A stretch of DNA of 62,098 nt from Oscillospiraceae bacterium (GTDB taxonomy: Bacteria > Bacillota > Clostridia > Oscillospirales > Ruminococcaceae), in NCBI GenBank assembly GCA_017555565.1, contig JAFZGF010000013.1, positions 1 through 62,098 of the forward strand. The letters run 5' to 3'. Shown here piece by piece: positions 1 through 62,098 of the stretch; position 1 is the first letter of the stretch, and every line of letters begins with the position of its first letter. A program made the position numbers and the translations under genes. The notes beneath the pieces are model-generated. The model saw only the letters and a program-made list of their open reading frames with translations. It had not been told where the DNA came from and made no database searches.

Positions 1-2
1 AA

Positions 3-1118
3 TTACTTGTCAAATCTTTCGGCAACAAGTTTAAGTCCGTCAATAATTGCCAGGTGCTGTGGGCAGGCGCTTTCACACTGGCCGCAACCGATACACCGGC
101 TGGCTGTTGGCAGGTTTACAGTCATATTTGTGTAGTATGTCATCTGTGTGGAGAATCCCTTGTTCAGTGCCTGCAGGTCAGCATTGTAAAGTGCAAAGTA
201 TTTTGGAATTGGAATACCCACAGGGCAACCGTCTACACAGTAGCCGCAGGCTGTGCAAGGGATAGCGATGGAAGAGTTGATGATATCCACCACTTTGTCG
301 ATGATTTTGTATTCATCGTCACACAGCGGTACAAAATTTTCCATATATGATGTGTTGTCTTCCACGTGGTCCATATTGCTCATACCGGACAGTACCATCA
401 TCACGTTGTCCAGGCTGGCGGCATATCTTACTGCCCAGCTGGCAACAGAAGCATCCGGGGCATAGTCTTTCAACAGTTTTTCAGCTTCCTGTGGAATATC
501 CACCAGGCTGCCACCTTTGATAGGCTCCATAACGATTACCGGTTTGCCCAGTTTTGTACACAGCTCATAACATTCCTTTGCCTGGATGGATGGATTTTCC
601 CAGTCGATATAGTTTATCTGCAGCTGTACAAATTCTGTTTCTGGCCACAGAGTCAGCATTTCTTCCAGCAGTTTCACATCGTCGTGGAATGAGAAACCGA
701 TGTGTCTGATTTTGCCTTCAGCTTTCATCTTTTTCAGAAATTCAAAGCTGCCGTATTTTTTTGCCTTTTCAAATCTTTCACTGTTCATTGCGTGCAGCAG
801 GTAATAGTCAAAATATTCCACACCGCATTTTTCCAGTTCTTCATTGAACAGTTTTTCGTTGTCTCTGGCGCTGTTTACCTTTGGCATAGGCAGTTTGGTG
901 GCAATTTTAAAGCTGTCGCGTGGGTATCTTTCCACCAGAGCCTTGCGCAGGAAAATTTCACTCTGTTCTTTGTGGTAAACATAGGCTGTGTCAAAATATG
1001 TAAAGCCCTTCTCCATAAATCTGTCTACCATACGGCACAGCTGTTCAAAATCCACTTTTGATGCGTCATTTGGATCCAGAACAGGCAGTCGCATAAAACC
1101 AAAACCAAGTTTTTTCAT
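3..1118 (-). CDS. Aldo/keto reductase with C-terminal 4Fe-4S ferredoxin domain
   Basis: This 371-residue protein joins an N-terminal aldo/keto reductase TIM barrel (GFGFMRLP start, DTAYVYH with the family Asp/Tyr, DYYLLHAMN, GFSFH) to a C-terminal bacterioferredoxin segment with two Cys clusters (CTACGYCVDGCP and CIGCGQCESACP) that should each bind a 4Fe-4S cluster. It matches the COG1453-type fusion common in anaerobic Clostridia, predicted cytosolic oxidoreductase of unknown substrate; the iron-sulphur domain suggests ferredoxin-linked electron flow (inference). I chose the ATG at 1118 because AAGGAG lies 6 bases upstream; a longer in-frame start at 1139 has no ribosome site. It is monocistronic and divergent from the tRNA that follows. 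Confidence 0.93.
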   Translation of the reverse strand: MKKLGFGFMRLPVLDPNDASKVDFEQLCRMVDRFMEKGFTYFDTAYVYHKEQSEIFLRKALVERYPRDSFKIATKLPMPKVNSARDNEKLFNEELEKCGVEYFDYYLLHAMNSERFEKAKKYGSFEFLKKMKAEGKIRHIGFSFHDDVKLLEEMLTLWPETEFVQLQINYIDWENPSIQAKECYELCTKLGKPVIVMEPIKGGSLVDIPQEAEKLLKDYAPDASVASWAVRYAASLDNVMMVLSGMSNMDHVEDNTSYMENFVPLCDDEYKIIDKVVDIINSSIAIPCTACGYCVDGCPVGIPIPKYFALYNADLQALNKGFSTQMTYYTNMTVNLPTASRCIGCGQCESACPQHLAIIDGLKLVAERFDK

Positions 1119-1178
1119 AATATTCTCCTTTATGTACATATGTATTTAGTATATCACAACTATCAATATATTGTAATC

Positions 1179-1207
1179 TTGATTTTTGTAACGAAAAAAG
1201 GTAGAAT
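1179..1207 (+). promoter_or_regulatory. Promoter for tRNA-Arg
   Basis: TTGATT, 17 bases, then TAGAAT, ending 19 bases before the mature tRNA 5' end. It is a good sigma-A-type match and the only plausible one between the reductase and the tRNA. Confidence 0.6.
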
Positions 1208-1225
1208 ATATTGTATATTTTATCT

Positions 1226-1302
1226 GTCTCCGTAGCTCAGTAGGATAGAGCGGACGCCTCCTAAGCGTCAGGCCGCAGGTTCGATTCCTGTCGGGGACGC
1301 CA
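1226..1302 (+). tRNA. tRNA-Arg (anticodon CCU)
   Basis: A 77-base cloverleaf: 7-bp acceptor stem (GTCTCCG with CGGGGAC, one G-U pair), anticodon stem GACGC/GCGTC closing a 7-base loop CTCCTAA whose middle triplet is CCT, T-loop TTCGATT, and an encoded CCA at the 3' end. The anticodon CCU reads AGG arginine codons. It stands alone between two protein genes. Confidence 0.96.
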
Positions 1303-1303
1303 G

Positions 1304-1331
1304 ACCTGCACTTTATGTGCAGGTTTTTTAT
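1304..1331 (+). terminator. Terminator of tRNA-Arg
   Basis: Perfect 7-bp stem ACCTGCA/TGCAGGT with a 7-base loop followed by TTTTTT, starting two bases after the CCA. Confidence 0.88.
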
Positions 1332-1436
1332 TTATCCCAAATATGCAGTTTTTTATAGTGGTAAAAAGTTACTGTAATTTTTATTGTGGTCTGTGGAATC
1401 ATAATTATCAACTTTAAAAAGAAAAGGAGAATTGTT

Positions 1437-1595
1437 ATGAAATACATCTGCGATGTCTGCGGCTGGGAATATGACGAAGATGAAGGCTATCCGGAAGGTG
1501 GTATAGCCCCAGGCACTCCCTGGGAAAATGTACCGGAAGACTTTGAATGTCCCCTTTGTTTTGTGGGCAAAGATCAGTTTTCACCTGCTGAATAA
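1437..1595 (+). CDS. Rubredoxin
   Basis: A 52-residue one-iron electron carrier. Both metal-binding knuckles are present: CDVCGWEYD (C-x2-C-G) near residue 5 and CPLCFVGKDQF (C-P-x-C) near residue 38, with the usual GTPWENVPEDF segment between them, and the length is normal for the family. It acts in the cytosol, typically feeding oxygen or superoxide detoxification in anaerobes; no partner enzyme is adjacent. The ATG at 1437 is preceded by AAGGAGAATT; an upstream in-frame ATG at 1386 would add 17 hydrophobic/basic residues without a ribosome site. A bidirectional terminator closes the gene. Confidence 0.95.
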   Translation: MKYICDVCGWEYDEDEGYPEGGIAPGTPWENVPEDFECPLCFVGKDQFSPAE

Positions 1596-1599
1596 AAAT

Positions 1600-1632
1600 A
1601 AAACTGTGGCTCTTATGGGCCACAGTTTTATT
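1600..1632. terminator. Bidirectional terminator between rubredoxin and XRE gene
   Basis: Stem AAACTGTGGC/GCCACAGTTT with an 8-base loop, flanked by A-rich and T-rich tracts so that it can serve both convergent genes. It overlaps the last codon of the minus-strand regulator. Confidence 0.85.
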
Positions 1633-2335
1633 TGTTTTTAAGATATGCAGAAAGCAGATAAAGATTCTGACCAGAGACAAGGGCACAGGCTGAAACAGCA
1701 TTTTTAAATCCAATCAGAAATTTTTGTAATGTATAGCTGTAATCGCCGAAAATCAGTTTGGCAATATGAGTGGTAGTAATAATTTCACCGGTATTTTTTG
1801 CCTGGAAATAGTTTGTCCCCAAACTTACAGAAACCAGCGTAATACATATCAGGGAGATAAGGGCAATTATTTGAAGTTTCTTTATATCAGGCAGATTTAT
1901 TGATGCCAGTTTGTACACTGATATGCCTGACACTGCAAAAGCAAAAACAATAGCGATGAGTTTTGCTGTTCCGTCACCGAAAAACGAAGCCACTATAAGA
2001 AAAATCAGACATATGACAAATGTGTAAAAACATACAGTCTGTTTTTTCCCCATTTCGTTATAATTTTTTGCAACATTAATAATTAAATCATTTTTTGTTA
2101 TTGGGGATTCAACATTGATGTTTTCTCCTGCAAAAAATTCTGTAGCTGATATACCCAATACACTGCACAAATCGGGCACAGTGGCGATATCCGGCAATCC
2201 TTTTGCAGTTTCCCATTTTGATACAGCTTTAGGTGTAACATTTAATATGTCTGCCACTTGCTGCTGTGTAAGGTTTTTCTCTTTTCTTTTCTGAGATATG
2301 AAATTTGATATTTTTCTGTTATCCATATAATTCAT
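1628..2335 (-). CDS. XRE-family DNA-binding protein with C-terminal membrane domain
   Basis: A 235-residue protein with an N-terminal Cro/C1-type helix-turn-helix at about residues 10-65 (QKRKEKNLTQQQVADILNV, then KAVSKWETAKGLPD), a charged linker, and four hydrophobic segments between about 105 and 235. Such proteins are membrane-tethered transcriptional regulators; the signal and target are unknown. A shorter start at the fourth codon (MDNRKISN) is equally possible because neither ATG has a strong ribosome site. A second protein of the same architecture is encoded at 33712-34500. It is monocistronic, facing rubredoxin and sharing its terminator. Confidence 0.85.
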   Translation of the reverse strand: MNYMDNRKISNFISQKRKEKNLTQQQVADILNVTPKAVSKWETAKGLPDIATVPDLCSVLGISATEFFAGENINVESPITKNDLIINVAKNYNEMGKKQTVCFYTFVICLIFLIVASFFGDGTAKLIAIVFAFAVSGISVYKLASINLPDIKKLQIIALISLICITLVSVSLGTNYFQAKNTGEIITTTHIAKLIFGDYSYTLQKFLIGFKNAVSACALVSGQNLYLLSAYLKNK

Positions 2336-2373
2336 CCAACTTTCTGTATGGGAATATTGTACACCAATACATA

Positions 2374-2412
2374 TAAAAAGACTATCTACGAAAAGTAGAC
2401 AGTCTTTTTTAA
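2374..2412 (-). terminator. Terminator of the PAP2-like gene
   Basis: Stem of AAAAAGACT and TCTAC arms around a GAAAA loop with one internal mismatch. The A/T tracts on both sides fit the minus-strand gene that ends at 2427. Confidence 0.82.
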
Positions 2413-2426
2413 TCTGTATTTACTGT

Positions 2427-3140
2427 TTAAAAGTCTGAATTTTGTTTTAAAAGCCTTATGGAGGGGCTGATACTGCGCTTTCTTTCAGTAAGAAAAAATA
2501 TCTGATAAGCAATCATGCATATAAGCAGTGCTACTATGATATCCAGAACGGAATGTTGCTTTAAGAACACAGTGGAGATACTGATGAAAAATGTTGTTAT
2601 GGCAAAAAAAGTTTTCCATTTTTTGCTTTCCAGCCCCTTCGTATGCCAGGCTGTATGCATAACTGCAAAAGAACCTACTACATGGAGAGAGGGGCATACA
2701 TTCGTATTGGTATCAAAAGTATAAAACCAGGCCATAAAATCTGTCAGTACATTCTGCCTTTCGAATACAGCAGGTCTTAGCAGTTGGCAGGTCGGAAACA
2801 TAAAAAATATAATCAACCCCAATGTATATGTGAAAATTATATATTTCATCAGTTTTTTGAAAGATTCTACATCATAAAAAAATGTGTATATATGTATTCC
2901 AATCAAATAAAAGTACCACAGTACATATGGGAATACGAACAGTTCACAAAAAGGTATCAAACTGTCCAGTGGTGTGTAAACCACATAGTATCTGGCAGCA
3001 GGGAATAATTTTTCTGCGCACCAGAACAGAAAACCGAAAACAGGCCAGTACAGAAGCATAAATATGTGTCGGTATTCAGGCGATGTTATATTGTTCAATT
3101 TCAATCTGCGATAGTCAGTTTCTGGTTTTATAAATTTCAT
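2427..3140 (-). CDS. PAP2/AUR1-like membrane phosphatase family protein
   Basis: A 237-residue integral membrane protein with about six hydrophobic helices. Near its middle is CPSLHVVGS and about 45 residues later KQHSVLDIIVA, matching the PSLH and H-S-x3-D histidine motifs of the PAP2/inositol-phosphorylceramide-synthase superfamily, which use His/Asp pairs to act on lipid phosphates. The first PAP2 motif (KxxxxxxRP) is represented only loosely by a Cys-Gln-Leu-Leu-Arg-Pro stretch, as in the AUR1 branch. Substrate is unknown; undecaprenyl or phosphatidyl phosphate are the usual options (inference). The ATG at 3140 follows AGAGGAAAGGAAA. It is divergent from the importer operon. Confidence 0.82.
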   Translation of the reverse strand: MKFIKPETDYRRLKLNNITSPEYRHIFMLLYWPVFGFLFWCAEKLFPAARYYVVYTPLDSLIPFCELFVFPYVLWYFYLIGIHIYTFFYDVESFKKLMKYIIFTYTLGLIIFFMFPTCQLLRPAVFERQNVLTDFMAWFYTFDTNTNVCPSLHVVGSFAVMHTAWHTKGLESKKWKTFFAITTFFISISTVFLKQHSVLDIIVALLICMIAYQIFFLTERKRSISPSIRLLKQNSDF

Positions 3141-3293
3141 TGCTTATTTCCTTTCCTCTGATTACGACCTGACTGTATGTTAAAACCGAAATGTGAAAAA
3201 CAAAAGAAAAATATGTGAAAAATCATAACTTTAATAAATTATTAAGATTTTCATAATATACTATACAGTTTATTTTTAAACTTAATAATATTT

Positions 3294-3324
3294 GGTTGCC
3301 ACAGCAACCGAATTGTTGTATAAT
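3294..3324 (+). promoter_or_regulatory. Promoter with overlapping inverted repeat, importer operon
   Basis: TTGCCA, 17 bases, TATAAT. A perfect inverted repeat GGTTGC-CACA-GCAACC (3294-3309) covers the -35 box, a position typical for a repressor operator. The leader that follows contains a short GC hairpin (3353-3365) just before the ribosome site AGAAAGG. Confidence 0.6.
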
Positions 3325-3386
3325 TTATGCTATCATAGGATAACAAATCCACGCGCCGGGGGCGCACACAGAAAGGTTTTATAACT

Positions 3387-4397
3387 ATGAAAAAAGTTTT
3401 AAGTTTAATTCTCGCTATGGTAATGTGTCTGTCTGTTTTTACAGCTTGCTCATCCGAAGGCGAAAACAATGTTGATACACCAGCAGCAACAGCTACATTC
3501 CGCATCGCAGGTATGAAAGGCCCTACAACAATGGGTATGACAAAACTGATGAAAGATGCCCAGGCTAACAACGCTGATGAAGCATACGAAGGCAACATCT
3601 ACAATGTAGAAATGTTCGGTACAGCGCAGGAAATCAATCCTCTGCTTATCCAGGGCCAGCTTGACGTTGCAGCTGTTCCTGCAAACGTTGCAGCTACACT
3701 TTATGCAAAGACAGAAGGCGCTGTACAGGTAGCCGCTGTAAATACACTGGGTGTTCTGTATATGGTACAGATTGGCGATGCTGTTCAGTCAGTTGCGGAT
3801 CTTGCAGGCAAAACAATCTACACAACTGGTAAAGGCACTACACCTGAATACACACTGCGCCACATTCTGTCTGAAAACGGCATCGACCCAGACAAAGATG
3901 TAACAATCGAATTCAAGAGCGAAGCTACAGAAGTAGGCGCATTGCTGGCATCAGCCGAAGGCGATATGGTAGCTATGCTTCCACAGCCATATGTAACAGC
4001 TGTTCAGGCACAGAATCAGAATGTAAAAGTTTGCCTTGATATGACAGAAGAATGGGGCAAAATTTCTGATCAGAAACTTATCACTGGCGTTCTTGTAGCA
4101 AGAAAAGCCTTTATCGAAGAAAACAAAGCAGCATTTGATGCATTCCTTGCTGACTACGCTGCTTCCACAAAATATGTTACAGAAAATGTTGACGAAGCTG
4201 CTGCATGGGTTGCAGAATACGGCATCGTTGCAAAAGAACCACTGGCTAAAAAAGCTATCCCACAGTGCAACATCACTTGCGTAACAGGTGAAGAAATGAA
4301 AGCACTGGTAAACAATTACTGCGATGTTCTGTTCAACCAGAACCCTGCATCCGTTGGAGGTACAATGCCTGATGAAGCCTTCTACTATCTGGGCTGA
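3387..4397 (+). CDS. ABC transporter substrate-binding lipoprotein (SsuA/TauA/NMT1-like)
   Basis: A 336-residue exported lipoprotein: the signal peptide has a basic start, hydrophobic core and lipobox VFTAC, so Cys21 should be lipidated. The mature part resembles the NMT1/SsuA/PhnD group of type II binding proteins (MKGPTTMGMTKLM, then GQLDVAAVPANVAATL and LAGKTIYTTGKGTTPEY). It would deliver a small organic anion or base to the permease encoded next; substrate cannot be read from sequence. The next gene overlaps its 3' end by 26 bases and the ATPase follows, giving a three-gene importer operon. Confidence 0.88.
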   Translation: MKKVLSLILAMVMCLSVFTACSSEGENNVDTPAATATFRIAGMKGPTTMGMTKLMKDAQANNADEAYEGNIYNVEMFGTAQEINPLLIQGQLDVAAVPANVAATLYAKTEGAVQVAAVNTLGVLYMVQIGDAVQSVADLAGKTIYTTGKGTTPEYTLRHILSENGIDPDKDVTIEFKSEATEVGALLASAEGDMVAMLPQPYVTAVQAQNQNVKVCLDMTEEWGKISDQKLITGVLVARKAFIEENKAAFDAFLADYAASTKYVTENVDEAAAWVAEYGIVAKEPLAKKAIPQCNITCVTGEEMKALVNNYCDVLFNQNPASVGGTMPDEAFYYLG

Positions 4398-5142
4398 TAA
4401 ACTGAAAAAGTTAACAGGTGTATTCTTCTGGCTGGGCCTGTGGCAGTATGCCGCTATTAAAATCGGTAAAGAAGTACTGCTGGCCTCACCATTGTCTACA
4501 ATTAAAGCGCTGATTTCCCTTTGCGGGCAATCAGCGTTTTGGTCTGCAATAGTTTTTTCCCTTACACGCATTATGCTTGGTTTTGTGCTGGCACTTGTGG
4601 TTGGTGTACTGCTGGCGGGGTTGTCAGCAGTTTCTGATATGGCGCGATATATATTTGCTCCGCTGTTCAGCGTTATCAAGGCTGTGCCGGTGGCATCATT
4701 TATTATTCTTGCACTGCTGTGGGTAAGAGGCGGCAATCTTTCCATCTGTATTTCGTTCCTTATGGTTCTTCCTATTATATACATAAATATGCTGGAAGGC
4801 TTTACCCAGGTAGACAGAAAACTGCTGGAAATGGCGGCAGTGTTCCGTCTGTCCAATGCAAAGAAAATCAAATATATCTACCTGCCACAGATTATGCCGT
4901 ATTTCACAGCGGCCTGCACTACCTCACTTGGTCTTTGCTGGAAAAGCGGCATTGCCGCTGAAGTTATCGGCCTGCCAAACGGCTCTATGGGCAACCGGCT
5001 GTACGAAACCAAGCTGTATATGGACACAGCCGAAATGTTTGCCTGGACAGTTGTTATTGTTCTTATCAGCTTCCTTGTGGAAAAGGGCTTTTTATGGTTG
5101 CTGAATAAAATCAACGGCAAAATCACAGATGGATTTTTATAG
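4372..5142 (+). CDS. ABC transporter permease (SsuC/TauC-like)
   Basis: A 256-residue inner-membrane permease of the BPD_transp_1 family with about six helices. The coupling segment that docks to the ATPase is visible in EMAAVFRLSNAKKIKYIYLP (a variant of the EAA loop). I place the start at the ATG at 4372, which overlaps the upstream gene and has GGAGG 11 bases before it; an in-frame ATG at 4324 would deepen the overlap without a ribosome site. Tight overlap with the binding protein and a 9-base gap to the ATPase support translational coupling. Confidence 0.88.
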   Translation: MKPSTIWADKLKKLTGVFFWLGLWQYAAIKIGKEVLLASPLSTIKALISLCGQSAFWSAIVFSLTRIMLGFVLALVVGVLLAGLSAVSDMARYIFAPLFSVIKAVPVASFIILALLWVRGGNLSICISFLMVLPIIYINMLEGFTQVDRKLLEMAAVFRLSNAKKIKYIYLPQIMPYFTAACTTSLGLCWKSGIAAEVIGLPNGSMGNRLYETKLYMDTAEMFAWTVVIVLISFLVEKGFLWLLNKINGKITDGFL

Positions 5143-5151
5143 GAGGGACAT

Positions 5152-5724
5152 ATGAATATAGAAATTAAAAATCTCTCCAAAAGTTATAACGGTACACCGG
5201 TGCTGGAAAATCTGACTCTCACACTGACAGACGATAAACCGACCTGCCTTATGGGCACTTCAGGCCGCGGCAAAACCACGCTGTTTTCTATAATTCTCGG
5301 ACTGATAAAAGCAGATGAAGGGGAGATAACTGGCATAGAAAACACCAGATTTTCTGCTGTTTTCCAGGAGGACAGGCTGTGTGAAGAACTGTCTGCACTG
5401 ATGAATCTTGCCATAGTTCAGGATAATCCCCACAAAGCACAGCTTTCAGAAAAACTGATAAATATGGGTCTTACAGCAGATGAAATCCGTCGCCCGGTTT
5501 CACAGCTTTCCGGCGGCCAGAAACGCCGTGTGGCTATTCTGCGTGCCCTTGTAAGTGAAAGCGATGCCGTGCTGATGGACGAACCTTTCAAAGGGCTGGA
5601 CGAAGACACCCGCAGACTTGTAATTGAACAGGTAAAAGCAAACCTTGACGGCCGTCTGCTTATGGTCATCACCCACGATGAAGAAGATGCCCATCTGCTG
5701 GGTGCAGATATAATTGATTTATAG
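5152..5724 (+). CDS. ABC transporter ATP-binding protein, short form
   Basis: A 190-residue ATPase with all nucleotide-binding motifs: Walker A GTSGRGKTT, Q-loop VFQEDRL, signature LSGGQKRR, Walker B AVLMDEPF, D-loop, and the switch histidine in VITHDEEDA. It ends about 15 residues after the H-loop, so it lacks the 40-60 residue C-terminal extension of most SsuB/TauB proteins; it is nevertheless complete as a catalytic core. AGGAGGGA precedes the ATG at 5152. It should energise the permease encoded upstream. Confidence 0.9.
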   Translation: MNIEIKNLSKSYNGTPVLENLTLTLTDDKPTCLMGTSGRGKTTLFSIILGLIKADEGEITGIENTRFSAVFQEDRLCEELSALMNLAIVQDNPHKAQLSEKLINMGLTADEIRRPVSQLSGGQKRRVAILRALVSESDAVLMDEPFKGLDEDTRRLVIEQVKANLDGRLLMVITHDEEDAHLLGADIIDL

Positions 5725-5735
5725 AGGTTGTTCAG

Positions 5736-5927
5736 TTGAGAAAATCAAATAAGATTCTTATGTTTTTAACTTTTCTTTTAACAGTTTGTATAGGCGGCTT
5801 TTTTATCTACACTTTGGATTTTTACATCGCCTACTACAGACATAATAATTACTATGACTTGCAATTGAATATACAAATAAAAAAGGACTTGCATCAGCAA
5901 GTCCTTTTAATATGCAATTTACCGTAA
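5736..5927 (+). CDS. Putative small membrane protein after the ABC operon
   Basis: A 63-codon reading frame starting with TTG 11 bases after the ATPase gene, with AGAGG 8 bases upstream. Residues 7-35 form one long hydrophobic segment (ILMFLTFLLTVCIGGFFIY...) flanked by basic N-terminal residues, as in single-pass membrane proteins. The last 15 codons run through the downstream terminator hairpin, which is unusual and weakens the call. I do not recognise the family. It could be a small transporter accessory subunit, a decayed gene or a chance frame. Confidence 0.35.
   Translation: MRKSNKILMFLTFLLTVCIGGFFIYTLDFYIAYYRHNNYYDLQLNIQIKKDLHQQVLLICNLP
5881..5912. terminator. Bidirectional terminator between importer operon and eno
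   Basis: Perfect 12-bp stem AAAAGGACTTGC/GCAAGTCCTTTT with a 4-base loop, usable in both directions between two convergent transcription units. Confidence 0.88.
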
Positions 5928-5928
5928 A

Positions 5929-7260
<1,332 letters not shown>

Positions 7261-7300
7261 TTATTGTTGCCAAATTAAACAGCCTTATTAGACTGTGTTA

Positions 7301-7329
7301 ATTATATCACAATCTTTTTGCAATTTCAA
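7301..7329 (-). promoter_or_regulatory. Promoter for eno
   Basis: On the minus strand TTGAAA, 17 bases, TATAAT, about 73 bases before the eno start. Strong consensus, fitting a highly expressed gene. Confidence 0.75.
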
Positions 7330-7402
7330 TATTAAATGTTAAAAAAATAACGGATTTTTGAAATTTTATATCATTACCAAAAAACAAGCGGTTTAAATCA
7401 AA

Positions 7403-7429
7403 AAAAAGACCGGTAAAACCGGTCTTTTA
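7403..7429 (-). terminator. Terminator of the M20 amidohydrolase gene
   Basis: Stem AAAAGACCGG/CCGGTCTTTT with a short A-rich loop, 13 bases beyond the stop codon at 7442. Confidence 0.87.
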
Positions 7430-7441
7430 AATATAAATATA

Positions 7442-8608
7442 TTATTTCATCAGTTCAAATGCTGATTTCATTAAAAATTCTGTGCCGTAAACAAGTGCAT
7501 CTTCATCAATATCGAAGCAGGAGCTGTGGTTAGCCACGTGGCCAAAGCCTTTTGCTTCGTTTGCGCAGCCGAGATTTACATAGAAACCTGGGAAGGAATC
7601 CAGCACGATAGCCATATCGTCACTGCCCATACCTTTGCCTTCTGTAAAGATTTCCATACCCATTTCTGTGGCAACCTTCTGTGCAATTTTTGTTGCTTCA
7701 GGGTCGTTTACAACAGGAATCATTGGGTCGAACATATAGTCCATTTCTCTTTCAACGCCGTAGGATTTGCATACACATTCAGAAATGTTTTCCAGCCAGT
7801 CAAAGATAGGCTGTGTCAGCTCTTTGTTGAAGTAGCGCACAGTACCCATAATAACAGCTTCATTTGGGATGATATTAGCTGCTGTACCTGCAACGATGGA
7901 ACAAGTGGAGAATACTATAGGGTCCTGTGCATCAATAGCATTTGATGGCAGACTTGCCAGTTTCAGTACCAGTTCGCAGGCTGGTTTGATAGGGTCTTTT
8001 GCTGTGTGTGGTACAGAGCCGTGACCGCCTTTGCCTTTAATGATGATTCTGTATGTGATTACACCTGAAGCAAATGGACCGCTTACAATTTTCATCTGTC
8101 CTACATTTTCACTGCAGCCAACGTGTACAGAAATTGAATGATCTGCACCGCCCAGTTCTTTAACGAATTTAGCCAGTGTTCTGCCACCTTTCAGGTTTTC
8201 TTCAGCAACCTGGAAGCCCAGCAGGATTTTGCCTGGGATTTCGTCTTTGATTTCAACCAGTGATTTGCCAACACCCAGCAGCATAGCGGCGTGTGCATCG
8301 TGGCCGCAGGAGTGCATTGCATTGTCATAAATGCTGGCGTATTCAGCGCCTGTTTCTTCTTTCATTGGAAGAGCGTCAATATCTTCGCGGATAAGAATTG
8401 TTTTGCCAGGTTTACCGCTGTCAAGAACGCCTATTACAGTGTAGTCTGGGTAAACGTGGTAAGGAATGCCCATTGCTTCCAGTTCTTCACAGATGCGTTT
8501 TGATGTTTCTTTTTCCTGGGTGGAAACTTCAGCGTATTTGTGGAAATGTCTTCTCATTTTTACCACATATTCGTGGTTTTTTTCGGCAAGTAATTTAAGG
8601 TCTGCCAT
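7442..8608 (-). CDS. M20-family amidohydrolase (HipO-like)
   Basis: A 388-residue metal-dependent aminoacylase/carboxypeptidase of the M20D group. The start RRHFHKYAEVS, the metal motif HSCGHDAHAAML near residue 98, the Glu pair in AEENLKGG, and the dimerisation-domain segment KGKGGHGSVPH are all present, as is a late metal-binding His (VANHSSCFD). The enzyme should hydrolyse an N-acyl amino acid or related amide in the cytosol; the acyl group cannot be told. GAGAGGTG precedes the ATG. It has its own promoter and terminator. Confidence 0.92.
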   Translation of the reverse strand: MADLKLLAEKNHEYVVKMRRHFHKYAEVSTQEKETSKRICEELEAMGIPYHVYPDYTVIGVLDSGKPGKTILIREDIDALPMKEETGAEYASIYDNAMHSCGHDAHAAMLLGVGKSLVEIKDEIPGKILLGFQVAEENLKGGRTLAKFVKELGGADHSISVHVGCSENVGQMKIVSGPFASGVITYRIIIKGKGGHGSVPHTAKDPIKPACELVLKLASLPSNAIDAQDPIVFSTCSIVAGTAANIIPNEAVIMGTVRYFNKELTQPIFDWLENISECVCKSYGVEREMDYMFDPMIPVVNDPEATKIAQKVATEMGMEIFTEGKGMGSDDMAIVLDSFPGFYVNLGCANEAKGFGHVANHSSCFDIDEDALVYGTEFLMKSAFELMK

Positions 8609-8651
8609 AATTACACCTCTCTATGTTTAAAATTTAACAATTAATGGGTAT

Positions 8652-8680
8652 ATTATATTACTTAAATATTGATTTGTAAA
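8652..8680 (-). promoter_or_regulatory. Promoter for the M20 amidohydrolase
   Basis: TTTACA, 17 bases, TATAAT on the minus strand, 44 bases before the start codon. Confidence 0.68.
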
Positions 8681-8711
8681 TAAAAATATATAAAATTTGT
8701 ATAAAATAAAA

Positions 8712-8741
8712 ACAAAGACGGGTTTTTCAACCCGTCTTTGT
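8712..8741 (-). terminator. Terminator of the deoD pair
   Basis: Perfect 13-bp stem ACAAAGACGGGTT/AACCCGTCTTTGT, located 26 bases beyond the second deoD gene. Confidence 0.87.
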
Positions 8742-8766
8742 AAAAATATACAATTTTTAATTGAAA

Positions 8767-9486
8767 TTACATTTCGATTGCTGCGTTGAGAGCAACTTCC
8801 ATCATTTCTGTAAAGCCTGTCTGTCTCTGTTCTGGTGTTGTTTCTTTGTGATCAACGATAGAGTCAGAGATTGTCAGGATACAAGCTGCTTTTTTGCCCA
8901 GATGACGAGCGTTAGCAAACAGACCGAAGGATTCCATTTCTGCACACAGCAGGTCATATGGAGCTGGTTCTCTTTCGATAGAGAAGTCTGAGTAGAAGTT
9001 GTCTGAAGAGTGAACATAACCTTTCCAGATTTTTTTGCCCAGTTTTTCAGCTGTTGCAGCAAGGATTTCGTTCAGTTCTGCAGATGGGTCCATAACATCT
9101 TCTGTGTAACCGAAAGCTTCTCTTGCGTATGTTGATTTGGAGTATGCATGTTCAACCAGAACGATGTCGAACAGGTCGATTTCTGATTTGAAAGAACCTG
9201 CTGTACCAAATCTGATGATGTTTTCTACACCGTAGAACTTGTACAGTTCGTAAGAGTAGATACCGATTGAAGGAATACCCATACCATGAGCCATGATAGA
9301 GATTTCTTTGCCTTTATATTTACCTGTGAAACCCAGCATGCCACGAACTGTGTTGAAGCATTTTGCATCTTCCAGGAATGTTTCTGCTACGAATTTAGCT
9401 CTCAGTGGGTCACCTGGCATAAGAACTGTTTTTGCGATGTCACCGAGTTTTGCGTGGTTATGGGCTGTGCCCTTGAATTCTGCCAT
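8767..9486 (-). CDS. deoD: Purine-nucleoside phosphorylase, DeoD type (copy 1)
   Basis: A 239-residue member of the hexameric bacterial purine nucleoside phosphorylase family, which cleaves (deoxy)inosine, guanosine or adenosine with phosphate. Visible are the phosphate/ribose region VLMPGDPLRAKF, NTVRGMLGFTG, the HGMGIPS loop, AEMESFG at the nucleoside pocket, and the catalytic Asp in TISDSI. It is 65 bases downstream of a close paralogue on the same strand and probably co-transcribed with it. Differences from copy 2 cluster in MAHGMG (against MGSGMG) and in residues 93-130, hinting at altered substrate preference (inference). Confidence 0.94.
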   Translation of the reverse strand: MAEFKGTAHNHAKLGDIAKTVLMPGDPLRAKFVAETFLEDAKCFNTVRGMLGFTGKYKGKEISIMAHGMGIPSIGIYSYELYKFYGVENIIRFGTAGSFKSEIDLFDIVLVEHAYSKSTYAREAFGYTEDVMDPSAELNEILAATAEKLGKKIWKGYVHSSDNFYSDFSIEREPAPYDLLCAEMESFGLFANARHLGKKAACILTISDSIVDHKETTPEQRQTGFTEMMEVALNAAIEM

Positions 9487-9551
9487 TGGAGTAATCCGCC
9501 TTTCATTTATAATAGTAATTTTTTAGCAATTTTTTGTATCAAAAAATATGA

Positions 9552-10271
9552 TTACATTTTGATTGCTGCATCCAGTGCGATTTCCATCATATCGATGAAG
9601 CCTGTCTGTCTCTGTTCTGGTGTTGTTTCAGTTTTGTTAACGATAGAGTCAGAGATTGTCAGGATACAAGCTGCTTTTTTGCCCAGATGACGAGCGTTGG
9701 CAAACAGACCGAAAGATTCCATTTCTGCACACAGCAGGTCGTATTTAACAGGTTCTCTTTCGATGGAGTAGTCTGAATAGAAGTTGTCGGAAGACTGGAT
9801 GTAACCTTTCCAGTATTTTTTGCCCTGTTCTTCTGCAGCTGCTACCAGCAGAGCGTTCAGCTCAGCTGATGGTTCCTGTACGTCTTCTGTATAACCGAAT
9901 GCTTCTTTTGCATAGCTGGATGCACTGTAAGCGTGATCAACGATAACAACGTCAAACAGGTTAAGTTCTGGTTTGAAAGCGCCTGCAGAACCGATTCTTA
10001 CAACGTTTTCTACACCGTAAAATTTGAACAGTTCGTAGGAGTAGATACCGATGGATGGAATACCCATACCGGAACCCATAACAGAAACTTCTACGCCTTT
10101 CCATTTACCTGTGTAACCCAGCATACCACGAACTGTGTTGAAGCATTTTGCATCTTCCAGGAATGTTTCTGCGATCCATTTAGCTCTCAGTGGGTCACCT
10201 GGCATAAGAACTGTTTTTGCGATGTCGCCCACTTTTGCATGGTTGTGAGCAGTACCTTTAAATTCTGACAT
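9552..10271 (-). CDS. deoD: Purine-nucleoside phosphorylase, DeoD type (copy 2)
   Basis: A 239-residue paralogue of the downstream gene, identical at roughly four fifths of positions by eye and sharing every active-site segment (VLMPGDPLRAKW, NTVRGMLGYTG, AEMESFG, ISDSIV). The third motif reads MGSGMG where copy 1 and most family members have a histidine (HGMG). It is the promoter-proximal member of the pair. Both copies look intact, so this is a recent tandem duplication under selection rather than a decayed copy (inference). Cytosolic nucleoside salvage role. Confidence 0.94.
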   Translation of the reverse strand: MSEFKGTAHNHAKVGDIAKTVLMPGDPLRAKWIAETFLEDAKCFNTVRGMLGYTGKWKGVEVSVMGSGMGIPSIGIYSYELFKFYGVENVVRIGSAGAFKPELNLFDVVIVDHAYSASSYAKEAFGYTEDVQEPSAELNALLVAAAEEQGKKYWKGYIQSSDNFYSDYSIEREPVKYDLLCAEMESFGLFANARHLGKKAACILTISDSIVNKTETTPEQRQTGFIDMMEIALDAAIKM

Positions 10272-10309
10272 AATAATTTTACCACCTTTTCCGGCCTAAA
10301 AGCCTATTA

Positions 10310-10338
10310 TTAATACTATTTTAGCATATAATTGTAAA
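10310..10338 (-). promoter_or_regulatory. Promoter for the deoD pair
   Basis: TTTACA, 17 bases, TATTAA on the minus strand, 39 bases before the copy 2 start codon. Confidence 0.5.
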
Positions 10339-10395
10339 AATTAAAATAGATTGCTGTAACAAAAACTATGGTTTATATTGGTTATTTTGACATAT

Positions 10396-10427
10396 AAAAC
10401 CGGCTTTATGCAAAGTCCGGTTTTTTA
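10396..10427 (-). terminator. Terminator of the ligase gene
   Basis: Stem AAAACCGG/CCGGTTTT extended by CTTT/AAAG, T-rich on the minus-strand exit side, six bases past the stop at 10433. Confidence 0.84.
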
Positions 10428-10432
10428 TTATA

Positions 10433-11807
10433 CTATTTTGTATTCTGCATATTTACTATGTGTTTGAACTTGCCGCTGTTTTCATCCTGCTGTGGTAAAC
10501 TGTCAGCAAGGGTAATGGATAAACTGTGTATACCCTGGACGGCCAGGTAATCTTTAAGTGCAGTTTTTGCTTCTTCAAAGGCCTTTGTTCTGTCTTCACC
10601 GTCTTTGGTTTCAATGCGCAGTTCCACTTTGTTTTGGTTATATACAAGTACCTGAAAACGGCGCAGACTGTGTATTTCCTTTAAAGTTGCATAAACAGCC
10701 AAAGGTGGAATTTTAATTATTTTTCCATCTTCAATAAAACTGGTTACATCGTCTGTACGGCCTTCAAGTTCTATCCAGGGGGATGGATTACCGCAGCCAC
10801 AGTCTTCGTGGTGCATTATCACTCGGTCGGTCACTTCATAACGGATAAAAGGCTGTGTGTAGTTGTACAGATTGGTAAGATAAATTTTATCAGACAGCAC
10901 TCCGTCAGCCACGGGATTGCCATCCTTGTCCACAGGCTCCACAATCAGCCAGTCGTCGTTTATATGAAAATGCTGGTTTGTGCATTCGCAGGCAACTGTG
11001 CCGCCTTCAGTGCAGGAATAGCTGGTCTGTACATAGCAGTTGAAGGTTTCTGCCAGTCTTTTGCGCAGATCGTCAGACAGATATTCTCCACCTGTCATAA
11101 TCAGAACAGGGGAGATATTCAGCCTGCCTTCATTTACTTCATCAATCAGCAGTTCCAGGTTTGATGGGTAGCCCCCCCAGCATTGCAGGCTGGAAATCAT
11201 TCAGCTGTTTTACTATTGTGTCGATAGGGTACAGCGCACTGGAAACAGCAACCTGTTTTTTCTTCCAGGGCATTGTCTTCAGTTTATTGCGCACACTGCT
11301 GTTAGCCAGATAAAATCCGCCATCAGCAAAAACACCTATGGTTTTACCTTTTTTCTTTGCAAAGGCTATCAGGTCCTGCTTTCTTGCAAAACTTCTGCAG
11401 GCGGAAATACCACCCATAATATTGTTGGCATTTTTGTCCACCACAGCCACCAACGGATTACCGGTAGAGCCGGAAGTAGTGAATACCATATACTCTTTGT
11501 TGTAAAAACTGCCTATGTTTGATGTGTCTTCCATAAACCTTTCCACATCCGCCAGCTTCAGACCGCGGTCACATACCCAGTTGTCCCAGTTTTCCATAAG
11601 GGATTTTTTATCAGTAACCGGCAAATCAGAAAGAGAGAAATTGTGGGGCACATCCTTGTACAGTTGGTTGTAATAAGGGCTGTTGTTTCTTGCATGGTTT
11701 ACAACATCCTTCAGCCTGTCTGAACGCAATTTTTCCCTTTGCGTGCTGTTCGTTTTTTTATAATCCATACAAAGCTTCATTGCTTTGAAAATGCCTGTTT
11801 TTTTCAT
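10433..11807 (-). pseudogene. CapK/PaaK-like adenylate-forming ligase, split by a frameshift in a G7 run
   Basis: Two reading frames (11142-11807 and 10433-about 11178) encode consecutive halves of one phenylacetate-CoA-ligase/CapK-like protein. The first half has the AMP-binding loop FTTSGSTGNP; the second has MTGGEYLS, TSYSCTEGG and a C-terminal adenylate-forming subdomain. The break is a run of seven G on the coding strand (positions 11172-11178): with six G the text reads MLGGYPSNLELL and the frame is continuous at 457 residues, normal for the family. It may be a sequencing error, a decayed gene or a phase-variable switch. AAGAGG precedes the ATG at 11807. Its neighbour is a glycosyltransferase, so a surface-glycan role is possible. 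Confidence 0.85.
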
Positions 11808-11883
11808 ACATACCTCTTGAAACAGAGAAAAACTTATCAATAAAAGAATACCATACAGCAATATCAAGGTCAATGTACCATAA

Positions 11884-11918
11884 ATTAAAACACCACAGCA
11901 ATTGCAGTTGCTGTGGTG
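11884..11918 (-). terminator. Likely terminator downstream of the glycosyltransferase
   Basis: Perfect 11-bp stem CACCACAGCAA/TTGCTGTGGTG; on the minus strand it is followed by TTTTAATTT. It would end transcripts coming from the glycosyltransferase before the ligase start. Confidence 0.55.
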
Positions 11919-11991
11919 CAGTATTGTATACAGACAACCACCAGCTAAGCAGGTGAAAAATGCTTTAGCTTCAAGCATTAAGCGAAGCGAA

Positions 11992-12109
11992 ATGTCATTC
12001 CGAGCATAAGCGAGGAATCTTTGCAATTAAAGAAACATAAAAATAATTGCTCTACAGAAAGCTGTAGAGCAAAGATTCTTCGACTCGTTACACTCGCTCA
12101 GAATGACAT
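11992..12109. repeat. MITE-like imperfect inverted repeat
   Basis: Arms ATGTCATTC...AATCTTTGC (11992-12024) and GCAAAGATT...GAATGACAT (12069-12109) are inverted copies with interruptions, and the centre holds a perfect hairpin GCTCTACAG-AAAG-CTGTAGAGC (12049-12070). The GCAAAGATTCTTC piece recurs at 27196-27208. Confidence 0.65.
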
Positions 12110-12241
12110 ATACCACTTTAGTGGTTGCAGTGCGCGTAATGCAGTTGATGGATTTTCAACACCTCTTGAGAGGTGAGTCAGTAGTACGCCCTTATAGGGC
12201 TTGTGCATACCACCAGCTTGCTGGTGGTTTTGATTAAATTA

Positions 12242-13261
12242 TCAGTTGAAAGCGAAGATTTTCTGCGCCACTCCGTATATTGCAAGAATGGCTTTCTGGC
12301 CTGTTTTGCTTTTCAGCTGCATCATTCTGCCCATAACAGAACGTTTTACAGCTTTGAACAGGTTGATGTCTTTGTCTTTCATATATTGCCACATTTCATC
12401 TTTCTGGGCCAGGTGTTCCTTTGTGCCGGATTTGATGCACAGTACAGTTGAAACTGTAGAAATCATTGTAAGATACTTGATCATATACCGACGGCATTTT
12501 TCTTCTTCCACAGCCATCACATCACAGCAGTCGATCATCAGTCTGTTTACGCGCAGCTGCTGGTCCATACGGCCTATCATTATTTTTTCATTTACAGACT
12601 GATCCTGGCGGCCGATAAAGTATCGGTACAGGTCAATGTCCACATAGTACATTGTTTTTACATATGGCAGCGGCTGATATACAAACAGGTTGTCCACGTA
12701 GAATGTGTGTTTTGGCAACACCAATTTGCAGTCCAGCAGCATCTGTCTGCGGTAGATTACACTGTGCATAAGAATATTCTGGTGTGGCAGGAAATGCTTT
12801 GTATCACTCCAGCCGAATACTCTGTCTGTTGGCATTACATTTGTATATCGGATAACGCTCTGCTTGTTTTCGCTCACTTTTTCATATACGTAGTTGGTGA
12901 TAAACATATCAACTACAGTGCCTTCAGCATACAGTTTTTTCAGCGTTTGGGCAACTTTCAGCAGGCTGTCAGTGTCAAACCAGTCGTCACTGTCCAGCAC
13001 TTTGTAATACAGTCCGGTGGCATTTGCCAGCCCGGTGTTTACAGCCTGACCATGACCGCCGTTTTCCTGGTGTACACATTTTACAATGCCAGGATACTGG
13101 GTTTCATATGCTTTGCCTATTTCCAGAGTGTTATCTTTCTGTGAACCATCATCTACCACAATTATTTCAATATCATCCCCCAGTACAAGACAACTTTCTA
13201 TAGCTTTTGCCATATATTCTGCTGAATTATAACAAGGGATACCTACTGACAGTAATTTCAT
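12242..13261 (-). CDS. Family 2 glycosyltransferase
   Basis: A 339-residue GT-A fold enzyme. The nucleotide-sugar part is clear in the first 110 residues: LLSVGIPCYNSAEYM, IEIIVVDDGSQKDN, ENGGHGQAVNTGL and the metal-binding VLDSDDW. The C-terminal 200 residues are less conserved and end in a basic, weakly hydrophobic tail (QKAILAIYGVAQKIFAFN), suggesting peripheral membrane attachment. It would transfer a sugar to a polysaccharide or lipid acceptor. The start at 13261 has AAGGA 9 bases upstream; a frame from 13297 adds 12 residues without a site. It lies upstream of the broken ligase on the same strand. Confidence 0.9.
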   Translation of the reverse strand: MKLLSVGIPCYNSAEYMAKAIESCLVLGDDIEIIVVDDGSQKDNTLEIGKAYETQYPGIVKCVHQENGGHGQAVNTGLANATGLYYKVLDSDDWFDTDSLLKVAQTLKKLYAEGTVVDMFITNYVYEKVSENKQSVIRYTNVMPTDRVFGWSDTKHFLPHQNILMHSVIYRRQMLLDCKLVLPKHTFYVDNLFVYQPLPYVKTMYYVDIDLYRYFIGRQDQSVNEKIMIGRMDQQLRVNRLMIDCCDVMAVEEEKCRRYMIKYLTMISTVSTVLCIKSGTKEHLAQKDEMWQYMKDKDINLFKAVKRSVMGRMMQLKSKTGQKAILAIYGVAQKIFAFN

Positions 13262-13355
13262 TTCAATAAATCCTTTTGAATTATTTGTTGTAAACATTAT
13301 AACACAAACTTTGGTGAGTTGTCTGTTAGTTTTGTGAAATTTAAGGAATTTTTAA

Positions 13356-13943
13356 TTAAAATATGTTTGTTACAAAAATTTCAATGCCAATAAAAATCAG
13401 AATTACACCACCCAGCACACCTGCTTTGCCAGCCAGTTTTGTGCCGAATTTTTTGCCGATGGCAATGCCGCCAAAGCAGATGAAAAATGTAACAACTGCA
13501 ATCAGCAGTGCAGCTACAACAGCCATAAGCAGGTTATACTCTGCAATGGTGAAACCTACGGAAAGAGCATCGATAGATGTGGCAATACCCTGCACGATAA
13601 GCTGTTTAAAATCCACATCACCACAACATTCTTCACCTTCGCCACAGCCACACAGGCAGTCTTTCAGCATATTGCCACCGATATAGCACAGCAGAATCAG
13701 TGCAATCCAAGGAATAAGTTTTTCAAAGGCGGTAAAATACTGCATAACTGTATGTACACAAACCCAACCTATAAGAGGCATAGCCCCCTGAAAACCTGCG
13801 AATATACCTGCCATAGTCAGCATTCTGCCGGTTTTCATTCTTGGTTCATTCAGACCATTGGCCAGAGAAACAGAAAAAGCGTCCATAGCCAGACCAATGC
13901 CCAGCATAATGCTGTTGAAAAAGAATACAAAGTTCCATTCCAT
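13356..13943 (-). CDS. mntP: Manganese efflux pump MntP
   Basis: A 195-residue, six-helix membrane protein of the MntP (DUF204) family, exporting Mn2+. The paired Asp motifs that form the ion path are present: GIGLAMDAFSVSLANG in the first repeat and GIATSIDALSVGFT in the second. A Cys-rich cytosolic loop (CLCGCGEGEECCGD) lies between the repeats and may bind metal (inference). The ATG at 13943 has GGAGG 9 bases before it; a longer frame to 13985 would read into the riboswitch terminator. Expression should be controlled by the yybP-ykoY element directly upstream, which fits the function. Confidence 0.94.
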   Translation of the reverse strand: MEWNFVFFFNSIMLGIGLAMDAFSVSLANGLNEPRMKTGRMLTMAGIFAGFQGAMPLIGWVCVHTVMQYFTAFEKLIPWIALILLCYIGGNMLKDCLCGCGEGEECCGDVDFKQLIVQGIATSIDALSVGFTIAEYNLLMAVVAALLIAVVTFFICFGGIAIGKKFGTKLAGKAGVLGGVILIFIGIEIFVTNIF

Positions 13944-13965
13944 ATAAAAAATCCTCCAAATTGTA

Positions 13966-13996
13966 TAAAAAAACGGGTATGGCACGCCATACCCGG
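13966..13996 (-). terminator. Riboswitch expression-platform terminator of mntP
   Basis: Perfect 10-bp stem CGGGTATGGC/GCCATACCCG followed on the minus strand by seven T. It sits between the aptamer and the mntP ribosome site, so mntP is reached only when this hairpin is prevented from forming. Confidence 0.85.
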
Positions 13997-14010
13997 TACT
14001 TATCTACAAA

Positions 14011-14127
14011 AAAGGGCAGACCAGTGCATAGCAATGCTAATACACATAAGTCTCGCAATTTAAAACAAGCCAGGTCAGAAACCAGTATGTTGACTTGCTA
14101 CGCACAGCGCTTGCTACTCCCTTATCC
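14011..14127 (-). promoter_or_regulatory. yybP-ykoY manganese riboswitch
   Basis: Read on the minus strand, the element has the conserved AAGGGAGTAGC opening, GTCAACATACTGG in one arm and GAGACTTATGT in the other, and closes with GCCCTTTTTT pairing to the opening AAGGG. These are the landmark segments of the yybP-ykoY aptamer, which binds Mn2+ between two L1/L3 loops. It is followed by an intrinsic terminator and then by mntP, the commonest regulon member. Confidence 0.9.
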
Positions 14128-14195
14128 ATATCAAAAAGATTATATCATAAAAATTGGTAAAGTCAAACAGAAAATAGCGTATACAACAGTATATT

Positions 14196-14318
14196 CTACA
14201 TTTCTTCCCTATATCCCGGAGGAGTGGATGTGTTCCAGTTGCTGCCTTCAGGTTTTACAGGTTTTTCCTGCTTTGGTTCTTTTACGGTTTCAGGTTTGTT
14301 TGGGATTTCTTTCATCAT
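14196..14318 (-). CDS. Putative 40-residue Pro/Glu/Lys-rich protein
   Basis: A small reading frame with double ATG start, AAGGAG 15 bases upstream of the first ATG (also usable by an ATG three codons earlier in another frame, giving only 11 residues). The first 26 residues alternate K, E and P (KPETVKEPKQEKPVKPEG), and the tail NWNTSTPPGYREEM is distinct. No transmembrane part or signal is present. It lies between the mntP riboswitch and the divergent SDR gene. I do not recognise it; the biased composition and acceptable start make a real small gene more likely than chance, but not certain. Confidence 0.5.
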   Translation of the reverse strand: MMKEIPNKPETVKEPKQEKPVKPEGSNWNTSTPPGYREEM

Positions 14319-14375
14319 AGGGCATAACTCCTTAAATCAATATTCCTGTATCCATTATAACAGAAAATATATGGC

Positions 14376-14404
14376 TTGTAAAATATGAAGATAGGTAGTA
14401 TAAT
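14376..14404 (+). promoter_or_regulatory. Promoter for the SDR gene
   Basis: TTGTAA, 17 bases, TATAAT, 34 bases before the start codon. Confidence 0.72.
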
Positions 14405-14438
14405 ATGGATAAATAATTATCGAATAAGGAGAAGCAAT

Positions 14439-15230
14439 ATGAAACTCAAAGATAAAGTAGCAATAGTAACCGGCGGTGCAATGGGCAACGGTCTGGGTAT
14501 CGTAAAAGTATTTCTTAAATACGGCGCAAAAGTAGCAATTTTTGACTACAGCGAAAAAGTATACGAAACAGTAAAAGAACTGTCTGACCAGGGCTATGAT
14601 GTAAGCGGTTATCTGTGCGATGTACGCGACAACGATATGATTAAAAAATGTGTTGCTGACGTTATGGAAAAATACGGCACAATAGATGTGCTGGTAAACA
14701 ATGCAGGCATCGCCTGGCTGGACAGCTTTATGAACACAGACGACAAACTGCGTGACGCACATTTTGACATCAATATCAAAGGCTGCTGGAATATGTGCAA
14801 AGCTGTTTGCCCAGTAATGATGGAAAACAAAAAAGGTGCAATTGTCAATCTGTCCAGCGTAACAGGTCCTATGGTTGCAGACCCTGGCGAAGTGGCATAT
14901 GCCACAACAAAAGCCGCACTTATGGGCTTTACAAAAGGTCTGGCTGCTGAAATGGTACACCATGGTATCAGAGTAAATGCAATTCAGCCAGGTTATATTA
15001 TGACCCCTATGGTTGAAGGTATTGCCAACGCTTCAGACGCTGCAAATCCGGACAGCGTTATTGAAGGCATCCGCGCAGGCATCCCAATGGGCAGACTGGG
15101 TGATATTGAAGAACTGGGCGAACTGGCTGCATTCCTGGCTTCTGATGAATCCAGCTATATCACAGCCCAGGGCATTGTAATCGATGGCGGCAGCACACTG
15201 CCAGAAACAATGAGCGTAGGCGTAAACTGA
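14439..15230 (+). CDS. SDR-family oxidoreductase
   Basis: A 263-residue classical short-chain dehydrogenase/reductase. The Rossmann glycine motif is TGGAMGNGLG near residue 11, the structural NNAG is present, and the catalytic triad/tetrad is Ser near 141 (NLSSVTG), Tyr154 and Lys158 (Y-A-T-T-K). The C-terminus IVIDGGSTLPE is the usual FabG-like ending. Acidic residue D37 after the second strand suggests NAD(H) preference (inference). Substrate is unknown. The ATG at 14439 has AAGGAG 8 bases upstream. It is monocistronic with own promoter and terminator. Confidence 0.93.
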   Translation: MKLKDKVAIVTGGAMGNGLGIVKVFLKYGAKVAIFDYSEKVYETVKELSDQGYDVSGYLCDVRDNDMIKKCVADVMEKYGTIDVLVNNAGIAWLDSFMNTDDKLRDAHFDINIKGCWNMCKAVCPVMMENKKGAIVNLSSVTGPMVADPGEVAYATTKAALMGFTKGLAAEMVHHGIRVNAIQPGYIMTPMVEGIANASDAANPDSVIEGIRAGIPMGRLGDIEELGELAAFLASDESSYITAQGIVIDGGSTLPETMSVGVN

Positions 15231-15269
15231 TACTGTATCAGTGTTTGATATTCAATTATCATAATTTTT

Positions 15270-15300
15270 CACCTCCCCTGCAAGATGGGGAGGTTTTTTA
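15270..15300 (+). terminator. Terminator of the SDR gene
   Basis: Stem ACCTCCCC/GGGGAGGT with an 8-base loop followed by TTTTTTA. Confidence 0.88.
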
Positions 15301-15338
15301 TTGGGCAAAGTAAACAACTTTTAGTCAGCCGTTTTTAA

Positions 15339-15367
15339 TTGCTTTATATCCGATTTTATCGTACAAT
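15339..15367 (+). promoter_or_regulatory. Promoter for the S9 peptidase
   Basis: TTGCTT, 17 bases, TACAAT, 40 bases before the start codon. Confidence 0.55.
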
Positions 15368-15407
15368 GAAACTAAATTTAACCGTACAAATTATATGGAG
15401 GTATAAA

Positions 15408-17399
15408 ATGAAAAAACTGGCTCTTACAGATTTTTATAACTACACATTCCTTTCCGGCCTCACTTTTTCACCGGATAAAAGCAAAGCTTTGCTGATGACA
15501 AAGAAATGCGACAAAGAAAACAACGGCTACAAAAGTAATTTGTGGCTGTTTACACCTGCTGACAAAAAGGTGAAACCTCTTACAAGCGCAGGTGATGTAG
15601 GTAATTTCACCTGGCTGAATGACGAAGAAATCATCTTTACAGCTATGCGTGACCCTGCGCTTAAAAACAAAGTTGCCGCAGGCGAAACCTGGACATCTGT
15701 TTACAAGCTGGCTCTTGGTGGTGGCGAAGCTGAGGAATACTTCCGCCTGCCAGAAATCGTTACAGGCATCAAAGTACTGGACGATGAAAACTTTGTGCTG
15801 ACAATCAGCAACAATTCAAACAGACCTGACATTGAATCAATGGAAGGTGACGAAAAGGCAAAAGCACTGGCAAAACAGAAAGCAGACAAAGACTATGAAG
15901 TTGTGGACGAACTGCCATTCTGGGGCAATGGTATGGGATTTACCAACGGCAAACGCAGTGAAATCCACCTGTTCAACAAAAATGAAGGCAAGCTGAAACC
16001 TGTTTCTGTTTATCCGCTGTCTTCCCGTGTTGCAGATGTTAAAGACGGCAAAATTCTGTACATCGTTTCAGATTTTGTAAAAGGTCTTGCAGCCCGCAAA
16101 AACAGTCTGTGGCTGTATGACATTGAAAAAGGTGAAAACGAAAAACTGGTTGCCAAAGACAAGTGGGCCATCCGCAATGCAGGATTTACAGGTGTGGACA
16201 AAATCTTTGTGCAGGCAACTGACAATGCAAAACACGGTATGAACGAAAACGCGCTGATTTATCTGCTGGAAGATGGCGAAATGACACCTTGGTGTTCTGA
16301 CGATATTTCCTGGGGTTCCAGCGTAGGCAGCGACTGCCGTCTTGGTGGTGGCAAATCTCTGTACAGTTGCGAACACGGCGTAGCCTTTATTACCACAGAA
16401 AGATTCAATTCTGTTATCAATACACTTACACTGGCTGGCAAACGTGAAATCCTGCCAATGAAAAATGGTTCTGTTGACTGTTTCGACAAAGGCGGCGACG
16501 GTGTGCTGTACTTTATCGGTATGCGTGACAACAAACTGCAGGAACTGTACAGCTACAAAAACGGCGTGGAAGAAAAACTGACTTCTTTCAACGACGCTGC
16601 TTATGAAGATGTTTCTACAGTTGTGCCAGACTATTTCACATATGAAAACGATGGCGTTGAGCTGGACGGCTGGGTGCTGAAACCTGTTGATTTTGATGAA
16701 AATAAAAAATATCCTGCAATTTTTGATATCCACGGCGGTCCAAAAACTGTATTTGGTGATGTAATTTATCACGAAATGCAGGTATGGGCAAATATGGGTT
16801 ACTTTGTATTCTTCACAAACCCACGCGGCGGTGATGGCAGAGGCAATGAATTTGCAGATATCCGCGGCAGATATGGCAAAGAAGACTACTCCGATCTGAT
16901 GAAGTTCACAGATGTTGTTCTGGAAAAATATCCACAGATTGACAAAGAAAAAGTAGGCGTTACAGGCGGTAGCTACGGCGGCTTTATGACAAACTGGATT
17001 ATCGGTCATACAGACAGATTTGCAGCAGCTGCCAGCCAGAGAAGTATTTCCAACTGGGTTTCCATGGCTTATATCAGCGACATCGGCTACTATTTCGCCG
17101 AAGACCAGGTGGCTTCAACTCCTTGGACTGATATGAATCTGATGTGGGAACAGTCACCGCTGAAATACGCAGACAAAGTGGTTACACCAACTCTGTTTAT
17201 CCACTCTGACGAAGACTACCGTTGCCCAATCGCAGAAGGCTGGCAGATGTTCAGCGCGCTGAAATATCACGGCATCGAATCCCGTCTGTGTATGTTCAAA
17301 GGCGAAAACCACGAACTGTCCCGCGGCGGCAAGCCACTGCACAGACAGCGCCGTCTGGACGAAATTACAGACTGGTTTGAAAAATATCTGAAAAACTAG
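15408..17399 (+). CDS. S9-family serine peptidase (acylaminoacyl-peptidase/prolyl oligopeptidase-like)
   Basis: A 663-residue cytosolic peptidase with an N-terminal beta-propeller (about residues 1-400) that gates access and a C-terminal alpha/beta hydrolase domain. The nucleophile Ser522 sits in GGSYGGF, with Asp601 in HSDEDYR and His635 in GENHELSRGG completing the triad; the oxyanion segment is FDIHGGPK. The GGSYGGF and SRGGKP endings fit the S9C branch. No signal peptide is present. It should trim N-acylated or short peptides. GGAGG precedes the ATG at 15408; an upstream ATG at 15339 falls in the promoter. Confidence 0.94.
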   Translation: MKKLALTDFYNYTFLSGLTFSPDKSKALLMTKKCDKENNGYKSNLWLFTPADKKVKPLTSAGDVGNFTWLNDEEIIFTAMRDPALKNKVAAGETWTSVYKLALGGGEAEEYFRLPEIVTGIKVLDDENFVLTISNNSNRPDIESMEGDEKAKALAKQKADKDYEVVDELPFWGNGMGFTNGKRSEIHLFNKNEGKLKPVSVYPLSSRVADVKDGKILYIVSDFVKGLAARKNSLWLYDIEKGENEKLVAKDKWAIRNAGFTGVDKIFVQATDNAKHGMNENALIYLLEDGEMTPWCSDDISWGSSVGSDCRLGGGKSLYSCEHGVAFITTERFNSVINTLTLAGKREILPMKNGSVDCFDKGGDGVLYFIGMRDNKLQELYSYKNGVEEKLTSFNDAAYEDVSTVVPDYFTYENDGVELDGWVLKPVDFDENKKYPAIFDIHGGPKTVFGDVIYHEMQVWANMGYFVFFTNPRGGDGRGNEFADIRGRYGKEDYSDLMKFTDVVLEKYPQIDKEKVGVTGGSYGGFMTNWIIGHTDRFAAAASQRSISNWVSMAYISDIGYYFAEDQVASTPWTDMNLMWEQSPLKYADKVVTPTLFIHSDEDYRCPIAEGWQMFSALKYHGIESRLCMFKGENHELSRGGKPLHRQRRLDEITDWFEKYLKN

Positions 17400-17463
17400 T
17401 TCAGATACAAACAGATAAATTTATATTTAATTAAATACTGTTTTATCCATTTAAATTAAAACA

Positions 17464-17500
17464 AAAACCTTTCAATTCCTTGCAATTGAAAGGTTTTTTA
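17464..17500 (+). terminator. Terminator of the S9 peptidase gene
   Basis: Perfect 14-bp stem AAAACCTTTCAATT/AATTGAAAGGTTTT with a 6-base loop and a run of T. Confidence 0.9.
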
Positions 17501-17529
17501 TTGACAAAGGTAGATTGATGTTTTAAAAT
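17501..17529 (+). promoter_or_regulatory. Promoter for glpP
   Basis: TTGACA, 17 bases, TAAAAT, immediately after the preceding terminator and 31 bases before the glpP start. Confidence 0.78.
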
Positions 17530-17559
17530 ATAGGGTAGTGATTTTTCGGGAGGGTTTAT

Positions 17560-18120
17560 ATGCACCACTCACAGATTATACAGCGAATGGAAGATTGCCC
17601 TGTAATTGCTGCCGTTCACGACAGTGAATGGGACAGGGTGCTTGACTCACCTGTGGAAATCATTTTTTATCTGGACGCAAACCTGCTGACAATAAAAGAC
17701 AGGGTTGAACGGGCACACAATGCTGGCAAAGCTTTGTTTGTACACGTTGACCTTGCCAATGGTATTGCCAAGGATAAAACAGCAGTTGAATATCTGGCAA
17801 ACTGCGGTGTGGACGGCATATTGTCCACACGACCACAGATGATTCGACGGGCAAAGGAATGTGGCATCGTGGCTGTGCAGAGATTTTTTGTTGTAGACAG
17901 CCAGGGTATCAACAGCATCCGAGAAATGATAAAAACATCAGCACCGCATATAATTGAAATTATGCCTGGTGTGATTACAAAAGTTATAAAACAGTTCCGG
18001 AAACTGGATGTACCTGTTATTGCAGGTGGTCTGTTGGAAACAAAGGCAGAAGTTACAGCGGCTCTGGGAGCAGGTGCCGGCGGGGTATCTACCAGCAGGG
18101 AAGAGCTGTGGTATCTGTAA
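17560..18120 (+). CDS. glpP: Glycerol-3-phosphate-responsive antiterminator GlpP
   Basis: A 186-residue TIM-barrel RNA-binding antiterminator. In Bacillus subtilis GlpP binds glycerol-3-phosphate and the leader mRNA of glp genes, allowing transcription past a terminator. Family features seen are the start CPVIAAVHD, LFVHVDLANGIAKD, VDGILSTRP, QRFFVVDSQ, EIMPGV, and the phosphate-loop-like VIAGGLLETK. GGGAGG precedes the ATG. The gene directly precedes the glycerol-3-phosphate oxidation genes and a leader terminator that is the obvious target. Confidence 0.94.
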   Translation: MHHSQIIQRMEDCPVIAAVHDSEWDRVLDSPVEIIFYLDANLLTIKDRVERAHNAGKALFVHVDLANGIAKDKTAVEYLANCGVDGILSTRPQMIRRAKECGIVAVQRFFVVDSQGINSIREMIKTSAPHIIEIMPGVITKVIKQFRKLDVPVIAGGLLETKAEVTAALGAGAGGVSTSREELWYL

Positions 18121-18151
18121 AAATTAATATAACCGCAAGAGATTTAGAGAG

Positions 18152-18203
18152 ACGGAGAAAGAAGGACACATTTATGTGACCTCTTTTTCCGTTTTGTTTT
18201 TTT
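18152..18203 (+). promoter_or_regulatory. GlpP-type leader terminator upstream of glpA-like gene
   Basis: A long hairpin ACGGA...CACAT/ATGTG...TCCGT with small bulges and a T-rich tail lies between glpP and the next gene, 41 bases before its start codon. In glp operons of Firmicutes such leader terminators are opened by GlpP with glycerol-3-phosphate; the function here is inferred from context. Confidence 0.75.
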
Positions 18204-18244
18204 AAAAAAAACAGTATTGACTGTGTAAATATAAGGAGTAAATT

Positions 18245-19681
18245 ATGGAAAAATTTGATATTCTGATTGCAGGCGCCGGTGTTACTGGCGGTATGATTGC
18301 AAGAGAATTGTCCCGTTACCAGCTGACTGTATGTCTGCTGGACAAAGCAAACGATGTAGCAACAGGTGCTACAAAAGCAAACAGCGGCATTGTTCACGGT
18401 GGCTATGACCCAGAACCAGGCACACTGAAAGCACAGCTGAATGCCAGCGGTGTTGAACTGCTGTTTGAAGCGGCAAAACAGCTGAATGTACCACATAAAA
18501 GAAATGGCTCTATGGTTTGTGCATTTGCTCAGGAAGAAAACCATATCATTGACCAGCTGTACGAAAGAGGGCTGGAAAATGGCATTGAAGGACTGTCAGT
18601 AATCACAGGTGACCAGGCAAGAGAGCTGGAACCTGAACTTTCAGACAAAGTGACAAAAGCCCTGCTGGTAACAAACAGCGGTATTGTGTGCCCTTACGAA
18701 CTGACAATTGCCGCAGTAGGCAATGCTATGGATAACGGCGTGGAACTGAAAAGAAACTTTGCGATCAGCGATATTGCAAAAATTGGTGAAGGCTTTGTGG
18801 TTTCTGCCGCAGATGGCAGAAAAGTACAGGGCAAATATCTTATCAACTGTGCAGGCAGTTTTGCCGATGATCTGGCTGCCATGGTTGGTGATAAATTCTA
18901 TCAGATTATTCCAAGAGCCGGCGAATATATGCTGCTGGACAAGGCAGAAGGTGTACGCGTAAGCCGCACTATCTTCCAGACACCTGGCAAAGAAGGCAAA
19001 GGCATTCTTGTTACACCTACAAATCACGGCAATCTGCTGACAGGCCCTACTGCCACCGAGGTTGAACACGGTGAAAGCACAGAAACAACAGGTGCACAGC
19101 TGGCTTATGTACAGCGAATGGGTGCAAAAAGTGTTCCCGGTGTAAATTTCCGCCAGGTTATCACATCCTTTACAGGCGTGCGCGCGTCTGTGGCAGGCGG
19201 CGACTTTATCATAAAAATGTCTGATAAAGTAGACGGCTTTGTTCACGTTGCCGGTATAGACTCACCTGGCCTTACCTGCTGTGTATCCATTGCAAAATAT
19301 GTTCTGGATATCCTTAAAAATGCAGGTGTACAGCTGACAGAAAAAGAAAACTGGAATGGCACCAGAGAGGATATGCACGCTTTTGCAAAAATGTCCATTG
19401 AAGAAAAGAACGAAGTTATTAAAAATAACCCGTCCTATGGCAAGATCATCTGCCGCTGTGAAACAGTGACAGAGGGTGAAATCATTGCAGCTATCACAAA
19501 AAATCCTGTTGCCCTGGATATTGACGGTGTAAAACGCCGTACGCGTTCTGGTATGGGCAGATGTCAGGGTGGTTTCTGCTCATCCTATGTTATGAAACTT
19601 ATTGCACAGCACACAGGCACAGATATGACAGATGTTACCAAAAATGGCGCTGGTTCATATATGCTGACTGAAAAAATGTAA
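18245..19681 (+). CDS. FAD-dependent oxidoreductase, GlpA-like, with BFD [2Fe-2S] domain
   Basis: A 478-residue flavoprotein of the GlpA/DadA-like group. The N-terminus has the FAD-binding IAGAGVTGGMIAREL, and the middle VHVAGIDSPGLTCC segment is typical. The last 80 residues form a BFD-like [2Fe-2S] domain with four cysteines (CRCETV and CQGGFC). Together with the next two genes it forms the three-gene unit that oxidises glycerol-3-phosphate to dihydroxyacetone phosphate in many Clostridia, probably at the membrane surface. AAGGAG precedes the ATG. The GlpP-type leader controls entry. glpK and glpF are not in the window. Confidence 0.9.
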   Translation: MEKFDILIAGAGVTGGMIARELSRYQLTVCLLDKANDVATGATKANSGIVHGGYDPEPGTLKAQLNASGVELLFEAAKQLNVPHKRNGSMVCAFAQEENHIIDQLYERGLENGIEGLSVITGDQARELEPELSDKVTKALLVTNSGIVCPYELTIAAVGNAMDNGVELKRNFAISDIAKIGEGFVVSAADGRKVQGKYLINCAGSFADDLAAMVGDKFYQIIPRAGEYMLLDKAEGVRVSRTIFQTPGKEGKGILVTPTNHGNLLTGPTATEVEHGESTETTGAQLAYVQRMGAKSVPGVNFRQVITSFTGVRASVAGGDFIIKMSDKVDGFVHVAGIDSPGLTCCVSIAKYVLDILKNAGVQLTEKENWNGTREDMHAFAKMSIEEKNEVIKNNPSYGKIICRCETVTEGEIIAAITKNPVALDIDGVKRRTRSGMGRCQGGFCSSYVMKLIAQHTGTDMTDVTKNGAGSYMLTEKM

Positions 19682-19693
19682 GGGGGAAGAAGA

Positions 19694-20941
19694 ATGCTTA
19701 ATCACGATATAGTAATTGTTGGCGGCGGTCCTGCCGGTATGGCTGCGGCTGTTGCGGCATATGACAACGGTGTAAAAGATGTAGTTATCCTTGACCGCGA
19801 CGATGACCTGGGCGGTATCCTGCGCCAGTGTATCCACAATGGATTTGGTCTGCACAAACTGGGCGAAGAACTGACAGGTCCGGAATATGCAGCTGTATAT
19901 AAAGCAAAAGTAGAAGAACGCGGTATCACAGTATACAAAAATACAATGGTCCTGGATGTTTCCAAAGACAGGGTGGTTACAGCCACAAACCGCGATGGCA
20001 TTATGCAGATTCAGGCAAAGGCTGTGGTTCTGGCTATGGGTTGCCGTGAAAGAAGCCGTGGCGCACTGAACACTCCTGGCACACGTCCTGCGGGCGTTTA
20101 TTCAGCAGGTACAGCACAGAAACTTATCAACTGCGAAGGCTATATGGTTGGTAAAAAAGTTGTCATCCTTGGCAGTGGCGACATCGGTCTTATTATGGCG
20201 CGCCGTATGTCCCTTGAAGGTGCAAAAGTTGAGGCTGTATGCGAAATTATGCCTTACTCCGGCGGTCTTACAAGAAATATTGTGCAGTGTCTGGAAGATT
20301 TTGATATCCCTCTTTATCTCTCCACAACAGTGGCACAGATTCACGGCCAAAAGCGCCTTGAGGGTGTGACAATTGCCCAGGTGGACGAAAACCGCAATGT
20401 TATCGAAGAAACAAAACGCTTTATCGAATGTGATACACTTCTGCTGTCTGTTGGTCTTATTCCTGAAAATGAACTGACAGTCCAGGCTGGTATTTCTATG
20501 GACAGAATTACAAGCGGTGCCATGGTAGACGAAAACTGTGAAACAGATGCAGAAGGTATTTTTGCCTGCGGCAATGTTCTTCATGTACACGACCTTGTTG
20601 ACTATGTTTCTGATGAAGCTGAACGTGCAGGCAAAGGTGCTGCAAACTATGTTAAAAATGGCAGCAACAAAACAGAGTACATCCCTGTAAAAGCTGTAGG
20701 CGGTGTAAGATATGTTATGCCACAGCATATTCACGCACAGCCAGGGGAAGAAGTTTCACTGTTCATGCGTGTGGGTCAGCCATATGGCAAAGTTCGCCTG
20801 ACAGCAAAATGCGGTGACAAGGTGATGGCTCAGGCTGTAAAACTTAAGGTTGCACCAGGCGAAATGGAAAAACTGGTTATAAAAACAGACAAATTCGCTG
20901 ATCTGACAGGCGAAATTACAGTAACACTGGAAGAAATGTAA
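19694..20941 (+). CDS. NAD(P)/FAD-dependent oxidoreductase of the glp unit
   Basis: A 415-residue pyridine-nucleotide-disulphide-oxidoreductase-fold flavoprotein. FAD motif IVGGGPAGMAAAVAA is at the N-terminus, the second dinucleotide motif ILGSGDIGLIMARR near residue 155, and ACGNVLHVHD near residue 295 closes the FAD site. A Cys (LRQCIHNG) near residue 46 is in the place of the NADH-oxidase/sarcosine-oxidase-alpha-like group rather than a disulphide. It starts 12 bases after the GlpA-like gene with GGGGGAAG as ribosome site and presumably passes electrons with it. Confidence 0.9.
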   Translation: MLNHDIVIVGGGPAGMAAAVAAYDNGVKDVVILDRDDDLGGILRQCIHNGFGLHKLGEELTGPEYAAVYKAKVEERGITVYKNTMVLDVSKDRVVTATNRDGIMQIQAKAVVLAMGCRERSRGALNTPGTRPAGVYSAGTAQKLINCEGYMVGKKVVILGSGDIGLIMARRMSLEGAKVEAVCEIMPYSGGLTRNIVQCLEDFDIPLYLSTTVAQIHGQKRLEGVTIAQVDENRNVIEETKRFIECDTLLLSVGLIPENELTVQAGISMDRITSGAMVDENCETDAEGIFACGNVLHVHDLVDYVSDEAERAGKGAANYVKNGSNKTEYIPVKAVGGVRYVMPQHIHAQPGEEVSLFMRVGQPYGKVRLTAKCGDKVMAQAVKLKVAPGEMEKLVIKTDKFADLTGEITVTLEEM

Positions 20942-20954
20942 GGAGGAAAAGGAA

Positions 20955-21302
20955 ATGGAAAGAAAACTTACATGTATTATCTGCCCTCGCGGATGCCAGC
21001 TGACAGTGAGCGGTGAAGCGGACAATCTGACAGTAACAGGTCATGCCTGCCCAAGAGGTCAGGTTTATGGCATAAACGAAGTATCAAACCCTGTGCGCAC
21101 AATCACATCCATTGTAAGGGTGGCCAACAGAGAAGATACCATGGTAAGTGTCAAAACAGCACAGCCAGTACCAAAGGGTGCAATTTTTGAAGTTATGAGT
21201 CTTATCAGAAACACAACAGTGAATGCACCTGTAAAAATCGGTGATGTTATTATTGATAGTGTCTATGGTACGCAGGTAATAGCAACCAAAAATATAGACT
21301 GA
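20955..21302 (+). CDS. DUF1667 protein, third subunit of the glp unit
   Basis: A 115-residue protein opening with CIICPRGCQL and CPRG about 22 residues later, four cysteines that likely bind metal or an iron-sulphur cluster, followed by a small beta-rich domain. DUF1667 proteins regularly follow the GlpA-like and NAD/FAD oxidoreductase pair in Clostridia, so a small electron-transfer subunit is likely (inference). AGGAGG lies 8 bases before the ATG. It is the last gene before a new promoter. Confidence 0.88.
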   Translation: MERKLTCIICPRGCQLTVSGEADNLTVTGHACPRGQVYGINEVSNPVRTITSIVRVANREDTMVSVKTAQPVPKGAIFEVMSLIRNTTVNAPVKIGDVIIDSVYGTQVIATKNID

Positions 21303-21346
21303 TTTAATACTTATTATACAAATAAGTTCACAGCAGTACCTATTTG

Positions 21347-21375
21347 TTGACAATATTGGTAGTATTTGATATATT
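21347..21375 (+). promoter_or_regulatory. Promoter for the MATE gene
   Basis: TTGACA, 17 bases, TATATT. The predicted start of transcription lies before, not after, the terminator-like hairpin at 21395. Confidence 0.72.
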
Positions 21376-21394
21376 GAATATGTTATTTTAATTA

Positions 21395-21431
21395 AAAAGC
21401 GATGTAGGTGTTACACCTTACATCGCTTTTA
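21395..21431 (+). terminator. Terminator-like hairpin between promoter and MATE gene
   Basis: Stem AAAAGCGATGTA.GGTG/CACC.TACATCGCTTTT with a 3-base loop and one bulge. It can end the glp transcript, but because it is downstream of the MATE promoter it also sits in the MATE leader and may attenuate it. Confidence 0.75.
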
Positions 21432-21473
21432 TATGTGAATTTTATAAATTTGAGAAAAAGTGAGGAAAATTCA

Positions 21474-22865
21474 ATGAGTGGTAGAAGAATTCTTATTGAC
21501 GACCGTGTAAAGCCGTCAACCACCATATTTCTGCTGGCATGGCCTGTTCTGGTAGAACAGATTCTGTCAACACTGGTACACTCTGTTGACACTGCAATGG
21601 TTGGTTCCCTTGGTGCAGTTGCCACAGCTTCAGTTTCCATCAGTGGCACACCTATGATGCTTATCAACGGTATCGTAATGTCTTTCGGCATGGGTTTCAC
21701 TGCCCTTATAGCCCGTAGTGTAGGTGCTCAGGACTATGAACGTGCAAGAGGTCTGACAAGACAGGCTCTGGTTACAGTTCTTATGATGGGTATTCCTATT
21801 TCAATTCTTTGTTATTCCCTGTCAGAAACTATCCCACGTCTGATGGGGGCAGAACCGGATGTTCTGGTTCTGGCTACACAGTACAACAAAATTATGGCTT
21901 TGGCTATGATTTTCCGTACACTTACAATGGTTCTGTCTGCTATTTACCGTGGTTACGGTGATACAAAAACACCAATGGTTATCAACACCTGTGTTAACCT
22001 GGCAAATGTAGTAGGTAACTACCTGCTTATTTACCCAACACACGAAGTTAACCTGTTTGGCAATACATTCACTGTATGGGGCGCCGGCTGGGGCGTAGCA
22101 GGTGCTGCTGCTTCCACAACTGGTACAATCATCATCGGTGCTACAGTAATGCTGCTGATGACATTCCTCAGAAAAGCTCCACAGCAGATTCATCTGGGCG
22201 AAAGCTATCGACTGGTAAAAAGAGACATCCAGGCCGTTATGAGAATCAGCGTTCCTATGATGTTTGAAAGATTTGTAATGGGTGGTGCATCCGTTATCAT
22301 TGCATCCACAGTTGCTTCCCTGGGTACAATTGCTCTGGCTTCCAACTCCCTGGCTGCAACAGTTGAATCCTTCTCTCTGATGCCTGGTTTTGCATTCGGT
22401 TCTGCATGTACAACATTGGTTGGTCAGTCACTTGGTGCTGAAAGACCAGATATGGTTGACAGATATGTAAACACAACTATCAAAATTTCTGTAACAATAA
22501 TGGGTATTGCATCTGTGCTGATGTTTATCTTCTCACCACAGCTGGTAAGCCTGTTTACTCCTGATGCTGCTGTTATCAAAACAGGCGGCGAACTGGTTAA
22601 ACTGCTGGCTCTTATCCAGGTGCCTTACATCATCTCCCAGATTCACTCCGGTGCTCTCCGCGGTGCTGGCGAAACAAAGAGCCTGTTTGTTATCACTCTT
22701 ATCTCCATGTGGGGTGTTCGTGTTCTTGGCGCAACAATTCTTGTTCGCGTTCTGGGCTGGGGCATTCACTGGGTTGTTATCGCTATGGATACAGATAACA
22801 TCGTACGTATGGTACTGTACTGGATCCGCTACAAACGTGACGACTGGAAATATCTTAAATTCTGA
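21474..22865 (+). CDS. MATE-family efflux transporter
   Basis: A 463-residue membrane protein with about twelve helices in two homologous halves. The first helix region LAWPVLVEQILSTLVHSVDTAMVGSLG and the second-half counterpart PMMFERFVMGGASV carry the MATE signatures, and GEVS-like loops follow. It should export a cationic compound or drug in exchange for Na+ or H+. GAGGAAAATTCA precedes the ATG at 21474; the frame extends upstream into the leader hairpin, so the earlier start is unlikely. It has its own promoter and terminator. Confidence 0.92.
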   Translation: MSGRRILIDDRVKPSTTIFLLAWPVLVEQILSTLVHSVDTAMVGSLGAVATASVSISGTPMMLINGIVMSFGMGFTALIARSVGAQDYERARGLTRQALVTVLMMGIPISILCYSLSETIPRLMGAEPDVLVLATQYNKIMALAMIFRTLTMVLSAIYRGYGDTKTPMVINTCVNLANVVGNYLLIYPTHEVNLFGNTFTVWGAGWGVAGAAASTTGTIIIGATVMLLMTFLRKAPQQIHLGESYRLVKRDIQAVMRISVPMMFERFVMGGASVIIASTVASLGTIALASNSLAATVESFSLMPGFAFGSACTTLVGQSLGAERPDMVDRYVNTTIKISVTIMGIASVLMFIFSPQLVSLFTPDAAVIKTGGELVKLLALIQVPYIISQIHSGALRGAGETKSLFVITLISMWGVRVLGATILVRVLGWGIHWVVIAMDTDNIVRMVLYWIRYKRDDWKYLKF

Positions 22866-22871
22866 TAAAAT

Positions 22872-22910
22872 CAAAAGTCATTGGTTAACAGCCAATGACT
22901 TTTGTTTTGT
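22872..22910 (+). terminator. Terminator of the MATE gene
   Basis: Stem CAAAAGTCATTGG/CCAATGACTTTTG followed by TTTTG. Confidence 0.87.
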
Positions 22911-22938
22911 AGTTTTATTTTAATTTTATGGATAATAG

Positions 22939-22967
22939 TTGTAAAAATGTTGGTTTTATGGTATAAT
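22939..22967 (+). promoter_or_regulatory. Promoter for fbp
   Basis: TTGTAA, 17 bases, TATAAT, 34 bases before the start codon. Confidence 0.7.
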
Positions 22968-23001
22968 CTTACATTATGAAAACTTATTGGCAGGAATATA
23001 A

Positions 23002-24972
23002 ATGGAACAGAAAAGATTAGAAGAAAATATAAAGTATCTTACACTTCTTGCGAAGGACTACCCTACAGCACAGCGTGCCGCAGCAGAAATAATCAGTCTT
23101 GAGGCGCAGCTGAAACTGCCTAAAGGCACAGAGATGTATATGTCTGACATACACGGCGAAGATATAGCCTTCAGCCATATGATGAACAACGCCTCAGGTG
23201 TAATCAGAGAAAAAATAGACGTGGCCCTGGCAGGCAACACTACAGATGAACAGCGCGCAATATACGCCAGTCTTATCTATTATCCTGCAGAAAAACTGGC
23301 TGAAATCAAAAGCAAAGAAAGAAATATGGAGGGCTGGTACAAGGTTACATTATACCGCCTTATCGACGTGTGCCGCCACGTGGCCAGCAAAAACACCCGC
23401 CGGTCAGTGCGCCAGGCCATACCTGAAGGGTTCAAGTTTATTATTGACGAACTTCTCCACGCGCATTTTGAAGACCATAACAAAGAGGCTTATTACAACC
23501 AGTTTATATCAGCTATCGTAAACAACGGAATGTCAGACAGTTTTATCGAAGCCATCAGTCTGGTAATAAAACGTCTGGCGGTACATAAACTGCATATTGT
23601 AGGCGACCTTTTTGACCGCGGTGCAAGACCAGACCTTGTCATAGACAGACTGATAAATCATCACGCAGTGGATATTCAGTGGGGTAACCACGATGTACTG
23701 TGGATGTGCGGTGCCACCGGCTCACCTCTGGGTGTGGCCAGTGTTGTGCGCATCTGTGCGGCTTATAACAACCTGGAAGCTCTGGAAGACGGCTATGGTA
23801 TCAATCTGCGCCCACTGGCACGTTTTGCCCGGAATACCTATGGCGACTGCTCTATATGGAAACCACGAAAAGCCATCGGCTATGTAACTGATGACGAAAT
23901 TGCTGTGGCAAAAATCCACAAGGCTATCTCAGTGATTATGTACAAGCTGGAATGCCAGGTCATCGCCCGTAACCCTAATTTTGATATGGCTGACCGACGG
24001 CTGATGCTTAAAACTGATTTCAAAAAAGGCACAGTAAATATTGATGGTGTGGATTATGAGCTTAAAGACAAGGATTTCCCAACAGTTGATCCTGATAATC
24101 CCGCCAAACTCACCAACGAAGAAATTGATGTTATCACAAAGCTGTGCCGGGGTTTTGTAAACTCTGCCCGTCTGCAGGAACACACCCGCTTCCTTTATTC
24201 CCACGGTTCTGCCTACAAGGTGGAAAACGGAATTCTTATGTATCATGGTGTTATTCCGCTGAATGAAGACGGCTCTTTCCGCACAGTCAGCTTTGGCGGC
24301 CGCGGTTACAAAGGCAAGGCTCTTATGGACTATGTGGACTATATGTGCCGTATAGCTTACTTCGGTGATGAAGGCAGCCTGGTTAAACGTATGGGCCAGG
24401 ATATACTGTGGTATCTGTGGTGCGGCAAAAACAGCCCTATGTTTGGCCGTAGTAAAATGACTACTTTTGAAAATGTTCTTCTGAACGAAAAAGAACTTAA
24501 GGTAGAAGGCAAAGACCCATACTATCTCTATCAGGAAGACAGCGTAGTGGCTGATGCCATTCTGGCAGAATTCGGCCTTTCCGGTTCCAAATGCCGCATA
24601 ATCAACGGCCACGTACCTGTAAAAGTTATCAGCGGTGAAGACCCGATAAAAGCAGGGGGCAAGATTATTGTTATTGACGGTGGCTTCTCCCGTGCATATC
24701 ACAGCAAAACCGGTATAGCAGGTTACACTATGGTTTATTCATCCCGCGGTGTTTCACTGCGCGCCCACCAGCCGTTTACAAGCCTGCAGGAAGTAGTTTT
24801 CAACAATACTGATATCCAAAGTAAAGTAAATGTTTTTGAAACTATGGCCAACCGTATGCTGGTAGGGGATACTGATGAAGGCAAGGCTATAAAAGAACTT
24901 ATCCTTGACCTGAGACAGCTTATCCAGGCATATAACAAAGGATATATAAAACAGGAAAAAGAACAGTTTTAA
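23002..24972 (+). CDS. fbp: Fructose-1,6-bisphosphatase, class III
   Basis: A 656-residue gluconeogenic enzyme of the Firmicutes-type class III family, dephosphorylating fructose-1,6-bisphosphate. It carries the calcineurin-like metallophosphoesterase motifs: YMSDIHGED (D-x-H) near residue 47, HIVGDLFDRGARPD, and WGNHDVLWM, then INGHVPVK near the C-terminus. Length is normal for class III (about 640-670). GGCAGGAA precedes the ATG. It is monocistronic; class II aldolase and enolase are encoded elsewhere in the window, so both ends of the triose/hexose pathway are present. Confidence 0.96.
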   Translation: MEQKRLEENIKYLTLLAKDYPTAQRAAAEIISLEAQLKLPKGTEMYMSDIHGEDIAFSHMMNNASGVIREKIDVALAGNTTDEQRAIYASLIYYPAEKLAEIKSKERNMEGWYKVTLYRLIDVCRHVASKNTRRSVRQAIPEGFKFIIDELLHAHFEDHNKEAYYNQFISAIVNNGMSDSFIEAISLVIKRLAVHKLHIVGDLFDRGARPDLVIDRLINHHAVDIQWGNHDVLWMCGATGSPLGVASVVRICAAYNNLEALEDGYGINLRPLARFARNTYGDCSIWKPRKAIGYVTDDEIAVAKIHKAISVIMYKLECQVIARNPNFDMADRRLMLKTDFKKGTVNIDGVDYELKDKDFPTVDPDNPAKLTNEEIDVITKLCRGFVNSARLQEHTRFLYSHGSAYKVENGILMYHGVIPLNEDGSFRTVSFGGRGYKGKALMDYVDYMCRIAYFGDEGSLVKRMGQDILWYLWCGKNSPMFGRSKMTTFENVLLNEKELKVEGKDPYYLYQEDSVVADAILAEFGLSGSKCRIINGHVPVKVISGEDPIKAGGKIIVIDGGFSRAYHSKTGIAGYTMVYSSRGVSLRAHQPFTSLQEVVFNNTDIQSKVNVFETMANRMLVGDTDEGKAIKELILDLRQLIQAYNKGYIKQEKEQF

Positions 24973-24974
24973 AG

Positions 24975-25003
24975 TTGACAGCACCTGTATATAAAGTTAA
25001 AAT
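24975..25003 (+). promoter_or_regulatory. Promoter for the PfkB-family kinase
   Basis: TTGACA, 17 bases, TAAAAT, starting two bases after the fbp stop codon; no terminator separates the genes. Confidence 0.7.
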
Positions 25004-25056
25004 TATTACAGTAAATAATATTTCAGCGGCAGCTTGCCTCTGGTAAGGAGTATAAT

Positions 25057-25953
25057 ATGAAAATTTTGGTATTTGGTTCCCTTAACATCGACCGCAGATA
25101 CATTGTAGACCACTTTGTACAGCCAGGCGAAACACTTTCATCTCTGGATGTTGGCACATTCTCCGGCGGTAAAGGCCTTAACCAGGCTATCGCTTGCAAA
25201 AAAGCTGGCAGCGATGTTTATATGGCTGGTAAAATCGGTAAAGACGGCGCATTTCTGCTGGCTGAGCTGAAAGATGCAGACGTTTCCACAAAACACGTTT
25301 TCATTGATGAAAATATGATGTCCGGCCACGCTATCATTCAGGTTGACACAAACGGCCAGAACTGTATCATCACTTACGGCGGCACAAACAGAGCTATCAC
25401 AAAAGAAGAAATTGACGAAGTTCTGGCAGATTTCTCTGCAGGCGATATTATCCTGATGCAGAACGAAATCAACTCAATGGAATACATCATTGAACAGGCA
25501 CACGCAAAAGGTATGCTGGTTGCCCTCAACCCATCACCTATTGATGATGCACTGATGAACAGCGACCTGTCAAAAGTTACATACTTCATTATGAACGAAG
25601 TTGAAGCAGCAAAAATCAGCGGCAAAGCAGACGTAACAGAAGCATTTGATGTTCTTCGCGCAAAATACCCACAGTCCAAAATTGTTATCACAATGGGCGG
25701 CGACGGTTCAATGTTCTTTGATGGCGAAAAAATCTGGCGTCACGGCATTTACAAAGTAAAAGCAGTTGATACAACAGCAGCAGGTGACACATTCACAGGC
25801 TATTTCCTCAACGGTCTGCTGGAAGGCCTGCAGCCACTGGAAATTATGTCTCAGGCAGCCAAAGCATCAGCTATCGCAGTTTCACAGCCAGGTGCAGCAG
25901 ACTCCATCCCAACAAAAGATGTTGTTCTTGCCACACAGCTGGAACTTAAATAA
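25057..25953 (+). CDS. PfkB-family sugar kinase, ribokinase-like
   Basis: A 298-residue carbohydrate kinase. The N-terminal signature FGSLNIDRRYIVD, the GGKGLNQAIACKKAG substrate-binding segment and the ATP/anion-hole motif DTTAAGDTFTGYF near residue 235 are clear; the last has Ala where the family usually has Gly (DTTGAGD). The catalytic Asp is retained. Ribose, deoxyribose or another pentose is the best guess, fitting nearby nucleoside phosphorylases and rpiB (inference). AAGGAG precedes the ATG. Confidence 0.88.
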   Translation: MKILVFGSLNIDRRYIVDHFVQPGETLSSLDVGTFSGGKGLNQAIACKKAGSDVYMAGKIGKDGAFLLAELKDADVSTKHVFIDENMMSGHAIIQVDTNGQNCIITYGGTNRAITKEEIDEVLADFSAGDIILMQNEINSMEYIIEQAHAKGMLVALNPSPIDDALMNSDLSKVTYFIMNEVEAAKISGKADVTEAFDVLRAKYPQSKIVITMGGDGSMFFDGEKIWRHGIYKVKAVDTTAAGDTFTGYFLNGLLEGLQPLEIMSQAAKASAIAVSQPGAADSIPTKDVVLATQLELK

Positions 25954-25960
25954 AATTTTT

Positions 25961-25998
25961 ACAGCCTCTGAATGTATTTCAGAGGCTGTTGCTTTTTT
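25961..25998 (+). terminator. Terminator of the PfkB-family kinase gene
   Basis: Stem ACAGCCTCTGAA/TTCAGAGGCTGT with a 5-base loop followed by GCTTTTTT. Confidence 0.87.
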
Positions 25999-26045
25999 AA
26001 ACGTCTATATGGTATCATTGTTTTTATGAAAGGCAGGTGTATATT

Positions 26046-26849
26046 GTGGAAAATAAAAGTATTCTGGAGAAGATGCTGTCACTTTTGGTTCTGGCAGGTA
26101 AAATATTTTTTGTGTTCCCAATGGCCTTTGCCTTTTGTGGAGCAACAGCATATATGCTGTATGATTTTGTTCATCTGATTTTCGCATTTGCCAAATATTC
26201 CGTTTACCCATTGGCACATATATTGTCACAGCTTTGTATGGCAATTGGGGCCGCAATGATAGCCCTGGCTTTTATAAAACTGCTTTTTTCACAGAAGCTG
26301 AAAAAGATACAATACGGAAAAATACTAATGCTTTTTGCTGTGTTTATGGTAGCCTCTGCAGTATTTTCCTTGGTGGATGACGCAGAAAGACAGAACTTTG
26401 ATGTTTACTATTATCCGCCTTACATCACCACCTGGCAGACAAAATATGCCTATGAAGAACTGGAATGTGATTATTCCGCTGAAGTAATACAACTCCAGGG
26501 CAGCTTTGTAACTGCCCGTGACGGCTTCCGCCGCGGAGACAGTATACAGCTTGTAACATCAGAAGATATGACCGACCGATACCGAGTAGAAATCATCTAC
26601 AAGGGTAAGGATGCAGAGATGTATATGTTCCATAACGACTATGCGACTGATGAATATGGGGTATACACCGACAGCATAAACATCTGGCCGAAAGATTATG
26701 ATTATGAGCTGTCGGCTGAAGATGTGGCCTATATGTACAAGCACAAAATTGACCTTGAATACAGCGAGCCACTTGTAGTGGAAAAAATAATCATATACAC
26801 AGCATATCCCGAAAAATTTGATACATCTGAAATATGGTTTCAGCATTAA
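26046..26849 (+). CDS. Hypothetical membrane protein
   Basis: A 267-residue protein of unrecognised family. Three hydrophobic segments fall at about residues 10-35, 50-75 and 90-112, followed by a soluble, Tyr- and acidic-rich region of about 150 residues that would face outside if the N-terminus is inside. I start at the GTG at 26046, with AGGCAGG 8 bases upstream; another GTG nine bases earlier is possible. The soluble part has no visible catalytic motif. It is monocistronic, between the kinase terminator and its own terminator. Confidence 0.75.
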   Translation: MENKSILEKMLSLLVLAGKIFFVFPMAFAFCGATAYMLYDFVHLIFAFAKYSVYPLAHILSQLCMAIGAAMIALAFIKLLFSQKLKKIQYGKILMLFAVFMVASAVFSLVDDAERQNFDVYYYPPYITTWQTKYAYEELECDYSAEVIQLQGSFVTARDGFRRGDSIQLVTSEDMTDRYRVEIIYKGKDAEMYMFHNDYATDEYGVYTDSINIWPKDYDYELSAEDVAYMYKHKIDLEYSEPLVVEKIIIYTAYPEKFDTSEIWFQH

Positions 26850-26850
26850 A

Positions 26851-26882
26851 AAACAGCCACCTGCGGGTGGCTGGTTTATTTT
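26851..26882 (+). terminator. Terminator of the hypothetical membrane protein gene
   Basis: Stem CAGCCACC/GGTGGCTG with a 4-base loop; the T tract is interrupted (GGTTTATTTT). Confidence 0.65.
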
Positions 26883-27327
26883 GAATCTGTTAGAGAAATA
26901 GGGATTTTATGAATATATAAAGGGGACGATATAGGCATTGTCCTCTACACTGGAGAGGTGAAACGGAGAGGGCGTAGCGCCTCTCCTTATAATAAATATG
27001 TATATGCCGATACACACATAAATCTTGTGCGCGTTGCGAACGGATGTGAGCAGAAGCGCTACTGTTTGTAAGGCAATATGGTACATATTCCGCGTTTAGG
27101 GGTGCGGGGGAATCGCAACCCCCGCGCTTTTGGTTACTTTTGGCACCAAAAGTAACGCCAGCGCAGCGTGGTAAAGAGTTTGTGCTTGCTAAAGTGCAAA
27201 GATTCTTCACTTCGTTCAGAATAATGATTCAACCGTCTTTTGATGTGCTACAATCTATTCGACCTATTCAAATTTTTCGCATATTTGCTATTCCACATAT
27301 TCTCATACAGCTGATATCTTAAGCAGA
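26883..27327. repeat. Hairpin-rich intergenic region, no gene
   Basis: About 445 bases without a supported gene. It holds GGAGAGG/CCTCTCC (26965-26986), GCGGGGG/CCCCCGC (27104-27125) and a perfect GTTACTTTTGG-CA-CCAAAAGTAAC palindrome (27133-27156), plus GCAAAGATTCTTC at 27196-27208 shared with the repeat at 12069. These look like remnants of mobile intergenic repeats. Confidence 0.65.
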
Positions 27328-27360
27328 TAAAAAGGGATAAATCATTTGATTTATCCCTTA
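27328..27360 (-). terminator. Terminator of the P-type-ATPase-like gene
   Basis: Perfect 13-bp stem AAGGGATAAATCA/TGATTTATCCCTT with a 2-base spacer, T-rich on the minus-strand exit side, 16 bases beyond the stop. Confidence 0.87.
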
Positions 27361-27375
27361 GAATATAGTGTTTTA

Positions 27376-30264
27376 TCAGTATTTTTTTGCAAATGCGGCC
27401 AGCATTGTCAGCCCCATAAAGCCAAAGCTCAACAGCAACAGACTCAACAGCGGCAGGTGCATAATTGTCTGTGACCAGGTGAACATCAGCGCAAGTACTG
27501 CCCCGATAACCACGCTGGCTATCTGAATCATACTACAGATATTTTCAGCACTTTTTGCACTTTCTGCACTGCAGAAACCAGCCACCAGTGATGGCAGACT
27601 GTCCAGATGAGCCATGCAGGCTTCGCTTTCAGGTGCATACTCTGTAAACTGTGCCAACAGAGCAGCTTCTTTCTGGTTGAGAACGCTTACAAAATCGCTT
27701 GGAATATCATAGATTTCTTCAATAAGATGTTCGTCGATATTGAAGTCTGTGGATGAAAGGATAATGCTTACGCCTTTGTCCATCAGCTTGTCCAGGTTTT
27801 CTTTTACAATGCTCTCTGCTCTGTAGCTGATTACAAACATACCAAACAGCTTACCGCCCACAGCCAGATATACAGGTTTGCGGCCCTGTTTTGTAAACTT
27901 GGCTTCCAGGCTTATCGGTGGCATATTTACATCATATTTTTCCATAAGTGTGCGGTTGCCAACGATAACACGGTTATTGTTTATCCAGGAAACATAACCC
28001 TGGCGTTCGATGTATTCACAGCTGTCAACCGGGTACAGAATATCTGTTTTGCCCTCGATAACATCCATAAACACAGGTCTCATAACATCACATTTTTCAA
28101 TCAAAACGCTGGCGGCATAGATAATGGCCAGGTCAATTCTTTCTTTTTCAAATGTTTTGATACCATGGAGAATTACTGTGCCGGTAGGGAACAGGTGCTT
28201 GGCGTCAAAGTTAACGTGTGTTGTTTTTGACAGCTGGTCGATGCCCTGCCATCCGTTTACCAGTGCGCCCACTTTTTCCAGGCTTTTCTGCATCAGTGCA
28301 CTTGGCACGCTGTTAACAAGTGTCTGTGACAATGGTATCTGCAATGCACTGGCACCTGCGGCACAGAATACTGCTGTGGCCAGGTTTTTGGAAAGTACAA
28401 GGCCCATAACAAAGCATACTGCCGTTACCAGCCAGCTTACTACAGCCAGTTTTCTTGCAGTGTAGTCACTGTTGTGTATTGAAAAACCTGCTTTTACAAA
28501 GTTTGTAATTGCGCCGGTTTTTCTTGATACCAGAATTTTTGGCACTTTTTCATCCAGAGTTCTTGCCAGACGCTTTACTGCGTCGTTGTCGTTTATAATA
28601 TAGCCTGCATTTATGCCGTCAGGCACATTTGCAAGTGTAAGATTTTTGATAATTGTTGTTGTGGCAATTTTCTTGCCCATTGCGTTAAAGCTCATTGCAA
28701 GGCATACAAAAGCGGCGAAAACAGTTACTTCGCTTACATTTACCTTGCCACTGAAAATTACCAGCACCAACAGCTGAACCATAGCCATTACTGCACCCAG
28801 GCTAATAAGACTGTCAGGGGCAGGTGCATTTTTTACAGATGCAAAGCCAGACAATACTGTAGGTAAAAATCCTACAAATGCAATGGCATATATCACTGCA
28901 CAGGCAATGTAGAACAGCATAGGCTGTGCGGCAGGTGAAATAAATGCAGGCACAGGCCAGGAAGCAGCTGCGGCCATATTCAGATATGAAAGAATGCCAC
29001 CGCATACAAAACCCAGCAGCATACGCATTGAAAGAGTCTGTCTGAATTCAAACAGTTCTTCTGTGATATCCACGCTTTCTTCATATGAACCATCGAAAAA
29101 TTCGCTCTGAACAATATATTCTTCAAATACTTCTTCGCTTTCTTCCTCGGCTTCAGGCGGGATTACCACTGTCTGCTGTGGTGTTGTGCTTTCTTCGGAT
29201 TCTTCTTCATCATCAAATTCCGGTATATAACCTGTCATCTGTTCGCTTGCCAGGGCGTCCTTTGCCTGGGCTTCGATTACTGCAGTGTAAATGTTATTGA
29301 TGATGTTGTTTTCAGAAATGACATTGTCTTTTTTGTCTTCTGGTGCAGGTTTTGTAATCTCTTTTGTTGTTTCTTCTTTAACTTTAACAGCAGGAATTTC
29401 TTTGGTGATTTCCTTTGTTTCTTCCTTGATGCTGATTTCAGATTTTTCTGCAGAAATTTCAGCTGTAGAAGCCTGCTGTGATTTTTTGCGCTGTTCCAGT
29501 ATGCGTTTTGCCAGGCTGTCAGGGTCTTTGTCGTCGCCCAACATAGCACTCAGGCTGTCAGCACGTTTTTTGGTTTCCCGTTTAAACACAGTTTTGGTGC
29601 TTGTATCATCAGCTTTTTCAACTGTTTTTACAGCAACTGCTGGCTGTGGTTCTTCTTTTGGAACATCCATTTCCAGCGTCCGGGCATATACATCGCCTGC
29701 AGTTTTTACAATAGGCATATCCTTTGTGATTTCATCTTTTCTGCGGGCTTTTTTCTTTCTCTTTTCTTCCTCTTCTTCCAGAGTTTCTATATTGAGAGAA
29801 AGGGAGTCTGTAATGTATTTTCTTTTGAAAAATCCGCCTTTTTTGCGTTTTACCTGCAATTCGCTGGTTTCTTCAGGGGATTTTGTTACGATAACAGACT
29901 GGGTGAAGAACTTCATAAAATTCTCATCTATGTAATCTTCACTTTTTTTGCTTACATACTCGGTGTCAGCAAACTGGGCATCCAGTTCTTCAGAAACAAA
30001 AGACTGCTGTTTTGGCTGCGGCTGAACAGGTTCGGCCTGTTTTTTCTCCGGCTGTTCTGTGTTGTTTATAAACCGTGACAGAGTAGCTTTGTCTTTTTCT
30101 GAAATCCGGCTTTGTTTCTGAGGTTCAGGGATATTCTGCCGTGGTGTTTCGTCGGCAGGTTTGTTTTCCGGCTCTATAACTGCTGTTGCAGTTGGAACAG
30201 TCTGTGTCTGTTGTCTGCGGAGCTTTATCTCCTCCAGAATTTTATCTATATCTGACTGTGGCAA
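27376..30264 (-). CDS. Degenerate P-type-ATPase-like membrane protein with long disordered N-terminus
   Basis: A 962-residue protein. Residues 1-400 are low complexity and charged (E, K, T, P, Q), starting with a short helix PQSDIDKILEEIK. From about 414 come four hydrophobic helices, a 70-residue loop, two helices, a 250-residue cytosolic part and two last helices: the layout of P1B-type metal ATPases. LVNSVPSALMQKSLEKVG and GALVNGWQGIDQLSK align with the segment before the phosphorylation site, but DKTGT is replaced by DAKHLFPTG (Asp about 687), TGES reads KTGA, and GDGxND is absent. It is probably not an ion pump. I start at TTG 30264, seven bases after AAAGGAGG. It follows rlmB by 33 bases. 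Confidence 0.82.
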   Translation of the reverse strand: MPQSDIDKILEEIKLRRQQTQTVPTATAVIEPENKPADETPRQNIPEPQKQSRISEKDKATLSRFINNTEQPEKKQAEPVQPQPKQQSFVSEELDAQFADTEYVSKKSEDYIDENFMKFFTQSVIVTKSPEETSELQVKRKKGGFFKRKYITDSLSLNIETLEEEEEKRKKKARRKDEITKDMPIVKTAGDVYARTLEMDVPKEEPQPAVAVKTVEKADDTSTKTVFKRETKKRADSLSAMLGDDKDPDSLAKRILEQRKKSQQASTAEISAEKSEISIKEETKEITKEIPAVKVKEETTKEITKPAPEDKKDNVISENNIINNIYTAVIEAQAKDALASEQMTGYIPEFDDEEESEESTTPQQTVVIPPEAEEESEEVFEEYIVQSEFFDGSYEESVDITEELFEFRQTLSMRMLLGFVCGGILSYLNMAAAASWPVPAFISPAAQPMLFYIACAVIYAIAFVGFLPTVLSGFASVKNAPAPDSLISLGAVMAMVQLLVLVIFSGKVNVSEVTVFAAFVCLAMSFNAMGKKIATTTIIKNLTLANVPDGINAGYIINDNDAVKRLARTLDEKVPKILVSRKTGAITNFVKAGFSIHNSDYTARKLAVVSWLVTAVCFVMGLVLSKNLATAVFCAAGASALQIPLSQTLVNSVPSALMQKSLEKVGALVNGWQGIDQLSKTTHVNFDAKHLFPTGTVILHGIKTFEKERIDLAIIYAASVLIEKCDVMRPVFMDVIEGKTDILYPVDSCEYIERQGYVSWINNNRVIVGNRTLMEKYDVNMPPISLEAKFTKQGRKPVYLAVGGKLFGMFVISYRAESIVKENLDKLMDKGVSIILSSTDFNIDEHLIEEIYDIPSDFVSVLNQKEAALLAQFTEYAPESEACMAHLDSLPSLVAGFCSAESAKSAENICSMIQIASVVIGAVLALMFTWSQTIMHLPLLSLLLLSFGFMGLTMLAAFAKKY

Positions 30265-30297
30265 ATCCAGCCCTCCTTTACTCAAGAATCAAATATC

Positions 30298-31053
30298 TTA
30301 TTTACCCAGATTTCTCTGACGGCTGATTTCGTACATGATAACGCCTGCTGCAACAGAAGCATTAAAGGAGTCAACACCTGAACCTGCGTTGTGCATTGGA
30401 ATGGATACAACGTCGTCACACAGGCTTTTTACCAGTGGCTGTACACCTTTGCCTTCACTGCCTACAACCAGGGCAATAGGGCCAGTAAGATTGTGTTTGT
30501 ACAGTGGCTGTGCGTTCATATCAGCAGAGTATACAAAAATATTGTTTTCTTTCAGATTTCTTACAGCCTGGGCAATGTTTGCCACTTTTGCAATTGGCAG
30601 TCTCATAGAAGCGCCTGCACTTGTTTTGTGCACTACGCTTGTTACAGAAACACCGCCGCGTTTTGGAATAATTACGCCGTGTGCACCCATCAGATATGCA
30701 CTTCTGATAATTGCACCCAGGTTGTGTGGGTCTTCGATGCCGTCACACAGAATGATAAATGGGCTTTCGCCTTTTTCTTCTGCATTTCTCAGAATCTGTG
30801 CAATGGAAACATATTCCACTGTGCTGGCGTATGCAGCGATACCCTGGTGGTTGTCACTGCCGCACATATTTTTCAGTTTTACAGGGTGTACTTTTTTTAC
30901 TACAGCACCGCATTCTTTTGCCAGGGCGATGTAGTAGTTCTGTGTGCTTGGGTTCAGGCTTTCGCTTATAAAAACGGTATCAACACCTTCTTTTTTCTTC
31001 AGAAGTTCTGTTACAGGGTTTTTACCGTAGATGAGTTCGTCATTGTTCTGCAT
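30298..31053 (-). CDS. rlmB: 23S rRNA (guanosine-2'-O-)-methyltransferase, RlmB/TrmH family
   Basis: A 251-residue SPOUT-class methyltransferase. The N-terminal substrate-binding domain (LIYGKNPVTELL, VDTVFISE) is followed by the three SPOUT motifs: DGIEDPHNLGAIIRSA, VVGSEGKGV and SIPMHNAGSGVDSFNASVAA, which form the knotted S-adenosylmethionine site. RlmB methylates G2251 of 23S rRNA in E. coli; TrmH relatives modify tRNA, so the exact target is assigned by similarity. It is directly upstream of the P-type-ATPase-like gene on the same strand. Confidence 0.93.
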   Translation of the reverse strand: MQNNDELIYGKNPVTELLKKKEGVDTVFISESLNPSTQNYYIALAKECGAVVKKVHPVKLKNMCGSDNHQGIAAYASTVEYVSIAQILRNAEEKGESPFIILCDGIEDPHNLGAIIRSAYLMGAHGVIIPKRGGVSVTSVVHKTSAGASMRLPIAKVANIAQAVRNLKENNIFVYSADMNAQPLYKHNLTGPIALVVGSEGKGVQPLVKSLCDDVVSIPMHNAGSGVDSFNASVAAGVIMYEISRQRNLGK

Positions 31054-31171
31054 AAATTGCTCCTTATATAAGATAATATAAATTCAAATACTATATTCTT
31101 TAAGTATATCAAATAAATATATTTTTTTAAAGGAGTTTTTGCCTTAAATATTGGGTTTTTAAAATATTTTT

Positions 31172-31423
31172 TTAAAATAATACAATCAGTAATGTGGTGA
31201 CTATCGACAACATTCCCAGTAACAATGCAACTGCCTGCAGGTTTATTCTGATTCTGGGCATTCTGTCTCTTATTTTTACCTTTTGCAGAATCTCCTGGGC
31301 TTCTTTTCGGGTAGCAGCCACATCAATTTTCTGCTGGTGAGGGCTCAGGAACACCAGTATTTTCTCAATATTTTTATTTTCCGTGTCTTTTATTTCAATT
31401 ACACTGTGTTGCAGACCTTTCAT
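31172..31423 (-). CDS. Small single-pass membrane protein, unknown
   Basis: An 83-residue protein with a soluble, charged N-terminal part (about 60 residues; KNIEKILVFLSPHQQKID) and one C-terminal hydrophobic helix (AVALLLGMLSIVTTLLIVLF), as in tail-anchored proteins. TTTGGAGGGTCT precedes the ATG, a strong ribosome site. I do not recognise the family. It is upstream of rlmB on the same strand with 118 bases between, and divergent from the repeat array and glycosylase gene. Confidence 0.72.
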   Translation of the reverse strand: MKGLQHSVIEIKDTENKNIEKILVFLSPHQQKIDVAATRKEAQEILQKVKIRDRMPRIRINLQAVALLLGMLSIVTTLLIVLF

Positions 31424-31513
31424 AGACCCTCCAAATTGTTAATATTCTGTGAATTTATGCAATCGGTAAAATTGTGAATAAAAAAGTAAAGTGAAAATTA
31501 CAGTTTGTTAACT

Positions 31514-31645
31514 TGTCGAAAACTTTATTTGTTGAAAACTCTGTTGAAAAGGTTGAAAAGTCCTTAAAAATAAGGGTTTTTTCATCAGTTTTATATGTTG
31601 AAAGCCAAGAGTTTTCAACACAGTGTGGAAAACTGTGTTTAAAAC
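31514..31645. repeat. Array of TGTTGAAAAC-like decamers
   Basis: Eight near-copies of TGTTGAAAAC occur in 132 bases: starts at 31514, 31530, 31542, 31551, 31596, 31624 and 31636, and one inverted copy at 31611-31620. Two inverted-repeat pairs result (GTTGAAA/TTTTCAAC and AACACAGT/ACTGTGTT). The 386-base gap between two divergent genes holds nothing else except a promoter. TGTGGAAAA is one mismatch from the DnaA box TGTGGATAA, but no exact box is present. Confidence 0.6.
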
Positions 31646-31748
31646 TTTTTGTAATATGTCAACAAGTCAATTGTTATTTGCAACAAAATTTATATAGAAA
31701 GTTTGGCTTTTTATGTCTTGATTTATTCAAAAGTAAATTTTCCATATT

Positions 31749-31777
31749 TTGCACAGTTTGTAAAAATATGGTATAAT
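31749..31777 (+). promoter_or_regulatory. Promoter for the glycosylase gene
   Basis: TTGCAC, 17 bases, TATAAT, 32 bases before the start codon and about 100 bases downstream of the decamer array. Confidence 0.65.
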
Positions 31778-31809
31778 GTATACAAAATATGCAAAGAAGT
31801 GAGAAAAAT

Positions 31810-32649
31810 ATGAATATAAACAGTGTATATGCAGAAAATACAGTTGTTTTCAAGGGAATAGTAGACTATGACCTGGCCCAGACTTTTAACTGTGGGCAGT
31901 GCTTCCGCTGGGATGAAAACAACGGAATCTGGCAGGGTTTTGCCGGAAAATACCCGTGCAAAGTCTGGATAAAAGAAACTGAGCTGTATGTTGAAAGTCT
32001 GACAGATGTTGAAAACAGCGCAGAGTTTAAAGAATATATGGCACATTACTTGGGGCTGGACCTTGATTACGCCCGGCTGAAACAGCAGTTTGCTGCTGAT
32101 GCCACAATGGCCCAGGCCATAGAGTATGCACCAGGCATCAGAGTGCTGAATCAGCCTTTCTTTGAAACCCTGCTTACTTTTATTATCAGTCGGAACAACA
32201 ATATTCCCCGCATAAAGAAAATCGTGGACCGGATGGCACAGACTTACGGCACAAAAACCGGTGATTTGTGGGCTTTCCCAACAGCAGAACAGCTGAAGAA
32301 TGTTTCAATTGAAGAATATAACCAATTGCGAATGGGCTTCCGTTCAAAATATATATTTGATGCGGTGCAGAAAGTGTTGAGCGGTGAAATAGACGAAGCC
32401 ACAGTAAAAAGCCTGCCTTATGCCGAGGCCCAGAAATATCTGATGAAAATCAAGGGCGTAGGGCCAAAGGTGGCAGACTGTGTACTGCTGTTTTCCTGCG
32501 AGAAGTACGAAAGCTTCCCTAAAGATGTGTGGATAAACCGTGCCCTGGCCCAGATGTTCCCGCAGGGCCTGCCAGAATGTATCAAAGGTATGGAAGGCAT
32601 CGCCCAACAATATATTTTCCATTATGCAAGATTTAATCTTGAAAAATAA
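31810..32649 (+). CDS. ogg: 8-oxoguanine DNA glycosylase/AP lyase (OGG1-like)
   Basis: A 279-residue base-excision repair enzyme of the HhH-GPD superfamily, removing 8-oxoguanine from DNA. The N-terminal beta domain contains AQTFNCGQCFRW, typical of OGG1-like proteins; the helix-hairpin-helix with the Schiff-base lysine is MKIKGVGPKVADC (Lys220), and the activating aspartate is in PKDVWINR (Asp239). It is bifunctional by family knowledge. I prefer ATG 31810, preceded by GAAGTGAG, over the in-frame ATG at 31789. fba follows after 60 bases without a terminator. Confidence 0.92.
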   Translation: MNINSVYAENTVVFKGIVDYDLAQTFNCGQCFRWDENNGIWQGFAGKYPCKVWIKETELYVESLTDVENSAEFKEYMAHYLGLDLDYARLKQQFAADATMAQAIEYAPGIRVLNQPFFETLLTFIISRNNNIPRIKKIVDRMAQTYGTKTGDLWAFPTAEQLKNVSIEEYNQLRMGFRSKYIFDAVQKVLSGEIDEATVKSLPYAEAQKYLMKIKGVGPKVADCVLLFSCEKYESFPKDVWINRALAQMFPQGLPECIKGMEGIAQQYIFHYARFNLEK

Positions 32650-32709
32650 CAACGGAAGTGTTATTATATAATCAAAACATAGATATTTTTTTAACAAAGG
32701 AGATATATT

Positions 32710-33573
32710 ATGCTCGTTAATGCAAGAGACATGCTTATCAAAGCAAGAAAAGAAGGTTATGCGGTTGGTCAGTTCAACATCAATAACCTGGAATGGACAA
32801 AGGCAGTTCTGCTGACAGCACAGGAATGCAACAGCCCTGTTATCCTGGGTGTTTCTGAAGGTGCTGGCAAATATATGACTGGCTTCAAAACAGTTGCAGC
32901 AATGGTTAAAGCTATGGTTGAAGAACTGAACATCACAGTTCCAGTAGCACTCCACCTTGACCACGGCACATACGAAGGCGCACAGAAATGCATCGAAGCT
33001 GGCTTTACATCAGTTATGTTTGACGGCAGCCACTACGGTATTGAAGAAAACATCGCAAAGACAAAAGAAATCGTTGCTATGGCACACGCAAAAGGTATTT
33101 CTGTTGAAGCAGAAGTTGGCTCTATCGGCGGCGAAGAAGACGGCGTAACAGGTAAAGGCGAAGTTGCAGATGCACAGGAATGTGCAATGATCGCAGGCCT
33201 TGGTATCGACTTCCTGGCAGCAGGTATCGGCAATATCCACGGCAAATACCCAGCAAACTGGCAGGGTCTTGATTTTGAAGCTCTGGAAAAAATCATGAAC
33301 GCTACAGACGGTATGCCACTGGTTCTTCACGGCGGTACAGGTATCCCAGCTGAAATGATTCAGAAATCTATCGCTCTGGGCGTTGCAAAAATCAATGTAA
33401 ACACAGAATGTCAGCTGTCATTTGCTGAAGCTACAAGAAAATACATCGAAGCAGGCAAAGACCAGCAGGGTAAAGGCTATGACCCAAGAAAACTGCTTGC
33501 ACCTGGTTTTGAAGGTATCAAAGCTACAGTAAAAGAAAAAATGGAACTGTTCGGTTCAGTAGGCAAAGCTTAA
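32710..33573 (+). CDS. fba: Fructose-bisphosphate aldolase, class II
   Basis: A 287-residue zinc-dependent aldolase cleaving fructose-1,6-bisphosphate to the two triose phosphates. Zinc-ligand and catalytic segments are HLDHGTYE (near residue 82), EAEVGSIGGEEDG, GNIHGKYP and LVLHGGTGIP, with KINVNTECQ binding phosphate; length is normal. A related tagatose-bisphosphate specificity cannot be excluded. AAAGGAG precedes the ATG. The transcript probably starts upstream of this gene or reads through from the glycosylase; a terminator follows. Confidence 0.96.
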   Translation: MLVNARDMLIKARKEGYAVGQFNINNLEWTKAVLLTAQECNSPVILGVSEGAGKYMTGFKTVAAMVKAMVEELNITVPVALHLDHGTYEGAQKCIEAGFTSVMFDGSHYGIEENIAKTKEIVAMAHAKGISVEAEVGSIGGEEDGVTGKGEVADAQECAMIAGLGIDFLAAGIGNIHGKYPANWQGLDFEALEKIMNATDGMPLVLHGGTGIPAEMIQKSIALGVAKINVNTECQLSFAEATRKYIEAGKDQQGKGYDPRKLLAPGFEGIKATVKEKMELFGSVGKA

Positions 33574-33582
33574 TTCAATATT

Positions 33583-33614
33583 TAAAGGCGCTGTTTCCAG
33601 CGCCTTTTGTTTTA
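33583..33614 (+). terminator. Terminator of fba
   Basis: Stem AAAGGCGCTG/CAGCGCCTTT with a 4-base loop and a T-rich tail. Confidence 0.88.
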
Positions 33615-33711
33615 TGACGTTAAATCTATGCTCTTTTTAGCCATTCTACTGTTAATCGGTTGATAAATTTACACCTCACTGTTAAGATTACATACAGAGG
33701 AGAGGTGAATT

Positions 33712-34500
33712 ATGACAAATTACAATTTGAACAAAACAGAATTCGGCAATTTTGTAAGCAACCTTAGAAAAGAAAAAGGAATAACACAAAAGGAACTGGC
33801 ACGGCAGTTGTTTGTGTCGGATAAGGCTGTATCAAAATGGGAGACTGGTCAGAGTATACCTGACGTAGCATTGTTGATACCATTGGCAGAGATACTTGGC
33901 GTAACAGTTACAGAGTTGCTGGAATGTCATAGGATGGAAAAAACACTTCGGGCAGAAGATGTGGAAAAAATAGTGAAAAAAGCTGTTTCATATAAGGAAA
34001 CAGAAAAAAATACAGTAAATAAAAAATGGATTATTCCATATAGTATTTGTGCAATAATCGCCATAGTGCAAATGTATTATTTCAGATACGTTGTTGCCCT
34101 TGGACCTCTGATGGCAAATATGCTTGTACCTCACCTGCTGTCTGTGCTTTTTGGCGCATATTTCTGCCTTTTTGCAAAAAGAAAACTGCCTGAATTTTAT
34201 GATGAAAACAGAATAAGTTTTATTTCAGATGGTATTCTGCGAATGAATATCCCTGGTGTCGCTTTTAATAATTCAAACTGGCCAAATATTGTGGGGTATA
34301 TCCGTATGTGGTGCATTGTGTGTATGGTGTTTTTGCCTGCCATTTTTATATTGTGTGACAGTGCAATCATTGATGTACTTTTTGAAATAGGATTGCACAC
34401 AGATGCGGCAATCAATATGTCAACAATGGGGTTTACAATGGCTTTTCTGTTGTTTACGTTGGTTATACCGATATATTTTATAGGTAGAAAATACGAATAA
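33712..34500 (+). CDS. XRE-family DNA-binding protein with C-terminal membrane domain
   Basis: A 262-residue protein with a helix-turn-helix at residues 10-70 (LRKEKGITQKELARQLFVS, then KAVSKWETGQSIPD) and about five hydrophobic helices from residue 105 onwards. The HTH is close to that of the 1628-2335 protein while the membrane parts differ, so the two are separate members of a one-component, membrane-tethered regulator class. The sensed signal is unknown. GAGAGGTG precedes the ATG. It is monocistronic. Confidence 0.85.
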   Translation: MTNYNLNKTEFGNFVSNLRKEKGITQKELARQLFVSDKAVSKWETGQSIPDVALLIPLAEILGVTVTELLECHRMEKTLRAEDVEKIVKKAVSYKETEKNTVNKKWIIPYSICAIIAIVQMYYFRYVVALGPLMANMLVPHLLSVLFGAYFCLFAKRKLPEFYDENRISFISDGILRMNIPGVAFNNSNWPNIVGYIRMWCIVCMVFLPAIFILCDSAIIDVLFEIGLHTDAAINMSTMGFTMAFLLFTLVIPIYFIGRKYE

Positions 34501-34504
34501 TACA

Positions 34505-34540
34505 GGCAACTCTGTTTCGGCGGAGTTGCCCTTTTTTATA
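34505..34540 (+). terminator. Terminator of the second membrane XRE gene
   Basis: Stem GGCAACTC/GAGTTGCC with a 10-base loop followed by CTTTTTT. Confidence 0.87.
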
Positions 34541-34583
34541 AATATGTTAGAATATAGGTATCAACTATGAAAGGCTCATTACT

Positions 34584-36371
34584 ATGGCAAACAAAACACC
34601 ACGCATCTGTCAGTTGGAAACTCCTTTTGAAAAAGACACACAGTTTTCCTGGCAGGATTACCCACGCCCACAGCTTAAACGTGACAGCTACATTTCACTT
34701 TGCGGTGTATGGCAGCTGGCAGTTAAAAAATATAAGGTAAAAGTAAAACAGTACAGCCGTTTTGCAGGCATTGCCCGCGAATATCAGACCGATGATTTTG
34801 AACAGACAGAACTGGGCGGAATAATGGTGCCTTACCCACCGGAAAGCAGGATTTCTGGCGTCGAAAGACCACTGGGTGAAAACGAAACCTATCTGTACAC
34901 AAGACAATTCACCCTGACTGAAGAATTTATAAACGATAAAGTGCTTATCCATTTTGGTGCTGTAGATACCAATACTGTGGTTATGGTAAACGGCAAGCTG
35001 GCGGGTGTACACCGTGGTGGTTATCTGCCGTTTTCTTTTGACATTACAGAGTTGATAGCAGCGGGCGAAAATACCATCACAGTTGAAGTGGAAGACACCC
35101 TGGATATAGAGCTTGCCTACGGCAAACAGCGCAAAGACCGCGGCGGTATGTGGTACACACCTATCAGCGGTATCTGGCAGCCTGTGTGGCTGGAAAGTGT
35201 ACCGGAAAATTACATAGAATCAATTCGTCTTACACCATCACTTGAAGATATTGCAATAGAAGTCAAAGGCGGCGCAGAGGAAAAAACTGTGATTATCAGC
35301 ACTGAAAACGGATACATAACAAAAGTTTTCAGCGGAGAAAATGTTACCATTCCAATTGAAAATCCACAGCATTGGTCACCGGAAAAACCATATCTTTACA
35401 ATTTTGAGATTATCAGCGGCAAAGACAGAGTGCAGTCATATTTTGCATTGCGCACAGTTTCAATAGAAGATGTAAAAGGGCAGAAGTACATCTGTCTAAA
35501 CGGCAAACCATACTTTTTCCACGGCTTGTTGGACCAGGGCTATTTTGCCGATGGCATCTACACACCATTTACACCTGCAGGCTTTGTGTGGGACATTGTG
35601 GAGATGAAAAAACTGGGTTTCAACACCTTGAGAAAGCATATCAAGATTGAGCCAGACCTTTTCTACTATTACTGCGATAAATACGGTATGCTGGTTTTCC
35701 AGGATATGATGAATGCGGGCAAATACAACTATATTATCGACACAGTTCTGCCTACCATCGGAATGAAAAAAGGTGTAACACATAAACCGTCACCACGCCG
35801 AAAAGAATTTTTTGAAAAAGAATGCCGTATTCTTACCGACATTCTGTACAACCACCCATCTGTTGTTTATTACACAATATTCAACGAAGGCTGGGGTCAG
35901 TATGATGCAGACAGAATATATAAGGAACTGAAAGAATACGACCCTACCCGTATATGGGACGCCACATCCGGCTGGTTTATTGAAAAAGACAGCGACGTGG
36001 ACAGCCACCATATCTATTTCAGAAAAATTAAAATCAAAGCCAGACCATCACGTCCGCTTATTCTTTCAGAATTCGGTGGTTTCTCCTGGAAAGTGCCGGA
36101 TCACTCCTTTAACTTTGACGAAGAATATGGATACAAAAAATTCAAATCGGGCGAAGAACTCACAAAAGGCCTGTGTGATATGTACTGCGGCGATATTGTA
36201 CCCGCTATAAGACACGGACTCAACGGCGCAATACTTACCCAGGTCAGCGATGTGGAAGACGAAACCAACGGCATTGCAACTTATGACAGACAGGTTATAA
36301 AAACCGATGAAAAATCCATGCAGGATATGGCAAATAAGCTTTTTGAAACCTTTGCACAGATTACAGAATAG
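34584..36371 (+). CDS. Glycoside hydrolase family 2 enzyme, intracellular
   Basis: A 595-residue retaining glycosidase with the GH2 layout: N-terminal jelly-roll (YTRQFTLTEEF, VDTNTVVMVNGK), immunoglobulin-like middle domain and TIM barrel. The acid/base Glu435 is in FNEGWGQ and the nucleophile Glu496 in ILSEFGGF. There is no signal peptide, so it acts on imported oligosaccharides. Beta-galactosidase, mannosidase or glucuronidase activity cannot be separated from sequence, and no sugar transporter is adjacent. The ATG at 34584 is weakly preceded by GAAAGG. Own terminator downstream. Confidence 0.93.
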   Translation: MANKTPRICQLETPFEKDTQFSWQDYPRPQLKRDSYISLCGVWQLAVKKYKVKVKQYSRFAGIAREYQTDDFEQTELGGIMVPYPPESRISGVERPLGENETYLYTRQFTLTEEFINDKVLIHFGAVDTNTVVMVNGKLAGVHRGGYLPFSFDITELIAAGENTITVEVEDTLDIELAYGKQRKDRGGMWYTPISGIWQPVWLESVPENYIESIRLTPSLEDIAIEVKGGAEEKTVIISTENGYITKVFSGENVTIPIENPQHWSPEKPYLYNFEIISGKDRVQSYFALRTVSIEDVKGQKYICLNGKPYFFHGLLDQGYFADGIYTPFTPAGFVWDIVEMKKLGFNTLRKHIKIEPDLFYYYCDKYGMLVFQDMMNAGKYNYIIDTVLPTIGMKKGVTHKPSPRRKEFFEKECRILTDILYNHPSVVYYTIFNEGWGQYDADRIYKELKEYDPTRIWDATSGWFIEKDSDVDSHHIYFRKIKIKARPSRPLILSEFGGFSWKVPDHSFNFDEEYGYKKFKSGEELTKGLCDMYCGDIVPAIRHGLNGAILTQVSDVEDETNGIATYDRQVIKTDEKSMQDMANKLFETFAQITE

Positions 36372-36372
36372 T

Positions 36373-36412
36373 AAAAAAGACTGTTATCCAACAATAACAG
36401 TCTTTTTTATGT
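36373..36412 (+). terminator. Terminator of the GH2 gene
   Basis: Perfect 15-bp stem AAAAAAGACTGTTAT/ATAACAGTCTTTTTT with a 6-base loop. Confidence 0.9.
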
Positions 36413-36537
36413 GTTATTTTACAAAATATATCTAAGAATTTTATTGAAAAAACCAATGGATAATTATGGTACAATACAATAAATTATCACAAATAATATA
36501 TAAAATATAATCATAAATTATTATCTGGGAGACCGTT

Positions 36538-37539
36538 ATGTTTAAAAAACTGCTTTTACCGCTGCTGATGATAATCGCATTGTCAGGCTGCGCTACAACA
36601 GAATATGATTGGGTTATTAAAATAGATGAAAAATCAATACAGCCGGATGAGTTTGTGGCCGCACAGATGTACGCATATATCGAATCCCAGACCATAGCTG
36701 ACGAAGACCGGGATGTGTCACAGTGGATAAATGACCACGCCGTAGAGAAACTGAAAAGGGATATTTTTATAGAATCAGAATTCAACAAACGCAACCTTGC
36801 TTTTGGTCAGCAGGCAGATGAGTTTATTCGCATTTTCGGTGAAGAGGGCTGGGAGAATGTAGCCCGACTTTATGAAAACAACAAACTGGATAAAGAACAG
36901 TATTTCAATTATCTCACATCACTCTACAAAGAACAGTTGGTGTTCAATGCAATATATCTTTATGATGAACAGAACAAAGTTAACGACAAAGAAATAGAAG
37001 AATATCTCAATGAAAATCTCAGCCGTCTGTCTTTTTTCAGAATAGCACGAGTAAACGATGATGGCACACCTATAGATGAACAGCAGGAACAGCAACTGGA
37101 CAGTATTGTTGCAGCGGCTGTTGACAGCATAAACAATGGCGAAAATATTGCAGAGGTTGCCACCCACTCCCTTACACAGTCTGCACAATTATTGGGTAGC
37201 GAAGCAGATTTTTCTGACGGGGAAGCCTTCGTTACAACCGAATATATCAGCAAAGCCAGTGTGGATCTTCTGCTGGATTTTATGGAAAACTTTTTTATTG
37301 TGCCGATAGGTCAATGTGTTTCCTATGAACTGGAAGACTGTTACTACATCTGCCAGAAAATCGAACTTTGTGATACCCAGGTGGAATATATGTATCTTAA
37401 GCAGGATGTGGTAAATCTTATCAGAGATGCAGAGTTTGAAAAGATGATAACTGACGTAACGCAGCAGATGGCTGTGGAATACCACCCGGAAGCAGTAAGA
37501 TTCTATTCACCTGAAAGACTGAAAATGAATATTGATTAA
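36538..37539 (+). CDS. Foldase-like lipoprotein (SurA/PrsA-like)
   Basis: A 333-residue lipoprotein: signal core LLLPLLMIIALSGC with Cys19 or so as lipidation site. The helical first half (EFNKRNLAFGQQADEFI, LDKEQYFNYL) resembles the chaperone domain of SurA/PrsA and trigger-factor C-domains; a weak parvulin-like stretch (ISKASVDLLLDFM...IGQCVSYELEDCYYI) occupies the place of a peptidyl-prolyl isomerase domain, but key residues cannot be confirmed. It likely assists folding of exported proteins at the outer face of the membrane. DUF1653 gene follows 10 bases later. Confidence 0.75.
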   Translation: MFKKLLLPLLMIIALSGCATTEYDWVIKIDEKSIQPDEFVAAQMYAYIESQTIADEDRDVSQWINDHAVEKLKRDIFIESEFNKRNLAFGQQADEFIRIFGEEGWENVARLYENNKLDKEQYFNYLTSLYKEQLVFNAIYLYDEQNKVNDKEIEEYLNENLSRLSFFRIARVNDDGTPIDEQQEQQLDSIVAAAVDSINNGENIAEVATHSLTQSAQLLGSEADFSDGEAFVTTEYISKASVDLLLDFMENFFIVPIGQCVSYELEDCYYICQKIELCDTQVEYMYLKQDVVNLIRDAEFEKMITDVTQQMAVEYHPEAVRFYSPERLKMNID

Positions 37540-37549
37540 GGAGACGATT

Positions 37550-37759
37550 ATGGAAATCAAACCTGGAATCTACCGCCACTTCAAAGGCAATATGTACAAG
37601 GTTTTATATACTGCAAAACACAGCGAAACTATGGAAGATATGGTGGTGTATCAAGCGCTGTACGGAGATATGGGTATCTGGGTGCGCCCACGGCATATGT
37701 TCTGTGAAGAAATTGTACGTGATGGAAAAACATTTGTGCGCTTCGAGTTTGTAGAATAA
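37550..37759 (+). CDS. DUF1653 protein
   Basis: A 69-residue protein matching DUF1653 throughout: GIYRHFKGNMYKVL at the start, TMEDMVVYQALYGD in the middle and IWVRPRHMF near the end. The family is small, cytosolic, beta-rich and of unknown function. I start at ATG 37550, which follows AAGGAGACGATT, rather than the in-frame ATG at 37532 that overlaps the previous stop. It is probably co-transcribed with the lipoprotein gene. Confidence 0.9.
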   Translation: MEIKPGIYRHFKGNMYKVLYTAKHSETMEDMVVYQALYGDMGIWVRPRHMFCEEIVRDGKTFVRFEFVE

Positions 37760-37760
37760 C

Positions 37761-37790
37761 AAAAAAGTCGCTTTTTGCGACTTTTTTTAT
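37761..37790 (+). terminator. Terminator after DUF1653
   Basis: Stem AAAAAAGTCGC/GCGACTTTTTT with a 5-base loop. Confidence 0.9.
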
Positions 37791-37856
37791 AAATTTTGTA
37801 GCTTTTTTAATCTATATATTGTATTATATCGATATATGCTTTAGAATTGAAACTTC

Positions 37857-37872
37857 GGTCTGTATACAGACC
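37857..37872. promoter_or_regulatory. 16-bp perfect palindrome upstream of the atp operon
   Basis: GGTCTGTATACAGACC is fully self-complementary and stands alone in an AT-rich gap, 113 bases before the atp -35 box. It looks like a dimeric-regulator site; the regulator is unknown. Confidence 0.45.
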
Positions 37873-37984
37873 AATAAAAATTTTTTAATTACTATATTAA
37901 ATATGTTATATATAGGTTATGTAAAATTAGTTAAAAAGATAAAAAAATATCGAATATATGCAATGGATTTAGTCACTTGTGCAA

Positions 37985-38014
37985 TTGATATTTACACGGG
38001 CAATGCTGTATAAT
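37985..38014 (+). promoter_or_regulatory. Promoter of the ATP synthase operon
   Basis: TTGATA, 18 bases, TATAAT, 31 bases before the GTG start of atpZ. Confidence 0.7.
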
Positions 38015-38045
38015 ATTATTGTATAAAAAAAACGGGGGAAGAACT

Positions 38046-38309
38046 GTGAAATTTGATAAAGATACAGCAAAATCCTGGCGATATCTGACTCTTGTCAGTC
38101 AGCTGGCGATTTCTATGGTTACCCCAGTGTTGCTGATGATTTTCGTGTGTACTTGGCTGAAGAACAAATACAGCCTGGGCAACTGGATTATCATAGCGGG
38201 CCTTCTGTTGGGGGTAGGCAGTGGATTGTCCAGCGTATGGACTTTTCTGAAAAGCTTCCTGCGCGAAGGTCAGAGACAGCAACAGGAATATGACAATCAA
38301 TTCAAGTAA
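38046..38309 (+). CDS. atpZ: AtpZ-like protein of the ATP synthase operon
   Basis: An 87-residue protein with two transmembrane helices (LAISMVTPVLLMIFVCTWL and IIIAGLLLGVGSGLSSVW) joined by a short loop, as in AtpZ/AtpI-family first genes of F-type operons. It may work with AtpI in ion supply or rotor assembly. I start at GTG 38046, preceded by GGGGGAAG; the frame from 38019 would place the start inside the promoter. It is followed by atpI after 14 bases. Confidence 0.82.
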   Translation: MKFDKDTAKSWRYLTLVSQLAISMVTPVLLMIFVCTWLKNKYSLGNWIIIAGLLLGVGSGLSSVWTFLKSFLREGQRQQQEYDNQFK

Positions 38310-38323
38310 GGAGGTCTGTTATT

Positions 38324-38722
38324 GTGTTAAAACATTTCAAAGAACTTGACGGAAGTTTTTTCAAAGTTTCAAAATTCAACATTATACTTACTGCTGTTTT
38401 GAATCTGTTATTTCTGATATTCAGCCGTTGGGACTACACAGTCCTGCTGGGCTCCCTTCTGGGGCTGTTTATCACAACGGTTTTTTATTATTCAATATGT
38501 GTGTCTGTGCCTAAAGCCCTGTCTTACGGCGATGCTGAACTGGCACAGAAAAGCATCAGGGCATCACGGTCTGTGCGCACCATTGTTATGGCTGTCGGTC
38601 TGATTATTGCAATCAAGGTGCCGATATTCAATATGTGGGCCGCTATGATTCCTCTTCTGTTCACACGTATTTCAATAGCATTTCTTCATATAAATACTGA
38701 CGGAGAGGAGGAAAATGAATAA
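38324..38722 (+). CDS. atpI: ATP synthase subunit I (AtpI)
   Basis: A 132-residue, four-helix membrane protein in the usual place before atpB. AtpI assists c-ring assembly. Helices fall at about residues 18-35, 38-60, 85-103 and 105-122. The start is GTG with AAGGAGG 11 bases before it. Its stop overlaps or abuts atpB (the ATG of atpB begins at the last base), indicating coupling. Sequence conservation in this family is low, so the call rests on size, topology and position. Confidence 0.78.
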   Translation: MLKHFKELDGSFFKVSKFNIILTAVLNLLFLIFSRWDYTVLLGSLLGLFITTVFYYSICVSVPKALSYGDAELAQKSIRASRSVRTIVMAVGLIIAIKVPIFNMWAAMIPLLFTRISIAFLHINTDGEEENE

Positions 38723-39456
38723 TGAATGTATCCATCAACGGGCCTAAGATATTGTTTACCCTGCCTATATTTGGCGGCATAAACATTACAGAGTCCGTGA
38801 GAAACACCTGGCTGGTGCTGATATTTGCTGCAGTATTCTGCCGTTGGCTGACAAAGGATATGTCTGTCCACAACCCAGGCAAAAAACAGATTGTTGCTGA
38901 AAAGCTGGTGCTGTTTGTACGCGGTCTTGTAGACAGCAATATGGGCAGCCAGTGGGCACATATGGTACCTTTTGTAGGTACTGTGCTGGTTTTCAGCTTT
39001 TTGTCCAGCGTTATGAGTGTTGCGGGTCTGCGCAGCCCTACTGCAGACTTTTCTGTAACTGCGGCAATGGCTCTGGTAACCTTTTTCCTGATAGAGTTCT
39101 ATCATTTCAAATCAAAAGGTTTACTTGGATTCTTTACCCGTCTTGCTGAACCTGTAATTGTTATGACACCTATGAACATTGTCGGTGAATTTGCCACACC
39201 GCTTTCACTGGCACTGCGTCATTTCGGTAACATTGCATCAGGTACAGTTATCACAGCCCTGGTTTACGGGGCACTGGCATCCTTTTCACAGTTTGTTCTG
39301 GGCTGGATACCAAACACATTTATTGCCAATATCCCAATCATGCAGGTTGGTGTTCCGGCAGTATTATCAGTTTATTTCGACTTGTTCTCAAGCGGAATTC
39401 AGGCGTACATTTTCTGTATGTTGACCATGGCAAACATAGCCGGCGCAGCAGAATAG
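38722..39456 (+). CDS. atpB: ATP synthase subunit a
   Basis: A 244-residue membrane stator subunit forming the ion half-channels beside the c-ring. The essential arginine is Arg166 in LSLALRHFGNIASG, and the last helix pair (SVYFDLFSSGIQAYIFCMLTM) carries the conserved QAYIF region. Five to six helices. GAGGAGG lies just before the ATG. Nothing in it is odd; any Na+ or H+ preference is set mainly by the c subunit encoded next. Confidence 0.95.
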   Translation: MNVSINGPKILFTLPIFGGINITESVRNTWLVLIFAAVFCRWLTKDMSVHNPGKKQIVAEKLVLFVRGLVDSNMGSQWAHMVPFVGTVLVFSFLSSVMSVAGLRSPTADFSVTAAMALVTFFLIEFYHFKSKGLLGFFTRLAEPVIVMTPMNIVGEFATPLSLALRHFGNIASGTVITALVYGALASFSQFVLGWIPNTFIANIPIMQVGVPAVLSVYFDLFSSGIQAYIFCMLTMANIAGAAE

Positions 39457-39484
39457 TATAAATTAAAAAAATTAAAAAACATAA

Positions 39485-39763
<279 letters not shown>

Positions 39764-39825
39764 TAGTTAATCTTTAGTAATTATTGGATTTATCAAAGAT
39801 AAACTGTGAAAGGAGGCTCACAACA

Positions 39826-40329
39826 TTGGATAAATATCTTGCATTCTTTACTGTGGATGTGTGGACAATGATCTTCACATGGGTAAACATGCTGTTGCTG
39901 TTTACTGTTTTGAAAAAATTCCTTTTCAAACCTGTAAACGATGTCCTCAACCAGCGCGAAGCAGAAATCAAAAAGATTTATGACGATGCCAACGAGGCCA
40001 ATGAAAAAGCTGTTGAAATGGAAAAAACATACAGCGAAAAAATGGCACAGGCCCGTGACGAAGCCGGCGAAATTATCAAGCAGGCTACACTTACAGCACA
40101 GAAGAGAGAAAAAGAAATTATCGAAGCAGCCCACGAAGAGGTTGCATCTATGACCAGAAGAGCAGAAACACAGATTGCCCTTGAACGCAAAAAGGCATAT
40201 CAGGAAATCAGAGACGAAATCTCTGACATTTCAGTTGCAATTGCCGGCAAAATGGTTCAGCGCGAAATCAATGCTGACGACCATCGGGCACTTATCAGTC
40301 AATTTATCGAGAATGTGGGTGAAGCTTAA
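39826..40329 (+). CDS. atpF: ATP synthase subunit b
   Basis: A 167-residue peripheral-stalk subunit: one N-terminal helix (WTMIFTWVNMLLLFTVLKKFLF) followed by the long charged coiled coil with RxREAEIKKIYDDA. I start at TTG 39826, which has AAAGGAGG 9 bases upstream; the frame extends to an ATG at 39784 without a ribosome site. The stop codon TAA overlaps the ATG of atpH by one base, so the two are translationally coupled. Confidence 0.93.
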   Translation: MDKYLAFFTVDVWTMIFTWVNMLLLFTVLKKFLFKPVNDVLNQREAEIKKIYDDANEANEKAVEMEKTYSEKMAQARDEAGEIIKQATLTAQKREKEIIEAAHEEVASMTRRAETQIALERKKAYQEIRDEISDISVAIAGKMVQREINADDHRALISQFIENVGEA

Positions 40330-40862
40330 TGAGTAATATTTCTAAAGCTTACGCAGACGCTCTTTTTGAAATTTCTTTGGAAGAAAACATTCTGGAGGAA
40401 ATCATGCAGCAGACACAGCTGCTGGGTGAAGTTCTGGCAGCAAATCCTGACTTTTCCAAACTCCTGGGTGCACCTACAGTGACCAAGGAAGAAAAGCAGA
40501 ATCTGACAGATACTGTTTTCTCCGGTAAAATCAATAAACATTTAGTTAATTTTCTCAAAGTTATGATAGACCGCAAAGACACAGCAGAAATCAAAAACAG
40601 CTTTGCAGATTTTGAAAAACTGTACAACAGCCACAACAACATCGAAAAAGCTGTGGCAACAACAGCTGTGCCTATGTCCGAAGACCAGAAAAAACTGCTT
40701 TGTGATAAACTTTGCAGCCTTACAGGCAAAAACGTTGTTCTTACAAACAAGGTTGACCCTGACTGTCTGGGCGGTGTTATCCTGCAGTTCAGCGATACAC
40801 AGTACAACGACTCTATCGCCGCAAAACTGGAAACTTTGAAAAATCGGCTTAAAGCAAACTAA
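40329..40862 (+). CDS. atpH: ATP synthase subunit delta
   Basis: A 177-residue stalk subunit linking the b dimer to the top of F1. The helical N-terminal domain begins ISKAYADALFEISLEE and the C-terminal part contains DPDCLGGVILQ (family GG segment) near residue 150. Length is normal. It overlaps atpF by one base and is followed by a 57-base gap before atpA. Confidence 0.93.
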   Translation: MSNISKAYADALFEISLEENILEEIMQQTQLLGEVLAANPDFSKLLGAPTVTKEEKQNLTDTVFSGKINKHLVNFLKVMIDRKDTAEIKNSFADFEKLYNSHNNIEKAVATTAVPMSEDQKKLLCDKLCSLTGKNVVLTNKVDPDCLGGVILQFSDTQYNDSIAAKLETLKNRLKAN

Positions 40863-40919
40863 TCTACTTTTAATATAACATCGGTATTTCCGAAATTTGA
40901 AAAGAAAGCAGGTGTATCA

Positions 40920-42434
40920 ATGCAGCTCAGACCTGAAGATATCAGCAAGATTATCAAAGAGCAAATCAAAAATTATGACAATAAAATTGAGCAGAGCGAA
41001 ACAGGTACAGTTATACAGGTAGGCGACGGTATTGCGAAAGCATACGGCCTTGAAAACTGTATGGCAAACGAATTGGTACAGTTCCCTGATGGTGAATATG
41101 GCATGGCCATGAACCTGGAAGAAAACAGTGTTTCTCTGGTTATTCTGGGTAAAGACGACAACATCAAGGAAGGCGACCTTGTAAAACGCACAGGCAAAGT
41201 TGTTTCTGTTCCTGTAGGCGACGGTCTTATCGGCCGTGTTGTAAACAGCCTTGGCGCACCAATCGACGGCAAAGGCCCTATCGAAGCCGTTGAAACACGC
41301 CCTATCGAAGCACCAGCCCGTGGTATTATCGAAAGAAAATCTGTTTCTGTACCTCTGCAGACAGGTATCAAAGCTATCGACAGTATGATTCCTATCGGCC
41401 GTGGCCAGCGTGAACTTATCATCGGCGACCGTCAGACAGGTAAAACTACTATCGCTACAGATACAATCATCAACCAGAAAGGCCAGGACGTAATCTGTAT
41501 CTACGTTGCTATCGGCCAGAAAGCTTCCACAGTTGCACAGCTGGTTGAAACTCTTACAGCAGCAGGCGCTATGGACTACACAATCGTTGTAGCATCCACA
41601 GCCAGTGAACTTGCACCTCTGCAGTACATCGCACCATACTCAGGCGTTACTATGGGCGAATACTTTATGGACCAGGGCAAAGACGTTCTCATCGTTTACG
41701 ACGACCTGTCCAAACACGCTGTTGCTTACCGTGCACTGTCACTTCTTATCCGCCGTCCACCAGGCCGTGAAGCTTACCCAGGTGACGTATTCTATCTGCA
41801 CTCCCGTCTGCTTGAACGTGCAGCCCGTGTAGCACCAGAATACGGCGGTGGTTCTATCACAGCTCTGCCTATTATCGAAACACAGGCAGGTGACGTTTCC
41901 GCTTACATCCCTACAAACGTTATTTCTATCACAGACGGCCAGCTGTTCCTTGAAACAGAACTGTTCAACTCGGGTATCCGTCCTGCTGTTAACCCTGGTA
42001 TCTCTGTTAGCCGTGTTGGCGGTTCCGCACAGATCAAGGCTATGAAAAAAGTTGCAGGCCAGCTGAAACTGCTGTACTCACAGTATATCGAGCTGAAGAG
42101 CTTCTCCCAGTTCGGTTCTGACCTGGACGCTGATACAAAATCCCGTCTGGACCAGGGCGCACGTATTGTGGAAGTTCTTAAACAGCCACAGACAAAACCT
42201 GTTGATGTAGCCCTCCAGGTTATCATCATCTATGCAGTAACAAAAGACTATCTCAAAGATATCGCAGTAGAAGATATTGCACAGTTTGAAAGAGAACTGT
42301 TTGACTTTGTTGAAACACAGAGACCTGAAATTATTGCAGGTATCAAGGAAACAAAAGACCTTACACCTGAAATCGAACAGGCTATCATCACTGCAATCAA
42401 TGACTTCAAAGCAAAATTTGTACCATCAAAATAA
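40920..42434 (+). CDS. atpA: ATP synthase subunit alpha
   Basis: A 504-residue, non-catalytic nucleotide-binding subunit of F1. Walker A is GDRQTGKTT near residue 171, the arginine finger region is in [10 protein letters not shown], and the alpha signature [14 protein letters not shown] is intact. Together with beta it forms the hexamer. AGCAGGTG precedes the ATG. Full length. Confidence 0.98.
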
Positions 42435-42455
42435 CAGAAAGGAAGGTGTGATACT

Positions 42456-43307
42456 ATGGCAGGCGGTTCAATGAAAGACATTAAACTGCGAATTAAAAGT
42501 GTTGAAAACACTATGCAGATTACAAAAGCCATGGAACTTGTTGCTTCTTCCAAACTGAAAAAAGCCCGCGACAGAATGGAAAGTGCCAGACCTTATTTTA
42601 TGACACTTTTCAACACACTCAACGACATCGCGGCTTATACTGTTGACTTTTCTTCCCCGTTTCTGGTTAAAAGACCTGTTAAAAAATCAGCCTATGTGCT
42701 GATAGCAGGCGACAGAGGCCTGGCAGGGGGTTATAACAACAATATGTTCAAACTTTTTACTGCCCATTCACAGGATAAAAATGCGGTGGTAATCCCTGTG
42801 GGGAAAAAAGCGGTTGATTTTTGCAAAAGAAGAAACATTGAAATTTTTACCGAGGAATATTCCCAGGTTGAAGACCTTTCATCAGCTGACTGTACAGATA
42901 TAGGCGACTTGCTGTCAGACAGTTTTGAAAAAGGCGAAATAGATGAAGTTTTCATCTGCTATACAACATTTGTTTCAATGTTGTCACAGAGTCCTGAAAT
43001 CATTCAGGTTCTGCCACTTGTCAGCGTAAATGCTGACACTTATCAGCGCAACACCATTACAGAATATGAACCTGACCCTGAAGAACTTTTCCATATGCTG
43101 GTTCCTCAGTTTGTCACAGGTCTTGTATATGGTGCAGTAACTGAAAGCTGGGCCAGCGAACTTGCTGCCCGCCGCACAGCTATGGATGCCGCATCCAAAA
43201 ATGCACAGGAAATGGTATCCGGTCTGTCACTTCAGTACAACCGTGCCCGTCAGGCTGCAATCACTCAGGAAATCACTGAAATTGTTGCCGGTGCCGGTGA
43301 AGGCTGA
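42456..43307 (+). CDS. atpG: ATP synthase subunit gamma
   Basis: A 283-residue central-shaft subunit. The N-terminal coiled-coil MKDIKLRIKSVENTMQITKAM and the C-terminal signature ITQEITEIVAGAGEG are present, and IAGDRGLAGGYN marks the Rossmann-like middle. AAGGAAGG precedes the ATG. Length and position are normal. Confidence 0.97.
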   Translation: MAGGSMKDIKLRIKSVENTMQITKAMELVASSKLKKARDRMESARPYFMTLFNTLNDIAAYTVDFSSPFLVKRPVKKSAYVLIAGDRGLAGGYNNNMFKLFTAHSQDKNAVVIPVGKKAVDFCKRRNIEIFTEEYSQVEDLSSADCTDIGDLLSDSFEKGEIDEVFICYTTFVSMLSQSPEIIQVLPLVSVNADTYQRNTITEYEPDPEELFHMLVPQFVTGLVYGAVTESWASELAARRTAMDAASKNAQEMVSGLSLQYNRARQAAITQEITEIVAGAGEG

Positions 43308-43342
43308 TAAACCCAATTTAAATTCTACAAAGGAGAAAATAA

Positions 43343-44740
<1,398 letters not shown>

Positions 44741-44743
44741 TTA

Positions 44744-45145
44744 ATGGCAACATTCAACCTTAAAATATTCTCACCATACGGCGTGCATTTCGAAGGCGAA
44801 GCAGAAGCCATCACCCTGCGCACAGTCACAGGTGATGTTTCTATCTGGCCTAATCACTCAAACACAGTTACAGCCCTGGATGTAGGCAGATGTTCAGTAG
44901 TTATCAACGGTGAAAAACGCGTTGGCGTTTGTAACCGCGGCCTGCTGAATGTGACAAAAAACAATGTTGAAGTTCTTGCTGCCACATTTGAATGGAAAGA
45001 AGATATCGACCTGGAACGCGCACAGAGCGAGCTGGAAAGACGCAAAAAAGAACTGGCAGATGCAAAGGATGAAAAATCTATTGCCCGCGCCAAAATCAGA
45101 GTAAAACGCGAACTTATCCGCACCCAGGTTAAAACAGAAAACTAA
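44744..45145 (+). CDS. atpC: ATP synthase subunit epsilon
   Basis: A 133-residue subunit with the N-terminal beta sandwich (LKIFSPYGVHFEGEAEAITLRTVTG) and C-terminal two-helix hairpin rich in E, K and R, which can inhibit ATP hydrolysis. It is the last gene of the operon, followed by a terminator. Confidence 0.94.
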   Translation: MATFNLKIFSPYGVHFEGEAEAITLRTVTGDVSIWPNHSNTVTALDVGRCSVVINGEKRVGVCNRGLLNVTKNNVEVLAATFEWKEDIDLERAQSELERRKKELADAKDEKSIARAKIRVKRELIRTQVKTEN

Positions 45146-45148
45146 TAT

Positions 45149-45177
45149 AAAAAGCCACCCGTCGGGTGGCTTTTTTG
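45149..45177 (+). terminator. Terminator of the atp operon
   Basis: Stem AAAAAGCCACCC/GGGTGGCTTTTT with a 3-base loop and T tail; palindromic enough to also serve the convergent GNAT gene. Confidence 0.9.
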
Positions 45178-45182
45178 TTTTA

Positions 45183-45821
45183 CTATATTTCCAGAATCAT
45201 AAAATAGTCTGTGCCTTTGCTGTTCAGTTTACCTGTGTTTACAAAACCATTTTTTTCATAGAAACTTATAGCTTTTTCGTTATCTTTATGGCATTCCAGC
45301 AAGAATGTTTTGTTTCCATATTCATAATAGATACTGTCTATTGCTTTCTGCAGGGCAAGTGTTCCTATGCCAAGCCCTTGATATTTACTCTGAATAAAGA
45401 ACCCCATAATTCTGAAAAATTTCCTGCCTTTTACTTCTATGGGGTCAGCGGCATCTTCCACAGCTTTTCCAACTAAAATCATACCCACATAATTTTTGTG
45501 GTATTTTATTGCATAGCATTTGCCACCCAGCCCCATAGCTGTGCCGTAGTCTGCCATAGCTATGGTGTCTTTTACATCAGCGGCATACTCAAAAGGTATG
45601 TCACTTCGGTCGATTTTCATCAGTTCTGCTTTGTTATAGTTGTCCACAGGCTCCAGCTGTACAGCATTGTACAGAACGTCCTCATCTTCTCGCTTTGACC
45701 TTATTTTTAAAATCACAAAGATACCTACAAAAAGGAAAGGCCCTATAGTAAAAATAAGCTGTGATATATCTGCAAGCTGTCTGAACGCTGGCGCCCATTC
45801 AATTCCAAATGGTATTGACAT
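45183..45821 (-). CDS. GNAT acetyltransferase with N-terminal membrane anchor
   Basis: A 212-residue protein: one hydrophobic helix at about residues 18-40 (SQLIFTIGPFLFVGIFVIL) and a GNAT domain from about 60. The acetyl-CoA loop is SKYQGLGIGTLAL and the last strand/helix is ECHKDNEKAISFYEKNGF. Membrane-tethered GNATs are uncommon. The acceptor is unknown. It lies 14 bases after the DUF2500-like gene on the same strand; that gene also has one helix, suggesting a membrane-associated pair. Confidence 0.85.
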   Translation of the reverse strand: MSIPFGIEWAPAFRQLADISQLIFTIGPFLFVGIFVILKIRSKREDEDVLYNAVQLEPVDNYNKAELMKIDRSDIPFEYAADVKDTIAMADYGTAMGLGGKCYAIKYHKNYVGMILVGKAVEDAADPIEVKGRKFFRIMGFFIQSKYQGLGIGTLALQKAIDSIYYEYGNKTFLLECHKDNEKAISFYEKNGFVNTGKLNSKGTDYFMILEI

Positions 45822-45835
45822 AAAATTCTCCTTTT

Positions 45836-46201
45836 TTATATTTCTTCTCCGTCACCAAAATCGAAAAACTCGCCATCAACAGTAGCCAGCACGCCTTTCT
45901 GTCCTATATAGATATAGTCATACAGTTCTTCCGGCACACTGTATTCAATTCTCTGGTTGTCCTCTGTCAGAAACTGCACGCAGTATACCAATTTATGTGT
46001 ACGTACAACTTTTCCTGGAACATTTTTCTCCATAGCTACATCTTTCTTCACCACTGTGGCATAAACACTGTCCACATCGGGTAGCTCCACAGGCTGATTC
46101 ATTTCTTCCAGAAGAATTTTGTTTTTCTTATGTAACGATATATAATGGCCTATTACCAATGCAGGCACGCTTAAAAAAATAAGTATTAAAAATAATCCCA
46201 T
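45836..46201 (-). CDS. DUF2500-like single-pass membrane protein
   Basis: A 121-residue protein with an N-terminal hydrophobic helix (LFLILIFLSVPALVIGHYI) and a small beta-rich outer or inner domain with YATVVKKDVAME, YCVQFLTEDNQRIEYSVPEELYDYIYIGQKG, which is the pattern of DUF2500 proteins. Function unknown. AAAGGATTATT precedes the ATG. It is 21 bases after the PLP enzyme gene and 14 before the GNAT gene, all on one strand. Confidence 0.75.
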   Translation of the reverse strand: MGLFLILIFLSVPALVIGHYISLHKKNKILLEEMNQPVELPDVDSVYATVVKKDVAMEKNVPGKVVRTHKLVYCVQFLTEDNQRIEYSVPEELYDYIYIGQKGVLATVDGEFFDFGDGEEI

Positions 46202-46222
46202 AATAATCCTTTGTGACCAATA

Positions 46223-47209
46223 TTAGTACTGACTGAACAGACTGCCAAAGCCGCCGGTATGTATAACAAGGCTGTCACCATCGACAGCACCGCTTTTCAC
46301 CATATCTTTATAGCCGTACATCAGTTTTGATGTGTACACATTTTCGATATAAATACCCTCTGTGCGCACAAATTCCAGCACTTCATTTTCACTTTCCGGA
46401 GTATTGCAGCTCCAGCCATCACCCATATATTTGTCCACTATATCTGCGGCCTTGTCCACATCATACTCAAAACCCAGACCGGTGATTTCTTCTATTTCTC
46501 TGATTGTATTTTCTATATGTTCAATCAGCACAGGTTTTGTATCTTCAACGCTGATAATATGCACTGTGAAAGGAAAGCCCATCAGCGCATTGCCATAAAC
46601 AAGACCTGAAGCTATACCGCCATTGCCGCCAGGGGCGAAGATATGTTTTATATCAAGGTTTTCTTTTTCACACTGGTCAACCAGTTCAATTATGGCGTTT
46701 ACATAACCCAATGCTCCGTGGCCTGTGGTTGCGCCATTGCGGATAAGATAGTATTTTTCGCCTTTTTCAGCCAGTCTGTCAATAACATCATAAACATATT
46801 TTTCTCTTACGCTACTGTCGCAGGCGCCCATATATTCTCTTTCAACACCCAGCAGGTCATTCAGCAGGGCGTTGCCTACAGAGATTTCAGGCTTTTCAGA
46901 ATTATGTACAATATAGCATTTCATTCCTGCCTTTGCGGCAGACGCCGCTGCAAGTGAGCACAGATTGCTCTGGCCATTGCCGCTGGCCAGCACACCTACA
47001 CAGCCATCAGCTTTTGCACGGCCGATGATATATTCCATACATCTTACCTTGTTGCCGCCACTGCCCACACCTGTAAGGTCATCGCGTTTGATATACATTT
47101 TGCTATTTGTATTTATCAGCTTTTCAGTGTTTTCCAGTCTCTGCAGGGGAGTAGGCAGCGGTGCCAGCTTTTCCCTTGGAATTGTGTTCATTATATCTCT
47201 CAGCTTCAT
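46223..47209 (-). CDS. PLP-dependent D-cysteine desulfhydrase/ACC deaminase family enzyme
   Basis: A 328-residue fold-type II PLP enzyme. The cofactor lysine is in GSGGNKVR (about residue 54), preceded by KRDDLTG, and the phosphate-binding GNGGIASGL lies near residue 185. This matches the DcyD/ACC-deaminase group, which eliminates H2S from D-cysteine or opens 1-aminocyclopropane-1-carboxylate; D-cysteine desulfhydrase is more likely in gut bacteria. GGAGG precedes ATG 47209; the longer frame to 47221 overlaps that site. First gene of a three-gene unit. Confidence 0.9.
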   Translation of the reverse strand: MKLRDIMNTIPREKLAPLPTPLQRLENTEKLINTNSKMYIKRDDLTGVGSGGNKVRCMEYIIGRAKADGCVGVLASGNGQSNLCSLAAASAAKAGMKCYIVHNSEKPEISVGNALLNDLLGVEREYMGACDSSVREKYVYDVIDRLAEKGEKYYLIRNGATTGHGALGYVNAIIELVDQCEKENLDIKHIFAPGGNGGIASGLVYGNALMGFPFTVHIISVEDTKPVLIEHIENTIREIEEITGLGFEYDVDKAADIVDKYMGDGWSCNTPESENEVLEFVRTEGIYIENVYTSKLMYGYKDMVKSGAVDGDSLVIHTGGFGSLFSQY

Positions 47210-47276
47210 ATATACCTCCATAGGCTCTTTTATTTAATTATAAGTGTTAAAATGTGTCAAATCAATGATTATAGTC

Positions 47277-47306
47277 AAAAGACAGGGCGCAAAGCCCTGC
47301 CTTTTG
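47277..47306 (-). terminator. Terminator of hpf
   Basis: Stem AAAAG.CAGGGC/GCCCTG.CTTTT, nearly symmetric, 63 bases past the hpf stop codon and also 68 bases before the PLP gene. Confidence 0.75.
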
Positions 47307-47368
47307 ATTTGTTATATAGAGAGAGGAGATGATAGCGTATTTAAAACAGAATATCTGTCATTCCCTTG

Positions 47369-47887
47369 TTATTCTGGAATCAGCAAGCCATAGTTGCCAT
47401 CTTTGCGTTTATAAACCACGTTGATTTCTTCTGTTACTATATCTTTGAACATAAAGAATGTGTGGCCCAGCATGTTCATTTCAAGGATTGCGTCGTCCAC
47501 GCTCTGTGGCTGGAGAGCAAATACTTTTTTACGAACAACTTCATAATCATCCATATCATCTGCTACGCCTGCCAGGTCGTCAAAATATGCATAGCCATTG
47601 AATTTTCTATGGATTTTTTCTTTGTTTTTGATAATCTGGCCTTCCAGGTTATCAACGGCATCTTCCAGCGCAATTTCCATGCTGTCTGCGCTCTGTTCAC
47701 TGCGGAACTGCAATTTTCTGTCTTTGATAGCGATTTCTACTGTCTGCCATTTCTTTTCTACAGTTACTGTTACTGTAGCTTCGGCATTTTCGGAGAAGAA
47801 TTTGTCCAGTTTGCCAAGACGGTCTTCAACGCGCTGTAAAAAATTGTCCTTGAGTGAAACTTTTCTGCCTATTGTTGTAACTTTCAT
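47369..47887 (-). CDS. hpf: Ribosome hibernation promoting factor, long form
   Basis: A 172-residue long-form HPF/RaiA protein, which dimerises 70S ribosomes into 100S particles in stationary phase. The N-terminal domain (TTIGRKVSLKDNFLQRVEDRLGKL, then EIALEDAVDNLEGQI) binds the decoding region; the C-terminal dimerisation domain (QPQSVDDAILEMNMLGHTFFMF) is intact. AAAGGAGGC precedes the ATG. It has its own promoter and a hairpin at the transcript start. Confidence 0.95.
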   Translation of the reverse strand: MKVTTIGRKVSLKDNFLQRVEDRLGKLDKFFSENAEATVTVTVEKKWQTVEIAIKDRKLQFRSEQSADSMEIALEDAVDNLEGQIIKNKEKIHRKFNGYAYFDDLAGVADDMDDYEVVRKKVFALQPQSVDDAILEMNMLGHTFFMFKDIVTEEINVVYKRKDGNYGLLIPE

Positions 47888-47911
47888 ATTGATGCCTCCT
47901 TTTATAAGGAC

Positions 47912-47935
47912 AGATAATCTGAATATTGATTATCT
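47912..47935 (-). other. 5' hairpin of the hpf transcript
   Basis: Perfect 8-bp stem AGATAATC/GATTATCT with an 8-base loop, beginning within a few bases of the predicted transcription start. It may protect or fold the leader; its role is unknown. Confidence 0.5.
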
Positions 47936-47942
47936 TGCTATT

Positions 47943-47971
47943 ATTATAACAATTTGCATAAAAGTTTTCAA
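47943..47971 (-). promoter_or_regulatory. Promoter for hpf
   Basis: On the minus strand TTGAAA, 17 bases, TATAAT, about 56 bases before the start codon. Confidence 0.75.
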
Positions 47972-48107
47972 GATATTTTCACCAAAATTTAACAAACTGC
48001 ATAAAAACTTAATTTTGTTTTAAATAAGCAGGCTGTTTTCACAATTTTCATAAAATTACCACGGTTTTTTGACAATTTTTTTACATTTATAAGGTTATAA
48101 TATACCC

Positions 48108-48198
48108 AAAGATTAATAACGCAATAGGCTGGCGTTATTATCTTGCATTTCCTCATATACTTTTTCTCTTGCAAAAAAACCGCTTCGGCGGTTTTTTT
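48108..48198 (+). ncRNA. Putative small RNA with two hairpins
   Basis: A gene-free stretch with TATAAT at 48096-48101 (TTGACA lies 21 bases before it, longer than usual). A perfect hairpin TAATAACGC/GCGTTATTA (48114-48140) follows the predicted start and a strong terminator AAAAAACCGC-TTCG-GCGG-TTTTTTT (48174-48198) ends it. No reading frame of note. The opposite strand is also possible because the terminator is symmetric. Confidence 0.4.
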
Positions 48199-48263
48199 GT
48201 TTTATTATATAACTGATATAAAAATATTGATATAACTTTAACAAACTTTGTGAGTTTTGTATA

Positions 48264-48292
48264 TTGATATTTATTTCACAATTAATTATAAT
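48264..48292 (+). promoter_or_regulatory. Promoter of a putative structured RNA
   Basis: TTGATA, 17 bases, TATAAT in a region without a downstream plus-strand gene. Confidence 0.65.
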
Positions 48293-48293
48293 A

Positions 48294-48439
48294 TGTGTGG
48301 TCTTGAGAAAGACCTCCTGAGAATTAAAATTCATTTATGCAGGCTGCAGTCCAGCCTGCCAAAAACACACACAAGGTAAAATCCTTCAAATAAATTCATA
48401 AAAACAGACCCTTGATTTTTTTCAAGGGCCTGTTTTTTT
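48294..48439 (+). ncRNA. Putative structured small RNA (about 145 nt)
   Basis: Directly after a good promoter come an outer helix TGTGTG/CACACA (48294-48299 with 48366-48373) enclosing GGTCTT-GAGA-AAGACC (48299-48314), a small AT hairpin and GCAGGCTG/CAGCCTGC (48339-48359), then a terminator AAAACAG.CCCTTGA/TCAAGGG.CTGTTTTTTT (48401-48439). The only frame is 28 codons with no ribosome site. It fits a stand-alone structured RNA near hpf; family not recognised. The terminator also serves the convergent GNAT gene. Confidence 0.5.
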
Positions 48440-48878
48440 ATTTTTCCATAAACTCCGCAGTACCTTCACAACTGTAGCCACATTTTTCATACAGCTGTTT
48501 TGCAATGGGGTTGTTCACATTTACATACAGCCTTACACCTGCAGCATCAATTTCATTTTTGTATTGGTCGGCCTTTGCCATCAGGGCAGTGGCTATCCCT
48601 TGCATGCGGTAATCTTCCTGAACCCAAAGCTCGTCTACATACACAAAACCTTTGTCTGTCCAGCTGATTTTAGGCATAAACACAAGAGCTATCCAACCCA
48701 CAAATTTATTATCAGCCCTGGCGGCATACACGCGGAAGTTTTTGTCTGCAAGATGCTTTTTCACCATTTCACCTGGTGGTGCATCGTTTTTTATTTCTGT
48801 TCCATTCTTGCGCCAATAGGTCATATCGGCAAAGGCGGGGTAGTTGATTTCTGTAATTCTTTCAATAGTAAAATTCAT
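48438..48878 (-). CDS. GNAT-family N-acetyltransferase
   Basis: A 146-residue GNAT protein. The acetyl-CoA-binding motif is QEDYRMQGIATALMAKA and the C-terminal part NVNNPIAKQLYEKCGYSC is the usual last strand and helix. YVDELWVQ is the beta-4 strand. The substrate is unknown. There is no clear Shine-Dalgarno sequence right before the ATG. It is monocistronic between the putative small RNA and upp. Confidence 0.88.
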   Translation of the reverse strand: MNFTIERITEINYPAFADMTYWRKNGTEIKNDAPPGEMVKKHLADKNFRVYAARADNKFVGWIALVFMPKISWTDKGFVYVDELWVQEDYRMQGIATALMAKADQYKNEIDAAGVRLYVNVNNPIAKQLYEKCGYSCEGTAEFMEK

Positions 48879-48891
48879 AATCTAGTACAAC

Positions 48892-48915
48892 AAAGGTGGA
48901 CATATGTCCACCTTT
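48892..48915 (-). terminator. Terminator of upp (24-bp perfect palindrome)
   Basis: AAAGGTGGACATATGTCCACCTTT is fully self-complementary and lies 7 bases past the upp stop; a T-poor exit suggests moderate strength. Confidence 0.7.
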
Positions 48916-48921
48916 AAATTT

Positions 48922-49551
48922 TTATTTTGTTCCGAAAATTCTGTCGCCGGCATCTCCCAGGCCAGGTACTATGTAACCATGGTCATTGAGATGGCTGTCA
49001 AGCGCTGCGACATAGATATCTACATCTGGGTGTGCTGTGCGCAGTTTTTCTATTCCTTCAGGTGCTGCAATCAGACCCAGGAATTTAATGCGTTTCGCAC
49101 CTTTTTCCTTGATAAGCTTGATGGCATCTGCTGCGCTGCCGCCTGTAGCCAGCATAGGGTCTACAACAAAAACATCGCGTTCTTCTATGTCAGCAGGCAG
49201 TTTGCAGTAATATTCCACAGGCTGCAGTGTGTCAGGGTCGCGGTAAAGACCGATATGGCCTACTTTTGCAGATGGCACCAATGTCTGCACACCTTCTACC
49301 ATACCAAGACCTGCGCGAAGGATAGGCACTATCGCCATCTTTTTGCCTGCCAGCATTTTGCAGTGTGCCACATCCACAGGTGTCTGTACATCCACATCTT
49401 CCAATGGAAGATCGCGTGTGGCCTCATAGGCCAGCAGAACGGCAAGTTCGCTTACAAGTTCTTTAAACTGTTTTGTACCTGTGCTGATATCTCGCAGTAT
49501 TGCTACTTTATGCTGAACCAACGGATGGTCCATAACCATTGTAATTGCCAT
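48922..49551 (-). CDS. upp: Uracil phosphoribosyltransferase
   Basis: A 209-residue salvage enzyme making UMP from uracil and PRPP. The start [26 protein letters not shown], the PRPP loop [16 protein letters not shown] and [11 protein letters not shown] at the C-terminus are diagnostic. I start at ATG 49551 with AGAGGTG upstream; the GTG at 49560 lies inside that site. It is the last gene of the tsaE-tsaB-rpiB-upp unit. Confidence 0.97.
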
Positions 49552-49563
49552 AGAAATCACCTC

Positions 49564-50007
49564 TTATTTCCAGTTTTCTTCCAGCTGTGCCAGTTTTTCT
49601 ACACGTCTTGCGTGGCGGCCACCTTCAAACTCTGTTTCAAGGAAAATGTCTACCATTTCGCATGCAAGACCAGGGCCTACTACTCTGCCGCCCATTGACA
49701 GCACGTTTGCGTCGTTGTGCAGGCGTGTGTATTTTGCACTGAAAGTGTCAGAACATACACAGCATCGGATGCCTTTCATTTTGTTTGCAGCGATAGAAAT
49801 ACCGATACCTGTACCGCAGAAGATAATACCTTTTTCTGCTTCACCGCTCTGGATTTTTTCGCAGGCCAGTTTTGCCATATCAGGGTAGTCTACGCTTTCA
49901 CCTGTGTATGAACCACAGTCGATGTATTCTACACCTTTTGCGTCCAGATGTTTTTTTACTTCTTCTTTCAATAAATAACCGCCGTGGTCAGCTGCTAAAA
50001 CAATCAT
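49564..50007 (-). CDS. rpiB: Ribose-5-phosphate isomerase B
   Basis: A 147-residue RpiB/LacAB-family isomerase linking ribose-5-phosphate and ribulose-5-phosphate. ADHGG at residues 6-10, the catalytic cysteine in FCGTGIGISIAANK, and HNDANVLSMGGR are present. Its start overlaps the tsaB stop by 4 bases, and upp follows after 12 bases, so the pentose phosphate and PRPP-using enzymes are co-expressed. Confidence 0.95.
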   Translation of the reverse strand: MIVLAADHGGYLLKEEVKKHLDAKGVEYIDCGSYTGESVDYPDMAKLACEKIQSGEAEKGIIFCGTGIGISIAANKMKGIRCCVCSDTFSAKYTRLHNDANVLSMGGRVVGPGLACEMVDIFLETEFEGGRHARRVEKLAQLEENWK

Positions 50008-50687
50008 TGTTGTGCCTCCATTTTTTCTTTCATTTCTCTTTCTGCCTGGGATAAGCGCAGGTAACTTGGTGACAGGTCAAAATGTGTTTTTGCCCCGTTC
50101 AATTCGTACTCTGCCTTTGCCAACAGACAAGCACCCTGTGCGATACAAGGCAGTTCTATGCTGTTTGGTTTTACATTGCTGTATCCTTTGTATGTATTAT
50201 AGCACAAAGTTTTGCCATCACCTACAAAATATACATTTTTTTCTGTGTCCATATATTTTTCCAGGACTGAAACATCCCGGCAGAAATCATCGCAAATTAC
50301 ATTGTCACCATCCATAACACAGCCGTAAACCTGTCTGCGGCGTGCGTCAAATACGGGTATTACAATGCCGTCCAGGTCGACAGCCTTTGCCAGTGCTTTC
50401 AGGCTGGATACACCTATGCAAGCTGTGTTGTTGGCACTGGCCATACCTTTTATTGCGGCAAGGCCGATGCGCAGACCGGTGAAAGAACCAGGCCCCAGTG
50501 TAACTGCATACAGGTCCACATCCTTTGGTGTCAGACTGCATACAGTCAGTGCCCCCTGGATCATAGGCAGAAAATTCTGTGAATGTGTGGTGTTTGTTGC
50601 CTGGACAGCAGTATATATCACTCGGTCATCCTTCATTATACATACAGAGCTCTGTTTTGATGAGCAGTCAACTCCAAGAATTACCAA
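50004..50687 (-). CDS. tsaB: tRNA threonylcarbamoyladenosine biosynthesis protein TsaB
   Basis: A 227-residue ASKHA-fold protein that pairs with TsaD and TsaE to make t6A at position 37 of ANN-decoding tRNAs. The N-terminus ILGVDCSSKQSSVCI and the segment TLGPGSFTGLRIGLAAIKG are diagnostic of TsaB (it lacks the metal histidines of TsaD). It overlaps tsaE by 7 bases and rpiB by 4. Confidence 0.94.
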   Translation of the reverse strand: MVILGVDCSSKQSSVCIMKDDRVIYTAVQATNTTHSQNFLPMIQGALTVCSLTPKDVDLYAVTLGPGSFTGLRIGLAAIKGMASANNTACIGVSSLKALAKAVDLDGIVIPVFDARRRQVYGCVMDGDNVICDDFCRDVSVLEKYMDTEKNVYFVGDGKTLCYNTYKGYSNVKPNSIELPCIAQGACLLAKAEYELNGAKTHFDLSPSYLRLSQAEREMKEKMEAQQ

Positions 50688-51112
50688 TTGCAGTCCACCC
50701 CTTCCACAGTGATTTTTCTGGTGGTTTCACCCAGTTTTTCAAAAGTTATTGTAATGTTGTTGTCATAGAAAAAGTCGGCAATGTTTTCGCTCCATTCAAT
50801 AGCCAGCACGCCGTCATAGTCCAGGTAATCGTCAAATCCGATGTTGAACAGCTGATCTTCATTTTCGATTCTGTACATATCGAAATGGAACAGACTCAGT
50901 GGGCTGCCGCTATACTCGTTTACAATGGCAAATGTGGGACTGGTAACTTCCGCCTTAATGCCCAGACCGTTGCACAGCCCCTGGGTAAAAGCTGTTTTGC
51001 CCATACCAAGACCACCTATGTAAAAAATAATATCGTGATTTTCCAGTTTGCCTGCCAGTTTTTCTGCCAGGGCAATGGTTTCTTCTTTTGAATTGGTTAT
51101 AAAGCTTTTCAA
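50681..51112 (-). CDS. tsaE: tRNA threonylcarbamoyladenosine biosynthesis ATPase TsaE
   Basis: A 143-residue P-loop ATPase of the t6A system. Walker A is GGLGMGKTA near residue 33, VTSPTFAIVNEY is the switch-like segment, FHFDMYRI and the Walker-B-like LAIEWSE complete the family pattern. It is the promoter-proximal gene of the tsaE-tsaB-rpiB-upp operon and is divergent from the SEDS gene. Confidence 0.95.
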   Translation of the reverse strand: MKSFITNSKEETIALAEKLAGKLENHDIIFYIGGLGMGKTAFTQGLCNGLGIKAEVTSPTFAIVNEYSGSPLSLFHFDMYRIENEDQLFNIGFDDYLDYDGVLAIEWSENIADFFYDNNITITFEKLGETTRKITVEGVDCNW

Positions 51113-51290
51113 TTTTTATCTCCAAATTAGTATTGTTACTTTAACTTATATAATAACACAAAAAATTCAACTGTTAAAGCATAATATTTAATACATTCTT
51201 AATAATTTTTATGTTATAATTGCAATAGAAGATATATTGATATATAATCAATAAACATTAAATAATTATTAGTTATACGGGAGTGTAATT

Positions 51291-52400
51291 TTGAATCATA
51301 TAAAACAGATTATAAAAGAAACAGACTTGGTGTTTGTGGCAATTTGTGCCACCTGCAGTTGTCTGTCAGTTTTTTCAATGTATGCCATATTCCAGCATAT
51401 GTCCCTTATGGATACTGTGCGTCCTGTTGTGGTACAGCTGATAGCCAGTTTAATAGGTATTGTCCGGGCATTTATCATTTCATTTGTAGATTATAAGGAA
51501 CTGTGTGAATACTGGAAATTCCACTTTGCTCTGTGTGTTGGTTTGATGGTTCTGTGTATGTTTATCGGATATGCCCCTCCAGGTACAACAAACAAAGCCT
51601 GGATAGAACTGCCTTTTGGTATGTCCTTGCAGCCAAGTGAACTGCTGAAAATCAGCACAGTACTTATGCTGGCCCATTTTTTTGAACGGCATAAAAACAG
51701 TATGAACGAAGTAAATACTATTGTGAGAATGGTATTTGTAGCAGGCATACCTATGGCTTTTGTAGCTATACAGAAAGATATGGGCACGCTTATAATATAC
51801 GCCATTATGATTTCCTGCATGTTTTTCGCGGCAGGTATCAGTCCCAAAATCATCGGCCGGTGCTTTGCCGCTGTCAGCGTGGCTTTCCCGGTTCTGTGGT
51901 TTACAGACAAGATAGATACTTATCAGAAAAACAGAATTCTTGGTCTGTTTCATCCTGAAGAATATACCTCTGTTATGTGGCAGCAGAATATGGGCAAAAT
52001 CTCCATTGGCTCTGGCCGTATTTTCGGCAAAGGCTTTCTGGTGGATAATCACAATGCCACACCGCTGGCTTACAATGACTTTATGTTTTCGTTTATAGCC
52101 GAATGTCTTGGCTTTGTGGGTACAGTCCGGGTACTGTTACTGATAGTCTTTATGTGGCTGAGAATACTTTCTATCGCACGCCGCAGTATCGATGCCCAGG
52201 GCAGCCTGGTTTGTGTAGGTGTGTTCGGTATGCTTATGGGACAGACATTTATTAATATCGGTATGAACCTGTCTTTACTGCCGGTTATCGGTGTAACACT
52301 GCCGCTGTTTTCAGCCGGAGGTACCAGTGTTATTGTTACTTACTGTGCCATGGGCCTTGTGCTCAGTGTGGCACGTCACAATCCGAAAAATCTTTTCTGA
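51291..52400 (+). CDS. SEDS-family cell-shape/division/sporulation glycosyltransferase (RodA/FtsW/SpoVE)
   Basis: A 369-residue, about ten-helix membrane protein that polymerises lipid II. QPSELLKIS, the catalytic-type aspartate in QKDMGTLIIY (Asp163) and LPVIGVTLPLFSAGGTSV are present. RodA, FtsW and SpoVE cannot be told apart safely. It starts with TTG 51291 preceded by GGGAGTG. The gene is short for the family in its extracellular loops but has all helices. It is followed after 16 bases by a DUF2974 hydrolase; no penicillin-binding partner is adjacent. Confidence 0.9.
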   Translation: MNHIKQIIKETDLVFVAICATCSCLSVFSMYAIFQHMSLMDTVRPVVVQLIASLIGIVRAFIISFVDYKELCEYWKFHFALCVGLMVLCMFIGYAPPGTTNKAWIELPFGMSLQPSELLKISTVLMLAHFFERHKNSMNEVNTIVRMVFVAGIPMAFVAIQKDMGTLIIYAIMISCMFFAAGISPKIIGRCFAAVSVAFPVLWFTDKIDTYQKNRILGLFHPEEYTSVMWQQNMGKISIGSGRIFGKGFLVDNHNATPLAYNDFMFSFIAECLGFVGTVRVLLLIVFMWLRILSIARRSIDAQGSLVCVGVFGMLMGQTFINIGMNLSLLPVIGVTLPLFSAGGTSVIVTYCAMGLVLSVARHNPKNLF

Positions 52401-52416
52401 GGAGGTATAACCTCAT

Positions 52417-53646
52417 ATGACAGAATTAAAAGATAAAGTGAAAGAAAACCACAGTGACGGCTTTTTTGAGTTTTCTTTCCCGAAAAAAGAACAGTCTCTT
52501 TCCATAATTGAATATGCCGAAAAACAGCTGAAAACCTTTGATGTTCAACCATTTGGTTCGGTAGACTCACTCTTGCTGTCCCAGGTGGCATATATGCATC
52601 TCGATGTTGCTGTGCCCGGTGTAGAATACGACGGCGAGGCTGTGCGCATTGCAGATTTATATAAAGCAGAATATTTTGACAGTATTTTTGATGATGTGCG
52701 CGATGCAAAAAGCAACCGCAAACTGTTGAATGCAATCTGTTGCAGTCCACGATACAGAGATATAAAGGTCAATTATTATATAGACAATGTGGATGCAGAG
52801 CTGGAAAAACAGTTCAGCGCCACCACATTCATTCTGCCGGACGGCACAGCGTATATAGCTTTCCGCGGTACAGACTCCACCATCGTAGGCTGGAAAGAAG
52901 ATTTCAATATGTTTTTCCGGTCAGTTATACCGGGGCATATATCAGCTGTACATTATCTGCAGACTGTAGCGGCACGCCTGCCGGGTAAACTGTATCTTGG
53001 CGGTCATTCCAAGGGTGGCAACCTTGCACTTTATGGTGCGGCTTTTGCAGGCAGGGAAATTCAGGAAAGGATTATTTCAGTTTTCAATCACGATGGTCCT
53101 GGTCTTTCCAATGATATACAACGGATGCCAGGCTATACGGATCTGTGTGACAAACTGCACATCACAGTTCCGCAGGCATCGCTCTTTGGCCTTATGTTTT
53201 CCAGCTGTGGGTTCCAGGTGGTAAAAAGCGACCGTATGGGCCTTATGCAGCACGATCCGTTCTCCTGGGAAATCAGCGGAGATGACTTTATCTATGCAGA
53301 AAATCTCAAGTCAAACGCCAATAAACTGATTTTTACAATTTATGATCTGATGGCAAACCTCAGCCGGCAGGACAGGGAAGTGTTTATAGACACAGTGTTC
53401 CAGGTAATTGCCGCACCGGGCGTATCCAGTTTTACTGAATGGCCGGTTATGGCTGTGAAAGAGTTTGACAGTATGGTGTCTACGCTGAAAAGCATTGATG
53501 AAGAAACTGCAGTAAAGATGAAAACTGTACTGGCGGAATTTGCAAAAGCTTTGGGCAAAAATATTTTCAATCTGCCAGATAAAGAAAAAATTAAACAGTT
53601 TATAGTTGAAAAAGTTAATACAATAAGCAAAAAAGATAAGTTATAA
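52417..53646 (+). CDS. DUF2974 alpha/beta-hydrolase family protein
   Basis: A 409-residue Mbeg1-like protein. The alpha/beta hydrolase core carries IAFRGTDSTIVGWKEDF and the nucleophile elbow GGHSKGGNLAL with Ser198; FNHDGPGLS follows. The C-terminal 130 residues are helical and family specific. No signal peptide. Substrate is unknown, perhaps a lipid. GAGGAGG precedes the ATG. It is coupled to the SEDS gene and ends at a terminator. Confidence 0.88.
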   Translation: MTELKDKVKENHSDGFFEFSFPKKEQSLSIIEYAEKQLKTFDVQPFGSVDSLLLSQVAYMHLDVAVPGVEYDGEAVRIADLYKAEYFDSIFDDVRDAKSNRKLLNAICCSPRYRDIKVNYYIDNVDAELEKQFSATTFILPDGTAYIAFRGTDSTIVGWKEDFNMFFRSVIPGHISAVHYLQTVAARLPGKLYLGGHSKGGNLALYGAAFAGREIQERIISVFNHDGPGLSNDIQRMPGYTDLCDKLHITVPQASLFGLMFSSCGFQVVKSDRMGLMQHDPFSWEISGDDFIYAENLKSNANKLIFTIYDLMANLSRQDREVFIDTVFQVIAAPGVSSFTEWPVMAVKEFDSMVSTLKSIDEETAVKMKTVLAEFAKALGKNIFNLPDKEKIKQFIVEKVNTISKKDKL

Positions 53647-53653
53647 ACAAATA

Positions 53654-53684
53654 CCCCCGACAAATTGCTGTCGGGGGTGTTATA
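53654..53684. terminator. Terminator after the DUF2974 gene
   Basis: Perfect 9-bp stem CCCCCGACA/TGTCGGGGG with a 6-base loop between convergent genes; T tract is interrupted. Confidence 0.75.
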
Positions 53685-53686
53685 TT

Positions 53687-54028
53687 TTATCGGTTTTCAA
53701 GATTTGTAAATATCAGCTGATTCACTACAGCATAGCCGTCGTCCAGCCCGAATTCTTCCTTGCGTACAAAGTAAAGATTGCTGGTATCAGTAGGATATGT
53801 ATTGATACAGTACATAGCCTTGTCATCGGTAAAAAGTTCTGTAGACAGATATTCATTTGCTATGCCTATGGTGTCCACCAGGCAGTCATAGTTTGGAATA
53901 TCGGTATCCAGGCTTATTATTATATCTGCCATATCTCCGTTGTAAAATTCCATTTCTTTTTCAAAGAAAAAGTCTTTTATACCGTCAGAATCATTGTTTT
54001 TCAGCAGTATTTCCAGTTGTTTGTCCAT
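53687..54028 (-). CDS. Hypothetical acidic protein
   Basis: A 113-residue cytosolic protein, rich in Asp and Glu with several Asn/Tyr. I do not recognise the family, and no motif is visible. There is no helix long enough for a membrane span. It follows the small XRE gene by 4 bases, so it is probably co-transcribed with that regulator and the DUF2975 gene. Confidence 0.7.
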   Translation of the reverse strand: MDKQLEILLKNNDSDGIKDFFFEKEMEFYNGDMADIIISLDTDIPNYDCLVDTIGIANEYLSTELFTDDKAMYCINTYPTDTSNLYFVRKEEFGLDDGYAVVNQLIFTNLENR

Positions 54029-54032
54029 AAGA

Positions 54033-54272
54033 TTATTCCTTTACTTCTGTTTCGTTTTCAGCCGCAGGGCCTCTGCGAAACTCCAGTATATCGCCCGGCT
54101 GACAGTCCAGCACATCGCATATGGCGTCCAGTGTGGAAAAGCGGATAGCACTGACCTTGCCGGTTTTCAGTTTTGAAAGGTTTACATTGGCCACTCCTAC
54201 TTTTTCGCTCAGTTCTTTCAGCGATATTTTGCGGTCTGCCATAACTCTGTCCAGTCTCAGTATAATAGCCAT
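54033..54272 (-). CDS. Small XRE-family regulator (YozG-like)
   Basis: A 79-residue helix-turn-helix protein (HTH_26/YozG-like): LDRVMADRKISLKELSEKVGVANVNLSKLKTGK and LDAICDVLDCQPGDILEF are typical. It follows the DUF2975 gene by 12 bases; DUF2975-YozG pairs are common in Firmicutes. It probably binds the two palindromes upstream of the pair (inference). Confidence 0.9.
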   Translation of the reverse strand: MAIILRLDRVMADRKISLKELSEKVGVANVNLSKLKTGKVSAIRFSTLDAICDVLDCQPGDILEFRRGPAAENETEVKE

Positions 54273-54284
54273 AATTACACCGCC

Positions 54285-54968
54285 TTACAAAGTTTCGTCA
54301 GATTCAGTCTGCAGCATTACGCCGTAACGGAATATTTCAGACATCATCAGCATTACTACCACAACCATAACAACAGTCAGGTCAATACCTATCACTATAT
54401 CCCACACACCTGTAGTAACTCTTTTTATCACAGCTTCCATAACCCAGCTCATAACTGCCACAGGTATAAGAGCAATAGTGATATTTTTAAAAGAATCAGC
54501 TGTCTGTATGGTAAAAGGTGTTTCACAGTCTTTGAAAATGCCAAACAGTGCAGATATTTTCTTTATTGCATATACAAGAAGCAGGCAGAATATTGCACCA
54601 GCCAGCATTACCCACATCATATCTTTCAATGAATAGGTGAAAGGAGTTGATTTTGCATAGGCGGTCTGTGTAGTAAGTGTACCTGTTATGTCGAACTGGT
54701 CATATTTTATGCCATCCAGTTCAAAACGGCCGTCAGCGTCGGTGTCAAAGCCCACAAGGCTTGGAATAATGCTGTTGGACATATCCATTTCAATTTCTGC
54801 ATTATGGCTGGTTGTTATACGGACACCGTTCTGCGGAACCAAAGCCAGAAGAACAGTCGCTACAATACAACACACCAAAGCAATAGTTACCATTACAGAA
54901 CATATTCTGGTCACAGTATGCCCAACTTTCCCCAGTTTATTTATTTTTTCAACATATTCGTTTTTCAT
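54285..54968 (-). CDS. DUF2975 membrane protein
   Basis: A 227-residue four-helix membrane protein of the DUF2975 family. Two hydrophobic helices lie near residues 22-45 and 115-135, two more near 165-215, with an outer loop containing a short beta domain between the first and second. Function is unknown; it pairs with YozG-like regulators. I start at ATG 54968 with GGAGGGC upstream; the GTG/ATG at 54980 overlaps the site. Confidence 0.86.
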   Translation of the reverse strand: MKNEYVEKINKLGKVGHTVTRICSVMVTIALVCCIVATVLLALVPQNGVRITTSHNAEIEMDMSNSIIPSLVGFDTDADGRFELDGIKYDQFDITGTLTTQTAYAKSTPFTYSLKDMMWVMLAGAIFCLLLVYAIKKISALFGIFKDCETPFTIQTADSFKNITIALIPVAVMSWVMEAVIKRVTTGVWDIVIGIDLTVVMVVVVMLMMSEIFRYGVMLQTESDETL

Positions 54969-54991
54969 AATGCCCTCCATATAGCGTTAAG

Positions 54992-55014
54992 AAATTAATG
55001 TTTATCGTTAATTT
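54992..55014. promoter_or_regulatory. Operator-like palindrome 1 upstream of the DUF2975 operon
   Basis: ATTAATG-TTTAT-CGTTAAT, with one mismatch in the arms. Starts 24 bases upstream of the DUF2975 gene. Confidence 0.6.
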
Positions 55015-55048
55015 ATTTATATCACGGATAAATCATAATGTCAACAAA

Positions 55049-55071
55049 AAATTAATGTTTATCATTAATTT
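55049..55071. promoter_or_regulatory. Operator-like palindrome 2 upstream of the DUF2975 operon
   Basis: ATTAATG-TTTAT-CATTAAT is perfectly symmetric and differs from palindrome 1 by one base; the two copies are 57 bases apart. Confidence 0.6.
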
Positions 55072-55086
55072 TTTATATTGAAACAT

Positions 55087-55115
55087 AAAAAGGCAGGGTA
55101 TAACCCTGCCTTTTG
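55087..55115 (-). terminator. Terminator of the M19 dipeptidase gene
   Basis: Stem AAAAGGCAGGGT/ACCCTGCCTTTT with a 3-base loop, 19 bases past the stop. Confidence 0.87.
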
Positions 55116-55133
55116 TACTGTAAAAGTGTAATT

Positions 55134-56105
55134 TTATTTCATACTTTCTTTGATTACTCTCATAACATTGCCGTATGCGATTTTTTCAATTTCGCTTTCG
55201 TGGAAGCCTGCTTTTGCAAATGCATCCCACAGCTGTGGCAACATTGAAGAATCGCTGATTTCCTGTGTACCGCCGATACCGTCAAAGTCTGTGCCCAGGC
55301 CCAGTACGTCAATGCCGCCTACATTTACAATGTGTTTGGCGTTTCGGATAATGTTGGAAACCGGTGTATGTGTTGCATTTACATCAAGGTCCATAAACTG
55401 TGGTGCAAAGTTCAGCCCTGTAACGCCGCCTTTTTCAGCCAGCACTTTGATCATATCATCTGTCAGGTTTCTCTGGTGAGGGGATGCCATTCTTGCATTG
55501 GAGTGTGTGGCAACAAAAGGTTTCTTTGTGTATTTGGCCACATCGTAGAAACCGCCGTCAGACAGATGGGAAACGTCAATGATAATGCCCAGGTCGTTCA
55601 TTTTTGCTATTGCATCAATACCGAATTCTTTCAGACCTTTGTTCATTATTTCTTTGTCCAGGCTGTTTGGCCAGCCAAAGCAGTTTTCATAGTTCCAGGT
55701 AAGGGAGATGGCGCGTACGCCCTTGTCGTATACTTCCTGGATTTTATCCATATTGCCGTTGATAAATCTACCGTCTTCAATTGTGAGAACAGCACTCATT
55801 TTGCCTTCTTTTTCGTTCTTTTCGATATCAGCGGCATTGCCTGCAAATGCGATTATGTCGCTGTGTTTTTCAATATCTCTGTAGAAACCATCTGTCAGAA
55901 GTTTAAAATACAGTTCATCGTTCATTTCAATGCCCTGTTTTGCGAACATTTCCATTTTAGGGAAGAATACTGCAAAAAACTGTGCCAGAGCATTACCTTT
56001 TTTCATTTTCTGAAAGTCAACCTGACCATTGTTGCTGAAAAGGTTGTAGTCACCGCCTCTTACAAAAGGCATCAGCGTGTCGCAGTGCATATCAATAAAT
56101 TTCAT
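55134..56105 (-). CDS. M19-family membrane dipeptidase
   Basis: A 323-residue zinc dipeptidase of the renal-dipeptidase family. The metal ligands are in IDMHCDTLMPF at the N-terminus, TIEDG near residue 100, DVSHLS and ATHSNARM; GLGTDFDGI follows near the C-terminus. There is no signal peptide or lipobox, so despite the family name it is cytosolic. It would cleave dipeptides, possibly with D-residues. No strong Shine-Dalgarno sequence; AGGATAATTAT precedes the ATG. Confidence 0.94.
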   Translation of the reverse strand: MKFIDMHCDTLMPFVRGGDYNLFSNNGQVDFQKMKKGNALAQFFAVFFPKMEMFAKQGIEMNDELYFKLLTDGFYRDIEKHSDIIAFAGNAADIEKNEKEGKMSAVLTIEDGRFINGNMDKIQEVYDKGVRAISLTWNYENCFGWPNSLDKEIMNKGLKEFGIDAIAKMNDLGIIIDVSHLSDGGFYDVAKYTKKPFVATHSNARMASPHQRNLTDDMIKVLAEKGGVTGLNFAPQFMDLDVNATHTPVSNIIRNAKHIVNVGGIDVLGLGTDFDGIGGTQEISDSSMLPQLWDAFAKAGFHESEIEKIAYGNVMRVIKESMK

Positions 56106-56195
56106 ATAATTATCCTCCGTCTATATGTATCAATTTAAGTATATTATATCGTAATCATAATAATTAATCTATGTAAAGAAACCACAAAAAAACAG

Positions 56196-56213
56196 CCGCA
56201 GTTTTTACTGCGG
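56196..56213. other. Hairpin in the spoVB-like gene leader
   Basis: CCGCAG/CTGCGG with a 6-base loop, between the divergent M19 and spoVB-like genes; TATAAT follows at 56223-56228. No long T run, so it is not a clear terminator. Confidence 0.4.
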
Positions 56214-56278
56214 TAAATTTTGTATAATATTCTTCTTGTTCCAATATACATTATACAAAAGAATAAGCAGGTTGTTTT

Positions 56279-57847
56279 ATGATAAAAAGAAAAGAAGACA
56301 ATATATTTATCAAAGGTACAGCTGTTCTTGCACTGTCGGGGATAGTGGTCAAATTTCTGTCTGCAGCCTACCGCATACCGCTTACCAGAATGATAGGGGC
56401 AGAGGGGATGGGCAAATATTCTGCGGCGTTCAATATTTTTATGCCTTTTTTCTCGCTGGCTACAGCAGGCATAACACCGGCAGTGTCCAGGCTGACGGCG
56501 TCCCAGCCTGCAGGCGATATATCAGCCTATGGGAAAATCAAGAAAAAAGCTGCGCTTTGCTTTGGCCTGATGTCTGTTTTTCTTGCGGTGGCAGCTGTAC
56601 TTGTCAGCTGGTATTACAGTATCTATATGGATACACCTATGATTTTCATTGGGGTGGCGTTACTGTGCCCAAATCTGATTTTTGCCACATATGAAGCAAT
56701 ATACAAAGGTATCAGCCAGGGTAGTATGAATATGGCTGTCACAGCCAAAGCCAGCCTGCTGGAAAGCAGTGCAAAGGTTGTTATAGGCATCACATCAGTA
56801 TATCTTGCTGGTACTATGGTAAAAAAGAATGCAGGCGATGCCCAGCTGATAATGGCTTTTGCCACAATCAGCATTTGTGGGCTTATATGCTTTGTATATA
56901 TGCACTCCGATTTCAAAAAACGCCACAAGGATATAAAAGAGGCTGATTTGCCTATAACAACAAAAAATCTTTTGTCCATGGCTATACCTATATCAGCATC
57001 TGCGCTTACAGTATCAATTGCCAACTTTTTTGATACTGTGGTGTGCCTGTCCATAGTGAAAGGCATATCCGATTATAACCTTATGGCCGCATATCCTTTT
57101 ATAGCATTTTCGGCTGAAGACGAAAAAGCCATATGGTTGTTTGGTGTATACCAGGGGCTGTGTCTGTCTGTTTTTAATCTGATTCCGTCACTGTCTTCTG
57201 CGGTGGGGGCGTCTGGTCTGCCGCTGATAACCCGCAGCATAAACAGTGATGATAAGAGCCAGCTTAAGCAGCAGACTGACCGACTGATTAAAATAACGGC
57301 ATTTCTTGTGGTGCCGGTCAGCCTTTTTGTGGCATTTTTTCCTGGAGAAGTGTTGGCTACCCTTTATGGCGACCGCGGTTCCCAGACTGAATTGGCTACC
57401 TGCTTTTTAAAATATATGGCGCCTTTTGCAATACTCTCAGCTTTTTCCTTCCCACTTAATTCCATCCTGCACGCCAGCGGCAAATCATCGGTCATACTGA
57501 AGATTCTTCTTTTTGCCTGCGGTATAAAAATTCCCCTGGGTATCCGGCTGTGCTCGGTGGAAAGAATAAATATAATGGGGTGTATTATATCGCAGACTGT
57601 ATTCTATTGTATTGTTTTTGTATTGTCTGTTATAGCGGCAAAGAAAGCAAATCCGGATATTTCCGTAATACCACAGCTGATAGTGCCGGTATCAGTAACT
57701 TATCTTCTACTGACGTTTATACGCATATTTGCGGACTTTGTGCTGTACACTGTTCCCGTAGCTTTCAGAACTGTATTTTGCGGCGGGATTTTCGTGGTGA
57801 TATACATTACTGTTTTTCTGTTTATCGGCTTTTTCGTTGATAAGTGA
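56279..57847 (+). CDS. spoVB: SpoVB/MurJ-like polysaccharide/lipid flippase
   Basis: A 522-residue, fourteen-helix member of the MOP superfamily, closest to SpoVB of spore cortex synthesis; it would flip a lipid-linked wall precursor. IFIKGTAVLALSGIVVKFL and RIPLTRMIGAEGMGKYSAAF at the start, NLIPSLSSAVGASGLPLI in the middle and NSILHASGKSS near residue 395 fit. The start ATG 56279 has GCAGG upstream. It is followed by mazG, the same order as in spore formers. Confidence 0.85.
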   Translation: MIKRKEDNIFIKGTAVLALSGIVVKFLSAAYRIPLTRMIGAEGMGKYSAAFNIFMPFFSLATAGITPAVSRLTASQPAGDISAYGKIKKKAALCFGLMSVFLAVAAVLVSWYYSIYMDTPMIFIGVALLCPNLIFATYEAIYKGISQGSMNMAVTAKASLLESSAKVVIGITSVYLAGTMVKKNAGDAQLIMAFATISICGLICFVYMHSDFKKRHKDIKEADLPITTKNLLSMAIPISASALTVSIANFFDTVVCLSIVKGISDYNLMAAYPFIAFSAEDEKAIWLFGVYQGLCLSVFNLIPSLSSAVGASGLPLITRSINSDDKSQLKQQTDRLIKITAFLVVPVSLFVAFFPGEVLATLYGDRGSQTELATCFLKYMAPFAILSAFSFPLNSILHASGKSSVILKILLFACGIKIPLGIRLCSVERINIMGCIISQTVFYCIVFVLSVIAAKKANPDISVIPQLIVPVSVTYLLLTFIRIFADFVLYTVPVAFRTVFCGGIFVVIYITVFLFIGFFVDK

Positions 57848-57889
57848 TTTGTGCCGTGGTAAAATAAGTTCCATAAAGGAGTAACGACT

Positions 57890-58669
57890 ATGGAATTTAT
57901 TAAAAAAGATTTTTATACAATTGAAGACCTGCTGAAAGTGGTGGAAATGCTGCGCGATCCTGTGAACGGCTGCGAATGGGACAGAGTGCAGACACATCTG
58001 TCTGTCCGCAAGGATTTTATTGAAGAAACCTATGAAGCGGTTGATGCTATAGACAACAACGACAAGGAACTAATGCTGGAAGAATTCGGCGATGTAATGC
58101 TGCAGGTACTGCTGCATTGCCAGATGGAAAAAGAAGAAGGCTCTTTCACTTTTGAAGATGTTGTAAATGCACTGGCACAGAAATTGGTATTGCGCCATCC
58201 GCACGTGTTCAAAGGCCTGCAGGTAAGCGGTGTGGAAGATGTGCTGAACAACTGGGAAGCGATTAAAAATGACTCCCACGGCCATACTACCATCAGTCGG
58301 ACAGTAAATGCTGTACCTCACAGTTTTCCTGCCCTTATGTATGCACAGAAAGTGCAGAAAAGAGTGGCCGCCGGTGGTCTGCCTATTCCTGACAAAAAAG
58401 CTGAAATTGCCAATATCCGCAGACTGCTGGATGAAATGGAAAAACGGGATAATGCATCACAGCAACAGCTGGCAGACCTGCTGTTTTCCGCAGTAAATCT
58501 TACAAGACAGCACAAACTGGACTCTGAGATGGTTTTAAGGGAAAAAAGCAGGGAATTTGTAAAAATATTTAATATTTTTGAAAATTTGGCATTGCAAAAG
58601 GGTCTGGCTTTTGATACAATAGAATTCGCTGTGTTAAAAGAACTATGGATTCAGGCACAGGATGCCTGA
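57890..58669 (+). CDS. mazG: Nucleoside triphosphate pyrophosphohydrolase MazG
   Basis: A 259-residue protein of tandem MazG helical domains. LRDPVNGCEWDRVQTH, EETYEAVDAID and EEFGDVMLQVLLH hold the metal-binding EExxE/ExxD pattern. It hydrolyses non-canonical or (p)ppGpp-related nucleoside triphosphates. AAAGGAG precedes the ATG. Member of the spoVB-mazG-HU cluster. Confidence 0.93.
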   Translation: MEFIKKDFYTIEDLLKVVEMLRDPVNGCEWDRVQTHLSVRKDFIEETYEAVDAIDNNDKELMLEEFGDVMLQVLLHCQMEKEEGSFTFEDVVNALAQKLVLRHPHVFKGLQVSGVEDVLNNWEAIKNDSHGHTTISRTVNAVPHSFPALMYAQKVQKRVAAGGLPIPDKKAEIANIRRLLDEMEKRDNASQQQLADLLFSAVNLTRQHKLDSEMVLREKSREFVKIFNIFENLALQKGLAFDTIEFAVLKELWIQAQDA

Positions 58670-58699
58670 GGAGAAAATATAATCGGAGGATCAACAACA

Positions 58700-58975
58700 A
58701 TGACAAAAGCAGAACTTATTGCAGTAGTAAGCGAAAGAACTGAACTGACAAAAAAAGATGCTGAAAAAGCAGTTGCAGCAGTTATCGATACAATTACAGA
58801 AACACTGGCAAATGGCGAAAAAGTAAGCCTGGTTGGCTTCGGCACATTTGAAGTAAAAGAAAGAGCAGAAAGACTGGGCCACAACCCACAGACTGGCGAA
58901 GTTATGGTTATCGCTGCAAACAAAGCTCCTGTTTTCAAAGCAGGTACAGCTCTGAAAAACGCTGTAAACAAATAA
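58700..58975 (+). CDS. DNA-binding protein HU
   Basis: A 91-residue histone-like DNA-binding protein. [24 protein letters not shown] is the N-terminal helix pair, [17 protein letters not shown] the beta-arm base and GHNPQTGEV the conserved arm; it bends DNA nonspecifically. AATCGGAGG precedes the ATG. Positioned between mazG and rqcP, as in many Clostridia. Confidence 0.95.
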
Positions 58976-58986
58976 TAGTTTATAAT

Positions 58987-59015
58987 TTGCCGGTGCATTG
59001 CATCGGCATTTTTTA
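58987..59015 (+). terminator. Terminator after HU
   Basis: Stem TGCCGGTGC/GCATCGGCA with one mismatch and a short loop followed by TTTTTT; likely partial readthrough to rqcP. Confidence 0.7.
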
Positions 59016-59052
59016 TATGTTACAATTATAAAAAATATTGTAAGAGGTAATT

Positions 59053-59298
59053 ATGAGAATAGATAAATTTCTTAAGGTTTCCCGCCTTATCAAAAGACGC
59101 ACTGTGGCAAACGAAGTTGCAGACGCTGGCAGAATAATCGTAAACGGCCGCGAGGTAAAGGCATCATATCAGGTTAAAATCGGTGACGAAGTGCAGATTA
59201 TGTTTGGCACTAAACCTGTAAAAGTAAAGGTGCTGTCTGTTGAAAACACAGTTTCAAAAGACGGCGCAAGAGAAATGTACACAGTAATAGAAGAATAA
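59053..59298 (+). CDS. rqcP: S4-domain RNA-binding protein RqcP (YabO)
   Basis: An 81-residue single S4 domain: MRIDKFLKVSRLIKRRTVANEVADAGRI...NGREVKA. RqcP helps RqcH add alanine tails to stalled nascent chains on 50S subunits. Position before yabP matches Bacillus. Confidence 0.93.
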   Translation: MRIDKFLKVSRLIKRRTVANEVADAGRIIVNGREVKASYQVKIGDEVQIMFGTKPVKVKVLSVENTVSKDGAREMYTVIEE

Positions 59299-59342
59299 TA
59301 ACAGTCTGTCGGGCATATATTTTTCCAAGGAGGAGAAATATT

Positions 59343-59615
59343 ATGTCCGATAAAATTTTGATACCACATAAAGTTACTTTGGAAAACAGAAATGCTATGA
59401 CAGTCACCGGTGTATTGCAGGTGATATCCTATGATGAATACCGAATTATACTGCGCACAGACTATGGCACACTGATCATACAGGGCCGTGACCTGGTGGC
59501 AGGGGAAATAAGCTCATCCCAGAACACGCTTAAACTTACAGGCAGGGTGGAAACAATGCAGTACAAAGCCGCAAAGGATAAAAGCGAGGGGCTTCTGGCC
59601 AGAATAATGAAATGA
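59343..59615 (+). CDS. yabP: Sporulation protein YabP
   Basis: A 90-residue YabP-family protein (HKVTLENRNAMTVTGVLQVISYDEYRI). YabP and YabQ are needed for spore coat assembly or outer-membrane steps in Bacillus. The stop TGA overlaps the ATG of yabQ, so they are translationally coupled. AGGAGG precedes the ATG. Confidence 0.9.
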   Translation: MSDKILIPHKVTLENRNAMTVTGVLQVISYDEYRIILRTDYGTLIIQGRDLVAGEISSSQNTLKLTGRVETMQYKAAKDKSEGLLARIMK

Positions 59616-60070
59616 TTTTTGAAGTACAGAGCTATTGGCTTATATTCCAGGATGCAGTCTACAGCCTTGGTGTAGGTTTTGCAACGGGTGTATTTTACCA
59701 GCTGATATCAGTTTTTTTATACAAAGGCAAAATTGCAGTTTTTATCAGGGATGTGGTGGCGGCGGTCTTTTTTACAGTTGCTGTTTTCAGTTACAGCATA
59801 TCTTTTGCCAATTACCGCATCCTGCGCTGGTACAATGTATTCTTTGCTTTGATTGGCCGGATTATGTTTACACCGGCATTTTCAAACTGTATGCACAGAT
59901 ATACAGACATAATTATTTTAACTGCAAAAGACTGTATAAAAAGATTGACTGTGTCTGTAAGTGGAAAACTTTCGGTCAAAATAGAGAAAATCAAAGGAAA
60001 AAATCAAAAAAATACACAAAAAAATTCCGATGAAGTATTGAAAGAGAAAGAAGTATTGTTGTATAATTAA
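59612..60070 (+). CDS. yabQ: Sporulation membrane protein YabQ
   Basis: A 152-residue membrane protein with about three helices up to residue 100, followed by a basic, Lys-rich cytosolic tail (KIEKIKGKNQKNTQKNS). It matches YabQ in size, order and topology; sequence conservation of this family is low. It overlaps yabP by 4 bases. Confidence 0.82.
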   Translation: MIFEVQSYWLIFQDAVYSLGVGFATGVFYQLISVFLYKGKIAVFIRDVVAAVFFTVAVFSYSISFANYRILRWYNVFFALIGRIMFTPAFSNCMHRYTDIIILTAKDCIKRLTVSVSGKLSVKIEKIKGKNQKNTQKNSDEVLKEKEVLLYN

Positions 60071-60111
60071 AGTTACAAAAATGTCACAGAGATTATGGGG
60101 GGGTGAGTGCA

Positions 60112-60396
60112 ATGCAGAATATAAAGAAAAAAATCAATCTTCGTTCAGTTCTGTTTTTGCTTGTTATAGTTTATCTCACCATCAATCTTATCAGCGCACA
60201 GTTTGAACTGATGACAAAAAAACAGGAACTTGCCAATATCCAGGCACAGAAAGACCGTCTGCAGCTGGAAGTGGCCGATACACAGAGCCTGTTGGATGAA
60301 GACCGGGACGAAGTTTATATTGAACGTATCGCAAGGGAAAGACTTGGCTATGCCAACCCTGGTGAAAAGGTATATATAGACATTCAGGCGGAATAA
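60112..60396 (+). CDS. divIC: Septum formation initiator, DivIC/FtsB family
   Basis: A 94-residue bitopic protein: N-terminal cytosolic basic stretch, one helix (SVLFLLVIVYLTINLIS), and an extracellular coiled coil (LQLEVADTQSLLDEDRDEVYIERIARERLG) with the ARERLGY-type C-terminal motif. It joins FtsL and DivIB in the divisome. ATG 60112 follows GGGGGGTGAG; the GTG at 60103 overlaps this site. Confidence 0.9.
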   Translation: MQNIKKKINLRSVLFLLVIVYLTINLISAQFELMTKKQELANIQAQKDRLQLEVADTQSLLDEDRDEVYIERIARERLGYANPGEKVYIDIQAE

Positions 60397-60404
60397 TATG
60401 ATTT

Positions 60405-60436
60405 TTACGGAGAGATTTTTCTCTCCGTTTTTTATT
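60405..60436 (+). terminator. Terminator of the yabP-divIC unit
   Basis: Stem ACGGAGAG/CTCTCCGT with a short loop followed by TTTTTT, 9 bases past the divIC stop. Confidence 0.88.
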
Positions 60437-60460
60437 TATATATCTTTTTGAAATTAGCAG

Positions 60461-60489
60461 TTGATACATACAGATTTATATGATAATAT
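60461..60489 (+). promoter_or_regulatory. Promoter for the 74-residue protein
   Basis: TTGATA, 17 bases, TAATAT, 35 bases before the start codon. Confidence 0.6.
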
Positions 60490-60523
60490 TTTAACAACGA
60501 ATATCGGAAAGGACGTATAAACT

Positions 60524-60748
60524 ATGGCAAAACTTACTATTGAATCAACAATCAAAGAACTGCTGGCAAACAAAGAAGTAAAGGCAAAAATCGAAGAACT
60601 TATTCCAGGTCTCACAAAGAACCCTATTCTTATGCTGGCAAAAAATGAAACACTTAAAGATATTATCGACAAAGTTGACGATTTCATCGATGATGAAACA
60701 ATTGACAAAATCATCGATTTCCTTAAAGACCTGAAAGAAAACAACTAA
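60524..60748 (+). CDS. Small helical acidic protein, unknown
   Basis: A 74-residue protein, rich in Lys, Glu, Asp and Ile, likely all helical (KELLANKEVKAKIEELIPGL, then a short turn and a Lys/Asp-rich second half). The pattern of an early helix ending in PGL/NP resembles a small C-terminal domain I have seen on clostridial hydrolases (recollection, not verified). It has its own promoter and AAAGGACG ribosome site. It lies just before the IS3 element. Confidence 0.7.
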   Translation: MAKLTIESTIKELLANKEVKAKIEELIPGLTKNPILMLAKNETLKDIIDKVDDFIDDETIDKIIDFLKDLKENN

Positions 60749-60831
60749 AAAATAAAAGCCATTGGTAAAATGTTCTGCCCCAAATTGTGCAGACAGTACA
60801 AAAAGAACCCTGCTGATGTAGAAATTGAATA

Positions 60832-61686
60832 TTAATATACAAACTGACTTCTGTATTCCATAGGAGTCAGTTTTGTTTTTAACTGGATACGTTGGTTGTT
60901 GTAGAAATAAATATATTCATCAATCATCAGGCGAGCCTGATGAAAAGTTTTGATTTTGACGCGGTTAATGCATTCTGTTTTGAGAATTGAAAAGAAATTT
61001 TCTGCCAAAGCATTGTCATAAGGGTTACCACGTCTTGACATTGATGGCGTAATGCCGTAAGATTGAGTCAGCTTAAAATACCCGAGCGAAGTGTATTGAA
61101 AGCCCTGGTCACTGTGGAGTTGCAGCTCTGCAGTGACTTTTTCTTTTCTCTTGGCAGAACGAATTGTTGACAGAACAAGGTTAATGTTTTGTTCAGTACC
61201 CATTTTGTATGAAACGATGCTGTTATCGTACAAATCTCTGATTACTGATAAATACAGATTTCCCTGTGCTGTGTGTATGTAGGATATATCTGTAACCCAT
61301 TTCTGATTAGGTCTTGTTGCAGTAAAATCTCTGTTTAACAGATTAGGATATTTGTGCAGTACATTTCCATAGTTACGATATTTCTTTCTTCTTACAACAG
61401 ATAAAAGGCTGTATTTCTGCATAATACGCAGTATTGTTTTGGGATTATGGTGTATTCCTTGTCTTTCCAGCCATATATGTACTCTGCGGTATCCATATGT
61501 TTTACCGCATTTGTCCTGACATTCTCTTATCTTTTCTGCCAAAGGCAAGTCTCTGTCCGGTATATCCATTCTCTGTACATATCCATAGTATCCACTGCGG
61601 GACACACCGAAGAAACGGCACATGGAACTGACTGAATACTTTTCTCTGTGTCGGTAGATTACATTGTATTTTATCTGTGGTCTCAC
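60832..61686 (-). CDS. IS3-family transposase OrfB
   Basis: A 284-residue integrase-core transposase. The helix-turn-helix-like start CRFFGVSRSGYYGYV is followed by the DDE core: D in WVTDISYI, D in LHSDQGFQY, and E in NALAENFF, all retained. It starts with GTG 61686, overlapping the orfA TGA by three bases (GTGA), so translation coupling is the likely mode; I see no A6G-type slippery run at the orfA end. Frame is intact. Confidence 0.92.
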   Translation of the reverse strand: MRPQIKYNVIYRHREKYSVSSMCRFFGVSRSGYYGYVQRMDIPDRDLPLAEKIRECQDKCGKTYGYRRVHIWLERQGIHHNPKTILRIMQKYSLLSVVRRKKYRNYGNVLHKYPNLLNRDFTATRPNQKWVTDISYIHTAQGNLYLSVIRDLYDNSIVSYKMGTEQNINLVLSTIRSAKRKEKVTAELQLHSDQGFQYTSLGYFKLTQSYGITPSMSRRGNPYDNALAENFFSILKTECINRVKIKTFHQARLMIDEYIYFYNNQRIQLKTKLTPMEYRSQFVY

Positions 61687-62018
61687 TTCCTTTCTGTGAG
61701 TGAGAGAAAATCCCTCATCAATTCATTTTCCATTTCAAGCTGCTTTATCTTTGCATCCTTGCGAGCGATGATGTAACGAAGTTCTGTAGATTTCATTTCT
61801 TCTGTTACAACGCTGTCCTTGGCTGGTCTGCCTTTCTTATGCAGAGCAACACCTGATTCAAGTTTGCGTTGTCTCATATTATACTTGCTGATGAAATTAT
61901 GCACCTGCTCAAATGTGAATCCTAGTTTTGTTCCAATTTCTCTTTTGGTATACCCTTGTGATTTTAATTCTAAAATTTCTTTTTCATACTTACTTACGTT
62001 TCTGTAACTTCTTGGCAT
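61683..62018 (-). CDS. IS3-family OrfA (helix-turn-helix)
   Basis: A 111-residue DNA-binding partner with a helix-turn-helix at about residues 18-45 (LKSQGYTKREIGTKLGF) and a C-terminal coiled coil (YIIARKDAKIKQLEMENELM). It binds IS ends. Its ribosome site AGGAGG lies 7 bases before the ATG and forms one arm of a 13-bp hairpin (62026-62059). Confidence 0.92.
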   Translation of the reverse strand: MPRSYRNVSKYEKEILELKSQGYTKREIGTKLGFTFEQVHNFISKYNMRQRKLESGVALHKKGRPAKDSVVTEEMKSTELRYIIARKDAKIKQLEMENELMRDFLSLTERK

Positions 62019-62025
62019 AAAAAAT

Positions 62026-62059
62026 CCTCCTGATGTAGTTTCTATTCTACATCAGGAGG
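62026..62059. repeat. IS terminal hairpin sequestering the orfA ribosome site
   Basis: Perfect 13-bp inverted repeat CCTCCTGATGTAG/CTACATCAGGAGG with an 8-base loop directly upstream of orfA. The minus-strand AGGAGG is inside the 3' arm. Confidence 0.8.
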
Positions 62060-62098
62060 GTTCTTATTTTCTATGTCCGTTTTTTACGGACTTGTGCA

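Follow-up and report, generated by a model that had tools for sequence, protein, structure and literature searches.

A near-universal, rlmB-linked protein family of one bacterial order that appears to descend from copper-type P1B ATPases and to have lost catalysis

The window analyzed here, a 62,098-nucleotide stretch of DNA from an Oscillospiraceae bacterium, carries on its minus strand the rRNA methyltransferase gene rlmB, followed by a gene for a large membrane protein that resembles a P1B ATPase stripped of its catalytic motifs (Table 1). The open frame of this second gene covers 27376 to 30285 and has 969 codons from its most upstream start, TTG 30285, which lies 12 bases beyond the end of the rlmB frame; TTG 30264, 33 bases beyond that end, would give a protein of 962 amino acids. 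A Shine-Dalgarno-like AAAGGAGGG ends six bases ahead of TTG 30264; the longer frame reads through it as “KGG,” a reading of the same stretch that is common to several close relatives. Because of this placement, TTG 30264, the start chosen in a first-pass annotation of the locus, is likely the better of the two. Residue numbers below follow the 969-codon frame, and subtracting 7 converts them to the likely 962-residue protein.

The predicted protein falls into two parts. Residues 1 to 395 are rich in Glu, Lys, Thr, and Ser and have no transmembrane segment, as expected from the annotation's description of 400 low-complexity N-terminal residues; disorder of these approximately 400 residues was judged by composition and hydropathy and not by a disorder predictor. 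The first cysteine is residue 428, and no CxxC occurs in the N-terminal 410 residues. The remainder is predicted to contain eight transmembrane helices arranged 4+2+2, as read from hydropathy and alignment and not from a structure; for the first four we use the domain names MA, MB, M1, and M2, as is customary for P1B ATPases. A ninth, weaker hydropathy peak falls in the P domain.

Table 1. Features of the pseudo-P1B-ATPase gene and of the adjoining rlmB gene, in the order in which they are read on the minus strand
Feature	Position	Strand	Basis or remark
rlmB, 23S rRNA Gm2251 methyltransferase	30298..31053	minus	TIGR00186, E 1.5e-66, above cut-off
Shine-Dalgarno-like AAAGGAGGG	30271..30279	minus	Precedes TTG 30264; read from sequence
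Pseudo-P1B-ATPase gene	27376..30264	minus	Likely start TTG 30264, 962 aa
N-terminal motif PQSDIDKILEEI	30226..30261	minus	Residues 9-20; motif profile E 2.0e-4 in own genome
Disordered-looking E/K/S/T-rich region	29056..30225	minus	No TM segment, no Cys
Four TM helices, probably equivalent to MA, MB, M1, M2 of P1B ATPases	28672..29037	minus	Hydropathy and hhalign
A-domain remnant, TGES half deleted	28471..28668	minus	hhalign gap of ~63 residues versus canonical P1B
Two TM helices, probably equivalent to M3-M4; CPC position reads IPL	28312..28455	minus	hhalign and column counts
DAKHLFP at the place of DKTGTLT	28186..28206	minus	hhalign
GIKTFEKERID, family-specific conserved stretch just past the lost phosphorylation loop	28132..28164	minus	Column counts
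N-domain-like part	27796..28128	minus	G763 and G776 kept, HP motif mostly lost
STDFNI at the place of TGDN	27736..27756	minus	Asp847 kept; GDGxND block after STDFNI deleted (~32 residues)
Last two TM helices, probably equivalent to M5-M6	27388..27546	minus	Hydropathy and hhalign

The kinship with P-type ATPases emerges mainly from profile comparisons. A Pfam search of the window protein returned nothing meaningful, and as a P-type ATPase it passed no Pfam or NCBIfam cut-off: the NCBIfam model TIGR01525 matched at an E value of 3.9e-8, far below the family cut-off, and the Pfam model E1-E2_ATPase was touched by 2 of 22 distant relatives (best E value, 0.0046). A search of the PDB with the protein itself found Legionella CopA (3rfu; E value, 1.5e-4), and all 10 PDB matches of a profile built from 44 relatives were copper ATPases (best E value, 1.6e-12). 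Alignment with hhalign of 83 nonredundant relatives against 31 canonical P1B ATPases gave a probability of 99.9% and an E value, calculated for one single comparison, of 1.8e-33 over 511 columns that run from the first transmembrane pairs through the last. These comparisons show homology to P1B (CopA-type) ATPases over the length of the core, a likeness already seen in the first-pass annotation, and it probably adopts a P-type fold. Two canonical P-type ATPases (L248 and L249) are encoded in the same genome on contigs other than that of the window. Both match the family weakly (E value of 1.2e-5 each) and, unlike the family, both bear all of the canonical motifs: TGES, CPC, DKTGT, an S.HP, TGD, and GDGxND.

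For analysis of the motifs we used 120 distinct relatives that were picked as matches without DKTGT, the 18 of 168 matches bearing DKTGT having been set aside. Since this set was chosen for the absence of DKTGT, genomic position provides the independent check. A DKTGT-free family frame is present at all 73 long loci (the window, 52 named loci, and 20 from distant families), and a six-frame search placed rlmB directly upstream on the same strand in every one of the 67 loci that could be tested, i.e., those with at least 600 bases upstream; the loci from distant families showed it in 20 of 20. These counts confirm the link to rlmB, and co-transcription of the two genes, as suggested in the first-pass annotation, would fit. 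The two frames overlap or lie within 150 bases of each other except at L077 (592 bases), where the N-terminal frame seems broken. A paralogue of elongation factor G follows downstream in 16 of 67 loci with enough downstream sequence (at L049 it scores above the NF009381 cut-off) and is not a constant neighbor. At 15 loci of the same class outside the order, no frame matching the family was found within ~1.5 kb of rlmB (15/15); the downstream genes there include a YacP-type NYN protein (L306), SigH (L315), and an NrnA-like protein (L318), and on visual inspection the others resemble NYN or SigH.

None of the 120 relatives contains DKTGT, TGES, GDGxND, or CPC, versus 31, 29, 31, and 31, respectively, of the 31 canonical ATPases. 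The S.HP signature occurs anywhere in 6/120 relatives versus 31/31 canonical proteins, CP[CHS] anywhere in 2/120, and the letters TGE somewhere in 14/120. In the window protein DKTGT is replaced by DAKHLFP at residues 694 to 700 (hhalign), which upholds the replacement proposed earlier; at the old phosphorylation position, 50 of the 120 relatives have Asp and 70 have another residue, and many distant members read DxD[ILV]FP. The annotation had also read KTGA as the counterpart of TGES. Profile alignment rules this out: the half of the A domain that should hold TGES falls in an alignment gap of ~63 residues, and the segment is deleted. Its claim that GDGxND and TGDN are both missing stands for the former, which is absent because its block of ~32 residues is deleted, and falls for the latter, where STDFN occupies the place and the Asp (Asp847) is kept in 117/120 relatives. 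That none of the relatives has either DKTGT or GDGxND also answers whether this is a single decayed copy. By the profile alignment and these counts, the family has lost both catalytic segments along with the DKTGT signature and the metal site CPC.

Other features of the ancestral protein persist, and new ones are widely conserved. Gly776 is kept in all 120 relatives, Gly763 in 118, and the M4 proline in 106, whereas Phe699 and Pro700 (110/120 each) and Lys710 (101/120, with Arg in 14 more) are specific to the family. The spacing from the loop to Asp847 has a median of 149 (range, 98 to 188; regular expression, 88/120 relatives) versus 150 (range, 141 to 153) in 31/31 canonical ATPases. For 11 close pairs formed among the window and the named loci, dN/dS of the core was 0.025 to 0.10; in the three pairs that include the window, dS was about 1, near saturation. 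As judged from these sequences, the eight predicted transmembrane helices, the N-domain glycines, and the TGD Asp have been kept under strong purifying selection, and the window gene is not a decayed copy. Conservation and dN/dS together rule out decay of a single copy, and with the motif counts and the constant position behind rlmB they sustain the original reading of the protein as a pseudoenzyme.

By our own count, the gene is present in 193 of 197 sampled genomes of the order, which we take to be GTDB Oscillospirales; named relatives belong to Oscillospiraceae/Ruminococcaceae, e.g., Gemmiger, Fournierella, Anaerofilum, and Faecalibacterium. A 20-row profile matched 196 of the 197 genomes, 178 of them at an E value of ≤1e-20. 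Among 61 relatives, 59 match. When 16 of the 178, including those with the weakest scores, were searched again with a second profile built from distant families, all gave long matches, of which one was split over two contigs (G108) and one began at profile position 73 (G087). The second profile found full-length members in 14 of the remaining 19 genomes. In one further genome (G062), rlmB is followed by the start of a family gene with FSVEDILAEF and then by the contig end, a fragment that is included in the 193. The family gene was not found in four of the 197 genomes; three of these (G092, G149, and G126) have no rlmB at an E value of ≤1e-10 and the fourth (G114) has weak rlmB matches, so these cases may be assembly gaps or joint loss with rlmB. 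Outside the order (295 genomes of the phylum and 141 of the class), the best single match reached 62 bits and was partial, and all 26 of the matching loci examined encode DKTGT-bearing ATPases. Restriction of the family to the order is supported by these searches and not proven, because searches at the level of phylum and class could overlook members with the degree of divergence seen in family f13, one genome of which scored only 8.1e-5 in the class search.

The N terminus carries a short motif with an order-wide consensus of roughly [FY]S[VLI]DDIL[AE]E. Among 82 nonredundant members not cut at a locus edge, the pattern [VLIM][DEN][DEKSTNQR]I[LI], which was written after the sequences had been viewed, occurs within the first 90 residues of 57, versus 0.86 expected by shuffling, and in each of the two 90-residue windows that follow it occurs in a single member of the 82; some of the 25 members that fail it have near-variants or broken frames. 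In a set of 5,258 open frames from the loci analyzed, 52 of 55 matches to the tail pattern were family proteins. Of the other three, one (L085) is a family N terminus cut by a frame break, and another (L077, 9106-9843) is probably the same. The first-pass annotation had described the N terminus as a FliM-like short helix. FliM, whose N-terminal peptide binds CheY, shares with the family the EIDALL-like look that its members have in the genus of the window. Across the order the consensus is different, and there is no FliM among the Pfam matches of the window protein. Docking of the FliM/CheY kind was set aside on these grounds, and FliM is not the closest comparison because the motif is order-wide and also present on some envelope proteins.

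The envelope proteins came from a search with a tail-motif profile in 35 genomes, which gave 11 matches outside the family at an E value of ≤0.05. In eight of these the motif lies at one terminus, N or C, of a membrane-type protein: three are TagG/Wzm-like permeases (for two of them the permease part is present, and the third, L193, is represented by a tail only that is similar to L173), three are membrane proteins that resemble one another (L195 among them has a weak match to SipW signal peptidase, below the cut-off), and the last two are an LCP transferase and a DUF3048 protein. The remaining three matches are internal and fall in a MutS2-like protein, RNA polymerase alpha, and a helix-turn-helix regulator. 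At E values of 0.05 to 0.2, a class B sortase and MltG appear among internal chance matches; by regular expression, MltG has the motif at its N terminus in 4 of 30 cases, one of them (L240) doubtful, with a near-variant in L236. The motif profile matched no protein other than the pseudo-P1B-ATPase when run on the window's own genome. A genus-wide DNA pattern matched once each in 9 of 16 genomes, at the place of the family gene, and its reversed control also matched once. The idea of a shared docking partner therefore rests on related genera, as the window's own genome and genus showed the motif in the family protein only.

Set against known systems, the family shares with P1B ATPases (TIGR01525) the 511 homologous columns, the 4+2+2 transmembrane layout, the N-domain glycines, the TGD Asp, and a near-canonical spacing through the P-N-P region. 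It differs from them in lacking DKTGT, TGES, GDGxND, and CPC, in the deletion of two segments, and in that metal-binding domains give way to a long, disordered-looking N terminus that bears a terminal motif and lacks CxxC. Pseudoenzyme scaffolds in general retain a conserved fold without catalytic residues, and the window protein appears to follow this pattern; in the literature searched, we found no pseudoenzyme scaffold built from a P-type ATPase. In GpsB-type docking, a cytoplasmic hub reads short N-terminal tails of envelope enzymes through an SRxxR-like motif. The idea of a hub that reads short tails is common to both, whereas the motif is different and a hub for tails of the DDIL type is only proposed here.

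Taken as a whole, the evidence describes an order-wide, rlmB-linked family that, by profile homology, is descended from copper-type P1B ATPases. The protein would form no normal phosphoenzyme and would not pump. Instead, it may act within the membrane as a scaffold or sensor, its long tether offering the motif to a hub in the cytoplasm, and the same hub would bind the tails of envelope-building proteins (TagG/Wzm-like permeases, the LCP transferase, and others), which are presumably cytoplasmic. Docking could then recruit or regulate envelope-building machinery at the membrane, and the pump-derived core may supply dimerization or the sensing of lipids or ligands. This is the reading we favor, while rating its chance of being correct at somewhat under even. 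A candidate hub protein was not found in the analysis, which counts against it. The broader claim that a copper pump became a permanent noncatalytic membrane hub at the base of the order, with a DDIL code shared with envelope proteins, is speculative, and we lean against it as it stands.

The steady rlmB neighbor is the strongest fact against a purely envelope-related reading, since an rRNA enzyme in this position points to ribosomes rather than to the envelope. The pairing with rlmB could be functional, with the protein anchoring or regulating RlmB, or ribosomes, at the membrane and in this way serving the biogenesis of ribosomes or rRNA. In keeping with this are the upstream rlmB in 67/67 testable loci, the four genomes of the order that lack the gene and either have no rlmB at an E value of ≤1e-10 (three) or have weak matches (one), and the EF-G paralogue in 16/67 loci. 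On the other hand, the joint absences may be assembly gaps, rlmB manages without a family gene behind it in 15/15 loci of the class outside the order, and the matches to the motif at protein ends outside the family are envelope-type membrane proteins and not ribosome factors. We consider a ribosomal role unlikely, though the strongest of the alternatives. Decay of a copper-pump pseudogene would account for the missing catalytic motifs, yet frames are open across the order with few exceptions, core dN/dS is low (0.025 to 0.10), family-specific residues are conserved, and synteny is constant; purifying selection on the core excludes simple decay, and we give this explanation almost no credence.

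Two further possibilities concern what the core itself may do. It might still be an enzyme, either a phosphatase of the HAD type or a P-type ATPase whose chemistry is unusual; we retain residual chemistry as an alternative because many distant members read DxD[ILV]FP, and Asp in the catalytic column of 50/120 relatives, the TGD Asp in 117/120, and the near-canonical spacing from the loop to that Asp (median, 149 versus 150) point the same way. The deletion of the GDGxND and TGES segments, a residue other than Asp in the catalytic column of 70/120, and S.HP in only 6/120 make this improbable. Persistence of all eight predicted transmembrane helices and of the M4 proline (106/120) would also suit a passive metal or ion channel, or a metal sensor, that uses the old transport path. 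We think this quite doubtful given that CPC is found in 0/120 relatives and that the first 410 residues of the window protein contain no CxxC.

Few pumps have been studied as thoroughly as the P-type ATPases, and the apparently dead branch reported here is near-universal in the sampled genomes of one order, whose named members include Faecalibacterium, Gemmiger, and related gut commensals. A conserved bacterial branch of P-type ATPases that is catalytically dead was not described in the literature we searched, which included few subscription journals and in which absence is not proof. If a DDIL code is indeed common to polysaccharide exporters and LCP transferases, it would point to an unrecognized cytoplasmic organizer of envelope assembly. 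The family may thus offer a handle on envelope organization, or on ribosome biology, in these bacteria.

The gene for the pseudo-P1B-ATPase, a protein family kept across one order, appears to have been inserted beside rlmB in that order, because in several of the comparison loci from the same class but outside the order (L306-L319 and L321), rlmB precedes YacP-type NYN or SigH genes (confirmed in L306 and L315). On the other side of rlmB, the window carries an 83-amino-acid frame with a hydrophobic C-terminus; it belongs to a cluster spanning seven loci, including the window, and a Pfam search with it returned no match. Among the 67 loci whose sequence extends 3 kb or more past the pseudo-P1B-ATPase gene, 16 have an elongation-factor-G paralogue downstream of it, and the EF-G identity of this paralogue was established for the copy in L049.

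Features neighboring rlmB and the pseudo-P1B-ATPase gene
Feature	Window position	Strand	Location	Loci
83-aa frame	31172-31423	-	upstream of rlmB	
Elongation-factor-G paralogue			downstream of pseudo-P1B-ATPase gene	L045, L048, L049, L055, L058, L062, L063, L072, L074-L078, L151-L154, L156

Within the family, L017, L020, and L064 show, by eye, two consecutive copies of the N-terminal DDIL-type motif (roughly [FY]S[VLI]DDIL[AE]E) or a close variant. Among L025 (G058:C38), L085 (G116:C10), and L077, one copy has an in-frame TGA and the other two have a frame broken near the N-terminus.

Four membrane proteins that resemble one another (L179, L187, L195, and L198, from the related genomes G129, G170, G208, and G184, respectively) end, as judged by eye, in a C-terminal YDIDDILADI-like tail. 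In NCBIfam, L195 gave a weak match to SipW-type signal peptidase I, below the cutoff (E value of 5.7e-6), and inspection of the four by eye did not reveal the catalytic Ser motif. Possibly, these proteins are a second pseudoenzyme sharing the DDIL-type motif. The motif also occurs near the N-terminus in L173, L174, L193, L290, L294, L180, and L201, whose products include TagG/Wzm-like permeases, an LCP transferase, a DUF3048 protein, a class B sortase, and an MltG (E values of 0.05 to 0.2 for the motif matches in the last two). The DDIL-type motif looks like a putative docking code common to envelope proteins of the window's order.
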